Below are positions 1 to 64,000 of a stretch of 64,000 nt of DNA, piece by piece. This stretch comes from Paractinoplanes ovalisporus. Lineage in GTDB: Bacteria; Actinomycetota; Actinomycetes; Mycobacteriales; Micromonosporaceae. The stretch covers positions 620,001 to 684,000 of the forward strand of contig NZ_JAENHP010000003.1 in assembly GCF_016834655.1 (NCBI RefSeq). The letters are read 5' to 3'. Made by a program: the position numbers and the translations under genes. Below the pieces are notes generated by a model. The model did not search any database. It had not been told where the DNA came from and saw only the letters and a program-made list of their open reading frames with translations. How positions within the stretch are numbered: position 1 is the first letter of the stretch; each line of letters opens with the position of its first letter.

Positions 1-316
1 CCGCCAGCGCCGCCGCGACCGAGGGCAGCAGCTGACGGGAGACGTGACCCGCGACCTCGTACGCGTTGTCGCGCTGGCCGAACGCGAGCTGGTGCACGCC
101 CCGGTCGAGGTGGGCCGAGACCGGCGCCCAGGTGGCCGCGACCACGGCGAACGCGATCGCGTGCGACCACCAGGGGATCTCGTCGAGCGAGCCGATGGGC
201 CGCTGCGGCCACGTGGTGACGACGGCGACCAGCCCCGCGACCACGAAGGCGTACCAGATCAGCAGGAACGGGTAGAGCAGCTGATAGAGCCTCCGGGCCG
301 CCCGTTCAGACCGCAC
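1..316 (-). CDS. Membrane sensor histidine kinase, N-terminal part (runs off the window)
   Basis: Only the first 105 codons are present; the rest lies left of base 1. The chosen start is a GTG at 314-316 that overlaps the stop of the next gene upstream, which suggests translational coupling. The visible part holds two hydrophobic segments (about residues 14-34 and 50-68), then a stretch reading HQLAFGQRDNAYEVAGHV. That stretch resembles the motif before the dimerisation domain in actinobacterial NarL-type sensor kinases, usually of the form VYG-RDDPYAVL. The kinase domain itself cannot be seen, so the assignment rests on this motif and topology. Another multi-pass membrane protein remains possible. 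Confidence 0.5.
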   Translation of the reverse strand, partial: MRSERAARRLYQLLYPFLLIWYAFVVAGLVAVVTTWPQRPIGSLDEIPWWSHAIAFAVVAATWAPVSAHLDRGVHQLAFGQRDNAYEVAGHVSRQLLPSVAAALA

Positions 317-686
317 TGACCACCCGTTCCCGCCAGAGGCAGAGCGAGATCACCGCGACGTGGTGCACCAGCATGACCGACGCGAACGCCATCGCTCCCG
401 CCCCCGCGTCGAACAGCAGGGACCCCACCGCCTGGATGATCCAGAACGAGTTGACGGCGATGAGCAGCACCGCGCCCCACTTCTGCAGGCGCCAGGCCCC
501 GTACGCCGCCACCAGAGCCACCACGTCAGAGGTGAAGCTGCCCAGCACGATGGCGAAGGGGTCGCGGCTCTCCTCGGCCCCCAGCACAAGATTGGGCAGA
601 TCGAAGGCGACGATCCCGATGATCGCCACCACCACCGAAAGAGCGGCCGCGACCTTGAGCGCGGTCGACCGGGTCATGCGTCCCAT
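306..686 (-). CDS. Small four-helix membrane protein, function unknown
   Basis: A 126-residue protein with four predicted transmembrane segments, beginning MGRMTRSTALKV and ending RERVVSAV. The ATG at 684-686 is preceded by GGAGG at a spacing of seven bases, which favours it over the second Met three codons in. It lies just upstream of, and overlaps by 11 bases, the partial sensor kinase gene, so the two probably form one transcript and the membrane protein may be an accessory to that kinase. No known family motif is recognised. Confidence 0.8.
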   Translation of the reverse strand: MGRMTRSTALKVAAALSVVVAIIGIVAFDLPNLVLGAEESRDPFAIVLGSFTSDVVALVAAYGAWRLQKWGAVLLIAVNSFWIIQAVGSLLFDAGAGAMAFASVMLVHHVAVISLCLWRERVVSAV

Positions 687-948
687 GAGAAGCCTCCAGC
701 TGTGCTTTGTCGAGGCCTTCACGCTAGAAATCCCACGTCCCGCAGCACACGAGGCCCGTGTCCCGGCACCTTGGGACACTTCGCCGGGACAGCCTCGTGA
801 CGGGCGACCAATCCGGCCCGCCGCGACAGCTGACGCTTGTTCGATCCCGCTGTGGGACGAACGCCCGGAACGGACCGGCCGTCCAGTCGGTACAACCACC
901 TTTGTGGACGCTGCCGCGGCGTCAACGCTTCTTCCCATACTTGAAGCC

Positions 949-1521
949 GTGGCAACGAACACGGATAAAGCGGTCAAAGTCGCAGTGATCGGCGCGGCGG
1001 GCGCCGTCCTCGCCGCATCGATCCCGGTGCTGATCACGACTCTGGGCAAGGACGAACCGTCCAAGCCACCGGTCGCCGCCAGTTCCGCGCCCGTCACGTC
1101 GCTGCCGACCACCACGCCACCACCAGCGACGCCGACCACTGACGGGCCGGCCATCGCGCTCACGGCTGAGGCGTCGGGGACGCGGCAGGTTGCGGTCGGC
1201 GTGGAACGGAAGCGGGCACCACGGGCCGGCCGCAGCTTCTGGTTCGTCCTGCAGATCCACAACGTGAACGGCCACAGCGAGTTCTACCCGCGCAAGGACG
1301 TGTCGGCCAGCGAGCCCGGTTATCAGCTGCAGGTCTCCATCCCGCCCGACGCCGACGTCGCCCGCAAGCGGACCGGCCACGTCTTCGAGGTCGACGCCGC
1401 CACCGCGAAGTGGATGGCCGCCGGAGCCGCCGACGACGCCACCATGTCCGAGAAACAGCTCATCAACCCACCGTGCAACGACTGCGCAGCGTCGAACGAG
1501 GTCACGCTGCCGTTCGAATGA
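949..1521 (+). CDS. Membrane-anchored extracytoplasmic protein, function unknown
   Basis: A 190-residue protein starting at a GTG at 949. The N-terminus carries one transmembrane segment (about residues 10-30, AVIGAAGAVLAASIPVLI). A Pro/Thr-rich linker of about 35 residues follows, then a compact domain with a CNDC pair near the C-terminus. The layout suggests a single-pass protein displaying a small domain outside the cell. The frame stays open far upstream, but that stretch is antisense to the preceding gene, so the later GTG is preferred; its ribosome site is weak. No family recognised. Confidence 0.6.
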   Translation: MATNTDKAVKVAVIGAAGAVLAASIPVLITTLGKDEPSKPPVAASSAPVTSLPTTTPPPATPTTDGPAIALTAEASGTRQVAVGVERKRAPRAGRSFWFVLQIHNVNGHSEFYPRKDVSASEPGYQLQVSIPPDADVARKRTGHVFEVDAATAKWMAAGAADDATMSEKQLINPPCNDCAASNEVTLPFE

Positions 1522-1692
1522 GCCGAACATGACCGCCATCGCCGGGACCGCTTGCTGCCGTTCCCCTCCGACAACGTCGCGGTCCTCCGCGCGCATCACC
1601 ACCGGTTTGCTGATCACCGTAGCTGGGCCGACCCCGCCGCTTCGGGTGAACGGCGCGCTGCTCGACGGGCGAAGCGGCGGGATCCATGGCGG

Positions 1693-2811
1693 CTAGGCCG
1701 TTTCAGCGATCTCTGCTGACCTGGTTATGCGCCGGCTGGCGGTGATCCATCGTGTGAGCGTCGTCTTGGCCGCTCCCGTGTCGATGGCATCGGCGCACAG
1801 GGCGGCAGCGGCGGCGAACTGATCGAGCAGGGGCGTGTCACGTTCGTCGGAGGCGACCAGAGCAGCGGCGGCGTTGAGGATCACGACATCTCGGACCGGG
1901 TTGCGTTCACCGCTGACTACGGACCGGAGGACGCCCGCGTTCTCGGCTGCGCTGCCACCGCGCAGCGCGGCCGACTGCGTCCGGGCGAAGCCCAGGTCTT
2001 GCGGATCGAGCCGGGTAGCCGTGACGGTTCCGCCACGGACCGACCAGATTTGCGACGTGGTCGAGGTGGTCAGCTTGTCCAGCCCGTCATCCCCGCGTAC
2101 GACCAGGGCGGATCGTCCGTCGGCGGCCAGGACGCCGGCGACGACGGGCGCCATCTGTGAGTGCGCGACGCTTACCACCTGATGACGCGGATCAGCTGGG
2201 TTGATCAGCGGCCCGAGCAAGTTGAAGACCGTGGGCACGCCCAAGTCGCGACGAACGGGCGAAGCATGACGCAGACCGGTGTTGAATCGCGGCGCGAACA
2301 GGAACGTGATTCCTGCCTCCGCCGCTATCCGGGCGGCCTGCCGTGGCGTCAAGTCCAGAGGTATGCCGAGGTACTCGACCAGGTCTGCGGCGCCCGCGGT
2401 CGACGACGACGCGGACCGTCCACCGTGTTTGACCACCGTCACCCCGGCCGCGGCCGCCACGACAGCGGCCATCGTAGAGACGTTGACGGCGCCGGTGCCG
2501 TCGCCACCAGTGCCTGCGATGTCCACCGTCGCCCCACTGACAGCAACGGCAGTCGCGTTGGCACGCAGAGCGGTGACCAGGCCGGCGACCTCCGCAGGCG
2601 TCTCGCCCTTGGCGCGCAGGGCAGTCACGAAGCCGGCCATCTGCGCGGGAGCCGCTGCGCCGGAAATGATCTCGTTCATGGCCCACGCTGTCTGAGCGCT
2701 GGTCAGGTCTGCGCCGCCGAGGAGGGCGGAAAGAACGATCGTCCAGGACGATGCGCCGGGTATGGAGTCGGGCGTATCGCGGCGGGCCGTGGTGGAGGTG
2801 GCCGATGACAT
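1693..2811 (-). CDS. trpD: Anthranilate phosphoribosyltransferase
   Basis: Transfers phosphoribose from PRPP to anthranilate, the second step of tryptophan synthesis, in the cytoplasm. The 372-residue protein has an N-terminal extension of about 25 residues beyond the usual length. It shows the PRPP-binding GTGGDG (100-105), the NVST stretch (110-113), and DGLDKLT (about 242), where the family usually has DGLDELT. The anthranilate-binding motif reads KHGGRS (128-133) instead of the common KHGNRS. No other trp gene lies nearby, so this may be a second copy serving a pathway other than bulk tryptophan synthesis. The ATG at 2809-2811 follows a GAGGA stretch. Confidence 0.88.
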   Translation of the reverse strand: MSSATSTTARRDTPDSIPGASSWTIVLSALLGGADLTSAQTAWAMNEIISGAAAPAQMAGFVTALRAKGETPAEVAGLVTALRANATAVAVSGATVDIAGTGGDGTGAVNVSTMAAVVAAAAGVTVVKHGGRSASSSTAGAADLVEYLGIPLDLTPRQAARIAAEAGITFLFAPRFNTGLRHASPVRRDLGVPTVFNLLGPLINPADPRHQVVSVAHSQMAPVVAGVLAADGRSALVVRGDDGLDKLTTSTTSQIWSVRGGTVTATRLDPQDLGFARTQSAALRGGSAAENAGVLRSVVSGERNPVRDVVILNAAAALVASDERDTPLLDQFAAAAALCADAIDTGAAKTTLTRWITASRRITRSAEIAETA

Positions 2812-3151
2812 GGAGGTCCTCGCTCAAGAGGGCCCGGCAAGGCTGCGAGCTCCCCCCCAACGAAGACGGCCGCCTCATCGGGCGGCCGGTGGGTTCGAAA
2901 GGTCAAGGGCCGCCTACGAGACGGACCACCAGCCGGTCGAACGCATGAACATGCCCGGCACTCTAACAATCGCCGCTATCCGTCAACCAGTCGCCCGGCG
3001 GAACTTGGAGGCCAGGACGCCGACAGCCACGTTCCTACAGCTCACCGCACATCCGGCCCAGGCTGTTCGCGCACCGCCAACAATCGATTCACGTTGTGCA
3101 GGTCAGGAGCTATTGATGGGCGACATCGGGATCGAACCATTGGTGGTGTCG
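2812..3151. other. Gene-poor interval between trpD and the PLP decarboxylase
   Basis: No convincing gene is seen in these 340 bases. Short open frames exist but lack ribosome sites and have arginine- and proline-rich, shadow-like translations. The stretch must hold the trpD promoter. Two GGTTCGA-like strings resemble tRNA T-loops but have no matching acceptor or D-arm. Confidence 0.5.
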
Positions 3152-4531
3152 TCAGATGAGCTCGCGGACCACGTCGACGAAGTAGTTGATGTCGGCCTCG
3201 GTGGTGCGCCAGTTGACGATCGCCGGGCGCAGGGCGACCTGGCCGTCGTAGACGGTGGTTCCGGCGTAGACGCGGCCGTCGGCCAGCAACGCGGCTCCCA
3301 GGCGGCGGTTGAAGTCGTCGAGGTCGGTCACCCCGGGTGGGGTCGCCCGGAAACACACGATGCACAACGGCACGTCGGCCAGGCGGGTCAGGTCGGGGGC
3401 GGCGTCGATGCGGGCCGCGAGGTGCTGGGCCAGGTCGAGGTGGCGCTCGACCATCGTGCGGTGGCCTTCGCGACCGTACGCGGCCAGGGTCGCCCAGATC
3501 GGCAGCGAACGGGCCCGCCGCGACGACTCGGGTCCGAACAGCGCGTAGCCCGCGCCCGGGTCGCCGGGGCCGGGCAGGTAGGCCGCGCCGGGCATGCCGA
3601 ACGCCGCGCCCAGCCGGGCCTGGTCCTTCACCAGCGCGAACCCGCTCTCGTAGGGCACGTTGAGCCACTTGTGGCCGTCGGCCGCGATCGAGTCGGCGCG
3701 GTCGATTCCCTCGACCAGGTGGGCCGTGCGTGGTGACAGGGCCGCGAACAAGCCGAACGCCCCGTCCACGTGCAGCCAGCAGCCGTACTCCTCGGCCAGG
3801 CCGGCCAGCTCGGCGATCGGGTCGAAGTCGCCGGCGTTGACCTCGCCGGCGTTCGCGATGATCACCGCCGGGCCGCCCTTGAGGGATTCGAGGTGCCGCC
3901 GCATGGCCGTCAGGTCGACCCGGCCCACGCCGTCGCGGGCACACACCATCACCGCGTTGCGGCCGTGCCCGAGCATCTGCAACGCCTTGCGGGCGCTGGC
4001 GTGCACGTAGCCGGACGACAGCACCGGCATCCGCGGCAGGTCGGCCAGCCCGTCGGCGGCCGTGTCGACGCCGTGCTGGAACCCCCACCAGTGGGTCGCG
4101 CAGCCCAGCGACGTGAAGTTGGCGAAGGTCGCGCTCGCCACCAGCGCCCCGCCCCACGCGGCGGGCAGCCCGAACAGTTCCTTGAGCCAGCCCAGCGCCA
4201 CCGTCTCCACCTCGTGCGCGAACGGTGACGAGATCTTCGAGAACGCGTTCTGGTCGAGCAGGGCCGCCGCCCAGTCCGCGGCCAGCGCCGCCTCGGTCAC
4301 GCCCCCGGTCACGAAGTGGAAGAACCGGGGCCCGCTGGAGGCCGTCCCGGCCGCCGTCCCCACCCGCAGCAGCCGCTCGATCACCTCGGACGGCTCCCCG
4401 CCGGACGCGGGCAGCGGCCCGCCCAGCTCGGCCAGCAGCGCGAGCGCCGACGGGTCCTGCACCGCCCGCGACGACAGGGACGAGAGATAGGGCTCCGCGG
4501 CCGCGTGCACCTGTCCGAGAAGGTCCGCCAT
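3152..4531 (-). CDS. Pyridoxal-phosphate-dependent decarboxylase (group II family)
   Basis: A 459-residue fold-type I PLP enzyme related to aromatic amino acid, glutamate and diaminobutyrate decarboxylases. The PLP lysine is in DGHKWLNVPY, the usual SxHK-like site of the family. Upstream lie HVDGAFG, where the Asp contacts the PLP nitrogen, and NAGEVNAGDFDP, the substrate-loop region. Length fits the family. The substrate cannot be read from sequence. It stands alone, nine bases upstream of the OpuAC-like lipoprotein gene on the same strand. The ATG at 4529-4531 gives the usual N-terminus. Confidence 0.85.
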   Translation of the reverse strand: MADLLGQVHAAAEPYLSSLSSRAVQDPSALALLAELGGPLPASGGEPSEVIERLLRVGTAAGTASSGPRFFHFVTGGVTEAALAADWAAALLDQNAFSKISSPFAHEVETVALGWLKELFGLPAAWGGALVASATFANFTSLGCATHWWGFQHGVDTAADGLADLPRMPVLSSGYVHASARKALQMLGHGRNAVMVCARDGVGRVDLTAMRRHLESLKGGPAVIIANAGEVNAGDFDPIAELAGLAEEYGCWLHVDGAFGLFAALSPRTAHLVEGIDRADSIAADGHKWLNVPYESGFALVKDQARLGAAFGMPGAAYLPGPGDPGAGYALFGPESSRRARSLPIWATLAAYGREGHRTMVERHLDLAQHLAARIDAAPDLTRLADVPLCIVCFRATPPGVTDLDDFNRRLGAALLADGRVYAGTTVYDGQVALRPAIVNWRTTEADINYFVDVVRELI

Positions 4532-4540
4532 ACCGGCAGG

Positions 4541-5470
4541 CTACTGCGTGATCCACTCCTGCCAGGTCGCCCGGTTGGCGTCGAGCCAGCGTTTCGCGGC
4601 CTGATCGGGCGGCAGCTTCCCGATGGTCAGGTCGCGGGCGACCGCGTTCTGGTCCTCGTCGGTCCAGCTGAAGCGTTTGATCAGCTCGGCCGCGGGGCTG
4701 CCCGACTCGGCGAACCCCTTGCGGGCGATCTTGTCGAGGTCGTACGGCTGGTAGTCGCAGGCCACCCGCTTGGGGTCGCTGTCGCAGCCGGGCGTGTAGC
4801 GGGGCAGCGTCACGTGCACGAGCTCGATCTCGGAGAGCAGCCACTGCGGCGCGTAGAAGTAGCCGATCAGCGGTGTCCGGTTCTCCTCGGCCCGGCGGAA
4901 CGCGTCGATCAGCGCGTCCTCGCTGCCGGCGTACACCACCTTGTAGTCGAGCTTCAGGTTGCGGATGAGCGCGGCGTCGTTCGTGACGAAGGACGGGTCA
5001 CCGGCGAGGAACCGGCCGCCGAGCAACGGGGCGTACTTGTTGAGGTTGCGCCAGTCGGTGATGTCGGGGTGGTCGCGGGCCAGCCAGGGCGGCACGTACC
5101 AGCCGATCACCCCTTTGTTGCCGGTCAGCCCCTGCTCGACGGCCACCCGCTGGTCGTCGATGTAGCGCTTCTTGTTCTCGTCGTGCCCCCAGTTCTCCAG
5201 GATCACGTCGAGGTCGCCGCGGGCCAGCCCCTGCCACGACGCCTCCTCGGTGAGGTCGCGGGTGACGACCGTGCAGCCGAGTTCCTGCCGCAGCAGGTAG
5301 CTGACGACGGCCACGTTCGCCGCGTAGCCCACCCACGGGTTGACCGCGATCCGTACGGTGCCGCAGGTCGCCGTCCGCACCACGCCGGGCGCGGGGGTGA
5401 TCGCCGCCGGCGACGCCGAGCACGCACCCAGCGTGGCCACCAGCAGCAGCGCGGTCAGGGCCCTCACCAC
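4541..5470 (-). CDS. Glycine betaine/choline-type ABC transporter substrate-binding lipoprotein (OpuAC-like)
   Basis: About 309 residues. A lipoprotein signal peptide (VRALTALLLVATLGAC) ends in a lipobox Cys, so the mature protein should be anchored outside the membrane. The body matches the OpuAC family: IAVNPWVGYAAN near the start, then LENWGHD and the conserved tail with KRWLDANRATWQEW. The chosen GTG at 5468-5470 overlaps the GTPase stop codon, so it is coupled to the conservon. No permease or ATPase partner is present in the window. It may feed a transporter elsewhere or act as a sensor input for the conservon; the latter is speculation. Confidence 0.85.
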   Translation of the reverse strand: MVRALTALLLVATLGACSASPAAITPAPGVVRTATCGTVRIAVNPWVGYAANVAVVSYLLRQELGCTVVTRDLTEEASWQGLARGDLDVILENWGHDENKKRYIDDQRVAVEQGLTGNKGVIGWYVPPWLARDHPDITDWRNLNKYAPLLGGRFLAGDPSFVTNDAALIRNLKLDYKVVYAGSEDALIDAFRRAEENRTPLIGYFYAPQWLLSEIELVHVTLPRYTPGCDSDPKRVACDYQPYDLDKIARKGFAESGSPAAELIKRFSWTDEDQNAVARDLTIGKLPPDQAAKRWLDANRATWQEWITQ

Positions 5471-6060
5471 GGTGACCCCGCCGAGGCCCGGGCCAGCCGT
5501 TGCGCGAGCACCTCTTCGGTCAGCGCCATCAGCACCCCCTTCACCGACTCCCGGCGGCGGGCGTCGCACTCGACCACCGGCACCCGCGGGTCGATCCCGA
5601 GCGCGTCGCGCACCTCGGCCAGGTCGAAGCGCCGGGTCTCGTCGAAGGCGTTCACGCCGATCAGGAACGGGATGTCATGGTCCTCGAAGTAGTCGACGGC
5701 CGTGAAGCAGTCCTCGAGCCGCCGCGTGTCGAGCAGGACGATCGCCCCCAGCGCGCCGTCGACCAGGTCGTCCCAGAGGAACGCGAAACGGTCCTGCCCG
5801 GGCGTGCCGAACAGATAGAGCAGAAGGGCGTCGTCCAGGGTGATCCGGCCGAAGTCCAGCGCCACCGTCGTCGTGGTCTTTCCCCGTACGGCCGAGGTGT
5901 CGTCGACCCCCACCGAGCGCTCGGTGAGCTCGGCCTCGGTGACCAGCGGCTCGATCTCGCTGATGGCCCCGACGAACGTGGTCTTGCCGACGCCGAACCC
6001 GCCACTGATGACGATCTTGACGGCGACCGGGGGTGACGCGGTGCTAGAGCGCGCTGACAC
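5464..6060 (-). CDS. Conservon Ras-like GTPase (CvnD type)
   Basis: A 198-residue small GTPase of the actinobacterial conservon class, related to MglA. It has P-loop GGFGVGKTTF near residue 20, a switch region with LFGTPGQDRF in place of the DxxGQ box, and NAFDE where Ras proteins have NKxD. It is the fourth gene of a four-gene conservon. In Streptomyces such sets form a membrane-associated complex compared to eukaryotic G-protein signalling. The start is a GTG at 6058-6060, overlapping the DUF742 gene by 17 bases. Confidence 0.9.
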   Translation of the reverse strand: MSARSSTASPPVAVKIVISGGFGVGKTTFVGAISEIEPLVTEAELTERSVGVDDTSAVRGKTTTTVALDFGRITLDDALLLYLFGTPGQDRFAFLWDDLVDGALGAIVLLDTRRLEDCFTAVDYFEDHDIPFLIGVNAFDETRRFDLAEVRDALGIDPRVPVVECDARRRESVKGVLMALTEEVLAQRLARASAGSPW

Positions 6061-6373
6061 GGTCCCTGATCCTCTCGATCAACGCGAGCGGCAGCTCGCC
6101 GAGCTGGTCCTCGATGCGCAGATGCCCCTCGGCGACCAGGTCGGCGGCGAGCACCCGCACCACGCCGAGCGGCTGGCGCAACGCCACCGCGAGGTCGGCC
6201 ACCGCTTGCGGGGTACGGCACAGCGCGACGATCCGGCGGGCCTCGAACCGCAGCGGCGCCGCGAGCGCGTCCGGCGTGGCGTGCAACAGGGTCTCGACCC
6301 GCAGCCCGTCGGTGCGGGGCCGGGTGCGACCGCCGGTCACCACGAACGGCCGTAGGAACGCCTCGTCGGTCAT
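6044..6373 (-). CDS. Conservon DUF742 protein (CvnC type)
   Basis: A 109-residue protein of the DUF742 family: MTDEAFLRPFVVTGGRT at the start, LRFEARRIVALC in the middle and LVAEGHLRIEDQ near the end. It has a winged-helix-like pattern and is the third partner in conservons. Its ATG overlaps the roadblock gene stop as ATGA, and its own end overlaps the GTPase start, so all four proteins should be made together. No enzymatic motif is visible. Confidence 0.9.
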   Translation of the reverse strand: MTDEAFLRPFVVTGGRTRPRTDGLRVETLLHATPDALAAPLRFEARRIVALCRTPQAVADLAVALRQPLGVVRVLAADLVAEGHLRIEDQLGELPLALIERIRDRVSAL

Positions 6374-6795
6374 GACCGCAGGTGCCGCCGGGAGTCCGCG
6401 ATCAGCGCCGGGCTCAGCAGCGCGCCGAACCGCTCGGCGAGCCGGGAGATCTCGTACCCGACCAGGCCGACGTCGCAGTCCGAGCCGGCCACCACGCCCA
6501 GGCAGCTGCCGCCGGGCATCACCGACACCAGCAGGAACCCGCGCTGCATCTCGATCATGATCAGTTCGAGACCGTCGAAGTCGTACCGGCGGGCCGCGCT
6601 GCGGGCCACGCTGGCCAGGCTGGAGACGATGGCCGCGAGGTGGTCGGCATCGCCCCGGTCGAGCCCGTCCGACGCGGCGATGAGCAGCCCGTCCGACGAG
6701 ACCGCGACCGTGTCCCGGACGCCGTCGGTGTGTTGCACGAAGTTGCCGAGCAGCCAGTTGAACTGGTGCCGGTCGGCCGGGGCCGGGAGTTTCAT
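6370..6795 (-). CDS. Conservon roadblock/LC7 protein (CvnB type)
   Basis: A 141-residue roadblock/LC7-domain protein beginning MKLPAPADRHQFNWLLGNF and continuing with VAVSSDGLLIAASDGLDRG, the central roadblock strand-turn-strand. In conservons this protein is proposed to regulate the partner GTPase, as in the MglB-MglA pair. It overlaps the kinase-like gene by the sequence ATGA. Length and order match other conservons. Confidence 0.92.
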   Translation of the reverse strand: MKLPAPADRHQFNWLLGNFVQHTDGVRDTVAVSSDGLLIAASDGLDRGDADHLAAIVSSLASVARSAARRYDFDGLELIMIEMQRGFLLVSVMPGGSCLGVVAGSDCDVGLVGYEISRLAERFGALLSPALIADSRRHLRS

Positions 6796-8915
6796 TGTTC
6801 TGCTCCTCGCGCGACGCCACCGCGGAACGCGTCGAGGCGCGATCGCACGTCTCCCGGCGCGCTCTGCAGCGTCTCGGACGAAGGTGAGGGGGACGGAACC
6901 GGGTGCAGCCGGGCCACGCGGGGTGCGCGCGGTGGGCGGCGGGGCAATCCGTTTGCCGTACGGCCGGAGTTTGTCTCGTCGGGAGAAGCCGCGCGCTGGT
7001 GCGGCAGTGCCGGGCCGGGGGCGGGCAGGTATTCCACGGTGACCAGAGGCGGCGGGGTCAGAGGTGACGGGCTCAGAGGCGGCGGAGTCAAAGGGGGCGG
7101 CGGTGGCAGCTCCGGCTCCGCGGCGATCAGCACGCCCGGCAACGCGACCCGGGCGGTGACCCCGGTGACCGGCGACGGGGTCAGCACCACCTCGGCCCCG
7201 AGATCGCGGGCGATCCGCCCCACCACGTAGTGCCCGAGGTAGCGGGCGGGCGCGATCAGGAAGTCGGCCTCGCCGCGCAGCCGCCGGTTGGCCTCGGCCA
7301 GGTCGGCGTCGGTCATGCCGATGCCCTGGTCGACCACGGCGATCAGGTACTGCGGGCCGACGCGCCGGCCCTGGATCTCGAGGTCGCACTCGGGCGCCGA
7401 GAAGGCGAGACCGTTCTCGATCAGCTCGGCCAGCAGGTGGGCCACCGAGGTGGCGGCGCCCCCGGTCAGCCGGCACTCGTCGACCCGGCGCAGGCTGACC
7501 CGCCGGTACTCCTCGACCTCGGACACGGCGGCCCGGATCACGTCCTCCACCGGCACCGGCTCCGACCACGGGCGCGGGCCGGTCGCGCCGACCAGCACGA
7601 GCAGGCTCTCGGCGTTGCGCCGCATGCGGGTGGCCAGGTGGTCGAGCTCGAACAGGTCGGCCAGGCCGCCGGGGTCGGTCTCCTCGCGTTCCAGGCGGGT
7701 GATCAGGCCGAGCTGGCGGCGCAGCAGGTTCTGGTGGCGGCGGCCCAGGTCGGCCAGCGAGGCGGTGGTGCCGCGCCGCAGCTGCGCCTGTTCGGCGGCG
7801 AGGGCGTACGCGGTCGCCTGCACCCGGTCGAGGGCGCCGGCCACGGACTGGACCTCGGCGGTCGCGTCGGGCGGCGGTCGTACGGACGGGGACTCGACGT
7901 CCTCGTCGCCCGCGGCCACCCGCCGTACGGCGTCGGGAAGGTCCTGGGCGGCGAGACGGTCGGCCTGCTCGGCCAGCCGGCGCAGCGGCCGCGCGATGGA
8001 CCGGGAAGCGGCGACGGCCAGCCAGATCGCTCCGGCCAGGAACAGGAGCACGATTGCGCCGAGCCCGCCCATCCGCCGTGCGGCCTGGTCGCGCAGCAGC
8101 CGGGCGCGGGCCTGGATCACCGAGCCGACGTGCTGTTCGAGGCGCAGCAGGTCGTCCAGCACGGTGGTCAGCGCCGACCACCACGACTGCGGGTTGACCT
8201 GCAGCTCACGGCCGTCGCCGGAGGCCAGGGCGACCCCCTCGAAATAGGCCGCGACCCGGCCGGCGCCGGTGCCGAAGACGTAGTCGGCCGAGGCGCGCTG
8301 CCCCGAGGTGGCATAGCGGGTGAAGGTGGCCAGGGCGGTGTCCTTGGCCGAGCGCATGGTCACGAACTGCAGGAACTCGCCGCTGCGGAAGCCGCCGGCC
8401 GAGAACACGCCGTTGAGGAACGCCCGTTCCTGGGCGACGGCCTCCTTGGCGTCGCTCAGCGCCCGCAGCGTGCTCACGCCCCGGCGCAGCTCGCCGTCGG
8501 TGGCGCCGTCGAGCCCGGTGTCGAGACGGTTCAATTCGGCGATCCGGCCGGTGTAGAACGTGAACGCGTCGGAGCGGGTGATCGTGCTGTTGTCGATGGC
8601 CGTCCGCACCCCGCCCAGCGCGCCCAAGGCCGGGGTGTCGGCCCGGCCGCGGCGCTGGTCGACCCGCTGCCGGGCCGGGCCCAGTTCGGCCCGGAACCCG
8701 TCGTTGCCGCCGAGCAGCCCGGCGGCCAGGCCGCGCTCGTTCTGCAGCTCCTGCACCAGATCCTGGGCCGCGAGGGCCCGGGTGACCGCGTCGGCCGAAT
8801 CGGCGGCCCGGCGATAGCCGCGTTCCTCGATGGCGACCACCGCGGCCAGCAGGAGCAGGGCGACGACCACCGGCAGCGCGAGGGTGCGCGCCACACGACG
8901 GCGGATGGTGGTCAC
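6792..8915 (-). CDS. Conservon nitrate/nitrite-sensing histidine kinase-like protein (CvnA type)
   Basis: A 707-residue membrane sensor heading the conservon. Order: N-terminal membrane helix (10-28), extracellular NIT-type sensing domain (about 40-275, with LQNERGLAAGLL and AQERAFLNGVFSAG), second membrane helix (about 283-305), HAMP-like linker, then an HATPase_c domain with ELIENGLAFS (N box) and DQGIGM (G1). A Pro-rich tail of about 110 residues follows. The dimerisation region has no clear phospho-acceptor His block, as is common in CvnA proteins, so classical phosphotransfer is doubtful. The NIT domain is notable next to the nitrate assimilation operon, but the ligand is not established. 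Confidence 0.9.
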   Translation of the reverse strand: MTTIRRRVARTLALPVVVALLLLAAVVAIEERGYRRAADSADAVTRALAAQDLVQELQNERGLAAGLLGGNDGFRAELGPARQRVDQRRGRADTPALGALGGVRTAIDNSTITRSDAFTFYTGRIAELNRLDTGLDGATDGELRRGVSTLRALSDAKEAVAQERAFLNGVFSAGGFRSGEFLQFVTMRSAKDTALATFTRYATSGQRASADYVFGTGAGRVAAYFEGVALASGDGRELQVNPQSWWSALTTVLDDLLRLEQHVGSVIQARARLLRDQAARRMGGLGAIVLLFLAGAIWLAVAASRSIARPLRRLAEQADRLAAQDLPDAVRRVAAGDEDVESPSVRPPPDATAEVQSVAGALDRVQATAYALAAEQAQLRRGTTASLADLGRRHQNLLRRQLGLITRLEREETDPGGLADLFELDHLATRMRRNAESLLVLVGATGPRPWSEPVPVEDVIRAAVSEVEEYRRVSLRRVDECRLTGGAATSVAHLLAELIENGLAFSAPECDLEIQGRRVGPQYLIAVVDQGIGMTDADLAEANRRLRGEADFLIAPARYLGHYVVGRIARDLGAEVVLTPSPVTGVTARVALPGVLIAAEPELPPPPPLTPPPLSPSPLTPPPLVTVEYLPAPGPALPHQRAASPDETNSGRTANGLPRRPPRAPRVARLHPVPSPSPSSETLQSAPGDVRSRLDAFRGGVARGAEQ

Positions 8916-8941
8916 GGGAGTTCACCCCAGTCGATCTCGAC

Positions 8942-8961
8942 ACGCCGTGTTCGAACGGCGT
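8942..8961. promoter_or_regulatory. Inverted repeat between narK and the conservon
   Basis: Perfect 6-base arms ACGCCG and CGGCGT enclose TGTTCGAA. It lies in the 121-base gap after narK and before the conservon, both on the minus strand. It could be a terminator stem for the nitrate operon or an operator for the conservon; the sequence does not decide. Confidence 0.3.
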
Positions 8962-9036
8962 CGGAACGCTATCGACGGGGGTGAGTTCTCGTCCACGGCC
9001 GCGGGCCAAGACAACCCGAAAGAGGAACCCGCGCGT

Positions 9037-10365
9037 TCAGACCCGCTGGTGGGCCGGGCGGAGGTAGACGACCCACGTCACCAGCACGCACAGGGCGTAG
9101 AAGGCGATGAACGCGACGTACGCCGCGTCGGCCTCCTTGGTGGCCAGGAACGACTGCCGGAAGGCCAGGTTGACCAGCACCCCGCCGAGGGCGCCGATCG
9201 CGCCCGCGATGCCGATGACCGCTCCGGACAGGCGGCGGGCCTCGTGCTCGTCGCCGGGGTGCTTGCGCTTGAAGATGGCCGGGATCATCTTGTACGTCGA
9301 GCCGTTGCCGATGCCGCTGAACACGAACAGGGCGATGAACCCGACGATGTAGAGCGGCAGCGAGCGCGCCTGGGCCGCGATCAGCACCGTGGCCGCGCCG
9401 GCCGCCATGGCGATGAAGTTGACGAACGTGACCTTGGCGCCGCCCAGCCGGTCGGCCAGGGCGCCACCGACGGGCCGGATCAGCGAGCCCAGCAGCGGGC
9501 CGAGGAAGGTCAGGTAGGCGGCCTTGACCGGGGTGCTGAACACGTCGGCGAACTGCACCTGCAGCACCTGGCCGAACGCGAACCCGAAGCCGATGAACGA
9601 GCCGAACGTGCCGATGTAGAGCAGCGACATCACCCAGGTGTGGGGCTCGCGGACAGCGTCACGCATGCCGCGCTTCTCGCTGCGGGCCTGTGACAGGTTG
9701 TCCATGTAGAGCGCCGAGCCCAGCGCGGCGAGCACGATCAACGGGATGTAGATGCCGGCGACCAGGCCCGGGCGGCCCGCGCCGAACACGGCCAGCACGA
9801 ACAGCCCGACCAGCTGCACCGCAGCCACGCCGAGGTTGCCGCCGCCCGCGTTGATGCCGAGGGCCCAGCCCTTGAGACGGTCCGGGTAGTAGGCGTTGAT
9901 GTTGGTCATCGACGAGGCGAAGTTACCGCCGCCGACGCCGGCCACGGCCGCGATGATCAGCAGGGTGGAGTAGTCGACGCCGGGCCGGATCAGGAACGCG
10001 GCCAGGATCGAGGGCACGAGCAGCAGCGCGGCACTGAAGACGGTCCAGTTACGACCGCCGAAGCGGGCCACGGCGAAGCTGTACGGGATCCGCAGCACCG
10101 CCCCGACCAGGGTGGGCACGGCGGTGAGCAGGAACTTGCCGGCCGGGTCGATGCCGTACTCGGGCCCGAGGAACAGCACCAGCACCGACCACAGCGACCA
10201 CACCGAGAAGCCGATGTGCTCCGAGGTGATCGAGAAGATGAGGTTGCGCCGCGCGATCGGGGCGCCGGTGGTGTCCCAGAACTCGCTGTCCTCGGGCCGC
10301 CAGTCGTCGATCCAGTGGCCTTTGAGGGTCGCGGCCGGGCGGACCGCGGGCAGGGTGGCAGTCAT
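9037..10365 (-). CDS. narK: Nitrate/nitrite transporter, MFS family
   Basis: A 442-residue major facilitator with about 12 membrane segments. It shows the nitrate-porter signature in the fifth helix region (AGVGGGNFASSMTNINAYYP) and a related glycine-rich run later (FVFSGIGNGSTYKMIPAIF), the two motifs typical of NarK/NasA. It should import nitrate or export nitrite for the reductases encoded just upstream. Its ATG overlaps the nirD stop (ATGA), making it the last gene of the operon. The long hydrophilic N-terminus with HWIDDWRPEDSEFW is normal for actinobacterial NarK. Confidence 0.93.
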   Translation of the reverse strand: MTATLPAVRPAATLKGHWIDDWRPEDSEFWDTTGAPIARRNLIFSITSEHIGFSVWSLWSVLVLFLGPEYGIDPAGKFLLTAVPTLVGAVLRIPYSFAVARFGGRNWTVFSAALLLVPSILAAFLIRPGVDYSTLLIIAAVAGVGGGNFASSMTNINAYYPDRLKGWALGINAGGGNLGVAAVQLVGLFVLAVFGAGRPGLVAGIYIPLIVLAALGSALYMDNLSQARSEKRGMRDAVREPHTWVMSLLYIGTFGSFIGFGFAFGQVLQVQFADVFSTPVKAAYLTFLGPLLGSLIRPVGGALADRLGGAKVTFVNFIAMAAGAATVLIAAQARSLPLYIVGFIALFVFSGIGNGSTYKMIPAIFKRKHPGDEHEARRLSGAVIGIAGAIGALGGVLVNLAFRQSFLATKEADAAYVAFIAFYALCVLVTWVVYLRPAHQRV

Positions 10366-10664
10366 GTCGGGTCTCCCAGCAGGATGGTGTCGTGGTCGAG
10401 GTGCACGGGATAGACAGCGAGGTCGGGCTGGCCGCTCAGCGAGCAGCCGGTGGTGAGGTCCCAGGCGTTGAGGTGCAGCGGGCACAGCACCTGCTTGAGG
10501 TCGATCTGGCCGTCGGCCAGGGGGCCGCCCTTGTGGGGGCAGACGGCCTGCGTCGCGCGCAGGGAGCCGTCGCGCAGCCGGAAGACCGCGATCATCTGCC
10601 CGTCCACGGCGAAGGTGCGGCCCTCGCCGGGCGGGATCTCGTGGACCGATCCGATGGGCCTCAT
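10362..10664 (-). CDS. nirD: Nitrite reductase small subunit, Rieske type
   Basis: A 100-residue Rieske-fold protein with intact cluster ligands: CPHKGGPL and CPLHLNAW supply two Cys and two His for a [2Fe-2S] centre. This differs from the enterobacterial NirD, which lacks these residues. It is the electron-transfer partner of NirB in cytoplasmic NADH-dependent nitrite reduction to ammonium. It overlaps both neighbours by ATGA junctions. Confidence 0.93.
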   Translation of the reverse strand: MRPIGSVHEIPPGEGRTFAVDGQMIAVFRLRDGSLRATQAVCPHKGGPLADGQIDLKQVLCPLHLNAWDLTTGCSLSGQPDLAVYPVHLDHDTILLGDPT

Positions 10665-13117
10665 GCCCGCACCGGCACCTGAGGGAGGACGGTGAGGGGC
10701 AACGACGTACGGAACTGGCCCGGGGTCGCCGGTTGTTCGCGGTCCTTCCACGGGTCGCGATAGGTCGTGACGGAGGCGTCCATGGCCGCGTCGAGGGCAC
10801 CGGCGATGCCCTCGGAGTCGTCGACGACGATCTCGCGGATCCGGTCGATGCCGACCCGCGGCACGAACGCGTACGTCCGCTCCAGCCAGTTCGCGTTCTC
10901 CCGGTAGTACTGCAGGAACCGCCCGGTCAGCACGACCACCTCGTCGGCGCTGTCCACCGTGGCGAGCAGGTCGCCCTTGCGGATGTGGGCGCCGGCCGCG
11001 CCGCCGACATAGATCTCCCACTTGCCGCCGTCGATCGCGACCACCCCGAGGTCCTTCACGTACGCCTCGGCGCAGTTGCGCGGGCAGCCGGTGACCGCGA
11101 GTTTCATCTTCCCGGGCCCCTCGATGCCCTGGTAACGCTCCTCGAGCGCGATCCCCAGGGCGGTCGAGTCACCGACCCCGAACCGGCAGAAGTCCGAGCC
11201 GACGCAGGTCTTCACCGTGCGGAAGCTCTTGCCGTAGGCCCACCCGGACGGCATGTCGAGGTCGGCCCAGACCTGCGGCAGCTTCTCCTTGGGGATGCCG
11301 AGCAGGTCGATGCGCTGCCCGCCGGTGAGCTTGACCATCGGCACGTCGTGCTTCTCGGCCACCTCGGCGATGCGGCGCAGCTGGGCCGGGGTGGTGACGC
11401 CGCCCTTCATCTGCGGCACCACCGAGAAGGTGCCGTCGCGCTGGATGTTGGCGTGCACGCGGTCGTTGATGAACCGGGCGTCGCGTTCGTCGACGTAGTC
11501 GCCGCCCCACATCATCTTGAGCAGCGAGGCCAGGCCCATCTTGCTCTTGGCGTCCTCCTCGCCGCCCAGCTTGGCGAACACGGCCGAGACGGATTTCAGC
11601 CCGTGCAGCCGGATGGCGTTCATCAGCTCGGGCTTGGGCATCGGGATGCCGGGCACATACCAGGACGCGGCCGGGTCCTCCTCGGCCTCGCCGCCGGCGG
11701 CCCATTCGACGATCCGCTGCACCACACTCTTGCAGGTGCCGCAGCCCTTGCCGGCCCGGGTCTTGTCCATCACGCCGGAGACGGTCCGGCACCCCGACTG
11801 AACGGTGGCGCAGATGGCGCCCTTGCTGACGCCGTTGCAGTTGCAGACCTGCTCGTCGTCCGGCATGTCCTCGACCTTGACCTCGCCGGCCGGGCCGCCC
11901 AGGTCGAACATCAGCTCGGCCCGTTCCTCGGGCAGCGCCAGGCCGCGGTCGAAGGCCTGCATGAGAAACGCGACCTTGGTGACGTCGCCGACCATGGTGG
12001 CGCCGACGAGCCGCCCGTCGCGGATGATGACGTTCTTGTAGATGCCCTTGCGGGGTTCGGTGAACGTCAGCGACTCGTCGTCGTCGCGTTCCGGTTCCCT
12101 CAGCCCCATCGAGGCGACGTCGACCCCGGCCACCTTGAGCTTGGTCGCCACCTGGGAGCCGTGATATTCCGCGTACGGGTTGACGCCGGTGATGTGGTCG
12201 GCGAGCACCTTGGCCTGGTCCCACAGCGGGGCGACGAGCCCGTACGTCTCGCCGCGGTGCTGGGCGCACTCCCCCACCGCATAGATGTCGTCCTCGTCCT
12301 GGGCGCGCATCCGGTCGTCGACCACGATGCCCCGCTCCACGACGAGGCCGCTGGCCGCGGCCATCTCGGCGTTGGCCCGGATGCCGGCCGCCACCACGAC
12401 CACGTCGCAGCCGATCACGCGGCCGTCGTCCAGCTTGACCCCGGTCACCGCGTGTTTGCCCAGGATCTCGGTGGTGCGGCCGTTGACGACGACCTCGATG
12501 CCGAGCCGCTTCTCGACGCTGTCCTTGAGCATGCCGCCGGCGACCTCGTTGAGCTGGGCGTTCATCAGGTGCCCGGCGGCGTGGATCAAAGTGACGTGCG
12601 GCAGGTGGTTCTGCAGACCGCGCGCGGCTTCCAGCCCGAGCAAGCCACCGCCGATCACGACCGCGCGCTCGTGCTCCTTCGCGTAACGGATCATCGCGCG
12701 GGTGTCGTCGAGCGTGCGGAACGCGAACACGCCCTGGTGGTAGCCGCGGCCGGGCCGGTGGAGGCCGGGGATCGGCGGCACGAACGCGCGGCTGCCGGTG
12801 GCGATGATCAATTTGTCGTACGGGGTCTCGGTGCCGTCCTCGGCGTAGACCCGCTTGGCGAACCGGTCGATACGTTCGATCCGCGTACCCGTGTGCAGGG
12901 TGATGTTGTTGTCGGCGTACCAGGAGAGGTCGTTGAGGAAGATGCCGGACTCGTCCTCCACGCCCGCGAGGACGTTGGAGAGCATGATCCGGTTGTAGTT
13001 GCCGTACGGCTCGTCGCCGAACATGGTGATGGCGAAGTCGCCGCCGCGGGCCAGGATCTCCTCGACCGTGCGGGCCCCGGCCATGCCGTTGCCGATGACC
13101 ACCAGACGTTGGCGCAT
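10661..13117 (-). CDS. nirB: NADH-dependent assimilatory nitrite reductase, large subunit
   Basis: An 818-residue multidomain enzyme reducing nitrite to ammonium. Order: FAD-binding domain (VIGNGMAG at residue 6), NAD-binding domain (VVIGGGLLGLEAARGL near 155), BFD-like [2Fe-2S] domain (CNCNGVSKGAIC and GKGCGTCKS near 430-465), then the nitrite/sulfite reductase ferredoxin-like and siroheme domains. The latter carry TCVGSDFCRFG and VTGCPRNCAEAY, giving the four Cys that hold the [4Fe-4S]-siroheme pair. The siroheme need matches the chelatase gene upstream. One base separates it from the small gene before it. Confidence 0.96.
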   Translation of the reverse strand: MRQRLVVIGNGMAGARTVEEILARGGDFAITMFGDEPYGNYNRIMLSNVLAGVEDESGIFLNDLSWYADNNITLHTGTRIERIDRFAKRVYAEDGTETPYDKLIIATGSRAFVPPIPGLHRPGRGYHQGVFAFRTLDDTRAMIRYAKEHERAVVIGGGLLGLEAARGLQNHLPHVTLIHAAGHLMNAQLNEVAGGMLKDSVEKRLGIEVVVNGRTTEILGKHAVTGVKLDDGRVIGCDVVVVAAGIRANAEMAAASGLVVERGIVVDDRMRAQDEDDIYAVGECAQHRGETYGLVAPLWDQAKVLADHITGVNPYAEYHGSQVATKLKVAGVDVASMGLREPERDDDESLTFTEPRKGIYKNVIIRDGRLVGATMVGDVTKVAFLMQAFDRGLALPEERAELMFDLGGPAGEVKVEDMPDDEQVCNCNGVSKGAICATVQSGCRTVSGVMDKTRAGKGCGTCKSVVQRIVEWAAGGEAEEDPAASWYVPGIPMPKPELMNAIRLHGLKSVSAVFAKLGGEEDAKSKMGLASLLKMMWGGDYVDERDARFINDRVHANIQRDGTFSVVPQMKGGVTTPAQLRRIAEVAEKHDVPMVKLTGGQRIDLLGIPKEKLPQVWADLDMPSGWAYGKSFRTVKTCVGSDFCRFGVGDSTALGIALEERYQGIEGPGKMKLAVTGCPRNCAEAYVKDLGVVAIDGGKWEIYVGGAAGAHIRKGDLLATVDSADEVVVLTGRFLQYYRENANWLERTYAFVPRVGIDRIREIVVDDSEGIAGALDAAMDASVTTYRDPWKDREQPATPGQFRTSLPLTVLPQVPVRA

Positions 13118-13118
13118 C

Positions 13119-13466
13119 TCAGATCTCCACCAGGCCGAGGTCGACGATCACGGTGCCGGAGAGCCCGGCCGGCGCGGCCAGCCACAGGTCGACGACGGTG
13201 CCGGCGGCCAGGTCCTCGACGACCCGCAGCGGCACGTGCACGTCGCTCTTGGCGCCGATCGGGAAGTACCGCATCGGGCTGCCGTCGCGCATCAGCACGA
13301 CGCTGACGAGTTCGGCGGCCGCGTTGCCGCCCCGGAAATAGACCGCCTGCGCGGTGAATCCGTCCGGAACCACATAGGACAACGCCGGGTCGATGGGCGC
13401 CGGGCGGTCCAGACCCTTGCCCTCGTACGGAAAAACGCCTTGCCGGAATCGTGGGGTGGAGTGCAC
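13119..13466 (-). CDS. Small conserved-looking protein between nitrate and nitrite reductase genes
   Basis: A 115-residue protein starting at a GTG two bases after the nitrate reductase stop, with GAGAGGAA upstream as a possible ribosome site. It begins VHSTPRFRQGVFPYEGKGLD and is rich in beta-type sequence, with no Cys, no membrane helix and no enzymatic motif. Its place between nasC and nirB with almost no gaps implies a role in the assembly, docking or electron supply of the nitrate reductase. That role is inferred from position only. An earlier start would overlap nasC. Confidence 0.75.
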   Translation of the reverse strand: MHSTPRFRQGVFPYEGKGLDRPAPIDPALSYVVPDGFTAQAVYFRGGNAAAELVSVVLMRDGSPMRYFPIGAKSDVHVPLRVVEDLAAGTVVDLWLAAPAGLSGTVIVDLGLVEI

Positions 13467-13468
13467 CG

Positions 13469-15547
13469 CTAATCGGTTCCTCTCTCGTGCCGGGAGATCG
13501 CGACCGCGCACGCCTTGAACGCGGGCATGCGCGAATGCGGGTCGAGGGCGGGATTGGTGAGCGCATTCGCGCCCGGCCAGTGGAAGGGCGCGAAGACGGT
13601 GTCCGGGCGGATGCCGTCGGAGAGCCGGGCCCGCAGCACCGCGACACCGCGGCGGCTGCGCAGTTCGACCAGGTCGCCGTCGTTGATGCCGTGCCGGCGG
13701 GCCAGGTCGGGGTGGATCTCGGCGCGGGGCTCGGGAAGCGCGACATTGAGCGCCTTCACCCGGCGGGTCTGATTGCCGCTCTGGTACTGCTGCATGTTGC
13801 GGCCGGTGGTGAGCACGTACGGAAAGGTCCGGTCCGGCATTTCCGCCGGGTCCCGATGGATGACCGCTCGCATGGCGGCTCTTCCGTCCTTGGTGGGGAA
13901 GTTGTCGGCGAACAGGCGGGGCGTGCCCGGGTGGTCCTCGGCCGGGCAGGGCCAGAAAACGCCGTTCTCTTTCTCGATCCGCTCGTACGTGATTCCGGCG
14001 TAATCGGCGATCCCCCCGGCGCTGGCGCGGCGCAACTCCTCGAAGACCGTGCGCGGATCACTGGATTCCGCCCGGCCGAGACGCCGGCTCAGATCGGCCA
14101 GCATTTCCAGGTCGGTCCTCACCTCGGGCGGCGGCGCCAGCGCCCGTTTGCGGCGGATCACGCGGCCTTCGAGGTTCGTCATCGTGCCTTCTTCCTCGGC
14201 CCATTGGGCCGTCGGGAGCACGACGTCGGCCAGCTCGGCCGTCTCGGACGCGAAAATGTCGGAGACGACGAGGAAGTCGAGGGATTTCAGCTTTTCCAGG
14301 ATGCGGTTGCTGTTCGGGGCACTGACCGCGATGTTGCTCGCCAGCACCATCAGGACGCGCACTTTCCCGCCCAGCTGGTCGAGCATTTCGTACGCGGACT
14401 GCCCCGGCCCCGGAAGCTCGTCCGGGTCGATGCCCCACACCTTGGCGACGTGTTTCCGGGCCTCTGGATCGTCGAGTTTCCGATATCCCGGGAGCTGGTC
14501 GGCCTTCTGCCCGTGCTCGCGTCCACCCTGGCCATTGCCCTGGCCGGTGATGGTCCCGTACCCGGAGAAGGGCCGTCCGACCAGGCCGAGCGCGAGGGCC
14601 AGATTGAGATAGGCCTGGGCCGTGTCGGTGCCGTTGCTGTGCTGCTCGGCGCCGCGGGCGGTCAGAATCATCGCCGGCCCCTGCGTGGCGAGCAGCCGCA
14701 CCGTCTCCCGCAGGCGGTTCTCCGGTACGCCGGTCATCCGCTCGACCCGGTCCGGCCAGTACGAATTGGTGGCGTTCTTCACCGCGTCGAAGCCGGTGGT
14801 CCGGTCCCGGATATAGGCCTCGTCGATGTGGCCTTCCCGGATCGCGATGTGCAGCAGACCGTTGGCCAGGGCCAGATCGGTGCCCGGCAGCGGTTGCAGA
14901 TGCAGATGAGCACCGGCCGCGGTGTTCGTCCGGCGGGGGTCGATGACGATGTGGCGGGCGCCGTTCTCCCGGCCGGTGTCGAGATACTGCATGCTCGGCG
15001 GCATCGCGTCGGCCGGATTGGCACCGACCAGCAGAACCGTTTTGGCGTGGGCCACGTCTTCGAGCGGGAAAGGCAGTCCGCGGTCGACGCCCAGGGTGCG
15101 GTTGGCCGCAGTAGCGGCGCTCGACATGCAGAACCGGCCGTTGTAGTCGATCGACGCGCTCTTCAACGTGACCCGGGCGAACTTCCCCAGCGCGTACGCC
15201 TTCTCGTTGGTCAGCCCGCCCCCGCCGAACACGCCGACGCTGTTGCGCCCGTGCCTTTCCTGGGCCGTCCGGATCTGCTCTTCCGTCTGCGACAGCGCCT
15301 CGTCCCAGGTCGCCTCACGGAACGGGCTGGTGCGGTCGCCGGGCACTTTCCGCACGAGCGGATGCAGCAGGCGGTCGCGGTGGTCGAGCAGATCGGCGGC
15401 GGTGAACCCTTTGGCGCACAACCCGCCCCGGTTGACCGGGAAATCGCGCGGCTCGAGCCTCACCCGGGGAATCTCCGGGGTCAGGGTCATGCCGCACTGC
15501 AAGGCGCAGTAGGGGCAATGCGTATCGGTCGCCGTCACGCCCCTCAT
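13469..15547 (-). CDS. nasC: Assimilatory nitrate reductase catalytic subunit (molybdopterin)
   Basis: A 692-residue molybdopterin oxidoreductase reducing nitrate to nitrite in the cytoplasm. The N-terminal [4Fe-4S] motif is C11-x2-C14-x3-C18-x25-C44 (CPYCALQC and GGLCAKG). The middle holds FGGGGLTNEKAY and GANPADAMPP, and the C-terminal molybdopterin dinucleotide domain carries LTTGRNMQQYQSGNQTRR. It lacks the C-terminal BFD-like or FAD extension of some NasC proteins, so electrons must come from a separate donor. It starts the reductase part of the operon, with a short gap upstream holding a TTGTTTTC direct repeat. Confidence 0.94.
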   Translation of the reverse strand: MRGVTATDTHCPYCALQCGMTLTPEIPRVRLEPRDFPVNRGGLCAKGFTAADLLDHRDRLLHPLVRKVPGDRTSPFREATWDEALSQTEEQIRTAQERHGRNSVGVFGGGGLTNEKAYALGKFARVTLKSASIDYNGRFCMSSAATAANRTLGVDRGLPFPLEDVAHAKTVLLVGANPADAMPPSMQYLDTGRENGARHIVIDPRRTNTAAGAHLHLQPLPGTDLALANGLLHIAIREGHIDEAYIRDRTTGFDAVKNATNSYWPDRVERMTGVPENRLRETVRLLATQGPAMILTARGAEQHSNGTDTAQAYLNLALALGLVGRPFSGYGTITGQGNGQGGREHGQKADQLPGYRKLDDPEARKHVAKVWGIDPDELPGPGQSAYEMLDQLGGKVRVLMVLASNIAVSAPNSNRILEKLKSLDFLVVSDIFASETAELADVVLPTAQWAEEEGTMTNLEGRVIRRKRALAPPPEVRTDLEMLADLSRRLGRAESSDPRTVFEELRRASAGGIADYAGITYERIEKENGVFWPCPAEDHPGTPRLFADNFPTKDGRAAMRAVIHRDPAEMPDRTFPYVLTTGRNMQQYQSGNQTRRVKALNVALPEPRAEIHPDLARRHGINDGDLVELRSRRGVAVLRARLSDGIRPDTVFAPFHWPGANALTNPALDPHSRMPAFKACAVAISRHERGTD

Positions 15548-15559
15548 GTTTGGGCGTCA

Positions 15560-15580
15560 TTGTTTTCCGGCGTTGTTTTC
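15560..15580. promoter_or_regulatory. Direct repeat upstream of nasC
   Basis: TTGTTTTC occurs twice with a 13-base period in the 59-base gap before nasC; read on the coding strand it is GAAAACAA twice. Such AT-rich repeated half-sites are unusual in this GC-rich DNA and may bind NnaR or GlnR. The spacing does not match the 11-base GlnR period, so the binder is uncertain. Confidence 0.3.
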
Positions 15581-15606
15581 GCGGTTGCGGCGGCGTACGG
15601 AAAACC

Positions 15607-16242
15607 CTACAAACGCGCGGCGGCCGTTGTGAGAAATCTGCGTACGACCAGATCGGTGACCGCCGGGTCGAGGCACAGGGGCGGGGTCACGTGGTCGGCA
15701 CCGGCCTTGCGCAGGCTGCGGTAGAACAGACCGTCGGCCAGCAGATAGGCCGCGACGGCGATCGTCCGGGCCCCCTGGGCGCGCAGTCCGGCGACGATGT
15801 CGGGCACCCGGCGCCCCGGACCGGACACGAATCCGACGCCGGCCGCACCCAGGCGACCGGCCAGCGCCTCGACGTCGGCGCGCCAGGCCGGGTCGGAGGA
15901 ACCAGCGGCGGCCAGCACGACGGCGTCGGCCCGCGGCAGGTGGCGGACCAGGCTTTCGAGCAGCACGTCGTCGGGTCCGAGCGGCCGGGTGACCGGAATC
16001 GAGGTGCCGGCCACGGCGTCGGCGATGTCCACCCGCACGTGATGGCCGGCCGACAGCAGCAGCGGGACGACCACCGCGTCGGGCACGAGCGGCACCACCT
16101 CGGCGACCCTGGGTTGCTGCACGTCGACGTAGGCCAGGCGCACGTCGATGCCGCGGCGGGCGACCCGGGCCACGAGGTCGCGGATCTGGGCCTGACCGGC
16201 CGGGCTGCGGGTGCCGTGCGCGACGGCGATCAGCGTGGGCAT
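15607..16242 (-). CDS. Sirohydrochlorin chelatase, CbiX-like
   Basis: A 211-residue CbiX/SirB-type chelatase. It has AVAHGTRSPAGQAQIRDLV at the N-terminus with the metal-binding His, and LLSAGHHVRVDIADAV with two more His residues. The second half (VLAAAGSSDPAW and AYLLADGLFYRSL) repeats the fold with degenerate His positions. Within a nitrate/nitrite operon its likely job is inserting iron into sirohydrochlorin to make the siroheme needed by NirB. Cobalt chelation for B12 is the family alternative, but no cob genes lie nearby. Confidence 0.88.
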   Translation of the reverse strand: MPTLIAVAHGTRSPAGQAQIRDLVARVARRGIDVRLAYVDVQQPRVAEVVPLVPDAVVVPLLLSAGHHVRVDIADAVAGTSIPVTRPLGPDDVLLESLVRHLPRADAVVLAAAGSSDPAWRADVEALAGRLGAAGVGFVSGPGRRVPDIVAGLRAQGARTIAVAAYLLADGLFYRSLRKAGADHVTPPLCLDPAVTDLVVRRFLTTAAARL

Positions 16243-16315
16243 ACGTCTCCTTCTTGACGTGTGTCGCCACGTTGCGACCTCTTGCTTTTCAGACAGCCGG
16301 CCCCGGCGCGGCTTT

Positions 16316-17422
16316 TCAGGCCGCCGGCTCGTCGAGGCGCAGCCGGTAGCCCCGCTTGATCACGGTCTCGATGTGGCGGCCCGAGCCGAGGGCGGTGCGC
16401 AGCCGGGCCACGGCGACGTCAACCGCGTGGCCGTCGTTGCCCCGGGGCAGCGCGGCGATCAACTGGTCCTTCGAGACGACCACCCCGGGCCGGGCCGCGA
16501 GGGAGGTCAGGATGGCCATCGCGGCCGGGGCCAAAGTGTGCGTCACCCCGTCGATGAGCACGGCGTGGCCGCGCATCTCCAGCGTCGAACCGGCCACCCG
16601 CAACTTCACCGACCGTCGCGGCAGCTCGTCGGTGACGGTCTTGATCAGGGCGCCGAGGCGGTAGCGCTCCGGCATCACCACCGGGATGCCCCGGCCGGTG
16701 AGCGGGCCCGCGGTCACCGGCCCGACGCAGGCGGCCAGGGTGGCGCCCGAGCTCAGACGGTCGAGCGCGGCCGGATGCGACTCCCCCGCCACGCGCAGGA
16801 ACGCCTTGGCCGCGGGGGCGCTGGTGAACGTCACGGCGTCGATCTGCCCGGCGGTGATCTGCTCGGCCAGACGGCGTACGGGGGAAAGGTCTTGCGGAAG
16901 CACCCACCGGTAGACGGGCACCTCGACCACGGCCGCGCCCCCGCCGCGCAGGGCGCCGACAAACTCGGTCTGCGGCTCGCCGTGCTCCTGCACCACGATG
17001 CGCAGGCCGGCGACGCCCTCGGCGAGCAGCCGTTCCAGGATCTCGTCGGTCGACTCGGTCTTGGCCGCCCACTCCTCGGTGAGACCGGCGGCACGGATCG
17101 CCCCGCACGGTTTGGGGCCGCGGGCGACGATGCGGGCCCGGCCCAGCACCTCGCGCAGCTGGTCGCCCAGCCCCCAGCCCTCGGCCGCCTCGAGCCAGCC
17201 CCGGAAGCCGAAGCCGGTGGTGGCGACGACCAGGTCGGGGGCGAGCCCGATGCAGGCGGCGGTGGCGGCGTGCAGCGCGTCGTCGTCGGCCAGCGGCACG
17301 ATGGTGATCGCCGACGCGGTGACCACCCGGGCCCCACGCCGGGCGAGCAGCGCGGCCATCTCGTCGCGCCGCCGCTCGGCGGTCACGGCGACGGTGAAGC
17401 CGGCCAGCACGCCTTCGATCAT
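16316..17422 (-). CDS. nnaR: NnaR-type regulator: uroporphyrinogen-III synthase-like domain fused to a winged-helix DNA-binding domain
   Basis: About 368 residues. The first 260 match HemD (FTVAVTAERRRDEMAALL, VYRWVLPQD, VTFTSAPAAKAFL, GPVTAGPLTGRGI). The last 100 are an OmpR-type winged helix (LAPAAMAILTSLAARPGVVVSK and VDVAVARLRTALG, ending VIKRGYRL). This layout is that of NnaR, which acts with GlnR to activate nitrate and nitrite assimilation in mycobacteria and streptomycetes. Its position at the head of the nitrate operon fits. Start: the ATG at 17420-17422 follows GGATGGGG, while a GTG five codons earlier (17437) is also in frame. Whether it keeps synthase activity cannot be told. Confidence 0.88.
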   Translation of the reverse strand: MIEGVLAGFTVAVTAERRRDEMAALLARRGARVVTASAITIVPLADDDALHAATAACIGLAPDLVVATTGFGFRGWLEAAEGWGLGDQLREVLGRARIVARGPKPCGAIRAAGLTEEWAAKTESTDEILERLLAEGVAGLRIVVQEHGEPQTEFVGALRGGGAAVVEVPVYRWVLPQDLSPVRRLAEQITAGQIDAVTFTSAPAAKAFLRVAGESHPAALDRLSSGATLAACVGPVTAGPLTGRGIPVVMPERYRLGALIKTVTDELPRRSVKLRVAGSTLEMRGHAVLIDGVTHTLAPAAMAILTSLAARPGVVVSKDQLIAALPRGNDGHAVDVAVARLRTALGSGRHIETVIKRGYRLRLDEPAA

Positions 17423-17465
17423 CGGCACCCCATCCACGTCGTTTCCGCCAGGGTTCCCAGGCTGG

Positions 17466-17492
17466 GTTACCGCGACGTCCTCGTCGTGTTTC
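17466..17492 (-). promoter_or_regulatory. Candidate GlnR-binding region upstream of nnaR
   Basis: On the coding strand the sites read GAAAC, six bases, AGGAC, six bases, GTAAC, that is three half-sites at the 11-base period known for GlnR boxes (GTnAC-N6-GAAAC). The outer two fit well and the middle one poorly. The block lies roughly 30-70 bases before the nnaR start, a suitable place for an activator. Confidence 0.4.
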
Positions 17493-17537
17493 GCCTCCGA
17501 TAAGGCGGCATCACAATCCGCGCAGAAGATCTTGTGA

Positions 17538-17735
17538 CTACCGGTGAGGCCCTTCGTCGGCGTCGTCGACCATGCGGCGCACGGCCGTGAGCATGTGGAA
17601 GACTTCGATGCGCCCGTCGAGAAAGCCCATCCGGTAGTCGGCGCCGGTGCCCGGGTGCCCCGCCCGCAGGTGGTCCCGCCGCCCCGCGATGCCGTCGGCG
17701 CGCCCGGTGGAATACGCGAGAATCTGGTCGTCCAT
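17538..17735 (-). CDS. Small hydrophilic protein, second of a tandem paralogue pair
   Basis: A 65-residue protein, MDDQILAYSTGRADGIAGRR at its start. It is clearly related to the gene just upstream on the same strand (17740-17925): both share a Y-x2-GRADG-x-AGR core, an ADYR-x-G-x2-DG middle and an AxR-x-MxD end. The ATG sits four bases after the upstream stop, so the pair should be co-translated. No Cys, membrane segment or known domain is seen. The repeated G-x3-G pattern suggests a short helical hairpin. Confidence 0.7.
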   Translation of the reverse strand: MDDQILAYSTGRADGIAGRRDHLRAGHPGTGADYRMGFLDGRIEVFHMLTAVRRMVDDADEGPHR

Positions 17736-17739
17736 CAGG

Positions 17740-17925
17740 TCAGCTCTTACCGTCCATGGCCTTACGGATCGCGGCGATGAGGTCGGCCTCGAACGCCGCG
17801 AGCTGCCCGTCGTGGAGACCGACCCGATAGTCGGCGTCCCCCGTCCGCTCCAGATCCTTACGCCCGGCGACACCGTCGGCGCGACCTTCGTCGTACGCCT
17901 TCAGGGCGAAGTCCGCGCTGTCCAT
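17740..17925 (-). CDS. Small hydrophilic protein, first of a tandem paralogue pair
   Basis: A 61-residue protein with a strong ribosome site (GAGGAGG, five bases before ATG at 17923-17925). It contains YDEGRADGVAGRKD, then DADYRVGLHDGQLAAFEADL. It resembles its downstream neighbour along its whole length and probably arose with it by tandem duplication. Codon use is typical of the window. Function unknown. Confidence 0.72.
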   Translation of the reverse strand: MDSADFALKAYDEGRADGVAGRKDLERTGDADYRVGLHDGQLAAFEADLIAAIRKAMDGKS

Positions 17926-18159
17926 GCCGTCCTCCTCGAACGCCTCCTGCCGCGCGTTCGAGCGCAGACACCGCGAACAAATCTCACACGCGCGACCCGG
18001 CGGCGGCACCGGCCGATTCGCCCGCCGAGTTTTCCTAAAGTTCCAGGTCAAGAGGAGGATCAGTCAATTCCCAGATTCACATTCCCACGTACGGCGTTCA
18101 GCCCGTCACGCGGCGTGACCAGCCCCCAGGCGGAATGCGTTTTTCGTTAGCCTCACCAC

Positions 18160-18651
18160 GTGGAGATCCTGTTCGGCCCCGCCGTAGTCCCCCAGCCGTT
18201 GCGCCACACGGCCGGCATCCGGGTGGTGACGCCGTTCCGGGGCATGTTCGCCGTCCGCGACAAGCTGATGACCGAGCTGTACACGTGGCTGGACACCAGG
18301 GGCGAGTCCTACGGCCGCACGTTCCTGCGCCTGCACGTGGTGGCGATGGAAAGCGACATGACCCTGGAGGTAGGGGTGGAAACCGACAAGCCGCTGGACG
18401 GCGACGACCGCGTGACCCCCGGAACCCTCCCCGCCGGCGATTACGCCACGTTGCGTTTCATCGGCCACGGCCGCCGGGCCAACGGCACCCTGATCAACTG
18501 GATCCGAGCCGTAAACCTGCCGATGGACGTCGACGAAAATCCGTCCGGCGACCGTTTCGGCGCCCGCTACGAGATGTATCTGACCGACCCACGTTCCGAG
18601 CGCATGAAAACGCGCTGGCAGATCGAGCTCGGCATCCGCCTGGACCGGTGA
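18160..18651 (+). CDS. GyrI-like small-molecule-binding domain protein
   Basis: A 163-residue protein starting at a GTG at 18160. The body matches the GyrI-like/AraC effector-binding fold: VETDKPLDGDDRVTPGTLPA followed by GDYATLRFIGHGRRANGTL and a C-terminal YEMYLTDPR strand. Such stand-alone domains bind hydrophobic small molecules or act as gyrase inhibitors or hydrolases. No DNA-binding domain is attached. The GTG has no clear Shine-Dalgarno; TAGCCT lies just upstream, so a leaderless transcript is possible. It converges with the NACHT gene, 12 bases away. Confidence 0.72.
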   Translation: MEILFGPAVVPQPLRHTAGIRVVTPFRGMFAVRDKLMTELYTWLDTRGESYGRTFLRLHVVAMESDMTLEVGVETDKPLDGDDRVTPGTLPAGDYATLRFIGHGRRANGTLINWIRAVNLPMDVDENPSGDRFGARYEMYLTDPRSERMKTRWQIELGIRLDR

Positions 18652-18663
18652 TTCGCCAATTAT

Positions 18664-21600
18664 TCACAGGGTCAATCGGTGGGTGCCGATCTTCTCGACG
18701 GCGACTGCCAACGCGGCCACGATCTTGCGATGTTCCCGTTCGCCGGAACGCACCAGCTCGAGGGCCTCGGCCACATCGCTCGAGTCGTCCATAGGTCCAA
18801 CAGCTCGTTCAAGGTCCTGACGGACGCTGAGGAGCGCCTCGTGGGATGGCTTCGCCTGTTCGGCCACTGCCCGCAAACGCACTATCGTCGCCTTCAGAAA
18901 ATCGTGAGACTCCGATGGACTCACGTACTCCACCCGTGATCCCGGCGCCTGGCCGGTGTCGATTGTGGCGAGCCGATAGGTGATTTCCCTGACGAGCGGG
19001 TCGCCTTGTGAACGGTAGCGCCTGACCCACCGCAGGACCTCGCGGGCGGCCTCGGCCAACTGGGCGAAGCCGTGGTCTGAGGTTCCGAAACGGTTTAGCA
19101 TCGCCGCCGTGCATTGCGTGACGTCGTCCCACGCCACGTGAGGCACCAGTAGTTCTCTCAGCACTTCGGAGGCGAGCGTGGCGTCGACTCCGGGGTCGAC
19201 GCTCATCGCCGCCAGCAGAAGGCCGCTGTAGCCGAGCCTGGCTTTGCGGTCCCACGGCGGAAAGTGATACGCGGCGATGCGTGCACAGTCACGGTAGGCA
19301 GCCGGCCGAATGTCTGGCGCTAGCGGATGCGCCGGCAAAAGCATGACGTCGAGCAGCGCTCCGGCGGCCGACGGATAGCGGTCCGGGAGCCAGCTGACAA
19401 ACGTGCGCGTCGTGACCTCGATCTCGGAACCCAGAAGCGGCTGAAGCGAATGCTGGAACACGTCGTCCTGCGAACCGCACACGAAGTTGGCGCGCCGCTG
19501 CACCAGCCAGGCCGGTGCGCCATGCGTGAAAGCGAACCCGCCACGCTCGGCGGCGGGCCGCTTGAAGGTCCAGTGCGGGTCGAGCGGTGCCGGGACGGAA
19601 GTGCCGTAGTCCAGCGTCAGGCGAACATCGCGCTCGCCGTCCTCCGCCAACCAGTAACGCTCGACAGCCACCGACTCGACGATGCTGTCCCACTCCTCCT
19701 CCCTCAGCTGTGAATGCCACAACAGGGCTTGGGCGTGCCAGGCCTCGGCCGCCTCCCGCTCGCGGGGTGTGCAGAGATCCGAATAGGCCAGCTGGTCCGA
19801 GACGACGATCGCGAGAAGGGTCAGGTTCGCGGTGTAGGCGGCGATCCGGGACGGGATCGGCATGTGCACGGGCTGGTACGGCTTCGCGCGCTGCGGTGCC
19901 GCCGCATCCGGGCGCCATTCGTAGGGCGCGGCCGTGTAGAGGCGGCCCAGCAACGCACCCAGGTGGTTCCGATCCTCGGCGGTCAGGTCGACGGCCATGC
20001 CCTGCAGGAACGTCATGGTCGGGGTACGTACGGCCAGGACCGCGTACGAGAGGAACCGGTAGAGCCCGCCGTCGTCGACCTCGCCGAAGTGCAGCGAAGA
20101 CGCCGAGTTGCGGCGGCCCGCCTCGCGCAGCAGTTCCCAGGTCAGGCGGGCCACCAGGTATTCGCCGAAGGTCGCGTGCAGGAACTCGTACGTGTGGAGT
20201 GTCGTGTCGCGCTGCTGGGCCTGGGTCCGGTGGACGAAGAAGAAGCGGCCGACCAGCAGCGCTGACTCGGCCATCGCGTCGAATGATGTCGCACCGGACG
20301 CGGGTGGCAGGATCGCCTGGAGGTCGTCCTCGAGGTCGGCGTGGGTGACCCACTGGGATGAGCGGTTGAACATCGCGAACGCCGCGATCGACAACTTTCG
20401 CAGTTCGGTGTCGATCCATGCCTCGGTTTCGCGCGATCCCAGGCGGCTGACGTGTTTACTTGCCTCCCGACGGGCGAAAGCGCGCAACAAACGCTCATAC
20501 AGCTCGCCGAGACTGAGCGAACCTGTCTCGCGTTGCAGGGCGTTGCCGTCGGCGTCGTACAGCGCGAGCAGCAGGAGCAGCAACGGCTGCCCCGACAGAT
20601 CCGGATAGCGGAGCACCACCTCGGACGGCAAGGGCCGCACCCCCGACGAACGGAAGTGCCGCGCATTAGCTGTGTTCCACACGTCGAGCCAGCGCCGGGC
20701 CCGCTCCTCGTCGAACGGTTCCAGGCGCAGAACGACCGTCCCGGGTGGTGTCCGGGCGCGGTCGGCCACGCTCGTGCGGGTCGTCACGATGAACGCCACC
20801 GCACGGCCCTGGTCGCGTTCGCGTTCCTGGAAACGGAGGACGTCCATCAGGTAGTTCGACTGACTGACCCCGGTCGCCTGCAGCAGCTCGTCGAAACCGT
20901 CGAGCAGGATCATCGGCAGCGCACCCTGGGCGGCCTCGGCGATGTCGCGCCAGCGTCGGTCGTCGCCGGTGGACAGGCGTACTGCGTCCTCGATCTGACC
21001 CTGAAGGTCCTTGGTGGCGTCGACCTCGCGCAGCACCACCCGGATGGGCAGAAAGTCGGCAGCGGGCAGGCGAGCGGCCAGCACCTTGGTCAGCACCGAC
21101 TTGCCCGCACCGGGCTGGCCCAGCAGCAACATGGGGGCCTGGACCGCCCCGGGGGACGTGAGCCGGCCGACCAGGTAGTCGTCGAGGTCGTCGCGAATCG
21201 GTACGTCCGCCCAGACCGCCTCGTCGCTGGCCACCGAGTCGGCCGGCGCGCCCGTCACCCGGAACGGCGGTGGCACGTAAGCGTCGGCCAGCGTCGGCAC
21301 GGTCATACCCTCGGGGACGTCGGTACTCTCGGTGATAGGCCGGTCGAGCGCGGCCGCGTACGCCCGGTGGAAGCTCTCGCGGACCTCTCCGGGGGTGCGG
21401 CCCGAGCTGATTTCGGCCAGGGTCGCTTCGAGGTTCTGCAGGGAGAGCCGCAGACTGCGGTGCTCACGCAGGTTGGCCCAGTGGGCAATCTCCGGGAAGT
21501 CGGCGACCAGTTCCAGCAGCATGTCGCCGTAGCGCCGCCCCGCGCGCCACCCGATGTCTTCCAGCACGGTTGTGAAGGCGTCACGCTGAGGCGGGGTCAG

Positions 21601-22137
21601 TGCGTCCCAGGCGGCCAGGCCCGACACGAATCGCACCACCGCCGTCGCCAGCCCACGGTGGAATTCCAGCAACTCGCCCAGATACTCGTCGTGGCTGCGG
21701 TGCGGCACGGGCAAAGCGACCGCCGTGGCCAGCACGTCGGCGGCCAGGGACTCCCCCGCGGCCGCCGGGCCGCCACCGGCCAGCGCGAGCTGCTCGGACC
21801 GGGACGGGACCAGATCACCGAACGCGAAGGGCAGCGGGGCCTCGGACAGGACCTCGAAGAACGACGCGACGACCAGGACCGTGTGTGCCGCCTCGACCTG
21901 TTGGGTGCGCCCGAGCCGGTGGCTGCCGGTGCGGCGTTGCCGGGCCCGCCCGACCAGGCCGCGCGACAGGCGTGCGAATTCGGCCCGCGCGTCGAACCAG
22001 CCCAGCAGCGCGGGAACCACGGTCACCGTGCCGCCCAGCATCAGCCCGGTGGTGACCTTGTCGAGCGCGTCGACGACGCCACCCTGGTCACCGCCGAGCA
22101 GTCGTACGGCGTCCCGATAGGTCAGGCCCTTCGCCAC
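18664..22137 (-). CDS. NACHT NTPase with N-terminal helical domain, candidate phage-defence protein
   Basis: A 1157-residue STAND-class NTPase. The N-terminal 250 residues are helical and begin GLTYRDAVRLLGG, as in the NNH7-type domains found before bacterial NACHT modules. The NACHT module has Walker A GQPGAGKS (340-347), Walker B LLDGFDEL (411-418), and downstream VTTRTSVADRA as sensor region. The C-terminal 500 residues are helical and probably serve as the sensor. Bacterial NACHT proteins protect against phages, and RNA phages in some cases. The start is the GTG preceded by GGAGG at five bases; longer forms are possible. It stands alone, divergent from the peptide-modification locus. Confidence 0.82.
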   Translation of the reverse strand: MAKGLTYRDAVRLLGGDQGGVVDALDKVTTGLMLGGTVTVVPALLGWFDARAEFARLSRGLVGRARQRRTGSHRLGRTQQVEAAHTVLVVASFFEVLSEAPLPFAFGDLVPSRSEQLALAGGGPAAAGESLAADVLATAVALPVPHRSHDEYLGELLEFHRGLATAVVRFVSGLAAWDALTPPQRDAFTTVLEDIGWRAGRRYGDMLLELVADFPEIAHWANLREHRSLRLSLQNLEATLAEISSGRTPGEVRESFHRAYAAALDRPITESTDVPEGMTVPTLADAYVPPPFRVTGAPADSVASDEAVWADVPIRDDLDDYLVGRLTSPGAVQAPMLLLGQPGAGKSVLTKVLAARLPAADFLPIRVVLREVDATKDLQGQIEDAVRLSTGDDRRWRDIAEAAQGALPMILLDGFDELLQATGVSQSNYLMDVLRFQERERDQGRAVAFIVTTRTSVADRARTPPGTVVLRLEPFDEERARRWLDVWNTANARHFRSSGVRPLPSEVVLRYPDLSGQPLLLLLLALYDADGNALQRETGSLSLGELYERLLRAFARREASKHVSRLGSRETEAWIDTELRKLSIAAFAMFNRSSQWVTHADLEDDLQAILPPASGATSFDAMAESALLVGRFFFVHRTQAQQRDTTLHTYEFLHATFGEYLVARLTWELLREAGRRNSASSLHFGEVDDGGLYRFLSYAVLAVRTPTMTFLQGMAVDLTAEDRNHLGALLGRLYTAAPYEWRPDAAAPQRAKPYQPVHMPIPSRIAAYTANLTLLAIVVSDQLAYSDLCTPREREAAEAWHAQALLWHSQLREEEWDSIVESVAVERYWLAEDGERDVRLTLDYGTSVPAPLDPHWTFKRPAAERGGFAFTHGAPAWLVQRRANFVCGSQDDVFQHSLQPLLGSEIEVTTRTFVSWLPDRYPSAAGALLDVMLLPAHPLAPDIRPAAYRDCARIAAYHFPPWDRKARLGYSGLLLAAMSVDPGVDATLASEVLRELLVPHVAWDDVTQCTAAMLNRFGTSDHGFAQLAEAAREVLRWVRRYRSQGDPLVREITYRLATIDTGQAPGSRVEYVSPSESHDFLKATIVRLRAVAEQAKPSHEALLSVRQDLERAVGPMDDSSDVAEALELVRSGEREHRKIVAALAVAVEKIGTHRLTL

Positions 22138-22443
22138 CGCCACCTCCGCATTTCCGGTGCCACTCGTTGTACACGGCTCAGGGACGGTGACGCACATTCG
22201 CCGTCACCGTTCGGAGGATCAGGCCCCCGGCGCGGACAGACAGAAATACACCGCGATGCGGGAACCGGCCGGCGTCGGAGTGTGCCAAATCTGTTACCAG
22301 GCATGGCGATCCCGAGCTGCCTGTCTCGACGGGGATCGAGCTTCGGTCGAAGGTCCACATTGAACTCGTGGCTTGACAGGCCTCGACCCGGCTGGAACTC
22401 TGCGTGGCGGGGCGATGACGCGAAGTTGCCGAAGGGGCGATCA
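22138..22443. other. Divergent intergenic region between the NACHT gene and the peptide locus
   Basis: 306 bases without a gene. It holds a promoter-like element for the plus-strand locus (TTGACA at 22373). It also holds an inverted repeat, CGATCCC at 22307-22313 and GGGATCG at 22332-22338. GC content falls slightly compared with the flanking genes. Both divergent promoters should lie here. Confidence 0.45.
22373..22401 (+). promoter_or_regulatory. Promoter-like element for the peptide locus
   Basis: A consensus TTGACA at 22373-22378 is followed after 17 bases by AACTCT, a weak -10 hexamer, about 45 bases before the GTG of the E1-like gene. GGAAC at 22394-22398 could instead be an ECF-type -35. 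Confidence 0.35.
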
Positions 22444-23517
22444 GTGTCTGAAGCGGTTTGGCGGCCGCGCATCAAGCCGGAACACGGCCTGGTCCGCACG
22501 CCGCGGGGCAGCATCCGGATCGGTGGGGCGGTGCACGGCATCGCGGCCGAGGTCGAAGATGCCACCGGCGAGGTCTGGGCCCTGCTCTCCGCGGCCGACG
22601 GCACCCGCACGATCGCCGAGCTCGTCGACGGCCGGAGCGGCGTCGCCGACGCTCTCGACCAGTTCATCGACGCCGGCTATCTCGAGAACGCCGCCGCCGC
22701 CCCGCCGCCCGAGCTCACCCCGCGCGATCTCACCCGGCACGACCGCGGACGCCAGTTCTACCGCTGGATCGACCAGCGGCGCCGTGACAACTCGTGGGAG
22801 CCGCAGGCCCGGCTCAAGCGGGCCTCGGTCACCGTGCTCGGCCTGGGCGGAACGGGCGGCACCGCGGCCCTGGCCCTCGCCGCCTCGGGTGTGGGCCGGC
22901 TGCACCTGATCGACGGCGACACGGTCGAGCTGTCGAACCTCAACCGGCAGGTCCAGTTCGACGAGCGGGATGTCGGCCGGCCCAAGGCCGAGACCACCGC
23001 CGCCCGGCTGCGGCGCCTCAACGCCGACATCCTGGTCACCAGCGAGAAGGCGATCATCAGCGGGCGCGACGAGCTACGGACCGGCGGCTGCGACGTCTTC
23101 CTGCTCTGCGCCGACCAGCCGGGCGAGATCCGGGCCTGGGTGAACGAGGCCTGCCTGGCGAGCGGCACCCCGTGGGTCGACGCCGGCTACCACGGTCCGG
23201 CCGTCACCGCCTCGGCCTACACGCCGGGGCGTGGTCCCTGCTATGAGTGCGGGTGGCTCGACGAGCACGAGCGACACCGCGACGTGGTGCCGGAGAGGCC
23301 TTATTCCGTACGGCGAAACAGCTCTTCCGCTGTCACCGCGGTCTCCGCCGGCCTCTCCGGTCAGCTCGCCGCCCACCTGGTCATCGCGCTGATCACCGGT
23401 GTGCCCGCGGTCGCGGCCGGACGCCCGATCGGCATCAACCTGGCGGTCGCGGAACCCTACGAGCCGCCGCCGTTCGACCGGCATCCCGGCTGCCCGGCCT
23501 GCGGTGACAAGCCATGA
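22444..23517 (+). CDS. E1-like peptide adenylating enzyme (ThiF/MccB family) with N-terminal PqqD-like domain
   Basis: A 357-residue enzyme. Residues 15-85 form a winged-helix, PqqD/RRE-like peptide-binding domain (VWALLSAADGTRTIAELVDG). The ThiF/MoeB adenylating domain follows, with GLGGTGG (133-139), IDGDTVELSNLNRQ (156-169) and DVGRPKAE (176-183). A structural zinc site is built from C266, C269, C350 and C353. This order, peptide clamp then adenylation domain with four Cys, is that of MccB, which adenylates the C-terminal Asn of the microcin C peptide. GAAGGGG precedes the GTG start. It overlaps the protease gene by ATGA. TOMM-type ThiF partners are the alternative, but no YcaO gene is present. 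Confidence 0.85.
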   Translation: MSEAVWRPRIKPEHGLVRTPRGSIRIGGAVHGIAAEVEDATGEVWALLSAADGTRTIAELVDGRSGVADALDQFIDAGYLENAAAAPPPELTPRDLTRHDRGRQFYRWIDQRRRDNSWEPQARLKRASVTVLGLGGTGGTAALALAASGVGRLHLIDGDTVELSNLNRQVQFDERDVGRPKAETTAARLRRLNADILVTSEKAIISGRDELRTGGCDVFLLCADQPGEIRAWVNEACLASGTPWVDAGYHGPAVTASAYTPGRGPCYECGWLDEHERHRDVVPERPYSVRRNSSSAVTAVSAGLSGQLAAHLVIALITGVPAVAAGRPIGINLAVAEPYEPPPFDRHPGCPACGDKP

Positions 23518-24713
23518 CCACCGTACGGCTGCATCCGCTGCACATGCGGGCCGAGCAGCGCGGCGACGAGCGCGAATGGGTGGTCGGCCGGGTCGAGACG
23601 GGCGAGTTCATCGCCGTGCCCCCGGTGGCGGCCGACGTGATCATGCTGTTGCGCGACGGCCTGAGCATCGACGAGGCGCACCGCCGGATCCGCCGCGAGC
23701 AGGACCGCGACGTGAACGTGGCCGAGTTCGTGGACAGCCTGACCGAGCTGGGTTTTGTCGAGGCCGTCGACGGCGTCCCGGTGCCCGGTCACGAACCCGC
23801 GCCGCCGACCTTCCCGCGCCTGCGGGCCCGGCACGTCCGCTGGCTCGTCAGCACGCCTTTCCTGATCGCCGTCGCCGCGCTCACGGCGGCCGCCGTCGTG
23901 GCCCTTTCGACAAGACAAGAGCTCGTTCCCTCGTACGGGGATCTGTTGTGGACGACCCGCACGACGCCCGTGCTGCTCGGGGGCATCGTCGTGGCGTGGA
24001 TCCTGATCGGGCTGCACGAGGTGGGGCACCTGGCGACCGCGCGCGCCTTCGGCGTCAACGGCAAGATCAGCTTCTCGACGCAGTTGCAGTTCCTGGTCGC
24101 GCAGACCGACGTCAGCGGCATCTGGGGCGCGCCGCGACGAGCCCGCATGATCGTCTATCTGAGCGGGATGGGCGTGAACGTGGCGGCCGCGTCCACCGCG
24201 ATTCTCGTACGGGTCTTCGCCACGCCCGGGAGCCTCACCGACCGGATCGCCGCCCTCGTCGTGATCACGTCGCTGTTGTCGCTGCCCGGTCAGCTGCTGA
24301 TGTTCATGCGCACCGACCTGTACTTCGTGCTGCAGGACCTGACCGGCTGCCGCAACCTGTACGCCGACGGCGCCGCCTATGTGCGCCGGAAGCTGCGCCT
24401 GAGCGGGGACGACCCGATGCCACGGCTGCCGGCGCACGAACGGACCGCCGTACGGGCGTACGCGGTCGCCCTGGCGGTGGGAACGGTGTTGTGCCTGGGC
24501 GTTTTCGCGGTCGTGTCGCTGCCGTTCGTGGTGGCGGTGATCGGCCGGCTGGCCGGTTCGCTGACCGGCGACGGCGGCGCGGCCGGGCTGCTCGACGCGC
24601 TGGTGACGTTCTCGGTCAGCGCGGCCTATTGGACCTTGTGGGGCCGGGCCTGGTGGCGGCGGCACGGCGATCGTGTCCGCCGCGTCCGGCGCCGGGCGCC
24701 CCACACCGCCTGA
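23514..24713 (+). CDS. M50-type membrane metalloprotease with N-terminal PqqD-like domain
   Basis: A 399-residue protein. Residues 20-85 are again PqqD-like (AADVIMLLRDGLSIDEAHRR, DSLTELGFVEAVDG). A membrane region of about six helices follows, with the zinc motif HEVGH at 168-172 and a later MRTDLYFVLQDLTGCRN that should supply the third ligand Asp. Proteins of this build occur in RiPP loci and are thought to cleave the leader or help export. Its ATG overlaps the E1-like gene stop, and the precursor starts 24 bases after its end, so all three should share one transcript. Confidence 0.85.
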   Translation: MTTVRLHPLHMRAEQRGDEREWVVGRVETGEFIAVPPVAADVIMLLRDGLSIDEAHRRIRREQDRDVNVAEFVDSLTELGFVEAVDGVPVPGHEPAPPTFPRLRARHVRWLVSTPFLIAVAALTAAAVVALSTRQELVPSYGDLLWTTRTTPVLLGGIVVAWILIGLHEVGHLATARAFGVNGKISFSTQLQFLVAQTDVSGIWGAPRRARMIVYLSGMGVNVAAASTAILVRVFATPGSLTDRIAALVVITSLLSLPGQLLMFMRTDLYFVLQDLTGCRNLYADGAAYVRRKLRLSGDDPMPRLPAHERTAVRAYAVALAVGTVLCLGVFAVVSLPFVVAVIGRLAGSLTGDGGAAGLLDALVTFSVSAAYWTLWGRAWWRRHGDRVRRVRRRAPHTA

Positions 24714-24737
24714 CACGGGGAGAGGAGGTGAACGGCC

Positions 24738-24809
24738 ATGGAGAAGATCGTCATCCGCAAGCTGGACAAGGTGGAGACCACCAACCGGAGCAACCCGAGC
24801 GGTAACTGA
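24738..24809 (+). CDS. Ribosomally made peptide precursor ending in Asn
   Basis: A 23-residue open frame, MEKIVIRKLDKV followed by ETTNRSNPSGN. Its ribosome site, GAGGAGGTGA, is among the strongest in the window and is correctly spaced. The charged amphipathic N-terminal half is leader-like and the polar Asn/Ser/Thr/Gly/Pro half is core-like. The last residue is Asn, as in MccA (MRTGNAN), the substrate of MccB. There is no Cys, so azole or lanthionine chemistry is unlikely. It follows the E1-like and M50 genes and is followed by a perfect hairpin. Confidence 0.8.
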   Translation: MEKIVIRKLDKVETTNRSNPSGN

Positions 24810-24819
24810 CGGTTCCGAC

Positions 24820-24851
24820 ATGGCGGCCGGCGCGAAAGCACCGGCCGCCAT
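24820..24851 (+). terminator. Perfect stem-loop right after the precursor gene
   Basis: Eleven-base arms ATGGCGGCCGG and CCGGCCGCCAT enclose a ten-base loop, CGCGAAAGCA. It begins ten bases after the precursor stop. A short C-rich run follows, with no U-tract, as is usual in actinomycetes. It could stop transcription, wholly or partly, or protect the precursor mRNA end. Confidence 0.75.
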
Positions 24852-24890
24852 CCCCCGTTCTCCCGTTCGTATGCGAGGAAGCCCCCCATC

Positions 24891-26045
24891 ATGCGTAGTC
24901 CCCGCATCACCGGCCTGCTCGAGAACAACACCGACGACACCGACCGGCTGTGGGCCGAGCTCACCGCGGCCGGGACCCCGCTGATGGAACCGTGGGGTCA
25001 CGGCCGGACGCTGGTCACGTTCCTGTGGCGGGGCGAGGCGGACCGGGTCCGGGCCTGGTGGAACATCGACGTGCCGCTGACCCGCCTGCCCGGCACCGAC
25101 ATCTGGCACGGTTCCGAGGTGTTCCCGTCCGACCTGCGGACGATCTACGGCCTGGTGCTGGGCGACACCGAGGACCTGCCGGCCCGCCCCGACGACCGTG
25201 GACCGGCCCAGCTCGACCGGGACAACCCGCGGTCGGTGTTCTTCGAGGCCGACCCCGACGACCCCACCGACGCGAGCAGCTGGGCGTCCGTCCTGCAGCT
25301 GCCCGAGGCGCCCCGCTCGCCGTGGACGCGGCCTCACCCGGGCATCCCGGCCGGCGCCCTGACCACGGCCTGGTTCCGCCCCGATGTGCCCGTCACGGCC
25401 TATTTCCCGTACGGGATCGAGCCCGACGACCTGCCGATCCTGGTGGTGTTCGACGGCTACCTGGGTCAGACCCTGATGCGCATCCCGACCGTCCTGGACA
25501 ACCTGATCGCCGAGGGCCGCATCCACCCGACCGCGGCGCTGTTCGTCCGCGGCCGTGACGAGACCCGCCTGCGCGACCTGACCCCCGGCCCCCACGTCGG
25601 CGCGTTCGCCGACGAGCTGCTGCCGTGGGCCCGCACCCGCTGGGGCATCGGTTCCCCGACCGGCGACAACGTGGCCGCCGGCCAGTCCCGGGGCGGCCTG
25701 GTCGCGGCCCACCTGGGCCTGACCCGCCCCCACCTGTTCACGGGCGTGATCGCTCAGTCCGGTTCGTTCTGGTGGCCGGCTCCCCCTGAGGGCGTTCCCC
25801 GGCAGTTGATCCGCGACGCCGCCCGCCAGGCTGTCCCCCGGGTGCGTTACTTCCTCGACGTGGGCCGTATGGAGACGATGCCCGGCCCCGACAACGCCCC
25901 GTCCCAGCTGGACACGGTCCGCGAGATGCGCGACGCCCTCCGGTCCCGCGACTGCGACGTCACCTACCTCGAATACTCCGGCGGTCACGACTACGTGAAC
26001 TGGCGCCACAACTTCCCTGAGGCCCTGATCGCCGTGACCCGGTGA
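24891..26045 (+). CDS. Enterochelin-esterase-like alpha/beta hydrolase (Fes family)
   Basis: A 384-residue protein with the Fes layout. The N-terminal domain (1-150, VTFLWRGEADRVRAWW and MPLTRLPGTDIWH-like DVPLTRLPGTDIWH) precedes an esterase domain with nucleophile motif AAGQSRGGLVA, AQSGSFWW and a catalytic His near GGHDYVNW. Fes hydrolyses the triscatechol trilactone of enterobactin, but no siderophore gene is near. Set 40 bases after the hairpin, it may belong to the peptide locus as a maturation or self-protection hydrolase. That link is inferred from position. The ATG follows GAGGAA. Confidence 0.85.
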   Translation: MRSPRITGLLENNTDDTDRLWAELTAAGTPLMEPWGHGRTLVTFLWRGEADRVRAWWNIDVPLTRLPGTDIWHGSEVFPSDLRTIYGLVLGDTEDLPARPDDRGPAQLDRDNPRSVFFEADPDDPTDASSWASVLQLPEAPRSPWTRPHPGIPAGALTTAWFRPDVPVTAYFPYGIEPDDLPILVVFDGYLGQTLMRIPTVLDNLIAEGRIHPTAALFVRGRDETRLRDLTPGPHVGAFADELLPWARTRWGIGSPTGDNVAAGQSRGGLVAAHLGLTRPHLFTGVIAQSGSFWWPAPPEGVPRQLIRDAARQAVPRVRYFLDVGRMETMPGPDNAPSQLDTVREMRDALRSRDCDVTYLEYSGGHDYVNWRHNFPEALIAVTR

Positions 26046-26120
26046 ATCGCTCCGGTGATGAGTTTCCGCGCGCACGCCCGTCTTACCTAGGACGGAACCA
26101 CGACGACGCGTGAGGATCAC

Positions 26121-27089
26121 ATGATGAGCGCACTGGGCACGGTCGACGAGCCGGCCTTCTCCGGGTTGGCCGAGCGGCACCGGCGCGAATTGCACGTGCA
26201 CTGCTACCGGATGCTCGGTTCGTTCGAGGATGCCGAGGACGCCGTGCAGGAGACGTTCCTGCGGGCCTGGCGGCGCCGGGAGACCGTTGAGGGCCGCTCG
26301 TCGTTCCGGGCCTGGCTGTACCGGATCGCCACCAACGCCTGCCTGGACCGGCTGGCCAAGGTCCGTCCCGACCCGGCCGTCGGCGGCGAGGTGCTGTGGT
26401 TGCAGCCCTACCCCGACCGGCTGCTCGACGAGCTGCCCGCCGCCGGCGCCGACGAGCCGGAGACGGTCGCCGTGGCCCGCGAGACGATCGAGCTGGCCTA
26501 CCTGGTCGCCGTCCAGCACCTGGCGCCGCGCCCGCGGGCCGTGCTGATCCTGCGCGACGTGCTCGGCTGGCGCGCCAAGGACGTGGCCGAGCTGCTGGGT
26601 GACTCGGTCAACTCGGTGAACAGCGCGCTGCAGCGGGCCCGCGCCGGCATGCGGGAGCATCTGCCCGCCGAGCGGCAGGACTGGACCGGCGCCGAGGAGG
26701 ACGCCGGAACTCGCGACCTGGTGCGCCGCTTCACCGAGGCGAGCGTGGCCTCGGACATCCCCGCCCTGGCGGCCATGCTCCGCGAGGATGTCCGCTGCTC
26801 GATGCCGCCCACGCCCGGCCTGTTCCTCGGCCGCGACGCCGTGGTGAAGGACTGGCGCGAGAGCGGCTTCGATGCGATGACGGGCCTGCGCGCGCTGCCC
26901 ACCGCGGTCAACCGCCAGCCCGCTCTGGCGTTCTACCACTGGCGCAAACGCGAGGGCGTCTACCTTCCGCTGACCCTGGACGTTCTGCGCATCACCGGTG
27001 GCGCCATCACCGAGATCACCACTTTCCACGCCGACCGTTTCGCCGGCCTGGACCTGCCGGAGAGCCTCGCACCGACCGGCACCGAGTAG
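26121..27089 (+). CDS. RNA polymerase sigma factor, SigG-type ECF with SnoaL-like C-terminal domain
   Basis: A 322-residue sigma-70 family protein. Region 2 (HCYRMLGSFEDAEDAVQETF) and region 4 (ILRDVLGWRAKDVAELLG, then SVNSALQRARA) are joined by the long linker of the SigG group. The last 120 residues form a SnoaL/NTF2-like domain (FTEASVASDIPALAAMLRED, then TFHADRF), which in such ECF factors replaces an anti-sigma factor. The start is MM at 26121, preceded by GAGG. The small membrane gene downstream may be its target or partner. Confidence 0.88.
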   Translation: MMSALGTVDEPAFSGLAERHRRELHVHCYRMLGSFEDAEDAVQETFLRAWRRRETVEGRSSFRAWLYRIATNACLDRLAKVRPDPAVGGEVLWLQPYPDRLLDELPAAGADEPETVAVARETIELAYLVAVQHLAPRPRAVLILRDVLGWRAKDVAELLGDSVNSVNSALQRARAGMREHLPAERQDWTGAEEDAGTRDLVRRFTEASVASDIPALAAMLREDVRCSMPPTPGLFLGRDAVVKDWRESGFDAMTGLRALPTAVNRQPALAFYHWRKREGVYLPLTLDVLRITGGAITEITTFHADRFAGLDLPESLAPTGTE

Positions 27090-27166
27090 CCACCCCACGA
27101 ACTCCCACAACGAACCGGCCGGCCGCGCATGCCCGCCGGCCGGTCGACGCACCCTGGAGGAGATCC

Positions 27167-27604
27167 ATGACCAGCACACCTGACACCGACATCGTCGCCC
27201 GCCCGGCCTCGCGCCGATATGGCGGCCTGGCGCTCACCGGTCTGGCGTCCGCGCTGGGTGCGGCGGTCGCCACCGCCCTCGCCGCCGCGCCGGCCGGTGC
27301 CCTCGGCGTCACTTTTGAGATCCCGGACGGCGGCGAGACCATCCCGGTGGCCGGCTTCGCCGTGGTGACCGCCTTCTTCTCGGTCGTGGGCGTCGTCATC
27401 GCGGCGGCCCTGCTCCGGTGGAGCGCGCGCCCCGCCGACCGGTTCCTCTGGACCGCGACGGCGTTGACCGCGCTCTCGCTGATCCCGCCGTTCCTGGCCG
27501 GGGCCGCCCCGGCCACCGTCGCCACGCTGATCGCCCTGCATCTGGTCGCCGCCGCCGTGATGATCCCCGCGCTGACCCGGGCCCTGCGCTCCCGCTCGGC
27601 CTGA
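27167..27604 (+). CDS. DUF6069-like small membrane protein
   Basis: A 145-residue protein with four hydrophobic segments after a short polar N-terminus (about residues 24-45, 60-84, 91-108, 115-135). The ATG follows GGAGGAGATCC, a strong ribosome site. The build and the repeated sigma-factor neighbourhood match the DUF6069 family of actinobacterial membrane proteins. Function unknown; co-regulation with the sigma factor is likely, with 77 bases between them. Confidence 0.75.
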   Translation: MTSTPDTDIVARPASRRYGGLALTGLASALGAAVATALAAAPAGALGVTFEIPDGGETIPVAGFAVVTAFFSVVGVVIAAALLRWSARPADRFLWTATALTALSLIPPFLAGAAPATVATLIALHLVAAAVMIPALTRALRSRSA

Positions 27605-27610
27605 GCCCGT

Positions 27611-28498
27611 CTACCCGACCGGCAACAAACCGGACCGCTTCCACAGGAGCTTCCCCGGCCCGTCGATCAGATCGAGATCGCCGAGAAAGGCGACCACCCG
27701 CTCCCCCGCCCAGCGAAGTGTCTCCCGAAAATGCGGGTTCTCCCGGGCCGCCCGCCACCCGTCGGCCGGCGCCACCCCGACCGACTTGTAGACCGCCGGG
27801 TGGATCAGCCGGGTCCCGCACAGATAGGCCGCCCGCCCGATGACCAGCTTGTCGAACATCAGCCGCCGGGAGCCGGCCGCCCGCACCTGACGGGCCAGCT
27901 CCTCGCGGGCATAGCGCACATGCCGGGCTTCCTCGACGACGTGGATCCGCGAGACCATGCGCACCAACGGCTGCACCTCGGACGACCCCATGGCCTCCCG
28001 CTGCAACGTATCCAGGATCTCCTCGCAGATCAGGATGGCCGCGAACATCCGCGGGCCGGTGGCGGTGGCCCCGATCCACTTGCCCAGGAAGGCGTTGACC
28101 CCCGCGGGCCGGTAGACCGGCGTGGACAGCTTGTCGATCATCTTGCCGAACATGACCGAGTGGCGGCATTCGTCGGCCACCTCGGTCAGCCCGTACTGGG
28201 CGTGGGCGGTCGTGGGGTCCTGACCGTAGTAGGACCGGATCAGCAACTGCATGAGGATCGTCTCGAACCAGATGCCCAGCCCGGCGATGCTGGCCGCCTC
28301 GTGCCGGGTCAACGTGATCCGCTGCTGCTCCGACAGCCCCGCCCAGATGGCCGTGCCATAGAGCGACGACCGCTGCGGGGGCACGTAGTAGAGGTCGGGG
28401 GCCAGGGGCGCATCCCAGTCGATCTCGACCGACGGGTCGTACGAGTGGGACGCGGACGCCCCCAGAAGGCGTTGAGCGGTGTGGTCGCGATCGGTCAC
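27611..28498 (-). CDS. AurF-like diiron oxygenase
   Basis: A 295-residue protein of the AurF/PABA N-oxygenase family. Diiron ligand motifs are visible: ETILMQLLIRS, ADECRHSVMFGKM, CEEILDTLQREAM and VVEEARHVRYAREEL, giving the Glu and His ligand set on a four-helix bundle. AurF oxidises arylamines to nitroarenes; relatives act on other substrates. It is divergent from the TetR-led monooxygenase operon and shares a 50-base promoter region with it, so it probably belongs to the same response. The substrate is not predictable. Confidence 0.85.
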   Translation of the reverse strand: MTDRDHTAQRLLGASASHSYDPSVEIDWDAPLAPDLYYVPPQRSSLYGTAIWAGLSEQQRITLTRHEAASIAGLGIWFETILMQLLIRSYYGQDPTTAHAQYGLTEVADECRHSVMFGKMIDKLSTPVYRPAGVNAFLGKWIGATATGPRMFAAILICEEILDTLQREAMGSSEVQPLVRMVSRIHVVEEARHVRYAREELARQVRAAGSRRLMFDKLVIGRAAYLCGTRLIHPAVYKSVGVAPADGWRAARENPHFRETLRWAGERVVAFLGDLDLIDGPGKLLWKRSGLLPVG

Positions 28499-28517
28499 GG
28501 AGCCTCCCAGGCTTGAC

Positions 28518-28532
28518 GTTACCGGCGGTAAC
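28518..28532. promoter_or_regulatory. Palindromic operator between the diiron and TetR genes
   Basis: GTTACC-GGC-GGTAAC is a perfect inverted repeat, with a further half-like GTTAC at 28534-28538. It overlaps a TTGACG element (28513-28518) and lies between the two divergent starts. Position and form fit the operator of the adjacent TetR protein. Confidence 0.65.
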
Positions 28533-28548
28533 AGTTACTTCTAGTACT

Positions 28549-29229
28549 GTGAAGCCGGACGAGGAACCCGTCAATACCGATGGCCGCCGCGGGCGTTGGG
28601 CCGGCCATCGTGAGCAGCGCCGATCCGAACTCACGGAGGCCGCGATCGACGCCATCCGGCAGCTCGGCCCCGAGGTCGGCATGGATGCGATCGCCGCCCA
28701 CGCCAAGGTCAGCAAGCCGGTCCTCTACCGCTATTTCGCCGACAAGTCGGAGCTGTGGCTGGCGGTCGGGCAGCGCTCGGGCGCCATGGTGCTCGACGCG
28801 ATCGTCCCGGCCGTGGCCGCCGTACGGGAGGAACGCGACGCGATCGGGGCCGCGATCGACGCCTACCTCGCCCACATCGCCGCCGACCCGAACCTCTACC
28901 AGTTCGTCGTGCACCAGCCCGACATCGCCCGGCATCGCGACGTGGTGGCCGACGTGGTCGACACGGTCGCCAGCGGCCTGGCCCGCATCTTCGGTGACCG
29001 GCTGCGGGCGCGGGGGCTCGACTCCGGGGCCGCGCTGCCCTGGGCGTACGGAGTCGTGGGTTATGTGCAGACGGTCGGCGACTGGTGGTTGCGGCAACAG
29101 CAGCCGATCAGCCGGGAGGCCCTCGGCGACTATCTGACCACGTTCCTGTGGGGCGGCGTCGCGGGTATCCAGCACGCGGCCGACATCCCCGGCGGCCTGG
29201 CCGCCTTCAGACGGGAGGCAGCAGAGTGA
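28549..29229 (+). CDS. TetR-family regulator
   Basis: A 226-residue regulator. The helix-turn-helix covers residues 24-70 (AAIDAIRQLGPEVGMDAIAA, then VSKPVLYRYFADKSEL), and the rest is a ligand-binding domain of the TetR_C type with DWWLRQQQPISREAL. The chosen GTG at 28549 leaves the palindromic operator outside the coding region; the in-frame codon at 28513 would put the operator inside the gene. It is the first gene of an operon with DUF4873, a monooxygenase, SDR and hydrolase, and should repress that operon and the divergent diiron gene. Confidence 0.88.
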   Translation: MKPDEEPVNTDGRRGRWAGHREQRRSELTEAAIDAIRQLGPEVGMDAIAAHAKVSKPVLYRYFADKSELWLAVGQRSGAMVLDAIVPAVAAVREERDAIGAAIDAYLAHIAADPNLYQFVVHQPDIARHRDVVADVVDTVASGLARIFGDRLRARGLDSGAALPWAYGVVGYVQTVGDWWLRQQQPISREALGDYLTTFLWGGVAGIQHAADIPGGLAAFRREAAE

Positions 29230-29504
29230 ACGACGAGGAGTACCGCGGGCCGGCGACGATCAGGATCGGCGAGCACCGGCACGCCGTCCAGATCCGCATG
29301 TCGGCCCGCTTCGAGCCGATCGAGGGGCGTTTCCGCTGGGCCGGCCGCACCGGTCCCGACCCGTCCCTGCACGAGCAGGTGACCCGGGGGCTCCGGGAGG
29401 CCGAGCTGGCCGTCACGAGCGACGCCCGGGTCCGGCTGAGCGAACCCGACCCCTGGGGCGGCGTACGCCTGGACGGAACCGGCACCCCGCCGTGGTTCCG
29501 ATGA
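29226..29504 (+). CDS. DUF4873 protein
   Basis: A 92-residue protein starting at a GTG overlapping the TetR stop (GTGA). It has EYRGPATIRIGEHRHAVQIR, then FRWAGRT and DPWGGVRLDGTGTPP, the pattern of DUF4873. That domain is found alone or fused to the C-terminus of FAD monooxygenases. Here it is a separate gene whose end overlaps the monooxygenase start, so the two proteins probably act together. Confidence 0.85.
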   Translation: MNDEEYRGPATIRIGEHRHAVQIRMSARFEPIEGRFRWAGRTGPDPSLHEQVTRGLREAELAVTSDARVRLSEPDPWGGVRLDGTGTPPWFR

Positions 29505-30940
29505 CGACCAGCCACCACGACGTCCTCATCATCGGCGCCGGCCTGAGCGGGATCGGTGCGGCCTGGCGCCTGCAGGAGGCGTTCCCGGCCAAGACGTACG
29601 CGATCCTGGAATCCCGCGACGCGATCGGCGGCACCTGGGACCTGTTCCGCTATCCCGGCGTGCGCTCGGACTCCGACATGTTCACGCTCAGCTACCCGTT
29701 CCGGCCGTGGGTCGACACGCAGTCGCTCGCGTCCGGCGAGAAGATCCGCCAGTACATCCAGGACACCGCCGACGAGGGCGGCATCACCGCGCACATCCGC
29801 TTCGGCGCCAAGGTGGTCGCCGCCGACTGGTCGACGCCCGACTCGCGCTGGACCGTCCGGCTGGCCGACGGCACGACCATGACCTGCGACTTCCTGTACG
29901 CCTGCGCGGGCTATTACTCGTACGAGGGCGGCTATCAGCCCGACTTCCCGGGCGCCGCCGATTTCCGGGGCCGCCTGGTCCACCCGCAGTCGTGGCCGGC
30001 CGACCTGGACCACCGGGGCAAGCGCGTCGTCGTGATCGGCAGCGGCGCCACCGCCGTGACCCTGGTGCCCGCGATGGCCCCGGACGCCGCCCACGTGACC
30101 ATGCTGCAGCGCTCCCCCAGCTATCTGACCGCGCTGCCCCCACGCGACGTGGTCGCCGCCGCCCTGCGCCGCGCGCTGCCCCCGAAGGCCGCCAGCGCCG
30201 CCGCCCGCACCAAGAACGTGCTGCTCACCCAGACCTTCTACCAGCTCGCCCGGCGCCGCCCGGAACGCATCCGCCGGTTCCTGCGCCGGATGGCGGTCCG
30301 TGGCATCGGTGACGCCGAGTATGTGGACAAGCATTTCCGGCCCTCGTACGACCCGTGGGACCAGCGGCTCTGCGTGATCCCCGGCGGTGACCTGTGGGCC
30401 GAGATCCGCTCCGGGCGGGCCTCGGTGGTGACCGACCACATCGACCGGTTCGTGCCCGAAGGCATCCGCCTGGCCGGTGGCGACGTGCTGGAGGCCGACA
30501 TCGTGGTCTCGGCGACCGGTCTGCGGCTCGTCCCGATCGGCGGCGTGCGGGTGTCGGTCGACGGCGAGCCCGTCCGCATCGGTGAGAAGGCCGCCTACCG
30601 CGGGCTCATGCTCAGCGGCGTACCGAATCTGGCCTACTGCATCGGCTATGTGAACGCCTCGTGGACGCTGCGCGCCGACCTCTCCCACCGGTACGTGGTG
30701 CGGCTGCTGCGCCACATGGACCGCCACCGGCTCGCGGTCGCCACGCCGGGCACCCCGGACGGCACCGGACGACCCCTGCTCGACCTGTCGTCGGGTTACG
30801 TGCAGCGGGCGCTCGACATCTTCCCGCGGCAGGGCGACAAGGCGCCGTGGATCGTACGGCAGAACTACCTGCGGGACGTGTTCACCACTCCCCGGGCCGA
30901 CGTCACCCGCGACATGACCTTCGAGGAGGCCCGTTCATGA
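29501..30940 (+). CDS. Baeyer-Villiger-type FAD monooxygenase
   Basis: A 479-residue flavoprotein monooxygenase. It has the FAD dinucleotide motif GAGLSG (12-17), ILESRDAIGGTWDLFRYPGV typical of the class, the Baeyer-Villiger fingerprint FRGRLVHPQSWP (155-166) matching FxGxxxHxxxWP exactly, and the NADPH motif GSGATA (180-185). It should insert oxygen next to a ketone to make an ester or lactone. The ATG overlaps the DUF4873 stop. The SDR and hydrolase downstream could supply the ketone and cleave the ester. Confidence 0.9.
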   Translation: MTTSHHDVLIIGAGLSGIGAAWRLQEAFPAKTYAILESRDAIGGTWDLFRYPGVRSDSDMFTLSYPFRPWVDTQSLASGEKIRQYIQDTADEGGITAHIRFGAKVVAADWSTPDSRWTVRLADGTTMTCDFLYACAGYYSYEGGYQPDFPGAADFRGRLVHPQSWPADLDHRGKRVVVIGSGATAVTLVPAMAPDAAHVTMLQRSPSYLTALPPRDVVAAALRRALPPKAASAAARTKNVLLTQTFYQLARRRPERIRRFLRRMAVRGIGDAEYVDKHFRPSYDPWDQRLCVIPGGDLWAEIRSGRASVVTDHIDRFVPEGIRLAGGDVLEADIVVSATGLRLVPIGGVRVSVDGEPVRIGEKAAYRGLMLSGVPNLAYCIGYVNASWTLRADLSHRYVVRLLRHMDRHRLAVATPGTPDGTGRPLLDLSSGYVQRALDIFPRQGDKAPWIVRQNYLRDVFTTPRADVTRDMTFEEARS

Positions 30941-31977
30941 TTCCCGCCTACCCGTTCGCCGGCCGGACCGCCGTGCTGACCGGCGCGGCCAGCGGCATCG
31001 GCGAACAGCTCGCTTACGGGCTGGCCGTGCGCGGCAGCCATCTGGTGCTGGTCGACGTCGACGCCACGCGTCTGAGCCCGGTCGCGGACCGGATCCGGGC
31101 TGCGCATCCGGCCCTCGACGTCACCCCGATCGTCGCCGACCTGGCCGACCGCGCCCAGGTCGACGGGGTCGCGACCCAGGTGCTCGCGGATCATCCGGCG
31201 ATCGGCCTGCTGATCAACAACGCCGGGATCGCGCTGGGCGGCCGGTTCGACCAGGTGACGGTCGACGAGTTCGAGGCCGTCATGAACGTGAACTTCCGCG
31301 CCCCGATGCTGCTGACGCACGCGCTGCTGCCGGCGCTGACGGCCACCCCGGGCGGCCACCTGGTCAACATGTCGAGCCTGTTCGGGCTGATTTCCCCGTA
31401 CGGCCAGAGCGCCTACTCGGCCTCGAAGTTCGCGCTGCGCGGGCTGAGCCAGGTGCTGCGGGCCGAACTCGCCGAGAACGGAGTCGGGGTGACGACCGTG
31501 CATCCCGGCGGCATCCGGACGCGGATCGCGGAGAGCGCACGGGTCGGCAGCGGCGTGCCCGCCTCGGACATCGAACCGCACAAGCGGCTGTTCGCGGCGT
31601 TGCTGACATTCCCGCCCGAGAAGGCGGCGCAGCAGATCCTGGACGCGGTCGCCCGCCGTAAGGCCCGGCTGCTGATCGCGAGCAGCGCCAAGATCCCCGA
31701 CCTGCTGGCCCGGGTGGCGCCGGTCTCGCACGACCGGATTTTGCAGGCGCTGACGAACGCGGTGGGCGGCCGTTCCCGCAGCTCTGCTTCCCGCGCCTCG
31801 GCCGCCCGTGGCTCCGCTTCCCGCAGCTCTGCTTCCCGCGCCTCGGCCGCCCGTGGCTCCGCTTCCCGTGACTCGGCCTCCCGCGGCTCCGCTTCCCGTG
31901 ACTCGGCTTCCCGCGGCTCCGCTTCCCGTGACTCCGTTTCCCGGGGCGAGGCGCGACCGGGTGAGGCGCCGTGGTGA
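30937..31977 (+). CDS. Short-chain dehydrogenase/reductase with a long Ser/Arg-repeat tail
   Basis: A 346-residue protein. Residues 1-278 are a classical SDR: TGAASGIG (15-22), NNAG, the catalytic Ser in VNMSSLFG and YSASK. The last 68 residues are a low-complexity tail of repeats such as SSASRASAARGSASR (twice) and DSASRGSASR, ending GEARPGEAPW. The tail is encoded by tandem DNA repeats. It likely oxidises a secondary alcohol or reduces a ketone in the monooxygenase pathway. The tail has no known role and is positively charged and probably disordered. Confidence 0.88.
   Translation: MIPAYPFAGRTAVLTGAASGIGEQLAYGLAVRGSHLVLVDVDATRLSPVADRIRAAHPALDVTPIVADLADRAQVDGVATQVLADHPAIGLLINNAGIALGGRFDQVTVDEFEAVMNVNFRAPMLLTHALLPALTATPGGHLVNMSSLFGLISPYGQSAYSASKFALRGLSQVLRAELAENGVGVTTVHPGGIRTRIAESARVGSGVPASDIEPHKRLFAALLTFPPEKAAQQILDAVARRKARLLIASSAKIPDLLARVAPVSHDRILQALTNAVGGRSRSSASRASAARGSASRSSASRASAARGSASRDSASRGSASRDSASRGSASRDSVSRGEARPGEAPW
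31777..31956 (+). repeat. In-frame tandem repeats in the SDR gene
   Basis: A 45-base unit occurs twice (31777-31821 and 31822-31866), followed by a 30-base unit occurring twice (31867-31896 and 31897-31926) and a diverged third copy. All keep frame. Copies differ by single bases, so the expansion is recent. Spacers are absent, so it is not a CRISPR. Confidence 0.9.
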
Positions 31978-32816
31978 GCTGGGCCGAAGTCGGTGGCCGG
32001 CGCCTCCGCTACGAGGTCAGCGGCCCCGAGGAGGCGCCACCGATCGTCATGCTGCACGGCATCGGCCGGAGCCTGGAGGACTGGGAACCGCAGCGCCCCC
32101 TCCTCTCCGGCGACCACCGCGTGATCACCCTGGACATGCCCGGCTTCGGCCTCTCCGAGCGGCTACCCGCGCCCGTCAGCCTGGCCGGCCTGGCCGACGC
32201 GGTGTGGGCGGCGCTCGACCGGCTGGGCGTGGACCGCCCGGTGCATCTGATGGGCAACTCGCTCGGCGGTGCCGTGTCGATGCGGATGGTCGCCGACCAC
32301 CCCGACCGCGTGTCCACGCTGACCCTGGCCAACAGCGCCGGCTTCGGCCCGGAGGTCACGTTCGCGCTGCGGATCCTGGCCGTCCCGCTGCTGGGACGTT
32401 CCCTGCTGCGCCGCATCGACCCCCGCTCGGCCCGGCGGATCGAGCGGTCCATCTTCTTCGACCGCGCCCACGTCACCGACGAGCGCGTCGCCATGGCCGT
32501 CCGGATCGGCCGGCAACCCGACTTCGCCGCGGTCTATCTGGAAACGGCTCGCGCGCTGGGCGGCTTCCGGGGAGTGGCTGCCGGTTGGCGTGGCGAGCTG
32601 CTGCCCCGGGTGGCCGCCGCCCGCAGACCCACCATGATCGTGTGGGGCGAACGCGACCTGATCCTCCCGGCGACACATCTGGCGGCGGCGCGCACCCTTC
32701 TCCCGTACGCGCAAACGCATCTCTTCCCCGACACCGGTCACATGCCCCAGCTCGAGCGCCCCGGCGAGTTCGCCGCCCTGGTCCGCCCGCTGCTGGCCGG
32801 GGTCACCGCCGGTTAG
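31974..32816 (+). CDS. Alpha/beta hydrolase
   Basis: A 280-residue hydrolase: VMLHGIGRSLEDW (oxyanion region), nucleophile elbow GNSLGG, acid in WGERDLI and a His in PDTGHMPQLERP. Two GTG codons (31971 and 31974) are possible starts; the second overlaps the SDR stop. As last gene of the operon it could hydrolyse the ester or lactone formed by the Baeyer-Villiger enzyme. It overlaps the convergent cupin gene by 14 bases. Confidence 0.88.
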   Translation: MSWAEVGGRRLRYEVSGPEEAPPIVMLHGIGRSLEDWEPQRPLLSGDHRVITLDMPGFGLSERLPAPVSLAGLADAVWAALDRLGVDRPVHLMGNSLGGAVSMRMVADHPDRVSTLTLANSAGFGPEVTFALRILAVPLLGRSLLRRIDPRSARRIERSIFFDRAHVTDERVAMAVRIGRQPDFAAVYLETARALGGFRGVAAGWRGELLPRVAAARRPTMIVWGERDLILPATHLAAARTLLPYAQTHLFPDTGHMPQLERPGEFAALVRPLLAGVTAG

Positions 32817-33144
32817 GTTCCAGCCCCGGCTTCTCCATGACCACCAGCACCAGATCCGCCTCCGCGCGGGTGGTGTGTTCCTCACCCGCCCGCCAGAACA
32901 CCGCCTGCCCCGCACCGACCGGCTGCCACCGCTCATCGCCGCCGCACACCGTCCCGTGCCCCGCCGCCACAAACATGATCTGCTCGACCGGCGCCGGGTG
33001 CCGTCCGATCTCCCCGCCCGCCGCCACCCGCAGCACGGTGACCGCCAGTTCGTCCGCCCTGACCACGGCCTTGGCCGTCAGACCCCGGCTCCCGTACGCC
33101 TCGACGGACCGTCCCACCTCGGGCCCGAAGTCCACAATCTCCAC
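32803..33144 (-). CDS. Cupin-domain protein
   Basis: A 113-residue single cupin. The metal-binding motif 1 appears as GGEIGRHPAPVEQIMFVAAG, with the usual second His replaced by Pro-Val. Motif 2 is GAGQAVFWRAGEEHTT, with the conserved His near its end. Such small cupins bind a metal or a sugar and often act as sensors or isomerases. It follows the LysR gene by 13 bases on the same strand, and the two may be co-transcribed. Confidence 0.78.
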   Translation of the reverse strand: MEIVDFGPEVGRSVEAYGSRGLTAKAVVRADELAVTVLRVAAGGEIGRHPAPVEQIMFVAAGHGTVCGGDERWQPVGAGQAVFWRAGEEHTTRAEADLVLVVMEKPGLEPNRR

Positions 33145-33157
33145 CGTCGACCGCCCC

Positions 33158-34063
33158 TCATCCTCGCTGCGGCAAGACCCCGGCCGCGGCCTCCCGCAAC
33201 GCGCCCAGAACCGCGACGACGGCCGGCGCCTCGGCCGCCGTGGCCCGGGTGGCGGTGAAGATCGTCCGCTGCAGACGTTCCTCCCGCAAGGGCCGGGCCC
33301 GGATCTGCGGCAACGCCGTGGTCACCAGCGCCGGCAGCAGGGCCACGGCCTTCCCCGAGGCGACGAGCGCCCCCAGGATGAGCCCGTCGTCGCTGCGGTG
33401 CTGGACGCGCGGTTCGAACCCACCGAGGCGGTTGCACACGTTACGCAGCACGGAATCCAGCGATGTCCCGCGGTTCCCGGTGGCCCACGCGACCTCCTCG
33501 AAGGCGGCCAGCGGCGCCGAGGCGAGCGGGTGCTCCGGATGCACGGCGATCAGCACGTCCTCGCGCACCAGGTCGTGCCGGGTGATGTCACGCTGCCGGG
33601 CGACCGGCACCGGGTCGTACTCGATGCCGACGACCAGATCGACCGCCCGCGCCCGCAGATCCTCCAGGGCCGGCGCGGTCTCCCGCTGATAGACCTCGAC
33701 CTGCAGCTCCGGCGCGGTGACGGCGAGCCGTTCCAGGGTCACGGGCAGAAGCGCGAGGGCCGGTGTCTGCACCATCCCCAGACGCAGCCGCCCGCGCGGC
33801 GTATCGCTGACGGCGGCCAGCTCGGCCCGGACCGACTCGTCGGCCGCGATCGCCTCCGCCGCGTACGCCGCCAGCCGGACGCCGGCCGGAGTGAGCTCGA
33901 CGTTGCGTCCCACGCGGCGCAGCAGCTTCACCCCCGCCTCCCGCTCGAGCTGGGCCAACTGCACCGACACGCTCGACGGGCTGTAGGAAAGCGCCTCCGC
34001 GACCGCGGCCACCGTGCCGAGCCGGGCCAGCTGATCGAACAGCCGAAGACGACGGAGCTCCAT
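33158..34063 (-). CDS. LysR-family regulator
   Basis: A 301-residue regulator. The N-terminal winged helix (RLFDQLARLGTVAAVAEALS, then SPSSVSVQLAQLEREAGVKL) is followed by a periplasmic-binding-like effector domain. The target is probably the divergent membrane protein gene; an inverted repeat with the LysR spacing lies between the two. Length is normal. Confidence 0.9.
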   Translation of the reverse strand: MELRRLRLFDQLARLGTVAAVAEALSYSPSSVSVQLAQLEREAGVKLLRRVGRNVELTPAGVRLAAYAAEAIAADESVRAELAAVSDTPRGRLRLGMVQTPALALLPVTLERLAVTAPELQVEVYQRETAPALEDLRARAVDLVVGIEYDPVPVARQRDITRHDLVREDVLIAVHPEHPLASAPLAAFEEVAWATGNRGTSLDSVLRNVCNRLGGFEPRVQHRSDDGLILGALVASGKAVALLPALVTTALPQIRARPLREERLQRTIFTATRATAAEAPAVVAVLGALREAAAGVLPQRG

Positions 34064-34085
34064 CGTTCGGATTCTTCCACGGTTT

Positions 34086-34100
34086 CACGTCGAAAACGTG
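34086..34100. promoter_or_regulatory. LysR-type inverted repeat
   Basis: CACGT, five bases, ACGTG: a palindrome in the LysR T-N11-A style, 23 bases before the LysR start and 40 before the divergent ATG. It overlaps an upstream GTG of the membrane gene, which argues for the later start of that gene. Confidence 0.5.
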
Positions 34101-34139
34101 CGCTGGTCCCGAACGGTTTCCTCCGACACCGTGGAGGAC

Positions 34140-34910
34140 ATGCTCCTGGTTCCCCTACTCATCGCCCCCGCCGTGATGGTGGCGGTCGCGTTCGTCGAAC
34201 GACGGCTGGGCCCGTCCGCGGCCGGTTGGACGGCCGCCCTGCCGGTCTCGCTCGCCGTCTCCGTCGTGGCCGTAGCCGTAGACATGACTCCACAGGCGGC
34301 CGCCTCGCTCGCCCTGAGCGCGGCCACCCACGTGCCGGCGCAGGTAGCTTTCGCGGTGGTCTCCGCCCACGTCCTGCGCCGCCGAGGCTTGACTTCCGGC
34401 CTGAACGCAGGCGCCCTGGCCTACGTCGCCGGCTCGTTCCTGCCCGGCCCGGTGGCCTTGGCGCTCGCGGTCGTGGCACTCGTGGCCGGCCCGCGGCTGA
34501 TGCCCACCGCCCGGCCGCTGCGGCCCGCGCCCCGGCACTGGTCGTCCACCGTCCTGACCTGCCTGAGCGCAACCGCGATGGTCGGCACGGTGATGCTGTG
34601 CGCCCGGCTCGCCGATCCCATTTTCGCCGGCGGGGTAGCCGCATTCCCCACCATGTGCGCCACGGTGACCGTGGTCGCCGTGACCCGGGACGGCCCCGCC
34701 GCCGGAGCGCAGACCTTGACCGGCCTCGTCCGCAGCCTGCCCTGCTACCTGGCCTTCTGCCTGGTCGTCGCCCTCTCCGCCCCGCTGACCGGCGTAGCTT
34801 CCGCCGGCCTCGGCCTGCTCGCCGCCCTGGGCGCGGCCGCCGTCACTTGGAGGTTCGTCCCGAAGGCCGCCCCCGCCCCGTTCGTCTCTCACGCGGAGGC
34901 ATTGGGGTGA
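34140..34910 (+). CDS. Multi-pass membrane protein, function unknown
   Basis: A 256-residue protein with about eight hydrophobic segments, starting MLLVPLLIAPAVMVAVAFVERR. GGAGG sits only two bases before the ATG, so a start at the GTG at 34131 or 34098 cannot be excluded. No transporter motif is recognised. It is divergent from a LysR gene, the usual arrangement for a regulated exporter or permease. A stem-loop follows its stop codon. Confidence 0.7.
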   Translation: MLLVPLLIAPAVMVAVAFVERRLGPSAAGWTAALPVSLAVSVVAVAVDMTPQAAASLALSAATHVPAQVAFAVVSAHVLRRRGLTSGLNAGALAYVAGSFLPGPVALALAVVALVAGPRLMPTARPLRPAPRHWSSTVLTCLSATAMVGTVMLCARLADPIFAGGVAAFPTMCATVTVVAVTRDGPAAGAQTLTGLVRSLPCYLAFCLVVALSAPLTGVASAGLGLLAALGAAAVTWRFVPKAAPAPFVSHAEALG

Positions 34911-34939
34911 CCGAGAGCCGCCCCCAACACCGCTCGGTC
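34909..34939 (+). terminator. Stem-loop at the end of the membrane protein gene
   Basis: Perfect 7-base arms GACCGAG and CTCGGTC with a 17-base loop, starting within the stop codon. A probable terminator, without a T-run. Confidence 0.5.
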
Positions 34940-35146
34940 CTCACACGGAGGAACCGGGGGTGTCAGAGCCAGGGCCGCAGATCAACTATCTTGGAAGCAG
35001 CCACCGCCTCCCCCACCCACCTCAGGGGCTTCGGGATCAACTTTACGCTCTGTCAAGTCTCGGCCACGCCTCTGTCCACAGGCGGGCGTGGTCGCTTCGC
35101 GGGGTTGTCCACACCTCGGAGGATTGATGGCGGCGTGTCACACAAG

Positions 35147-35977
35147 TCAGCGCACGGCCTCGGCCACGGACGGGTGGAACAGCATCGTGACGTGGTTGGC
35201 CGGGATGCGTTCGGCGGTCAGGCGTGGCAGCTGGGTACGGCCGATCTTCAGGCCGCGGTCACTGATGAACGGCTTGGCCGCGTCGTCGCCGTCGTGTTCG
35301 GCCAGGATCACGTGGACGGGCACGTCGAGAGCGGCCAGCAAGGGCAACGTCGGGCGCCCGGCCAGGGTGTCGACCGCGTCGTCGATCAGGCGGGGCCGGT
35401 CGACCCGGGGACGGCCGGACGAGTCGAGCAGGTAGCCGGCCCACTGTTCCAGCCGCGGGCGCAGGTCGGGACGCAGCGCGATCGCGCGACCCTCGACCTG
35501 GTCGACGAAGGTGCCGGCGTCGGGGACGGTGCGGGTCAGCGGGCGGGTCCACAGCGTCCACAGTGCGCGCACCACGGGCCGTTTTGTGGTCCAGCGGGGC
35601 TCGGGCAGCACGCCGCCGTCGAGCAGGACCAGCTTCCGTACGCGGTCGGCCAGCTTGGCGGCGACCAGGGGCGCCAGGTAGCCGCCCATCGAGTGCCCGA
35701 CCAGCACGACGTCGTCGAGGCCGCACTCGTCGGCGACGCGCACCACCTCGGCCGCGTGACCGGCCAGGCCCGGCGCGGCCCGGGTGGTCAGCGACCCGCC
35801 CCGGCCGGGCAGGTCGGGTGCGATCACCCGGGTGCCGGGCAGCGACTCGGCCAGCGCCCGCCACACCTCGGACGTGTTGGTCAGCCCGTGCAGCGCGAGG
35901 ACGGCCGGCCCGGATGCCCCGGCGTTCCACTCCGCACACGTCAGACCGGCGATGTCACGGCGTTCAGGCTGGGTCAC
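35147..35977 (-). CDS. Alpha/beta hydrolase
   Basis: A 276-residue hydrolase: LALHGLTNTSEVW, APDLPGRGGS, nucleophile elbow GHSMGG, acid region ILAEHDGDDA and a His in IPANHVTMLFHP. Soluble, with no signal peptide. A single-gene unit convergent with nothing close; the 235 bases to its right end of the plus-strand membrane gene hold only the stem-loop. Substrate unknown. Confidence 0.87.
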   Translation of the reverse strand: MTQPERRDIAGLTCAEWNAGASGPAVLALHGLTNTSEVWRALAESLPGTRVIAPDLPGRGGSLTTRAAPGLAGHAAEVVRVADECGLDDVVLVGHSMGGYLAPLVAAKLADRVRKLVLLDGGVLPEPRWTTKRPVVRALWTLWTRPLTRTVPDAGTFVDQVEGRAIALRPDLRPRLEQWAGYLLDSSGRPRVDRPRLIDDAVDTLAGRPTLPLLAALDVPVHVILAEHDGDDAAKPFISDRGLKIGRTQLPRLTAERIPANHVTMLFHPSVAEAVR

Positions 35978-36070
35978 GCGGTGACCCTACTTCCCGTACG
36001 CCGCCCGTGGGTTTCCCGGAGCCGTCTTTTCCGGACGCCGACCGTCCGGATTGGCCCCTATGGTGAGGCG

Positions 36071-36667
36071 ATGACCGACATTCCCTGGGAGCCGCCGTTC
36101 GCCGGCACCGAGAGCGAGCAACTGCTGGGTGCGCTGGAGCGGATGCGTACGACGTTCCGGTTCAAGGCCGACGGCCTCGACGCCGACGGACTGAACGCGC
36201 GGATCGGCGCCTCCGCGCTGACCCTCGGCGGCCTGCTCAAGCATCTGGCGATGGCCGAGGACTTCACGATCGGCGTCAAGTTCGGCGGCGAGACCGTCGA
36301 GTCGTACACCTTCGAGCCGTGGCGGTCGCGTCCGGCCGAGGCCGACAACGACTGGGACTTCAGCAGCGCCGCCGGCGACAAACCGTCCGACCTGTACGAG
36401 TGGTACGACGACTCGGTGGAGCGGGCAAGGGCCCGGCTCGAGGCCGCGGTGGCCGCGGGCGGGCTCGACCAGCCCTCGGCCTCGGTGTTCCCGGACGGCA
36501 TCCGGCCCAACCTGCGCCGGTTCGTCTGCGACATGCTCGAGGAGTACGGCCGGCACACCGGTCACGCCGACCTGCTGCGCGAGGCCGTCGACGGCCGGAC
36601 CGGCGAGGACCCTCCGGCGGGATGGCAACCCGTGTCGGGCCGTTTCAGGCTGCCCCGCCCACGGTGA
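36071..36667 (+). CDS. DinB-family protein (DUF664)
   Basis: A 198-residue four-helix-bundle protein of the DinB/DUF664 type: LLGALERMRTTFRFKADGL, LGGLLKHLAMAEDF with the metal-binding His, and MLEEYGRHTGHADLLREAVDG with two further His. Relatives are metal-dependent thiol transferases or of unknown function. The ATG follows GAGG closely. It overlaps the convergent DUF1905 gene by 23 bases at their 3' ends. Confidence 0.85.
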   Translation: MTDIPWEPPFAGTESEQLLGALERMRTTFRFKADGLDADGLNARIGASALTLGGLLKHLAMAEDFTIGVKFGGETVESYTFEPWRSRPAEADNDWDFSSAAGDKPSDLYEWYDDSVERARARLEAAVAAGGLDQPSASVFPDGIRPNLRRFVCDMLEEYGRHTGHADLLREAVDGRTGEDPPAGWQPVSGRFRLPRPR

Positions 36668-36938
36668 GGCGCACGGTCACGGTGTCGCCGACCTCGAGGC
36701 CTTCGCCGCGACGGACAACCGTCTTGATCGGCACGATGTAGCGCCCGTCCTTGGGCCAGAGCGACGTGGTCCAGTCGGTGCGGCCGATCCGGGCGTTCAC
36801 CGGGATCATGCCCCACCCATAGCTGACCAGCGAGGACGCGGCTTCCAGCTCGCCGCACTGCTCGTCCGGCACGGTGACGAAGTGCCACGGCGCCGGCCCC
36901 CGCCAGAACCAGATCTCCCCCGTGAACTCCATTTCCAT
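36645..36938 (-). CDS. DUF1905 protein
   Basis: A 97-residue beta-barrel-like protein: MEMEFTGEIWFWRGPAPWHF at the start, VPVNARIG-like IPVNARIGRTDWTTSLWPKD and YIVPIKTVVRR, the hallmarks of DUF1905. Two Met codons (36938 and 36932) are possible starts. Function unknown. Confidence 0.85.
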   Translation of the reverse strand: MEMEFTGEIWFWRGPAPWHFVTVPDEQCGELEAASSLVSYGWGMIPVNARIGRTDWTTSLWPKDGRYIVPIKTVVRRGEGLEVGDTVTVRLTVGGAA

Positions 36939-36960
36939 AGCCGACACCCTAGACGTGTAA

Positions 36961-36977
36961 ACCCCGCTCAACGGGGT
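36961..36977. promoter_or_regulatory. Inverted repeat upstream of a TetR gene
   Basis: ACCCCG-CTCAA-CGGGGT, 41 bases before the TetR start and 22 bases before the divergent DUF1905 gene. A plausible operator for the TetR protein. Confidence 0.45.
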
Positions 36978-37017
36978 ATGCGTGCCCGGCCTTGCAAGGA
37001 GAAGGACGGGGTAGAGA

Positions 37018-37650
37018 GTGCCGAAGATCGTTGATCACGAGAGGCGCCGCGCGGAAATCGTGGCCGCCTTTCTGACCGTCGTGGAGCGCGAAGGCCTGGC
37101 CGGCGCCGGCAGCCGCGCCATCGCGGCCGAGCTCGGGGTGGGTGCGGGTGCGCTCTGGCACTACTTCGACAGCCTCGACTCGGTGGTCTCGGCCGCCTAC
37201 CAGCGCATCCTCGAGGGCGTGGACGGGCGGATCGCCACCGCCGCCCACGGGCTCCGGGGTCTGACCGCGGTCGACGCCATGCTCCGCGAGATCCTGCCGC
37301 TGAGCGCGCAGGCCAGCGACGAGGCCCAGGTGATCGTCGGCTTCTGGGGCCGGCTCGCGGTGAGCCGCCGGCCCGAGGTCGCCGCCACCGACGCGATCGC
37401 CCGGTGGGGCGACCGGGTCAGCCGGCATCTCTCCGAAGCCGTCGAGGACGGCGAGCTGCGCTCCGACGTGCCGACCAGCAGCCTGGCCGACGTCCTGCTC
37501 TCGCTCGCGATCGGCCAGCAGGTGCACTCGGTGCTGGGCGCGCCCGCGGCCGGGCCGGAGCGGCAGCTCGCCCTGATCGACCACTGCCTCCAGCCGTGGC
37601 GCAACCATCAGGTCAGGGTGATGCAGAACGGGTGGCCGGAGGGTCGCTAG
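37018..37650 (+). CDS. TetR-family regulator
   Basis: A 210-residue TetR protein starting at a GTG with AAGGAG further upstream. Helix-turn-helix at about 12-55 (AAFLTVVEREGLAGAGSRAI, then VGAGALWHYFDSLDSVV). The C-terminal domain resembles BetI-like TetR_C. It is convergent with the large kinase-cyclase gene, eight bases away, and divergent from the DUF1905 gene. Confidence 0.88.
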   Translation: MPKIVDHERRRAEIVAAFLTVVEREGLAGAGSRAIAAELGVGAGALWHYFDSLDSVVSAAYQRILEGVDGRIATAAHGLRGLTAVDAMLREILPLSAQASDEAQVIVGFWGRLAVSRRPEVAATDAIARWGDRVSRHLSEAVEDGELRSDVPTSSLADVLLSLAIGQQVHSVLGAPAAGPERQLALIDHCLQPWRNHQVRVMQNGWPEGR

Positions 37651-37657
37651 CGGACCG

Positions 37658-40600
37658 TCAGGAGAGCACCACACGGTTCCGGCCGCCCTCCTTGGCCCGG
37701 TAGAGCGCGTGGTCGGCCCGGGCCAGCACCTGGTCGAGCGAGTCCTCCCCGGCCAGCTGGGCCACCCCGACGCTGATCGTCACCGGGATCGGGCCGGCCA
37801 GGGTGTCCACGGGCGCGTCGGCCACCGAGGAGCGCATGCGCTCGGCGAGGTCGAGCGGGGAATCCGTGGAACCCGTGTGGTCGGGCAGCACGACCGCGAA
37901 CTCCTCACCGCCGTAACGACCGAGCACGTCGGACTGGCGGATGCCGGCCCGGACCCGGGCGGCGACCTCGCGGATCACCTCGTCACCCACCCCATGCCCG
38001 TACGTGTCGTTGATGCTCTTGAACTTGTCGATGTCGAGCATCACCGCCGCCAGCGGACGCCCGCCGCGCGCGGCCGCCTCGACCAGGGCGCCAGCGATCG
38101 CGTAGAAGTGCCGGCGGTTGTGCTGCCCGGTCAGCTCGTCGGTGGTGGCCAGCTCCTCGACCCGGCTGAACAGGCGGGCGTTGTCATAGGCGGCCATGCC
38201 CTGGAAGGCCAGCGCCGCCGCCACCTTGCGGGCGGTGTCGTCGAAGCCGTCGCCGCCCAGCAATGCCACCCCGGCCCGGCCCTCGCGGTGCTGCAGCGGC
38301 ACGGCCAGCACCACGGCCGTCCCGAGGATGCTCGGGTCGTCGATCAGCATCGGGGCCAGGCCCGGCACCGCCACGTCGGGCCGCGCACCGAGCAGGCCGG
38401 CCGGCGCCGCGCCGGCAACGTCGATGACGCCGGTCTCGGCGGTGGCGCCGAGCAGACACCCCGAGACCGCGCCGAGCTGCGTGAACAGCGTCGCGAACAG
38501 CTGCCGCAGCAGCTGGGCCGGGTCGTGGATGCTGCTCAGCTCGGCCAGGCTGGCCCGCAGCGTCTCGGCGAAGGCCTGCTGCTGGCGGGCGGTCTGCACG
38601 GCCAGGTGCAGCTGGGCCGCCTTGGCGGTCTCCAGCGACACGGCGAGGTGGCTGCTCATGGCGATCAGCACCTCGATGTCGTCCTCGGTGAAGATGCCCC
38701 GGGCCATCCGGCTGTCCAGGTAGAGCACGCCCAGGGTGTCGCCCTTGAACCGCACCGGCACGACCAGGATGCTGCGCAGCCCGTGCACGACCGCGCTTCT
38801 CGAGCCCAGCGCCGCGCCCTCCTCGGTGCCGGTGAGCACCAGCGCCTCGCCCTCGTCGGCCACCCGCCGCACGAGGGTGGCGCCATAGGCGGTCGTCTCG
38901 GTGAGGTCGGTCCCGTCGGCGCCCCGCCCGGCGTACGGGACCGGTTCGCCCGCCTCGTCGAGCAGGAAGAACAGGGCCCGTTCGGCGCCGAGGATCCGCA
39001 GCATCTCGTCCAGCGTCACCTGGGCCATCTGCCGCGGCTCGAGCACGTTGGCGGCGGCCGCGCCGACCTGCTGCAACGCCTCGAGACGACGGCTGCGGCC
39101 ACCCTCGCCGGCCCGGCCCACCACCGTACGCCGCCCGGTCGCCCCGCCGTCGTCGGCGCCGAACTCCGACCGGACCTGCCGGCGGCGCAGCTCCCAGCCG
39201 TACTGGGTGGCCAGCGCGAGCGCCCATTTGGCCTGGCGGTCCGACTCGGCGCCGAGGCCGAGCTGGCGGAACGAACGGGCGCGGAACCGGGCCACCTCGA
39301 AGTGCACGATCGGCGAGTCGTACCGGCGGGCGATCTTCTCGGCCCGGTCGGTCCACTCGATCGCCTTCTTGGCGTCGCCCTGCAGCTGGGCCAGCGCGGC
39401 CTCGCCGATCAGGTAGGAGCACAGGAGCAGGGGTGAGGTGCGGCGCACCCGGCGCACGTCGGCCACGGCGGCCTTGGCGGCGGCCAGCGCGGCCGGGCGC
39501 TGCTCGTCGCTCGCGAGCCGCAGCTGCGCCATCCGGCCGTGCAGCTGGAAGTGGAAGAACCACTTGTGCTGCTGCATCAGGTCGCGGGTGCGCAGACCGA
39601 GCGACCGGAACTCCTCGATGATCGCGTCGAACCGCTCGCCGAACTCGCCCTCCTCGACGGCGGCGCAGGCGGCCGAGACCACGACGTTGACCCGCTGCGC
39701 GGCCGTGCTGGTGCCGGGCGGGCAGGCCGCGCGCATGTCGGCCAGCAGGGTGGCGGCGTCGCCGGGACGGCCCTGAATGGCCGGGACCATGACGCCGAGC
39801 AGGCTGAACGACGTGCCGAGCGCTTGCGTCGGGTCGGCCAGCACGGCCAGGCCCCGCTCGTACTCGGTGCGGGCCTCCTGCACGTAGCCCCGCAGCACCC
39901 GGCGCATGCCGATGGCGGCCAGGCCGACCAGCTGCTGGGCCGGTGCGTACCAGCGCAGATGCCGGTTCGTGGTCTCGACCCAGGCCGAGCCGTCGTCGAG
40001 GCCGCCGAACAGCATCGCGCAGCCGCGCATCCATTCGACGTAGGCGCCCAGCCCGGGATCGCCCAGTTCGTGGGCGACCCGCTCGGCCCGGTCGAGGCAG
40101 CGCCCGCCCACGCCGTGCAGTTTGGCCAGGGTGGCGACATAGCCGACCAGCGCGTAGACGCGCACGTACTCGGGGCAGGGGCCGAGCCGGTTGACCGCGT
40201 ACATGGCCCGCATGGTGAGCAGGCCGGCCTCGCGCAGCCGCAGCCCGATCGCGGCGCCGTAGCCCCCGGCGTCCAGAGCGGCGGCGAGCGCGGCCAGGTC
40301 TTCCCGGCGGCGTCCCCGGGCCGAGGCGAAACCCCAGCGCGTACGGCGGACGAACGCGCCCGCGAGCGCGATGCCCAGGGTCGTGACGATCAGCAGCAGG
40401 CGGCTGCGGGGCAGGGGCCGGCGCAGCTCGCCGAGCGCGCGCGAGGTCGCGTCGAGGGCGAGGTCGTCGTGCCAGACGGTGTGGTGGGCCTCGATCTCGG
40501 TGGTGAGCAGCCGGGCCCGGGCCCGCCGGTCGGGTTCGTCGGCCAGCGCGCGCCGGATCGTCGCCAGCGCCTCCGGGATGCGTCCGGAGCGCAGATAGGC

Positions 40601-42814
40601 CACGGCCAACGAGTGCAGCACGGCGGTGGGCGGCGCCGGATCACCCTCGACCGCGTCGCGCAGATAGTCCAGGGCCTCGGCCGGGGCCTGGTCCTCGAGG
40701 GCGGCCAGCCCGGCCGCGTACGCGCTGCCCCGTCGCCACTCGGCCGGCACCTCCTCGCCGGCGCGGCGGTGGTGGCGGGCGACGGCGTAGATGTGCTCGG
40801 CGTCGCGCAGTGTCTCGGGCAGGCCCTGGAGCGCGGCCGCGACCGCCGCGTGCAGGCGCCGCTGCTTCTCGTCGGGGACGCCGGCCAGCAGCTCCTCGCG
40901 CAGCAGCGGGTGGATGAAGACGTACCAGCCACCGGCCCGGGTCTCGAGAACCCGGCGGTCGAGGGCAGCCGCCACCGCCGAGACCACCCTGTCCTCGGCG
41001 AGCCCGGCGGCGACCAGTGTCTCGGTGCGGAACCGGGCGCCGACCACGGCCGCCAGCACGAGCACCTCTCGTACGTCGCCCGGCAGGTCGGCCAGGCGGC
41101 TGGCCAGCAGCTCGCGCACGTCGTCGGCGGCGGGCAGGGCCCGGGCACCGGCCTCGTCGAACCACCAGTCGCCCCACAGCGGGCTGAGCAGACCGGCATC
41201 GATCAGGCGCCAGAGGTAGGCGACCACGGCGAACGGCACACCGCCCGTACGGTCGGCGACGTGCCGGCTCAGCTCGGTGGTGACCCGTGCACCCGGGAGG
41301 CGGGTGGCGATCAGCTCGTCGACCGCGGCCGGCGCCAGCGGCTCGCAGCTCAGCACGGTGTCGGCGGGAACGCCCGTGCCCGCCAGATCATCTTGCTCGG
41401 TCAGCACCACCAGTAGCGGCAGGCTGCTCAGATCGGGCACCAGCAGGTTCAGCACCTCGCGGGTGGCCGGGCCGAGCCAGTGGGCGTCGTCGATCACCAG
41501 CAGCAGCCCGCCCGAGCGCCGGGCCAGGTCGCCCAGGAACGCGGCCGTGGCCGCCAGCACCAGCTCGTCGCGGCCCTCCTCGGGCGTGGTCCCGACGATC
41601 TCGGCCAGCCGGGACGAGAGCCGGGCGACCAGGGCCGGGCCCGCCACCGTGGCCGCCTCGCGCAGGTGTTGCTCGGCGACGACCCGGTCGGGTTCGGGCA
41701 GCCACCGTACGGCCTGCAGGTGACCGTCGATCGCGACCCGCAGCGCGGCCAGCGGCAGCGGGGCGTCCGGTTCGGCGGTGGCGGTCAGCACCGGACATCC
41801 GCGGGCCTGCGCGACCACCTCCTCGGCGAGGCGGCTGCGACCCGAACCGGCCGCGCCCCGGATCAGCACCACCCCGCCGTGACCTTCGCGGGCCCGCAAC
41901 CAGCGCCGCCGCAGCTTCTCGCTCTCGGCCTCACGGCCGGCCAGGGGCCACCGCACGGATGCAGGTTCCTCGGCCGCCGCACCGCCGGGGCAGGCCCGCA
42001 GGTCGGCCAGCAACGCCGCCGGGTCGGGGTAGCGGTCGTCAGGGTCCTTGGCCAGGAGCCGGTCGATCACGGCGACCAGGGCCGGGTGCACGCCCGGGCG
42101 CAGCTCGTTCAGGTCGGGCACCGGGGCGACCAGGTGCTGGCGCAGCAGCTCGCCGACGTCGGACGCCTCGAACGGCAGCTGCCCGGTCAGGCACTCGAAC
42201 AGCACCACGCCCAGCGAGTAGAGGTCGGAGCGGCCGTCCACGGGTCGTTTGAGCATGCCGGACTGCTCGGGCGAGCTGTAGAGAAACGTGCCGACCGCCT
42301 GGTCGTCGTCGCCGGGGCCCGCCTCGCCGCCGTCGCCCAGCAGGGCCAGCCCGAAGTCGATCAGCTTGGCCGGGTGGCCGGGCGCGACCATGATGTTGCC
42401 CGGCTTCACGTCGCGGTGCACCAGGCCGACCCGGTGCGCGGCGGCCAGGCCACGGGCGAGCTGGGCGGCCACCTCGACGACGTGTTCCTGGCCGAGCGGG
42501 CCGGCGCCCAGCTGGTCGGCCAGCGAGCCGCCGGGCAGGTGTTCGAGGACCAGCGCGGGATCGCCGTCGAGCCGGCCGGCGGCGAAGATGCGGGCCACGC
42601 CGGGGTCGTCGACACAGGCCAGCAGCGCGGCCTCACGCTGGAACGACGCCAGCACCCCGGGGTCGTCGGCATGGCCGCCGGTGGGGCGTTTGAGGGCGTA
42701 CACATGGCCGTCGTGCCGCACCCGGTGCACGGTCGTGAAGGCGCCCCGGCCCAGCTCGGCCTGCACCTCGAAGCCCGACAGCTCCGCTGCCCGGTTTCCG
42801 GCCGTCCTGGTCAC
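37658..42814 (-). CDS. Ser/Thr protein kinase-ATPase-TPR-GAF-diguanylate cyclase fusion
   Basis: A 1718-residue signalling protein. Order: Hanks-type kinase (14-275; K42, HRDVKPGN 133-140, DFG 153-155); AAA_16-type ATPase (about 290-620), whose Walker A reads GAAGSGRS (320-327) with Arg in place of Lys, and whose Walker B is [10 protein letters not shown]; a long TPR-like helical region (about 640-1170); two GAF-like domains (about 1180-1340 and 1380-1530); and a GGDEF domain with GGEEF at 1635 and an intact inhibitory site RQSD five residues before it. No membrane helix. The GTG start follows GGAGAG. Divergent from a chemotaxis receptor. Confidence 0.9.
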
Positions 42815-42953
42815 ATGCTCTCTCCGCGTCCGGGACCTGGTGGCCCGCTGTATCCCTGTTCGGCAGGCGCACCCGATTTCTGACCCGCTCAGACGAACCG
42901 GTTTCGCGCCGATGGGGATGACGGAGACATTCGGCGTCAGGCGGGGGCGGACC

Positions 42954-44558
42954 ATGACATCGGTGCGGCGGTTGCGTCTGCGGTCCCGGTTGGCGGCCTG
43001 TTTCGCCGTGGTGCTGGCGCTGCTCGGGGTGGTGGTGGGGATCGGCGCGGTCGCGCTGCACCGGCAGTCCGACTCGGCCCAGCAGCTGCGGGACCTGCAG
43101 GTCCTGATGCACCAGGTGGACGAGCAGAAGTTCCGCGACGCCGACATCTCGGGCTGGCAGGTCGCGTACGCCTGGGACGCGTACCGGATCGGCGCGGTGA
43201 AGGCGGCCGACCCGGCGAGCGACAACCGCGCGGGTTTCCTGGCCTCGGCCGGTGAGCTCCGCACGCTGCTGTCCACCACCCGTACGGACCTGATGAGCGA
43301 CGCCGAGCGGGCCCTGTTCGCCCAGCTCACCGAGCAGTGGAGCGCTTATTTCGAGGCCGACAACCAGGCCGTGGCCGCGTTCGCCGCCAACCGGATCGCG
43401 GCCGGCAACGCGGTCGTCCTCGGCCCCGGCTACGAGATCTATTTCAAGATCGTCCAACTGACCGACGAGCTGGTGACGTCGGTGACCGCGCGGGCCGACC
43501 GGACGGCGGTCGACGTGCAGCGTTCGGCGGCCGCCGCCCGTACGGCGATGATCGTCGGTTTCCTGGTCGCCGCCCTCGCCGCGGTGCTGCTGACCGTGCT
43601 GGTGACCCGCAGTGTGACGGCACCGGTGGGCCGGGTCGTGCACGCGCTGCACGGGCTCGCGGGCGGGAACCTGGCGGTGCGGATCGGCGACGACTCCCCC
43701 GACGAGATCGGGGAGATGGCCCGGGCGGCGGAGAAGGCGGCCGACGGCGTACGGGCGACGGTCGTCACCATCAGCGACGACGCCCGGGCCCTGGTGACGG
43801 CGGCCGGAACCCTGTCCCGGGTGAGCGGCCAGATCGACGGGGCCGTGCTCAGCGCGTACGAGCAGGCCGACCGGGTGGCGGGCACGGCCGGCGGGGTGTC
43901 CGGCAACGTGCAGACGGTGGCCGCCGGCGCCGAGCAGATGGGCGCGTCGATCTCGGAGATCTCGCGCAACGCGTCGGACGCGGCCGGGGTCGCCGCCGGG
44001 GCGGTCACGGCGGCCCGCGAGACCAGCGCCACGATCAACCGGCTCGGCGAGTCGTCGGCCGAAATCGGCAGCGTGATCGGCACCATCCAGGCGATCGCCG
44101 CCCAGACCAACCTCCTCGCGCTGAACGCGACCATCGAGGCGGCCCGGGCGGGCGAACTGGGCAAGGGGTTCGCGGTGGTGGCGAGCGAGGTCAAGGATCT
44201 GGCCCAGGAGACGGCCCGGGCCACCGAGGAGATCTCGCAGCGGATCATCGCGATCCAGGGCGACACCGGCGAGGCGGTGGCCGCGATCGACGGGATCAGC
44301 CAGATCATCCAGCAGATCAGCGACTACCAGACGACGATCGCCTCGGCCGTCGAGGAGCAGAGCGCCACCACCACCGAGATGAACCGCGGGGTGAGCGAGG
44401 CCGCGGACGGCGCCACCGACATCGCGCAGGGGATCTCGGCGGTCGCGCAGAGCACGGCCACGAGCCGGGAGGCGGTGGCCGAGGCGACGCAGGCGGCCGG
44501 CGAGCTGACTGCCCTCGCCGACCGCCTGCGGATCGCAGTGAACCGGTTCTCGCTCTGA
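42954..44558 (+). CDS. Methyl-accepting chemotaxis protein
   Basis: A 534-residue receptor. First membrane helix 14-34, extracytoplasmic helical sensor (35-190), second helix about 194-216 ([19 protein letters not shown]), HAMP, then the signalling domain with the conserved tip [20 protein letters not shown] and [18 protein letters not shown]. No CheR-docking pentapeptide. The ATG at 42954 is preceded by GGGGGCGG; an earlier in-frame ATG adds 15 residues. Its presence implies flagellar motility. No che genes are in the window. Confidence 0.92.
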
Positions 44559-44561
44559 GCG

Positions 44562-45710
44562 TCACCCGAAGATCGAGGCCGCCCACTCCGGGTGGTCGAT
44601 GAACGGGTTCCGGTTGTGCTGGTAGTTGGCGTAGATCAGCTGGTTGCGGTTGCGCTCGGCCGCGTCCGGCGGGTCAGCGGCGTTCCAGGCCAGCAGAGCC
44701 GACACCCGGCCCATCCGCGGGGCCGTGCCGCTGCTGGTGGCGTCGTCCACCTCGAGGTCGGGGTAGGAGTCGCCGCCCTCGTAGCGCACGGCCATGTAGA
44801 AGATCATGCGGGCCACGTCGCCCTTGACCGCCGCCCGGGGCTCCCATGAGTTGCTGTCGGTGTAGTTGCCGGGCGCGCCCGACACCGCCGTGCCGCCGTT
44901 GTCGAAGTCCTTGTTGCCGCGGGCGCCGTTGACCGCGACGTCCTCGGGGCGCAGGTGGTGCAGGTCGGTGCCCGGGCCGGCGCTGGTGCCGAAGTCGCCG
45001 TGCGACTGGGCCCAGACGTGCTCGCGGTTCCAGTCGCCCGAGTCGCCGCCGTTGAGGCTCTTCGACCGGCTGATGCCCGAGTAGAACAGCTTGACGTTGG
45101 CCGAGTTGGCCGGGTCCTGGTCGGTCACCTTGAGGGCGTTCCAGACCCCGTCGTACGACAGTTTGGTCACGCCGCTGGAGATGATCCCGTGCAGCGCGGT
45201 CTTCAGGTTCTCCCCGGTCTTCCCGGCCGCCGCCGCGTAGTAGGCGTCGGTGCCCCCGGTCGGTGGCGGCGTGGTCGGCGGGGTGGTCGGCGTCGTGCCA
45301 CCGGCGGTCATCGCGGTCGGCGATCTGAGGCCCGGGTGCGAGAAGTACGCGGTCAGCGTGCCGGTGACGGTGATCGTCGTGCCCACCCGGCCCGGGTTGC
45401 TCAGCAGCCCGAACGACGACCGGTAGGAGCTGGTGATCTGCACGTAGAGCATCCGGCTGGTGGCGGTCTCGGTGCGGCTGTCGGCGAGGGCCAGGGCCGT
45501 GTCGCCGGTGAAGCCGCTGGTGCGCACGGTGTTGGTGGCGGTCGGCTCGCCGACGACGTAGCCGGTCACCGTGCCGGTGCCGCTCTGGCTGCTGATCGCC
45601 TGGGCGACCGTCAGCGTGGCGGCGGCGCCCGCGGGCACCGTCAGGAAGATGGCGGCGACGATCGGCACCGCGAACAGTGCAACGCGCCGGTGGCGCTTCG
45701 GCCCAGACAT
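44562..45710 (-). CDS. Secreted endonuclease I-family nuclease
   Basis: A 382-residue exported protein. A Sec signal peptide (KRHRRVALFAVPIVAAIFLT, ending near AGA) precedes an OB-fold-like domain of about 100 residues, a Thr/Pro linker (TTPTTPPTTPPP), and an endonuclease I domain with NREHVWAQSHGDF and DLHHLRPED, the ββα-metal catalytic core. It likely degrades extracellular DNA. The start MSGPKRHRR is preferred because it places the signal peptide at the N-terminus. It lies 66 bases downstream of the mannanase gene and may share its transcript. Confidence 0.88.
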   Translation of the reverse strand: MSGPKRHRRVALFAVPIVAAIFLTVPAGAAATLTVAQAISSQSGTGTVTGYVVGEPTATNTVRTSGFTGDTALALADSRTETATSRMLYVQITSSYRSSFGLLSNPGRVGTTITVTGTLTAYFSHPGLRSPTAMTAGGTTPTTPPTTPPPTGGTDAYYAAAAGKTGENLKTALHGIISSGVTKLSYDGVWNALKVTDQDPANSANVKLFYSGISRSKSLNGGDSGDWNREHVWAQSHGDFGTSAGPGTDLHHLRPEDVAVNGARGNKDFDNGGTAVSGAPGNYTDSNSWEPRAAVKGDVARMIFYMAVRYEGGDSYPDLEVDDATSSGTAPRMGRVSALLAWNAADPPDAAERNRNQLIYANYQHNRNPFIDHPEWAASIFG

Positions 45711-45776
45711 AGGCGTCAGACTATGTGTTTCCGGGTGTCCATCCGGCCATATCAGCTTTGTCATACGTCGAACGGA

Positions 45777-47213
45777 TTATGGCGCGGCGTTCAACAGGTC
45801 GAGGGCGCTGTGCTGGCAACTGTGGTTGGTGCTGCGCCACGGACCGGCCCAGTGCGACCCGTACGCGTCGATGCTGTTCCGGTCGGTGGCGTACGCGCTG
45901 TCGGCGTTGCGCTGCAGGTAGGAGTTGTACGCCCCGCCCGTCGCGGCGTTGAGCACACCCAACCCCCGTACGGCGGCGCCCTTGAACGAGACACCGTCGC
46001 CCGAGCACGTGTCGGGCTCGTTGGGCTCACGCATGATCCCGCCCGGCGACAGATAGCCGCTGCTGGTCAGCGCGTCCCCGATGCGCCGCGCGGTGGCGAG
46101 CGCGTCGGCGTCCCCGGTCAGCTTGTTGAGCTGCACCAGCGCGTTGATCAGCACACCCTGGTTGTAGGTCCAGGTGACGTCGCCGTTGTTGCGGCAGGTC
46201 GTCATGTTGATGCCGTCGTTGACCAGGTTCGAGCTGTTGAGCATGCCGGTCGTCTTGAACCAGGCCCAGCCGGCCTGGGCGCGCTGGCGATAGACGGTGT
46301 CGCCCGCGATCCGCTGGCTCAGGGCGGCGTTGAGCTGGATGTAGAGGCTGTTCTGGATGGCGTTCTTGCTGGCCCGGTCGGTCTTCCAGTAGATGCCGCC
46401 GCCGCAGCGCGTGTCCCAGTAGCTGTGCATCCAGTCGGCGTCCACACGGGCGGTGTTCAGGTAGCGGCTGTCACCCGTGACGTCGTACGCGGCCACCCAG
46501 GCCAGACCCCACCAGCCGGTGTCATCGAGGAACTCGTTGCGGAACTGGCCCTGCCGCGAGTTCACATTCTTGTCGTACGTGGACGCGATCACGTACTGGT
46601 AGCTGCGCATCCCGCTGCGCCTGATGTTGTCGATGATCGCGGTCAGCGCGTTGGCGCCGGTCCACCACCCGTTGCTGTCGAACAGGCCGTTACCCCGGTC
46701 GAACCGCATCATCAGCGCGGTCGCGGCGGCCGTACGCCGGTCCCAGGCGTTCCAGTTGCTGCGCGCCCACGCCGTGCACACGATCTCGGGCCGGTCGCCG
46801 GCCTTCCCGCAGGCCCGCAGGGCGCCCACGCCGTTGGATCCCCAGTCGTCGACATTGAATTGCGCCGTACGCCATCCGCCCGACCCGCTGGGAATGCCGG
46901 TGGCCCCGAGGCGACTGCCGTCGGCCCAGTCCCGCCCGCCGTCGAACGACCGGTCCAGCCACACCTCGTCCCCGGCCTGCCCGCCCTCGACCGACCCCCA
47001 CACCATGGCGTCGGTGTCGTTGACGTGCACCTTGAACGACCGCCCATAGAGCGACACGCTCACCGGAACCCGGTCGGCGGGCGCCAGCCCCGCGTCGCGC
47101 CCGTCGCAGTAGCGATTGCAGATCGTGGCCGCCTGCGCCGCCGTTGCCGTCTGAACCTGCACAAGAGCCGTCGAGGCCAGAACCACCACGACCGCCAGCC
47201 GCCGGATAGTCAT
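45777..47213 (-). CDS. Secreted glycoside hydrolase family 76 (alpha-1,6-mannanase type)
   Basis: A 478-residue exported enzyme: signal peptide of about 32 residues (LAVVVVLASTALVQVQTA), a short beta-rich N-terminal region with CNRYCDG, then a GH76 (α/α)6 domain from about residue 155 with the catalytic Asp pair in FLDDTGWWGLAW. It should cleave α-1,6-mannan of fungi or of the cell's own mannolipids. Its ATG lacks a clear Shine-Dalgarno; an in-frame TTG lies seven codons earlier. AAAC-C-GTTT at 47223-47231 just upstream is LacI-operator-like. Confidence 0.88.
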   Translation of the reverse strand: MTIRRLAVVVVLASTALVQVQTATAAQAATICNRYCDGRDAGLAPADRVPVSVSLYGRSFKVHVNDTDAMVWGSVEGGQAGDEVWLDRSFDGGRDWADGSRLGATGIPSGSGGWRTAQFNVDDWGSNGVGALRACGKAGDRPEIVCTAWARSNWNAWDRRTAAATALMMRFDRGNGLFDSNGWWTGANALTAIIDNIRRSGMRSYQYVIASTYDKNVNSRQGQFRNEFLDDTGWWGLAWVAAYDVTGDSRYLNTARVDADWMHSYWDTRCGGGIYWKTDRASKNAIQNSLYIQLNAALSQRIAGDTVYRQRAQAGWAWFKTTGMLNSSNLVNDGINMTTCRNNGDVTWTYNQGVLINALVQLNKLTGDADALATARRIGDALTSSGYLSPGGIMREPNEPDTCSGDGVSFKGAAVRGLGVLNAATGGAYNSYLQRNADSAYATDRNSIDAYGSHWAGPWRSTNHSCQHSALDLLNAAP

Positions 47214-47325
47214 AGTGTTAACAAACCGTTTCAATCGAAATTAGTCAATGCCCGATCGCCGCCCGTGCCCCTTCGGGCAGCCGCCCGCAGATCGGTCTCG
47301 GCCCGCCACGCCGTACGCTCGGGTC

Positions 47326-47838
47326 ATGATCGACGTGCGGCGGGCCACGACCGGGGACGCGGCGGAGCTCGTGCGGCTCCGCGGCGTCCTTTTCGGCATC
47401 GCGGAGGACTCCGACGATGACGGGTGGCGGGAAGCATCACGGCAGATCCTGATCCGCCGGCTGGCGGTGCCGTCACCGACCATGGCCGGGTTCGTGGTCG
47501 ACCAGCCGGACGGCGCCGGGCTGGCCGCCTCCGCCGTGGGCATCATCGAGGAGCGGCTCGGCGGGCCCGGCAACCCGAGCGGACTCGTGGGCTACGTGTT
47601 CAACGTCGCGACCGACCCCGGCCATCGGCGTTCCGGCTATGCCCGGGCGTGCACCGATGCACTGCTCACCTGGTTCCGGAACCAGGGCATCCGGACGGTC
47701 GACCTGCGAGCGACGGCGGCCGCCGAGCCGCTGTATCTGAGTCAGGGCTTCCGGCGCACCGCTGACCCGGCCATGCGCCTGAAGCTGCCCGTCGCCGCTG
47801 TGGATGACCCGGTTGTCCACAGCGAGGAGATCCGGTGA
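47326..47838 (+). CDS. GNAT-family N-acetyltransferase
   Basis: A 170-residue GNAT: acetyl-CoA motif region VGYVFNVATDPGHRRSGYAR (the pyrophosphate loop) and LRATAAAEPLYLSQGFRRT at the end. Substrate unknown. Its 3' end overlaps the next acetyltransferase start by GTGA, so the two form an operon. Confidence 0.87.
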   Translation: MIDVRRATTGDAAELVRLRGVLFGIAEDSDDDGWREASRQILIRRLAVPSPTMAGFVVDQPDGAGLAASAVGIIEERLGGPGNPSGLVGYVFNVATDPGHRRSGYARACTDALLTWFRNQGIRTVDLRATAAAEPLYLSQGFRRTADPAMRLKLPVAAVDDPVVHSEEIR

Positions 47839-48428
47839 CGCTGGAGGAACAGTGGGCGCGTATCCGGTCGGGGGCGATGTATGACGACCTCACCGACGAA
47901 CTGGTGCGGGCCCGGCAGAACACGGTGTTGCTGACGAGCGAGTACAACGCCAGTTTCGGGGAGCCCCCGGCCGTGCGCGAGGCGGTCCTGCGGCGGTTGC
48001 TGCACAGTGTGGGCGAGGGCTGCCATTTCGAGCCGACGTTCCGGTGCGAGTTCGGGTCCGGCATCACGGTCGGCGACCGCTTCTACGCGAACTTCGACTG
48101 CGTCATGCTCGACGGCGGCGGCATCACGATCGGCGACGACGTGCTGTTCGGCCCACGGGTGGGCATCTACACGAGCAATCACGCGATCGACCCGTACGAG
48201 CGGGCGGCCGGCGGCTGCTACGCGAAGCCGGTCACCATCGGCAGCCGGGTCTGGATCGGCGGCGACGTGACCATCAACCAGGGCGTCACCATCGGCGACG
48301 GCGCGATCGTCGGCTCGGGCAGCGTGGTCACCCGGTCCGTACCGGCCGGGGTGATCGCAGCCGGCAACCCGGCGCGGATCCTGCGGGAGATCACCGACGC
48401 CGACAAGACCGGCTTCACACCTTCGTAG
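47835..48428 (+). CDS. Maltose/galactoside O-acetyltransferase-like hexapeptide enzyme
   Basis: A 197-residue left-handed beta-helix acetyltransferase of the LacA/Maa type: N-terminal MTLEEQWARIRSGAMYDDLT, hexapeptide turns from about 70, the catalytic His in IYTSNHAIDP and a C-terminal VTRSVPAGVIAAGNPARILR. It acetylates a sugar hydroxyl from acetyl-CoA. GTG start coupled to the GNAT gene. Confidence 0.9.
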   Translation: MTLEEQWARIRSGAMYDDLTDELVRARQNTVLLTSEYNASFGEPPAVREAVLRRLLHSVGEGCHFEPTFRCEFGSGITVGDRFYANFDCVMLDGGGITIGDDVLFGPRVGIYTSNHAIDPYERAAGGCYAKPVTIGSRVWIGGDVTINQGVTIGDGAIVGSGSVVTRSVPAGVIAAGNPARILREITDADKTGFTPS

Positions 48429-48464
48429 GATCCATGGGATGGGACGGCGGAACGGAGGCTGGGT

Positions 48465-49409
48465 GTGACGCGTGTCGGAGTGATGCTGCCGCGGGATCTG
48501 CCTGTGGACGAGGTTCTGGGTTATGCACAGCGGGCCGAAGCGCTCGGCTTCGACGAGCTGTGGGTGGTCGAGGATCTGGGGTTCCGCGGGGGTGTCGCGC
48601 AGGCCGGTGCGGTGCTGGCCGTGACGTCGCGGATCACGGTGGGCATCGGGATCCTGCCTGCGGGGGCCCGCAACGCGGCGTTCGCGGCGATGGAGCTCGG
48701 AACCCTGGCCCAGTTGTTCCCGGGGCGGCTGATCGCGGGGATCGGCCACGGCATGCCGGACTGGATGCGCCAGGTCGGCGCGTGGCCGGCCAGCCCGCTG
48801 ACGTTGCTGGAGGAATACACGGTCGCGCTACGCACTCTGCTGCGCGGCGAACCCGGCCCGACGGCGGGACGCTACGTCGACGTCGAGGGTGTGGTCATCG
48901 GCGAGCGTCCCCGGGCGGTGCCGCCGGTGGTGCTGGGTGTGCGCGGCCCGAAGTCGATCGCTGTCGCCGGGCGGGTCTCGGACGGCGTGTTGCTGGCCGA
49001 GCCCGCGGCGCCGCCGTACATCGAGGCTTCGGCCCGCATCATGGGCGCTCCGCTCGAGGTCATCACGTACGACGCGGCGGTGGTCGGCGACGATGGCCCG
49101 GCCGCGCGTGACCTGGTGCGGCCCGGCCTGGCCTGGATCGGCGAGCCGGACTGGGCGCCCCACCTGGCCGCGATGCCGTTCGCGGACGACCTCGCCCGAC
49201 ACCGCAAGGCGTCCACCGGCCCCGAGGAGTTCGCCGCCACCATGCCCGACGAGTGGGTGCGCGAGCTTGCCTTGGCCGGAACTCCCGACGACGTACGGGC
49301 CCAGATCGCCGCCCGCCACGCCGCCGGCGCCACCAGCGTGGTGATGATCCCGGCCGAACCCGACCGCCTCGACGCCCTGACCCGCTTGGCCCAAGCCCTC
49401 GACCGCTGA
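48465..49409 (+). CDS. Luciferase-like (LLM class, probably F420-dependent) oxidoreductase
   Basis: A 314-residue TIM-barrel protein of the bacterial luciferase-like group: VGVMLPRDLPVDEVLGYAQR, GFDELWVVEDLGFRGG, ITVGIGILPAGARNAAFAAM and FPGRLIAGIGHG. In actinomycetes this subfamily generally uses F420 rather than FMN; that is a family expectation. GGAGG precedes the GTG start. Substrate unknown. Confidence 0.85.
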   Translation: MTRVGVMLPRDLPVDEVLGYAQRAEALGFDELWVVEDLGFRGGVAQAGAVLAVTSRITVGIGILPAGARNAAFAAMELGTLAQLFPGRLIAGIGHGMPDWMRQVGAWPASPLTLLEEYTVALRTLLRGEPGPTAGRYVDVEGVVIGERPRAVPPVVLGVRGPKSIAVAGRVSDGVLLAEPAAPPYIEASARIMGAPLEVITYDAAVVGDDGPAARDLVRPGLAWIGEPDWAPHLAAMPFADDLARHRKASTGPEEFAATMPDEWVRELALAGTPDDVRAQIAARHAAGATSVVMIPAEPDRLDALTRLAQALDR

Positions 49410-49474
49410 GGCCTTGATCACCGGCGGATGTGCCGTCCACAGCCGTTCTTGTGGATTGGGCGGCGTGTCGCCGG

Positions 49475-49981
49475 TCAGTCGGTGTTCTGGGCCAGGGCGC
49501 GCATTGCTTTCACGTAGCGGTTGGTGGCGTAGTGCTGGGCCAGGCGGGCGAACGGGCCGCCGAGGCGGGTCAGCAGCGTGGCGGGGCGGCTGAACGCGCG
49601 GATCTGGAACCGGACCTCGCCGTCGGCGGTGAGCAGGACGATGAACGCCTCCTCGCCCCGCTCGGGGTGACCGGGCAGGGTCCCGTACCCGAAGCCCTGC
49701 CGGTTCTCCTCGTCGAGCATGTAGACGACGCGGCACGGCACGGTCATCCCGTAGAAGCGCAGGATCACGTCGCCGCCCTCGGCGGCGCGCTCGTCCGCCC
49801 GGACCACGCGGAACCCCGCCTCGCGGTGCATGCGCCAGTGCAGGAGCCCGTCCGCGGCCCGTTCGAACGCCGCGCGCCCCGAGCCGATCGGCACGTCGCG
49901 GACGACATGCCCGTACCCGGAAGGCATCGGCTCCTGCTGGGTGGCGCCGACCTCGGCGTACGTGAGAAGCGGTTTTGTCAT
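49475..49981 (-). CDS. DUF1990 protein
   Basis: A 168-residue protein: LTYAEVGATQQEPMPSGYGH, IGSGRAAFERAADGLLHWRM and YGTLPGHPERGEEAF, the features of DUF1990. No catalytic motif is known. It overlaps the PrsW gene by ATGA and is the last gene of a three-gene unit. Confidence 0.87.
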   Translation of the reverse strand: MTKPLLTYAEVGATQQEPMPSGYGHVVRDVPIGSGRAAFERAADGLLHWRMHREAGFRVVRADERAAEGGDVILRFYGMTVPCRVVYMLDEENRQGFGYGTLPGHPERGEEAFIVLLTADGEVRFQIRAFSRPATLLTRLGGPFARLAQHYATNRYVKAMRALAQNTD

Positions 49982-51144
49982 GGGGTGACCCCTCGCAGGC
50001 GCAGCAGTTCGTGGCGGGCGTGAGCGACCCGCGGGGTCTCCTCACCGCGGGCGGCGGCGATCTCGTGGGCCAGGTCGCCCACGCTCTCTGTCAGCAGGTT
50101 GGCCCGATGACGGTTGTGGACAACCTTGCGGAAGTGGCGGCGGTCCTTGTGGAGACCGCTCACCGCGGTGAGCAGCTGGGGATCCACCACGCCGGCCTCG
50201 ACCTCGGGGGCGAGCAGGTCGCGGATCCACCGCCGTTCGGTGGACGACGCCAGCCGGCGTATCCACAGCAGCAACGCGATCGCCAGCGGCATCAGGATCA
50301 GGTAGGGCATGGCCACGGTGAGGAACGCGTTGCCGAAGGCCAGCCCGGCCACGTCGTCCCAGGCGAAGTGCAGGAACATGGCGCCCAGGCAGGCCAGCAC
50401 CCCGCGGACGACATGCCGCTCACCCGCGGCACGCCCGAGTATCCACATGACGCCCGTACAGAAGATGGCACTGAACAGGGCGTGCGAGGTGATGCCGGCG
50501 AACCCGCGGATGCCGAGGATGAACAGCGACGACGACAGTTGATTCTCGCCGAACGTGCTGGTCGCGTTGTTGTACGCGTACAGGATGTCTTCGGAGACCT
50601 GGAATCCGAGCCCGATGAACGCGCCGATGATGAAGCCGTCGTACGCGCTGCGGATGAGCACCGGGGCCAGGCCGATCAGCAGGATCAGGCCGAGGGCCTT
50701 GCCCCACTCCTCGTTGATCGGCGCGGTGAGGCCGGCGCCCCACTTGGCCGCGCCGGCCGGGCCGAGCAGCTTCGACCAGATCTCCAGCATCGCCGCGTTG
50801 GCCGGCAGCGCGATCCAGAACGTCGCCGCGAACCCGCCCCACACGAAACCGGTCGCGAGCAGACTGCCCGGCTGCCCGGTGTAGCGGTTCTGGCGGCGCA
50901 GGAAATAGAGCCACGGGATCAGGTAGATGCCGAAGAACAGGATGCCGCTGGTCACGGCGAGCCGGTAGGTGTCGAAGCCCGCGCCGAAATACTTGATCAT
51001 GCCGACGGCGCCGATGCCGACACCGCCGAGCCAGACCCAGAACGCGGCGTTGTGCGGCTGGAAGAGCTTGAACCGGACGCCCCAGCCGGACTGCTCGATC
51101 GCGGTGAGCTGGGCGCTCTTGGCGGGGCTGCTGGTGACGGTCAT
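49978..51144 (-). CDS. PrsW-type intramembrane protease
   Basis: A 388-residue membrane protein with about nine helices and the PrsW motifs: NEEWGKALGL (the EE pair), GFQVSEDILYAYN, SHALFSAIFCTGV and LHFAWDDVAG. PrsW proteases cleave membrane anti-sigma factors or other anchored substrates. A 100-residue basic cytoplasmic tail follows the last helix. The upstream gene product, a single-pass protein, is an obvious candidate substrate or partner, from position only. Confidence 0.88.
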   Translation of the reverse strand: MTVTSSPAKSAQLTAIEQSGWGVRFKLFQPHNAAFWVWLGGVGIGAVGMIKYFGAGFDTYRLAVTSGILFFGIYLIPWLYFLRRQNRYTGQPGSLLATGFVWGGFAATFWIALPANAAMLEIWSKLLGPAGAAKWGAGLTAPINEEWGKALGLILLIGLAPVLIRSAYDGFIIGAFIGLGFQVSEDILYAYNNATSTFGENQLSSSLFILGIRGFAGITSHALFSAIFCTGVMWILGRAAGERHVVRGVLACLGAMFLHFAWDDVAGLAFGNAFLTVAMPYLILMPLAIALLLWIRRLASSTERRWIRDLLAPEVEAGVVDPQLLTAVSGLHKDRRHFRKVVHNRHRANLLTESVGDLAHEIAAARGEETPRVAHARHELLRLRGVTP

Positions 51145-51764
51145 GCGCCGGCTCCCGGGGTGATGCTGCGCAGCAGCGCCTGGAACTCGGTGGAGTACTG
51201 CTGGAACGAGCCGGGCACGGTGCTGGCCTCCACGAGGAGGGCCGGTGCGGCGTCGGGCTCAGTGGTTGACATCTTGAACGCGGCGATCAACTCGTCTCCG
51301 GACTGCCCGCTGGCCGTCCGCACCACCCCGACCAGGCCGGAGGTCGTGGTGAACGTGCTGGGCGCGCCGGAGATGTTGGCGTCCGGGTCTTCCGAGCGGA
51401 TCACCTGCTCGAGGAACTGCGCCGCCGTCCCGTCGAAGGCGGCGCCGGTGATCTGGATCTCGGCGCCGGCCTTGGCCAGCTTCACGGTGTCGTTGGTCGG
51501 GCTCACCCCGGCCCGGTCGCTGACCAGCGATCCGTCCTCGAGCTGCCAGCCGACCGGCGGCACCGCGGTCGCGCCGTCGCCCAGGTCGAGCACGTCGCCG
51601 GCCTTGATCGGGTTGTCCCACGGCACGATCGCATTGAGCGCCGGCCATCCGTAGATGAGCAGCAGCGCGACCACCAGCACGAAGATCGCCGGTCTGAGCC
51701 GCCGCCGGTCCAGACCGAGCCACCGATGTTCGACCGGCACCCAACCCGGTATGTCTGTAGTCAT
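51141..51764 (-). CDS. Single-pass membrane protein with extracytoplasmic domain
   Basis: A 207-residue protein: cytoplasmic 25 residues, one membrane helix (LRPAIFVLVVALLLIYGW), then about 160 residues outside. No family recognised. Its stop overlaps the PrsW start by ATGA. The topology is that of a regulated intramembrane proteolysis substrate, which is inference. Confidence 0.75.
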   Translation of the reverse strand: MTTDIPGWVPVEHRWLGLDRRRLRPAIFVLVVALLLIYGWPALNAIVPWDNPIKAGDVLDLGDGATAVPPVGWQLEDGSLVSDRAGVSPTNDTVKLAKAGAEIQITGAAFDGTAAQFLEQVIRSEDPDANISGAPSTFTTTSGLVGVVRTASGQSGDELIAAFKMSTTEPDAAPALLVEASTVPGSFQQYSTEFQALLRSITPGAGA

Positions 51765-51774
51765 GTCGACCCCC

Positions 51775-51795
51775 TGAGCAACAACCTAATGCTCA
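51775..51795. promoter_or_regulatory. Inverted repeat in the PrsW/glgX divergent promoter
   Basis: TGAGCA, nine bases, TGCTCA, ten bases upstream of the minus-strand membrane gene start and 35 before glgX. Likely a regulator site. Confidence 0.45.
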
Positions 51796-51830
51796 GATGA
51801 GTCGATCGCGCGGATTGACGGGAGTGGTTA

Positions 51831-53957
51831 GTGGGAAGCAACGCCCCCATGAAGATCTGGCCCGGGAACCCCTACCCGCTGGGTGCGACCTACGACGGAG
51901 GGGGGACGAACTTCGCCCTCTTCTCAGAACTCGCCGAGCGGGTCGAACTGTGTCTCTTCGACGACGACGGCAACGAGACACGCGTCGACCTGCCCGAACG
52001 GGAGGCCCTCGTCTGGCACGGGTATCTGCCGCGGATCGTCCCCGGCCAGCGGTACGGATATCGGGTGCACGGGCCGTACGACCCGTCGCGGGGACTGCGC
52101 TGCAATCCCAGCAAACTGCTGCTCGATCCGTACGCGAAAGCGATCGACGGGCACAACGACTGGAACGAGGCCCTCTTCGCGTACCGGTTCGGCGACCCCG
52201 ATTCCCGCAACGACGAGAATTCCGCCCCGTACGCGCAGAAGTCCGTGGTCATCAACCCGTTCTTCGACTGGGGCAACGACCGGCCGTTGCGCATTCCGTT
52301 CCATCAGACGGTCATCTATGAGGCGCACGTCAAGGGCATGACCGAACGCCACCCCGAGATCCCTGAGGACGTACGGGGAACGTATTCCGGTCTGGCTCAT
52401 CCGGCAATGATCAAGTATCTGAAACGGCTCGGGGTGACCGCCGTCGAGTTGATGCCGGTGCACCAGTTCGTGCACGACAGCACGCTCGTCGACCGCGGCC
52501 TGACGAACTACTGGGGCTACAACACGATCGGCTTCTTCGCGCCGCATAACGGATACGCCTCGTTCGGCGGGCACGGCGGTCAGGTCCAGGAGTTCAAGTC
52601 GATGGTGAAGGCCCTGCATCAGGCCGGCATCGAAGTGATTCTCGACGTGGTCTACAACCACACGGCCGAGGGCAACCATCTCGGGCCGACACTGTCGTTC
52701 CGGGGCATCGACAATCCGGCCTATTACCGGCTGGTCGACGAGGACAAACAGTACTACTACGACACCACCGGCACCGGGAACAGCCTGAACGTGCGCCACC
52801 ACGAGTCGCTGCGGCTCATCATGGATTCGCTGCGCTACTGGGTGACCGACATGCATGTCGACGGTTTCCGGTTCGACCTGGCGGCCGCGCTGGCCCGCGA
52901 GTTCCACGCCGTGGACCGGCTGGCCGCGTTCTTCGACCTGGTCAACCAGGACCCGGTGGTCTCGCAGGTCAAGCTGATCGCCGAGCCGTGGGACGTCGGC
53001 GACGGCGGGTATCAGGTGGGCGGTTTCCCGCCGCTGTGGACCGAATGGAACGGCCGTTACCGCGATTCCGTCCGCGATTTCTGGCGGGGCGAGCCGGCCT
53101 CGCTCGGCGAGTTCGCCTCCCGGTTCACGGGCAGTTCCGACCTGTATGAGATCGACGGCCGCCGCCCGATCGCGTCGATCAACTTCGTCACCGCGCACGA
53201 CGGCTTCACGCTCAACGATCTGGTGTCGTACAACGAGAAGCACAACGATGCCAACGGCGAGGGCAACCGGGACGGTGAGAGCCACAACCGGTCGTGGAAC
53301 TGCGGTGTCGAGGGGCCGACCGACGACCCCGACATCGTGGCCCTGCGCGAGCGGCAGAAGCGCAATTTCCTGGCCACCCTGCTGTTGTCACAGGGCGTGC
53401 CGATGATCTCCCACGGCGACGAGCTGGGCCGCACGCAGGACGGCAACAACAACGTCTACTGCCAGGACAACGACATTTCCTGGATCGACTGGACCGACGC
53501 CCGCAACCAGGACGTGCTGACCGGGTTCACCCGGCGGCTGACCGAACTGCGGGCCAGGCATCCCATCTTCCGGCGGCGGCGCTTCTTCACCGGCGACCCG
53601 GTCGGCGACGACAAGGTGCCCGACATCGCGTGGCTGCGGCGGGACGGCCAGCCGATGACCGAGGCCGACTGGAACACGCGCAGCGGCATGACGATGACCG
53701 TTTTTCTCAACGGCCACGGCATTCCGGAACGTGACGCCCTCGGCGAGCCGATCATCGACGACTCGTTCCTGCTGCTGTTCAACCCGCTCGGCGAGAGCGT
53801 GCAGTTCACGCTGCCGGACCGCAGTTTCGGCCGCACCTGGGAGCTCGTGGTCAACACGGCCGACCCGCTGCTGGCGGTCCGGCGCAAGACAGCCCGGGCG
53901 GCGACGCAGCTGGAGGTGATGGGTCACACCATGGTGGTTCTGCGGTGCCGTTACTGA
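51831..53957 (+). CDS. glgX: Glycogen debranching enzyme
   Basis: A 708-residue GH13 isoamylase-type enzyme. An N-terminal CBM48 ([20 protein letters not shown]) precedes a barrel with [22 protein letters not shown] (nucleophile Asp), LIAEPWDVG (acid Glu) and FVTAHDGFT (third Asp). It removes α-1,6 branches of glycogen trimmed by phosphorylase. GTG start with GGAG six bases before; a Met seven residues in is also possible. No other glg gene is present. Confidence 0.94.
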
Positions 53958-53987
53958 TATCCACCGGCGCCAAGGTGTCGCGCCTCG

Positions 53988-54260
53988 GTGGGCGGCTTGT
54001 GGACCGTCGTTCTCCACAAGCTGTTCGCCGAGGCGGATGCCTATGTTGACACGATCAATGTTGACGAGGATGTCCACCTCGTCCTGCCGCCGGGTAATCC
54101 CAACGGCAAGGGCGATCACAGCTGCGACCCCAACCTGTGGTGGGGAACGCCGCTGGACCACGCCGTAGCCCTTCTCAGCTACGAAACACGCGCTAACGGC
54201 CGCGGTTGCGGGGATGGTTGCGCGCCGTGCGCTCGTTGCCGTGGCGGTAATTGCCGGTGA
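53988..54260 (+). CDS. Doubtful small open frame after glgX
   Basis: A 90-codon frame from a GTG. The first 70 residues look protein-like (acidic, TINVDEDVHLVLPPGNPN, then SCDPNLWWGTPLDHAVALL), with third-position GC lower than the neighbours. The end runs antisense into the next gene and becomes Cys/Arg-rich. There is no good ribosome site. It may be a small gene or a decayed one. Confidence 0.3.
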   Translation: MGGLWTVVLHKLFAEADAYVDTINVDEDVHLVLPPGNPNGKGDHSCDPNLWWGTPLDHAVALLSYETRANGRGCGDGCAPCARCRGGNCR

Positions 54261-54420
54261 GGCGGGCCATCAGCTCCTGGGGGTCGCTCTCGTCGACCTC
54301 GGCCAGGAACCGCGCGGCCGTGGCTCCGCGCAGAACGCCGGCCGGGCGCCCGTGATGGAGAAGCTCGACATCACCGTTCTTGCGGATCCGGTACGTGAAT
54401 CCCTCTGGTGAACCTGACAT
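54193..54420 (-). CDS. Small hydrophilic protein
   Basis: A 75-residue protein: FTYRIRKNGDVELLHHGRPA, then GVLRGATAARFLAEV and a basic Asn/Arg-rich tail. The beta-strand plus helix pattern suggests a nucleic-acid or peptide-binding small fold. No family is firmly recognised. Confidence 0.65.
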   Translation of the reverse strand: MSGSPEGFTYRIRKNGDVELLHHGRPAGVLRGATAARFLAEVDESDPQELMARLTGNYRHGNERTARNHPRNRGR

Positions 54421-54586
54421 CGCTCCATGCTCGCGGGCGCCCCGGCTCCCGCGCGACCGATTTCCGTCCCGCCGGTCAGCCGTCTCCAGCCACGGGGTGA
54501 GGGCCGCTCGCACGGGGGTGGGCTTGGCGGCGGCCTCTACTCCACAGTCAGCCGGTCGGGCTCCTCGACGGCCCAGCTGGTCGGGC

Positions 54587-54808
54587 TCAGACCTGCTGGG
54601 ACTCGGTGGTGGAGGGGTGCAGCTCGGCCGTGGTGTCGCGCACGAACTTGCCGGTGCTGGTGCTGCGGTTGACCGTACGGTCCTTGTCGCTGTCGTCGCC
54701 GCCGACGTGCTCGGTCGTCGTGCTCTCCGGGTTGCGCTCGACGGTGCTCTCCTTGACGAACTTGCCCGTCTTGGCGCTGCGGTGGACGTCGTGCTCGTTC
54801 CCGGCCAT
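54587..54808 (-). CDS. Small protein made of two TGKFV repeats
   Basis: A 73-residue polar protein with AAGGAG seven bases before the ATG. Residues 10-33 and 48-70 are copies of one unit: R-S-x2-TGKFV-[KR]-[ED]-[ST]-T, then E-x2-P-x-STTE. Short stand-alone repeats of this kind are common in actinobacterial genomes and have no known role. Probably disordered and soluble. Confidence 0.75.
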   Translation of the reverse strand: MAGNEHDVHRSAKTGKFVKESTVERNPESTTTEHVGGDDSDKDRTVNRSTSTGKFVRDTTAELHPSTTESQQV

Positions 54809-55000
54809 GACAAATCTCCTTCACTGGTCATCAGGGGGTGTCCTCTTTGACCTTCCCGTCCGCCGAACGCCCAAACATCCCGCGGCGCGGTGGAGGCGCG
54901 TGGCCTGTGGTCGACGCGCGCGACGTTCGGCGGCGGTCCCGAGACCGAGTCGTGATGGCGCCCTGGACCGGCACGACCTTGACGTCAGCCCGCCCCCGGT

Positions 55001-55145
55001 GTGTTCAATGCGCGGCGGAGTGACGCTTCACCGCGGTCTCCCAGCCGGGGAGGGTGGCGGCGTCGCGGTCGGCGTGCTCAATGCGCGGCGGAGTGACGCT
55101 TCACCGCGGCTTCCCAGCCGGGGAGGGTGGCGGCGTCGCGGTCGG
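55001..55145. repeat. 73-base tandem duplication at the 3' end of the citrate synthase gene
   Basis: Bases 55001-55072 and 55074-55145 are about 96% alike, differing at about three positions. The right copy is the true end of the citrate synthase gene. The left copy, beyond the stop, still encodes the last 22 residues (DRDAATLPGWETAVKRHSAAH) and its own stop at 55005-55007. It is a gene-end remnant. Confidence 0.92.
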
Positions 55146-56184
55146 ACGGGCCCACGTAGTCGGCGGACGGGCGGATGATCTTGGCCAGGCGCTTCTGTTC
55201 GAGGATGTGCGCGCTCCAGCCGGCCGTCCGGGCGCAGGTGAACATGGACGCCAGCATGTCGACCGGAACCTCGGCGAAGTCGAGCACGATGGCGGCCCAG
55301 AACTCCACGTTGGTCTCGAGGACGCGGTCGGGCTTGCGTTCGCGCAGCTCGGCCAGCGCCGCCTTCTCCAGCTCGAGGGCGACCTCGTAACGCGGCGCGC
55401 CGAGTTCGCGGGCGGCCTCGCGCAGGATGCGGGCCCGCGGGTCCTCGGCGCGGTAGACGGCATGTCCGAAACCCATGAGGCGCTGGCCGCTGTCCAACAC
55501 CCTTTTTACGTACGCCCGGGCGTCTCCCCCGTCCTCCACAGCGGCGACCATGCCCAGTGCGCGTGCGGGCGCGCCGCCGTGCAGCGGGCCCGAGATGGCG
55601 GCGACGGCGGCCGACAGGCACGCGCCGACGTCCGCGCCCGTGCTGGCCACGACGCGGGCCGTGAAGGTCGACGCGTTCATGCCGTGTTCGGCCGCGCAGA
55701 CCCAGTAGCGGTCGATCGCGGCGACGTGACGCGGGTCGGGTTCGCCCCGCCAACGGATCATGAATTGCGAGGTGATGTCGTGGCCCTCGGCGATCGTCCG
55801 CTCGGGCACGGCGGGTGCCGACTCCCCGCGAGCGGAGGACGCCACCGCGGCGAGCATCGCGGCCGACGCCCGCGCTACGTCTTGACGGGCCTGGGCGTCG
55901 TCAATATCGATCAATGGCCTCAACCCGAGCGCGGCCGCCACCGCTTGCACATCGACGCGCGCATCCCCGGTCCGTACGGGGAAATCGGGCTGGGCCGCCG
56001 GGAGCAGGGGCGATGCGAACGTGCCGTCGGCGAGCAGGCCGTAGACGTCGGCGAAGGACACCTCGCCGGCGAGGGTGCGGATGTCGACACCCCGGTAACG
56101 CAGGGACCCGCCGTCGCGGTCGGGTTCGGCGATCTCGGTGTCGAACGCGACGACACCGGCCAGTCCTGGATTCACAGTCAGCAT
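55078..56184 (-). CDS. citA: Citrate synthase 2 (CitA-like)
   Basis: A 368-residue citrate synthase of the short actinobacterial type. The catalytic His residues are in SGPLHGGAPARAL and GFGHAVYRAED. The usual NVDF Asp is Glu (ETNVEFWAAIVLDFAE), as I recall for the mycobacterial CitA group. The motif TCARTAGWSAHILEQKR ends the active site. It condenses acetyl-CoA, or a longer acyl-CoA, with oxaloacetate. Start: ATG at 56182-56184 after GAGG; an earlier Met adds eight residues. It is divergent from a second citrate-synthase-like gene. Confidence 0.9.
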   Translation of the reverse strand: MLTVNPGLAGVVAFDTEIAEPDRDGGSLRYRGVDIRTLAGEVSFADVYGLLADGTFASPLLPAAQPDFPVRTGDARVDVQAVAAALGLRPLIDIDDAQARQDVARASAAMLAAVASSARGESAPAVPERTIAEGHDITSQFMIRWRGEPDPRHVAAIDRYWVCAAEHGMNASTFTARVVASTGADVGACLSAAVAAISGPLHGGAPARALGMVAAVEDGGDARAYVKRVLDSGQRLMGFGHAVYRAEDPRARILREAARELGAPRYEVALELEKAALAELRERKPDRVLETNVEFWAAIVLDFAEVPVDMLASMFTCARTAGWSAHILEQKRLAKIIRPSADYVGPSDRDAATLPGWEAAVKRHSAAH

Positions 56185-56209
56185 GCCCTCACGATGCGAC
56201 CCGTACATG

Positions 56210-56234
56210 TTGACGTCAATGTTGATCCAGTCAA
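56210..56234. promoter_or_regulatory. Paired palindromes between the two citrate synthase genes
   Basis: TTGACGTCAA is a perfect palindrome, followed by TTGA-TCCAG-TCAA at 56222-56234. Both lie in the 61-base divergent promoter and suit a dimeric regulator, for example the MerR-type domain of the right-hand gene product. Confidence 0.55.
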
Positions 56235-56245
56235 TATGAGAGCAT

Positions 56246-57691
56246 GTGCACATGCCCGCCGAACCGCCCCCGCTCAGCACCGCCGAGGTCGCCCACCTGC
56301 TCGGCGTCAAACCGGCCACGGTCTACGCCTACGTCAGCCGTGGCCTGCTCGGTCGCCGCCGCAACGCCGACGGCAAGAACAGCCTGTTCGACCGCCGGGA
56401 GGTCGACGCCTTCCTGGCCGCGCGCAAACGCCCGACCACGCCCGGCATCCAGACCGGCATCACGCTGATCCAGGACGGCTTCCTCTATTACCGAGGCGAG
56501 GATGCCGTGCAGCTCGCGAGGGTAGCGAGTTTCGAGGAGGTCGTGGCGCTGCTGTGGACAGGGGCCCGGCAGTACGCCGATCTCGCCCCCGACCCGCGGC
56601 TGCGCCGGCTGGCCGAGACCGTGATCGCCCCGCTCCCCCACACGGCCCGCCACACCGACCGCCTGCGCGTGATCGTCGCCGCGGCGGCCGCCGGCGACCC
56701 GCTCCGCTTCGACACGAGCCCGAGCGCCGTGACGGCCACCGGCCGCGCCCTGCTCGGCACCATGGTGGCCGCCCTCCCCGCCGCCGTCCACGAACCGGCA
56801 CTCGACGTGCCGACGGCAGAGGGCGCCGACCCGGACGTCGGCCGACCGGCATCAAGCGACACGCCGCGTTCCACAGCCGCGACGGCACACGGTGGCGGCT
56901 GGAGGGAACAGAACGACACGACAGCACACGATGCCGGCCGGGACGAAGGGAACGGCACGCCACGGTTCGCGGCCACGACGGCACAACACCCCGGGGCCGA
57001 GAAGAAGCGCGAGGCCGGTGCGGGCGTGGCGGAGCGGCGGGGACGTGGCAGCGGCGGCGGGCGGATCGCGGAGCTGTTGTGGGAGCGGCTGACCACGTGG
57101 GAGGCGGCGCCCCGGGAGCACAATCTGCTCGACGCGGCGCTGATTCTGCTGGCGGATCACGACATCGCCGCCTCGACGCTGGCCGCCCGGGTGGCTGCTT
57201 CGACCCGGGCCCATCCGTACGCGGTGGTCGGCGCGGGACTGGCCGCGCTGGACGGGCCGCTGCACGGGGCCGCGAGCAGTCTGGCCTGTCCGGTGCTGGC
57301 CGAGGTGATGGAGCAGCCCGATCCGGTCGGGGTGATCGCGGGGCGGCTGCGGGCCGGGGATCCGGTTCCGGGCTTCGGGCATCGGTTGTATCCGGACGGG
57401 GATCCGCGGGCGGTGGCGTTGCTCGACATGCTCGGGGACACCCGGGCCCGGGACGCCGCTGAACGGCTGGCCGAGGTGATGCGCGCCCGGTCCGGCGTAC
57501 GGCCGAATGTCGATCTGGCCCTGGCCGCGCTCACCCTCGAGTACGGCATGCCGGCGGACGCGGGTGAGACCATCTTCGCCGTGGCGCGGACCGCGGGGTG
57601 GATCGCGCACGCGCTCGAGGAGTACGCCGACCGGCCCTCACGCTTCCGGCCGTCCGGCGAATACGCGGGCCAGGTCCCGTCCCAGCCGTAG
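56246..57691 (+). CDS. Citrate synthase-like enzyme fused to a MerR-type DNA-binding domain
   Basis: A 481-residue protein. Residues 8-60 are a helix-turn-helix of the MerR/excisionase type (LSTAEVAHLLGVKPATVYAY, DRREVDAFLAARKR). The rest is citrate synthase, with GPLHGAASSL, GFGHRLYPDGD and NVDLALAALTLEYGMP, so both catalytic His and the Asp remain. Between the halves of the enzyme, about residues 185-265 form a Gly/Ala/Thr/His-rich insertion with no fold. GTG start; a Met two codons in is possible. It may sense a metabolite and control itself and citA. Confidence 0.85.
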   Translation: MHMPAEPPPLSTAEVAHLLGVKPATVYAYVSRGLLGRRRNADGKNSLFDRREVDAFLAARKRPTTPGIQTGITLIQDGFLYYRGEDAVQLARVASFEEVVALLWTGARQYADLAPDPRLRRLAETVIAPLPHTARHTDRLRVIVAAAAAGDPLRFDTSPSAVTATGRALLGTMVAALPAAVHEPALDVPTAEGADPDVGRPASSDTPRSTAATAHGGGWREQNDTTAHDAGRDEGNGTPRFAATTAQHPGAEKKREAGAGVAERRGRGSGGGRIAELLWERLTTWEAAPREHNLLDAALILLADHDIAASTLAARVAASTRAHPYAVVGAGLAALDGPLHGAASSLACPVLAEVMEQPDPVGVIAGRLRAGDPVPGFGHRLYPDGDPRAVALLDMLGDTRARDAAERLAEVMRARSGVRPNVDLALAALTLEYGMPADAGETIFAVARTAGWIAHALEEYADRPSRFRPSGEYAGQVPSQP

Positions 57692-57751
57692 TAAGCCACG
57701 ACAGCGCGCGCAGGCGGATTGCGGGACGGGCGCCAGGGGTAGGGTCCGGGA

Positions 57752-58393
57752 ATGTCGACTGAAGATCCAAACAGCCTCTCCCTGCTCGACGGGCTGCACT
57801 CCACACCCGCGCGGCGTTATCTGTCCGCGCGACCCATCGAGGACGACGTCATCACCGCGGTGCTCGATGCTGCCGTACGCGGGCCCAGCGGGGGCAACAC
57901 GCAGCGGTGGGCGTGGATCGTCGTGCGGGACGCGGAGGTGAAGCGGCGGATCGCCGAGTGGTACCGGGAAGGCTGGGAGGCCAACTACGGATCCCGGCGG
58001 GAGCAGATTCTGGGCTCGGACGACCCGCAGGGCATGAGCGCGGCGTCGTTCCGGGCCGCGGACCACCTCGCGGCGCACCTCGAAGAGGCTCCGGTGTGGA
58101 TCTTCCCCGTGCTGCTGGGCGCTAAGAAGTCCACCAATCCCCGGCTGGGCTCGTCCATCTACGGTGCCGTGCAGCAACTCATGCTGGCCGCGCGCGCCCA
58201 CGGCATCGGATCGACGTTGACGACACTCTATGCGGGGCACGAGGACGACGTACGGGAATTGCTCGGTCTGCCCGAGGACGCGCTCACCATGGCGCTGATC
58301 CCGCTGGGTTATCCGGAACGTGGGCGGTGGGCTCAGCCCAAGCGGCGGCCGCTCGACGAGGTCGTCTTCCACGAGCGGTACACGGCCTCATGA
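57752..58393 (+). CDS. Nitroreductase-family flavoprotein
   Basis: A 213-residue FMN protein: STPARRYLSARPIEDDVITAV, VRGPSGGNTQRWAWIVVRD and YGAVQQLMLAARAHGIGSTL, the normal nitroreductase pattern. It may reduce nitroaromatics, quinones or an unsaturated carbonyl. It overlaps the VOC gene by ATGA. Confidence 0.9.
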   Translation: MSTEDPNSLSLLDGLHSTPARRYLSARPIEDDVITAVLDAAVRGPSGGNTQRWAWIVVRDAEVKRRIAEWYREGWEANYGSRREQILGSDDPQGMSAASFRAADHLAAHLEEAPVWIFPVLLGAKKSTNPRLGSSIYGAVQQLMLAARAHGIGSTLTTLYAGHEDDVRELLGLPEDALTMALIPLGYPERGRWAQPKRRPLDEVVFHERYTAS

Positions 58394-58728
58394 CGTACGT
58401 CAAAAGCATCACCATCGATTGTCAGGACGCGCTCGTCGTGGCGCGGTTCTGGGCGCAGGCGCTGGGTGGCGAGCTCGACGAGGACGGCACGCCGGACAAG
58501 GCTTTCGTCGAGGCGCCGGGGTGGGGCGGGCCGAACCTGTGGTTCCAGCGCGTTCCCGAACCCAAGGTGGGCAAGCTGCGCATGCACTTCGACCTGCGCG
58601 CGCCCGGCGGTGACATTCCGGCCGAGGTGGAGCGGCTGAAGGCGCTGGGCGCGACCTTCGCCTGGGAGGCCGGCGGGATCACCGTGCTGCGCGACCCGGA
58701 GGGCAACGAGTTCTGCGTCGAGGAATGA
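58390..58728 (+). CDS. VOC-superfamily protein (glyoxalase/dioxygenase type)
   Basis: A 112-residue single-module VOC protein: VKSITIDCQDALVVARFWAQ, NLWFQRVPEPKVGKLRMHFD and ITVLRDPEGNEFCV. The order of metal-ligand His and Glu fits a dimeric enzyme or a binding protein. Coupled to the nitroreductase. Confidence 0.88.
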   Translation: MTYVKSITIDCQDALVVARFWAQALGGELDEDGTPDKAFVEAPGWGGPNLWFQRVPEPKVGKLRMHFDLRAPGGDIPAEVERLKALGATFAWEAGGITVLRDPEGNEFCVEE

Positions 58729-58871
58729 AGCCGACCAGTGAAGCCCGTCGAGTGAAGCCGATGAGTAAGGGCGAGGAGTGAACGGGTAGCAGGCGGCAGA
58801 GTCGTAAACCGGGGCCGGGTCCGACCGATAGCGGGGTAACGCCAGATCGACCCCGAGGAAGGACCCCGCCC

Positions 58872-59501
58872 ATGGCCCAACGGACACTGCCGGTCCGCGA
58901 CGACCGGTGGCAGCCGGAGGACCGGATCTACGACGGCCTGATCGCCCGCGCCGTCGACCATTCCGAGGACTCCGAGGCCCGTGACGGCACGGCCGAGATG
59001 ATGGCCGGCGCGCTCATTCTGGTCGTGCTCTTCCTCGTCATCATGAAGGGCGCCGAATCGGCCACGGCCGCGCTCGTCACGTGTGGCGTGCTCGGCGGCG
59101 CCGGCTTCCTCTGGATGGTCATGAACGCCCGACCGGCCAAGGCCGACCGCGCGCAGGCGCTCAAGGAGCTGGGCGGACCCGGTTCGCTCCCGGCCGGCTA
59201 CCTGGTGCACGCCAAGGCATGGGACGCCGGCCTGTCCGACCACGTCGCCGGTGTGCCCGAGTCGCAGCTGCTGGCCGCGGCCGAGCTGTGCAACATCTTC
59301 CCGGGTACCGTCAACGACCTGCTCCGCTTCGTCGAGAACGTGGCCGTCCACGTCCCGACCGGCCGGCACACCAGCGCCGACGACGTGCGCCGCCGGGCCC
59401 GCGAGCTCGTCCACGTGGCCAAGCCGATCGTGGTCGACTACGCGAAGAGCGCTCCGAAACTGCCGACGCCACCGCCCGAGGGCAAGAAGGGCAAGAAGTA
59501 G
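58872..59501 (+). CDS. Membrane protein with soluble C-terminal domain, function unknown
   Basis: A 209-residue protein. Residues 44-85 hold two close membrane helices (MAGALILVVLFLVIMKG and AALVTCGVLGGAGFLWMV). A soluble helical domain of 110 residues and a basic tail PPPEGKKGKK follow. GAGGAAGGA precedes the ATG. A strong terminator follows. Confidence 0.8.
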   Translation: MAQRTLPVRDDRWQPEDRIYDGLIARAVDHSEDSEARDGTAEMMAGALILVVLFLVIMKGAESATAALVTCGVLGGAGFLWMVMNARPAKADRAQALKELGGPGSLPAGYLVHAKAWDAGLSDHVAGVPESQLLAAAELCNIFPGTVNDLLRFVENVAVHVPTGRHTSADDVRRRARELVHVAKPIVVDYAKSAPKLPTPPPEGKKGKK

Positions 59502-59504
59502 CGG

Positions 59505-59536
59505 AACGCCCCGGACCAGCAGGCCCGGGGCGTTCT
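59505..59536. terminator. Bidirectional terminator
   Basis: Perfect 11-base arms GAACGCCCCGG and CCGGGGCGTTC with a 10-base loop, between two convergent genes. Followed by TGGTT; TCCG precedes it on the other strand. It should serve both directions. Confidence 0.85.
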
Positions 59537-59569
59537 GGTTGAAGCAGGCCGGACGGCACCAAAGACCCG

Positions 59570-61357
59570 TCAGGCCGCCAGCGCCGCATAACGGCCGCCC
59601 ACACCGACCAGCACGTCGTGCGTTCCGGACTCGAGGATGCGGCCGTGGTCGACGACGGCGATCTGGTCGGCGTCACGCACGGTCGACAGGCGGTGCGCGA
59701 TGGTCACCGTGGTGCGGCCGGCCGACAGCTCGTCGAACGCGCGCTGCACCGCCCGCTCGGTCTCGTTGTCGAGCGCGCTGGTCGCCTCGTCCAGCACCAG
59801 GATGCGCGGGTCGCGCAGCAGGGTGCGGGCGATGGCGATGCGCTGTTTCTCGCCGCCCGAAAACCGGTGGCCGCGGGAGCCGACCATCGTGTCGTAGCCG
59901 TCCGGCAGTCCCGCGATCAGGTCGTGGATCCGGGCCGCCCGGGCGGCGTTCTCGATCTCGTCGTCCGTGGCGTCCGGTTTCGCGTACCGCAGGTTCTCGC
60001 GCACGGTCGTGTGCAACAGGTACGTCTCCTGCGACACCACCCCGACGATCGACGACAGCGTCTCGAAGGACATGTCGCGCAGGTCGACACCGTCGATCGT
60101 GACGCGCCCGGCGGTCGGGTCGTAGAGGCGGGCGATCAGCGCGGCCAGGGTGCTCTTGCCCGAGCCGGTCTCGCCGACCAGAGCGAGCGATGTCCCGGCG
60201 GGCACGTCGAGGGTCACGCCCGCCACGGCGGCGGAGGGGCTTTCCCCGTACGAGAAAGTGACGTCCTCGAAGCGCAAGTGGCCCCGCGCCGCCGGAAGCG
60301 GCACCGGGCGCGCCGGCTCGTGGATGTCCACCGGCAGGTCGAGGTATTCGAAGATGCGCGCGAACAGGGCAAGCGAGCTGGTGACGGTGACGCCGACGTT
60401 GAGCAGCCCCATGAGCGGCCGGAACAGGTTCGTCTGCAGCGCGGTGAACGCGACCAGCGTGCCGATGCTCATCGAGCCGGAGGTGACGGGCAGGCCGGCG
60501 GCCAGATAGATGACCGCGGGGATGGCGGCGAAGACGATGCTCATCGAGGCCATCCGCCAGCGGCCGGCCAGCTCGGAGCGCAGTTCGAGGTCGATCAGGC
60601 GGCTCGACGACTCGGTGAACCGGCCGACCTGGGCCGGGCCGGTGCCCATGGTGCGGCTCAGCTGGACGCCGCCGATGGACAGGCCCTCCTCGATGATGAC
60701 GTTGAGGTCGGCCAGTTCGCGCTGGCGCTGCGCGGTGATGGCCCGGCGCATGCTCGCGACCCGGCGGGTGAGCCAGATCGACGGCGGCAGCACGAGCAGC
60801 GACACCAGGGACAGCCGCCAGGACAGGGCGGCCATGGCGACCGCGGTGGCGACGACCGTGGTGAGGTTCGAGGCGATCGAGGTGGCGGTGGAGGTGACGA
60901 CGGCTTCCATGCCACCGATGTCATTGGTGATGCGGGACTGCACTTCGCCCGTACGGGTGCGGGTGAAGAACGCGATGGACTGGCGCTGCAGGTGCCGGAA
61001 GACGTCGGTGCGCAGCCGGTGCATGACGCGCTGGCCGACGGTGGTGGAGATCCAGGTCTGCACGACGCCGAGCGCGGAGGTCACGGCGGCGACGGCGACC
61101 ATGCCGATCACGAGCCAGACGAGCAGCCGCACGTTCTGGTCGGGCAGCGCGCGGTCGATGACTTCGCGCAGCAGGAACGGGCTGGCCATGCCGACGACCG
61201 ACGAGGCCACGAGGGTGAGGACGACCACGGCGAGCGCGCCGCGGTGGTCGGTGAACAGGGCGCCGATGCGCCGCAGGGAGACGTTCTTCGCCTGCGCGAT
61301 CTCGGCGGCGGTGGGCTTCTTCTTGCCGCGGGTGCGGCCTTCGACGGGGCTTTCCAA
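59570..61357 (-). CDS. ABC exporter (membrane and ATPase domains in one chain)
   Basis: About 595 residues. Six-helix membrane domain (about 45-330) with ITNDIGGMEAVVTS, then ATPase with GETGSGKST, signature SGGEKQR, ILVLDEATSALD and the H-loop AHRLSTV. A homodimeric drug- or lipid-type exporter. The start is uncertain: a TTG at 61357 with AGG upstream is chosen, since the frame has no nearby ATG or GTG. Divergent from a MarR gene with a palindrome between them. Confidence 0.86.
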   Translation of the reverse strand: MESPVEGRTRGKKKPTAAEIAQAKNVSLRRIGALFTDHRGALAVVVLTLVASSVVGMASPFLLREVIDRALPDQNVRLLVWLVIGMVAVAAVTSALGVVQTWISTTVGQRVMHRLRTDVFRHLQRQSIAFFTRTRTGEVQSRITNDIGGMEAVVTSTATSIASNLTTVVATAVAMAALSWRLSLVSLLVLPPSIWLTRRVASMRRAITAQRQRELADLNVIIEEGLSIGGVQLSRTMGTGPAQVGRFTESSSRLIDLELRSELAGRWRMASMSIVFAAIPAVIYLAAGLPVTSGSMSIGTLVAFTALQTNLFRPLMGLLNVGVTVTSSLALFARIFEYLDLPVDIHEPARPVPLPAARGHLRFEDVTFSYGESPSAAVAGVTLDVPAGTSLALVGETGSGKSTLAALIARLYDPTAGRVTIDGVDLRDMSFETLSSIVGVVSQETYLLHTTVRENLRYAKPDATDDEIENAARAARIHDLIAGLPDGYDTMVGSRGHRFSGGEKQRIAIARTLLRDPRILVLDEATSALDNETERAVQRAFDELSAGRTTVTIAHRLSTVRDADQIAVVDHGRILESGTHDVLVGVGGRYAALAA

Positions 61358-61396
61358 GAGCAGACCTGCTTCCGTACGGGGGGACGTTGTCTTTCG

Positions 61397-61409
61397 TGAG
61401 GTTACCTCA
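61397..61409. promoter_or_regulatory. MarR-type operator
   Basis: TGAGGT-T-ACCTCA, a perfect palindrome between the ABC exporter and the MarR gene. Probable binding site of that MarR. Confidence 0.65.
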
Positions 61410-61448
61410 ACATGAGGGAACAACAGAAGTCCCTGGTACGGTATTCCC

Positions 61449-61874
61449 GTGCACGAGGTCGACGACGAGGGCCTGGCCGAGGCGTTCTTCGCGGTGTCCC
61501 GCCGGCTGCGCCACCGCACCCGCGAGGCCCTGCAACCGTGGGAGCTCTCCCCCTCGCTGGGCCGCGCGATCGGCGTGCTGTCCCACCACGGCGACATCCG
61601 GCCCGGCGCGCTCGCCGAACACCTGCGCATCGCGCCCCGCTCGGCCACCGAGGTGGTCGACGACCTGCAGAGGCTGGGCCTGGCCGAACGCGCCCCCGAC
61701 CCGGCCGACCGCCGGGCCGTGCTGGTCACCCTGACCGCGGAGGGGCGCCGGGTCAGCCGCGACATCAAGGCCGCTCGGCAGGAAGCGGGCGAGCGCTTCT
61801 TCGCGACCCTCTCCCCCGGCGACCGCGCCGAACTGACCCGCCTGCTGCGCCGCCTCCGCGACGACGCGGGCTGA
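61449..61874 (+). CDS. MarR-family regulator
   Basis: A 141-residue regulator with winged helix: LSPSLGRAIGVLSHHGDIRP, IAPRSATEVVDDLQRLGLAE and DPADRRAVLVTLTAEG. Starts at a GTG. It probably represses itself and the divergent exporter until the exporter's substrate binds. Confidence 0.9.
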   Translation: MHEVDDEGLAEAFFAVSRRLRHRTREALQPWELSPSLGRAIGVLSHHGDIRPGALAEHLRIAPRSATEVVDDLQRLGLAERAPDPADRRAVLVTLTAEGRRVSRDIKAARQEAGERFFATLSPGDRAELTRLLRRLRDDAG

Positions 61875-61970
61875 CCCCGGCGGCCGCCTGGGCAGCGGAA
61901 CCTGGCCGGCCCGGACAGCCAGCCTTTCCCCAACCCGCGCTATTTGGGGCCCGACGGGTCCAAGCCGCGC

Positions 61971-62810
61971 CTATTTGTGGGCGCGGCGGGTCCAGCCGAT
62001 CAGGCAGGCGCTCGCGGCTGCGGTGCTGAACGTCGCCACCAGCAAGGGCGTCGGGACGTCGACGCCGGCCACCCGGATCAGCACGGCCAGACCCAGCAGG
62101 GCGGCCAGGCAGACACCGAAGGCCACCGACGCGACATGACCCAGGACGGAACCGGCCGGGCGCACCGGGCGGAGGCCGCCGGCCGGAACGCGCAGGGACT
62201 CGGCGAAGTCGTCGGCCACCTGCACCAGCGAGTCGGCGTCGCGGATGTGCTGCTCGGCCGTGGTCAGGCGGCGCAGCTCGGCCAGGGCCCGCTCGTGCGT
62301 GGGATCGAGGCGCAGGGCCCGCGAGTACGCCTCCCGGGCGCTCAGCGGGCGGCCCGCGGCGAACAGGGCCATGCCGAACGCCACCTGCACGCCGGCGTCG
62401 TAGTGGGCGATCTCGGACGCGGCCTCGAGCACGAGCGCGGCCTCGGCGGTGCGGCCCGCGGCGAGCAGGGCCCGCCCGTGGCGCTCGGCCGTCCGGGGGT
62501 TGCCCGGGTCCTCCTCCGAGGCGGCCGCCGCGGCCGTGATGGCGAGGTCGTGGCGACCCAGCGCCGTGTAGGCGGCGCTGACCCAGAACAGCTCCTCGAC
62601 GCCGCGCGGGTGCAGGTTCAGGGCCGTACGGGCCGCCTCGAGCGCATCGGCGGGCGCACCCATCGCCATCCGCGCGCGGGCCAGCAGCAGCCAGGCGACG
62701 CCGTTCTCGGGCTCGGCGCCCACCACCGGCGTCAGCAGGGTCGCGGCCTGGCCGGCCCGCCCGCTGGAGAGCAGGTCGCCGGCACGGTCGAGGAGGTTAT
62801 CGGTCTGCAC
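61971..62810 (-). CDS. TPR-repeat protein with two C-terminal membrane helices
   Basis: A 279-residue protein: about five TPR units in the first 200 residues (LLSSGRAGQAATLLTPVVG, AARTALNLHPRGVEELFWVS), then helices at about 219-240 and 245-265. A scaffold held at the membrane, with the TPRs in the cytoplasm. Downstream, a diverged copy of its last 25 bases is seen (61934-61964). Confidence 0.82.
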   Translation of the reverse strand: MQTDNLLDRAGDLLSSGRAGQAATLLTPVVGAEPENGVAWLLLARARMAMGAPADALEAARTALNLHPRGVEELFWVSAAYTALGRHDLAITAAAAASEEDPGNPRTAERHGRALLAAGRTAEAALVLEAASEIAHYDAGVQVAFGMALFAAGRPLSAREAYSRALRLDPTHERALAELRRLTTAEQHIRDADSLVQVADDFAESLRVPAGGLRPVRPAGSVLGHVASVAFGVCLAALLGLAVLIRVAGVDVPTPLLVATFSTAAASACLIGWTRRAHK

Positions 62811-62962
62811 GGGGTTGTGATCGGCGGCGCCGGGCGCGGAAACCGGTTCGCGCCGGGTGCGTTCGAGTTGCCGGAAACCCTTAACCGGATCGGTGGCGAT
62901 GCCGATCGAGAGCGGTTGCCAACGAGGAGCAGACCCCCACCCCGGAAGCGGAGGACGACGCC

Positions 62963-63151
62963 ATGACCATCGGATCCCCCTGGACCTCGCACATCAGCCT
63001 GGTGCACCTGCACCTGGACGTGCAGCGCCTGCGTACCGACTTCGTGTCCGGTGCCGACAAGGAGGTCATCGCCGCCGACCGCGCGGCCGTGCAGGACAGC
63101 CGCCGGGTGCTCAACATCCACCGGGCCAACCTGCTCGACGTCACTGTCTGA
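62963..63151 (+). CDS. Small helical protein
   Basis: A 62-residue protein with GGAGG ten bases before the ATG: HLDVQRLRTDFVSGADKEVI, then AADRAAVQDSRRVLNIHRAN. Heptad-like, probably one helical hairpin. Family not recognised. It ends two bases from the convergent MarR gene. Confidence 0.65.
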   Translation: MTIGSPWTSHISLVHLHLDVQRLRTDFVSGADKEVIAADRAAVQDSRRVLNIHRANLLDVTV

Positions 63152-63152
63152 G

Positions 63153-63626
63153 CTAGGCCTGCTTCTTCAGTTCGGCGTGGTGCTCGGTGATCGCGCCGTA
63201 CATGCCGGACAGGAAACGCCGTACGGTCTCCAGCTCGGCCGGGCTGAAATCGTCCATCACCGCGTGGCTGCGCCGGCCGAGCGGGCGGAAGAAGGCCACG
63301 GCGAGTTCCATGCCGGGCTCGCCGTAGCGCAGGTGCACGACACGGCGGTCGGCACTTTCCCGCGTACGGCGTAAATGCCCGGCCCGCTCCAGGCGGTCGA
63401 TCACCGCCGTGGTCGCGCCCGATGACAGGCCCAGCGTGTCGCCGAGCCGCCCCGGGGTGAGCGGGTCGCCGCGCCGCTCGGCGTGCATCACCGCGATCAG
63501 CGCCTGCAGGTCGGTGAAGTGCAGGCCTTGCTGGTTCGCGAAGTCGTGGGCCACGTGCTGGGCCTCGATGCTGTAGAGCCGGAGCAGGTCCACCACATCG
63601 GCGCGCAGATCGTCCCGTTCGTTCAC
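63153..63626 (-). CDS. MarR-family regulator
   Basis: A 157-residue MarR protein: LHFTDLQALIAVMHAERRGD, LGLSSGATTAVIDRLERAGH and RESADRRVVHLRYGE. Divergent from the MMPL transporter with a perfect palindrome between, so it probably controls that exporter. Confidence 0.92.
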   Translation of the reverse strand: MNERDDLRADVVDLLRLYSIEAQHVAHDFANQQGLHFTDLQALIAVMHAERRGDPLTPGRLGDTLGLSSGATTAVIDRLERAGHLRRTRESADRRVVHLRYGEPGMELAVAFFRPLGRRSHAVMDDFSPAELETVRRFLSGMYGAITEHHAELKKQA

Positions 63627-63663
63627 TGCGCCAGTGTTGCAGACAACGTCCTCCTGGGTAAGA

Positions 63664-63680
63664 ATCTCGACTGTCGAGAT
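63664..63680. promoter_or_regulatory. MarR-type operator before the MMPL gene
   Basis: ATCTCGAC-T-GTCGAGAT: a perfect 17-base palindrome with 8-base arms, 19 bases before the transporter ATG and 37 before the MarR start. Confidence 0.75.
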
Positions 63681-63699
63681 ACTTCACCGTGGAGGCTTC

Positions 63700-64000
63700 A
63701 TGCGACGCGCCTGGCTGACGCTCATCTGCGCGCTTCTGATCGGCGGCGGCGTGCTCGCGTTCGCCGGACCGCTCGAAACGACCAACGACCCGACCGCCTC
63801 GCTGCCGGGCAACGCCGAGTCGACCCGGGTCGCCGAGCTGGAACGGCAGCTGCCGTCCGGGCAGGTCAACCCGGCCCTGATCGTCTTCGCCAAGGACGAC
63901 GGCACCGCGCTCACCGAGGCCGAGCTGGAGAAGATCGGCTCGTTCGGCCGGCCGATCGTCGCCCCCGGCAAGGACGCCGCGATCGTCTCCAAGCCCTATC
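63700..64000 (+). CDS. MMPL-family (RND-type) transporter, N-terminal part
   Basis: The first 100 codons; the gene continues past the window. A membrane helix (WLTLICALLIGGGVLAFAG) is followed by an extracytoplasmic domain beginning ETTNDPTASLPGNAESTRVA, then LERQLPSGQVNPALIVF, as in actinobacterial MMPL exporters. GGAGG precedes the ATG by four bases. Probably a drug or lipid exporter under the adjacent MarR. Confidence 0.85.
   Translation, partial: MRRAWLTLICALLIGGGVLAFAGPLETTNDPTASLPGNAESTRVAELERQLPSGQVNPALIVFAKDDGTALTEAELEKIGSFGRPIVAPGKDAAIVSKPY

Follow-up and report, generated by a model that had tools for sequence, protein, structure and literature searches.

The window, the whole 64 kb stretch of DNA analysed here, carries a gene for an E1-like enzyme, a gene for an M50 protease and a short reading frame whose 23-residue product ends in Asn. 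Does this locus encode a microcin-C-like peptidyl-nucleotide, as the initial annotation suggested, or some other ribosomal peptide? The locus is real, and peptide, E1 and M50 form one module (Table 1). The precursor, E1 and M50 almost certainly constitute a RiPP module, and the locus is best explained as a minimal ThiF-like (E1) RiPP cluster.

Table 1. Positions of the module and of its neighbour in the window
Feature	Position	Strand	Basis or proposed role
RRE-E1 (ThiF-like adenylyltransferase), 357 aa	22444..23517	+	proposed leader binding and adenylation of the core C-terminal carboxylate
E1 N-terminal peptide-binding domain (RRE, PaaA-type), about residues 1-100	22444..22743	+	profile match
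Four zinc-site-type Cys codons (residues 266, 269, 350, 353)	within 23239..23502	+	conservation
M50 (site-2-type) membrane protease	23514..24713	+	proposed leader peptidase
RRE-like domain, M50 N-terminus	about 23514-23768	+	predicted
HExxH of M50	24015-24029	+	residues H168, E169, H172
Shine-Dalgarno AGGAGG of peptide gene	24723..24728	+	read from sequence
Precursor peptide gene MEKIVIRKLDKVETTNRSNPSGN	24738..24809	+	ORF and leader-matrix score
Leader motif KIVIRKLDKVETT, conserved	24744..24782	+	column counts, 99 loci
Core NRSNPSGN	24783..24806	+	core after leader motif
Ser at -6 of window core, proposed ring nucleophile	codon 24789-24791	+	position statistics
Fes-like protein, outside module	24891-26045		NCBIfam PRK10439 4.6e-44, below the model's cut-off

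A recurrent gene set and its precursor peptide

Of 250 genomes from a single family, 95 had an E1 match, and E1 matches also occur on plasmids; a first scan of genome contigs with a single-protein query had found no relative. For the set of 110 loci, 80 E1 places were retrieved from the 250-genome list and the remainder left out, as were three weaker E1 matches (L090-L092). A leader-type short ORF adjoins E1 in 102 of the 110 loci (99 on the same strand, 3 on the opposite strand). The M50 gene adjoins E1 in 72 loci, and none was found nearby in the other 38. The combination by which RRE-ThiF RiPPs are recognised, an RRE fused to E1 (identified by sequence) with a neighbouring leader/core precursor, is present in the same 102 loci. 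This recurrent gene set supports the earlier suggestion of a reduced, differently organised ribosomal-peptide family with an E1-like enzyme and an M50 protease. Likewise, a Pfam scan of 7 window proteins detected no MccC-, MccD-, MccE- or MccF-like protein, as had been noted.

ThiF-like enzymes are a recently recognised source of new peptide chemistry, and the worked-out cases in two publications come from Proteobacteria and Firmicutes (PMC12150305, PMC12250964). The actinomycete loci are a common, unnamed branch of these enzymes; their gene sets may comprise no more than three genes, and their cores number in the dozens. No published description of the E1/M50/leader-peptide family was recognised in the literature searched, and passages of PMC7470986, PMC12710340 and PMC6511847 contain nothing on it. 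A network of 27,400 RRE-ThiF proteins (PMC12150305) may hold the actinomycete E1s as an unnamed cluster.

In the window, the M50 start overlaps the E1 stop (ATGA), and the 23-residue peptide with its C-terminal Asn follows the M50 gene as originally described. The leader consensus is K-I-x-I-R-x-L-[DE]-x-[IV]-E-T-T, also given as [K]-I-x-I-R-[RKL]-L-[DE]-[KR]-I-E-T-T. The leader is conserved, and the core is variable and 4-13 residues long. With a leader matrix built from 68 distinct 13-mers, the window's own among them, the window peptide scored 45.7 bits, the highest of the 108,456 13-mers of the 64 kb, with the runner-up at 8.6 bits. The window peptide is therefore not a chance frame. Same-strand leader ORFs scored above 15 bits in 99 of the 110 E1 loci; the 18 seed leaders of the first leader matrix were taken from some of these loci. 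Among 2,915 reverse-strand control ORFs the 99.9th percentile was 13.6 and the maximum 34.1, the latter probably being one of the three opposite-strand precursors. All three annotated plasmid loci, none of which was used in building the matrix, have a leader-type ORF.

Within four core-defined groups, synonymous/non-synonymous core differences were 8/0, 16/0, 16/0 and 7/0, where the zero counts are partly circular because these groups were chosen by core. Four broader groups gave 19/73, 44/33, 43/22 and 30/27.

The E1 enzyme and the M50 protease

The E1 gene has a GTG start and matches Pfam ThiF at 1.2e-43. The enzyme has the expected N-terminal domain of about 100 residues and a four-Cys zinc-type site (CxxC...CxxC), whose Cys residues are kept in 110, 110, 110 and 109 of 110 E1 sequences. 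The ATP-site residues R168, K181 and D224 are conserved in 109, 110 and 110 of them. A thioester-type catalytic Cys was rejected: beyond the zinc set, no Cys column (window numbering) exceeds 86/110.

The binding domain, initially assigned the MccB layout, turned out to be PaaA-like by sequence. A profile of 15 E1 N-terminal domains matched PaaA (5ff5) at 1.1e-11 and matched no MccB chain at E<=1; a homologue (L069) matched PF21475 PaaA-like_N at 2.7e-4, below the Pfam cut-off. A comparison of the E1 structure model with MccB, of the kind proposed as a check, found the model similar to MccB along its entire length. Among the Foldseek matches listed, rows 1-24 are all MccB and PaaA is row 26, and the best PDB sequence match of E1 is also MccB (4e-46). 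PaaA against the E1 model gave Z 27.1 over 309 residues. The structural matches listed are MccB, ThiF, MoeB, PaaA and other E1-type entries, a list that leaves room for families outside it, such as the azole-forming (TOMM/LAP) E1-like proteins TruD/LynD. In the tree the actinomycete family forms a separate clade (support 1.0), apart from MccB and separate from PaaA too.

The M50 gene behind E1 was confirmed, its HExxH and D268 being invariant in alignments of 6 and of 23 M50 sequences. The Pfam matches of the protein to M50 (1.8e-4) and PqqD (0.055) are both under Pfam's own cut-off, and its match to NCBIfam daptide_HExxH (3.5e-6) is far under cut-off. Foldseek with the M50 model gave no match at E<=0.001. 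The PqqD-like domain suggested on the protease is weakly backed, by the sub-threshold Pfam matches and the structure model.

Core endings and the relation to microcin C

Asn ends 23 of the 77 distinct cores (a count that leaves out the three opposite-strand cores); 21 end in Gly, 12 in Ser, 10 in Ala and 11 in other residues. Homologous peptides without a C-terminal Asn, named beforehand as evidence against a microcin-C-like Asn chemistry, thus make up 54 of the 77 cores. These include the nearest relatives in the tree, which end in Gly (L031) and in Ala and Ser (L293). Five loci have a single E1 beside two precursors, ending in ...GNST and ...STGN. Asn-specific chemistry was rejected as a family rule on the same counts. 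Since the first half of the peptides is shared and the last residue is not, they look more like a new actinomycete family of small, possibly ring-shaped peptides than like microcin C. The family itself is solid.

In a microcin-C-like pathway, E1 would adenylate the C-terminal Asn, and a succinimide would lead to a nucleotide joined through an N-P bond, a Trojan-horse peptidyl-nucleotide. The Asn endings of the window core and 22 others, the resemblance of GNSN endings to the GNAN of MccA and the closeness of the whole E1 to MccB in PDB and Foldseek searches all fit this pathway. So does an MFS transporter family found beside 12 of the 110 loci, of which 11 belong to the SNSSGN/SNSTGN-type core group; in the window, no gene of this particular family lies within about 5 kb. 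The pathway is nevertheless improbable given the 54 cores with other endings, among them those of the nearest relatives and of second precursors in the same locus, the PaaA-type binding domain and the separate E1 clade.

The likeness to microcin C lies in the overall E1 fold, the zinc-type Cys, a short peptide and some cores ending in GN or GNSN. The actinomycete family differs in having no conserved C-terminal Asn, a binding domain unlike that of MccB in sequence and a 13-residue leader motif ahead of the core; MccA peptides are mostly 7 residues long. In a survey of McC clusters all precursors had a C-terminal Asn, but Asn also served to pick them (PMC6495379).

A candidate ring and its alternatives

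In the largest clade (S/N/G), Ser or Cys is found at -6 from the C-terminus in 16 of 19 distinct hexamers, each different last-six ending being counted once; shuffles gave 4.8, and none of 5,000 reached the observed count. Of the 20 cores in the window's grade, 14 have Ser or Cys at -5 or -6, against 8.8 (48/5,000 shuffles). The position sets for these tests were picked after viewing the cores, the core lists were compiled by hand, and the shuffles overstate significance because Ser is common in cores and the sequences are related. In the S/N/G set -6 has the lowest entropy of 13 positions examined (0.64 bits; 17 hexamers), and cores that fit have an N-terminal tail of 2-5 residues before the Ser/Cys. 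The exceptions are GLNQSEA, QNKHQDG and ETKAVSR (Thr at -6). RMSWESG (Ser at -5), which lies at the edge of this clade, went into the count of the other grade; moving it gives 16/20. Six of the 20 cores in the window's grade are misfits, and the window's ring, closed at -6, would not match in size that of its sister L031, closed at -5. Both cores of the five two-precursor loci keep the -6 Ser, and the three precursors on the opposite strand, which came to light once the -5/-6 rule had been noted, all fit it.

The rule is not family-wide, since no core follows it among 15 distinct ones in the REGG/INRGG clade, where -2 is enriched instead (5 vs 1.3 in shuffles; 26/5,000), or among 10 outside the main clade. 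The proposed Ser/Cys nucleophile is not extended to the LREGG, INRGG, HLDP and QFMT groups. Leader Thr was rejected as a general ring nucleophile on counts: of 99 leaders, 88 carry T13 and 81 carry T12.

The best overall explanation, evenly poised between right and wrong, is C-terminal activation by E1, ring closure by Ser/Cys and leader removal by M50. Two domains would each bind the leader separately, the N-terminal RRE of E1 and the RRE-like domain of M50. By analogy with MccB, IndF and EnfB, E1 likely activates the C-terminal carboxylate of the core, presumably by adenylation. The core Ser/Cys at -5 or -6 would then attack the acyl-adenylate to give a macrolactone or thiolactone; IndF offers a precedent for C-terminal activation followed by attack from a fixed distance (PMC12150305). 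The product would be a ring with a short N-terminal tail, NR-[SNPSGN] for the window, and would be released when the protease cleaves the leader near Thr-Thr at the membrane. The step order, the lactone closure and the cleavage site are proposals, and the ring, as a (thio)lactone closed on Ser/Cys in the clades to which the window belongs, is a tentative one with the balance tipping slightly against it.

On another reading, the constant Ser at -6 might reflect where the peptide is cut, or how long the product is. At such a cut M50 would free a C-terminal hexapeptide (SNPSGN etc.), which E1 would cyclise head-to-tail via the newly exposed amino group or leave with an activated or modified end. 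The constancy of -6 despite variable tail length suits such a cut, and TglG/TmoG, likewise M50 proteases, cleave pearlin scaffolds at the C-terminus (PMC10885120). It is a distinctly unlikely reading, however: the Cys that replaces Ser at -6 in KCGNSNS and the 10 cores, out of 20 in the related grade, that have Ser/Cys at -5 are a better fit to a nucleophile, and the RRE handle would be gone if the ring closed after leader loss. Alternatively, the activated C-terminus might react with an outside amine, sulfide or water to form an amide, a thioacid or a plain peptide, or be attacked by a backbone amide to give an imide. EnfB forms an imide or amides (PMC12250964), some cores have no Ser/Thr/Cys (GLREGG, GFAV), and Gly is a frequent last residue, as in ThiS. 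Such capture leaves the -6 Ser unexplained, and the three recurrent neighbour families identified by Pfam (DUF6879, BTAD regulator, MFS) offer no evident source of a nucleophile; it too is unlikely.

Among known systems, PaaA targets an internal Glu-Glu in a precursor that also has a follower peptide, and its partner is the oxygenase PaaB. The actinomycete family shares with pantocin A the PaaA-type RRE on E1 and a short precursor with a leader, which is essential for PaaA (PMC12250964), but its 77 cores have no conserved Glu-Glu, its loci often include M50 and its E1 falls in a separate clade. The macrocyclising Firmicutes enzymes IndF, GrcB and EnfB are also RRE-E1 proteins. IndF and EnfB both work by activating the C-terminal carboxylate and form their ring within a span of a few residues, and the (V/I)RKA motif required in EnfB leaders resembles the I-R-[RKL]-L of the actinomycete leaders (PMC12150305, PMC12250964). 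They differ in core residues (Trp/Ile for IndF and EnfB, Glu-Cys for GrcB), in bond types and in the M16 protease, encoded with a transporter in ind (PMC12150305, PMC12250964).

The proposed product has the architecture of staphylococcal autoinducing peptides (AIPs; AgrD/AgrB), which have a short tail and a small (thio)lactone on the C-terminal carboxylate. AgrB is a membrane cysteine protease, and the Agr route is not known to involve an E1. The M50 proteases of epipeptides (EpeP) and pearlins (TglG) are likewise membrane proteases that mature a RiPP (PMC10885120). Their partner enzymes and precursors differ from those of the actinomycete family. AIP ring size is given in PMC12250964. That actinomycetes make AIP-like macrolactones or thiolactones without AgrB, through E1 activation, Ser/Cys closure at -5/-6 and release by an RRE-carrying M50, is rather unlikely. 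If true, the ester would count as a bond type new to ThiF-like RiPP enzymes, the BTAD/NB-ARC/TPR regulator, where encoded beside the cluster, could be a sensor, and the system would represent cell-cell signalling convergent with Agr. The cores predict water loss and a Ser/Cys-dependent ring, a specific and cheap prediction; depending on the outcome, the enzyme family would gain a further bond type or antibiotic producers would be seen to use Agr-like logic.

The Fes-like hydrolase, initially counted as a cluster member, was found in 1 of 110 loci and is therefore a bystander. In the window's genus 36 of 67 genomes, the window's own included, have a Fes-like match and only 4 have E1. The sigma factor at 26121-27089 was rejected as a cognate regulator and is read as an ordinary conserved gene, as 49 of the 67 genus genomes have a match. 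Copies 84-85% identical flank E1 in L142/L144.

Locus organisation and distribution

The proposal that an E1-like enzyme (ThiF-like adenylyltransferase), an M50 protease and a short peptide form one locus is borne out by the presence of these genes and of leader-bearing ORFs at related loci.

Genes of the Paractinoplanes ovalisporus locus and its flanks
Feature	Position	Strand	Remarks
NACHT protein, NNH7 N-terminal domain, 1177 aa	18664-22197	-	Pfam 6.6e-68; upstream of the E1 gene, divergent
E1/ThiF-like gene	22444-23517	+	Pfam ThiF 1.2e-43
M50 protease gene	23514-24713	+	Overlaps E1 gene; Pfam M50 1.8e-4, PqqD 0.055, both under Pfam's own cut-offs
23-codon peptide gene	24738-24809	+	Strong Shine-Dalgarno; downstream of M50 gene
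Fes-like esterase gene	24891-26045	+	Start 81 bases past peptide stop
SigX5-type sigma factor, SnoaL-like C-terminus, then DUF6069 protein	26121-27604	+	

By its family name the NACHT protein would be a STAND-type ATPase. A paralogue of the esterase (50% identical) is encoded on this contig at a distance of about 79 kb (G000:C33:724634). The sigma factor has a match in 49 of 67 genus genomes and is 84-85% identical to those adjoining E1 in two collected loci (L142, L144).

Full-length counterparts of the window E1 are present in few genomes only among 100 relatives searched. A profile built from seven E1 sequences (A1) was run against a class-wide draw of 394 genomes: matches starting within the first 17 profile positions occur at 25 places in 16 genomes, and 103 genomes contain any match at E<=1e-40, the majority to the E1 domain alone. 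Of 250 Streptosporangiaceae genomes, 95 match the profile at E<=1e-55, with a few of these matches starting late in it. The family assignment comes from named records (54 loci, two Streptomyces among them), with Microbispora, Planotetraspora, Herbidospora, Microtetraspora, Sphaerisporangium, Nonomuraea, Streptosporangium and other genera represented. Within the window's own genus 4 of 67 genomes have an E1 match. Plasmids from Streptomyces, Actinacidiphila and Nocardia also have the E1/M50 pair. In the PLSDB gene table, which is incomplete, the products are labelled no further than ThiF, hypothetical protein or site-2 protease, and no peptide is listed there.

The window and three successive collections (6, 23 and 80) gave 110 E1 loci. 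An M50 gene lies beside E1 in 72 of these, DUF6879 is found in 35, a BTAD/NB-ARC/TPR regulator in 18 and one MFS family in 12; none of the last three was found within ~5 kb of the window's E1/M50 pair. The BTAD-type regulators (L132, L086 and 16 others) are in several loci divergent from, and directly adjoining, the precursor and E1 genes. BTAD, NB-ARC and TPR domains were identified in the L132 protein, the sole regulator scanned, and these proteins are possible peptide sensors. Immediately downstream of the L036 E1/M50 pair, a large NRPS-like protein is encoded (condensation-type by eye).

Precursor peptides and their cores

A 13-column leader matrix, whose 18 seed leaders came from part of the 110 loci, picked up short same-strand ORFs scoring over 15 bits at 99 of the loci. 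At three of the remaining 11 (L076, L088, L149) the leader ORF is on the opposite strand. Among 2,915 reverse-strand control ORFs the 99.9th percentile was 13.6; the highest score, 34.1, probably belongs to one of these three precursors. All three plasmid loci kept out of matrix building also contain a leader ORF. The conserved columns (99 loci) are I2 (82), I4 (79), R5 (85), L7 (86), D/E8 (91), E11 (89), T12 (81) and T13 (88). The place of the peptide gene varies with clade: before E1, between the E1 and M50 genes, or after the M50 gene. Five E1 genes (L082, L083, L084, L158, L159) have no detected precursor or M50 gene nearby and are possibly decaying copies.

From 170 precursors, in which many loci are counted twice (once per collection), 77 distinct cores of 4-13 residues were obtained. 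Their C-terminal residues are N (23), G (21), S (12), A (10), T (3) and, more rarely, C (2), R (2), V (2), E (1) and M (1); with Asn ending only this share of cores, the possible microcin C membership suggested in the initial annotation is not supported. The family sits within the ThiF-like RiPPs.

E1 clade largely predicts core type. Several loci have two or three precursors adjoining a single E1: AFSQGNST and VCSNSTGN are paired in five (L070, L071, L151, L155, L156), SFCATEM is paired with GFCGDNA, and there are other such combinations. The DUF6879 gene is likewise doubled in those five loci and looks like a partner of S/N/G-type precursors. Further RRE-E1/M50 groups outside the main clade (L086, L199, L201, L202, L034, L035, L080) have four-residue cores (QFMT, QFVT, GFAV) or HLDP-type ones.

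A Ser/Cys at a fixed distance from the C-terminus in part of the family

In the S/N/G clade, the largest, Ser/Cys occupies position -6 from the C-terminus in 16 of 17 distinct endings. With two Streptomyces cores that fall within the clade the count is 16/19 (shuffles 4.8; 16 never reached in 5,000); RMSWESG, at the clade edge in the tree, was tallied with the other grade, and moving it would give 16/20. No other core position stands out when these cores are aligned from the C-terminus. In the window's grade Ser/Cys is at -5 in 10 of 20 cores (shuffles 4.9; 53 of 5,000) and at -5 or -6 in 14 of 20 (8.8; 48 of 5,000), a modest result, since inspection of the cores preceded the choice of positions and each group was tried with nine position sets. 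None of the 15 cores of the REGG/INRGG clade has Ser/Cys at -5/-6; -2 is enriched instead (5/15 versus 1.3 in shuffles; 26 of 5,000). The same residues are found at -5/-6 in none of 10 cores outside the main clade.

All three opposite-strand cores (GDSSNSQG, GLSNSGGT, GVSGEGG), found after the idea arose, have Ser at -5 or -6. Among other later-found cores GWPASHGNSN, SWPLSNSIGN and VCSNSYGN fit, and QNKHQDG, INRGGASG, GVCQDCNYA and ETKAVSR (Thr at -6) do not.

Enzyme relationships and a proposed cyclisation

The best PDB matches of the E1 profile are MccB (4e-46), ThiF and MoeB, with PaaA at 2.7e-40. With a profile restricted to the N-terminal domain (15 sequences), PaaA was matched at 1.1e-11; the hits up to E 1 include no MccB chain. 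The AlphaFold2 model of E1 (46 sequences; pLDDT 89.0, pTM 0.89) retrieved MccB in Foldseek rows 1-24, then ThiF, and PaaA in row 26; VIA-align gave MoeB (Z 31.4, 237 residues), MccB (30.4, 331) and PaaA (27.1, 309). The modelled whole-protein layout is therefore MccB/PaaA-like. The E1 tree recovers the main clade as a monophyletic group (support 1.0, 101 sequences) separate from MccB and PaaA. The tree does not fix the positions of these two enzymes, and its root is uncertain because MoeZ-type outgroup sequences split into more than one group. The window E1 joins L031 and a Streptomyces plasmid E1 (0.86).

At the N-terminus of the M50 model (23 sequences, pLDDT 89.0) is an alpha/beta domain. 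Foldseek ranks the leader-binding protein TbiB1 first for this domain, followed by TigE and a sactipeptide enzyme. The predicted likeness to leader-binding proteins is suggestive only, since E is 0.3-0.8.

In known RRE-ThiF enzymes, as described in PMC12150305 and PMC12250964, the peptide carboxylate is adenylated and attacked by a nearby nucleophile; IndF bonds the C-terminal Ile with the Trp that precedes it by three residues. By analogy with this joining of the C-terminal residue to one nearby, E1 would activate the C-terminal carboxylate of the core and the Ser/Cys would close a (thio)lactone on it, with the tail left outside the ring. Two features favour such activation and closure: the conserved ATP-site residues, and the constant spacing of Ser/Cys relative to a C-terminal residue that itself varies. 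The M50 protein may cut off the leader, given the precedent of EpeP and TglG (PMC10885120). We infer the lactone closure, the order of steps and the cleavage site. No name or description of the family was found in the literature searched. Rings like those of the staphylococcal autoinducing peptides (AIPs) are a testable hint.
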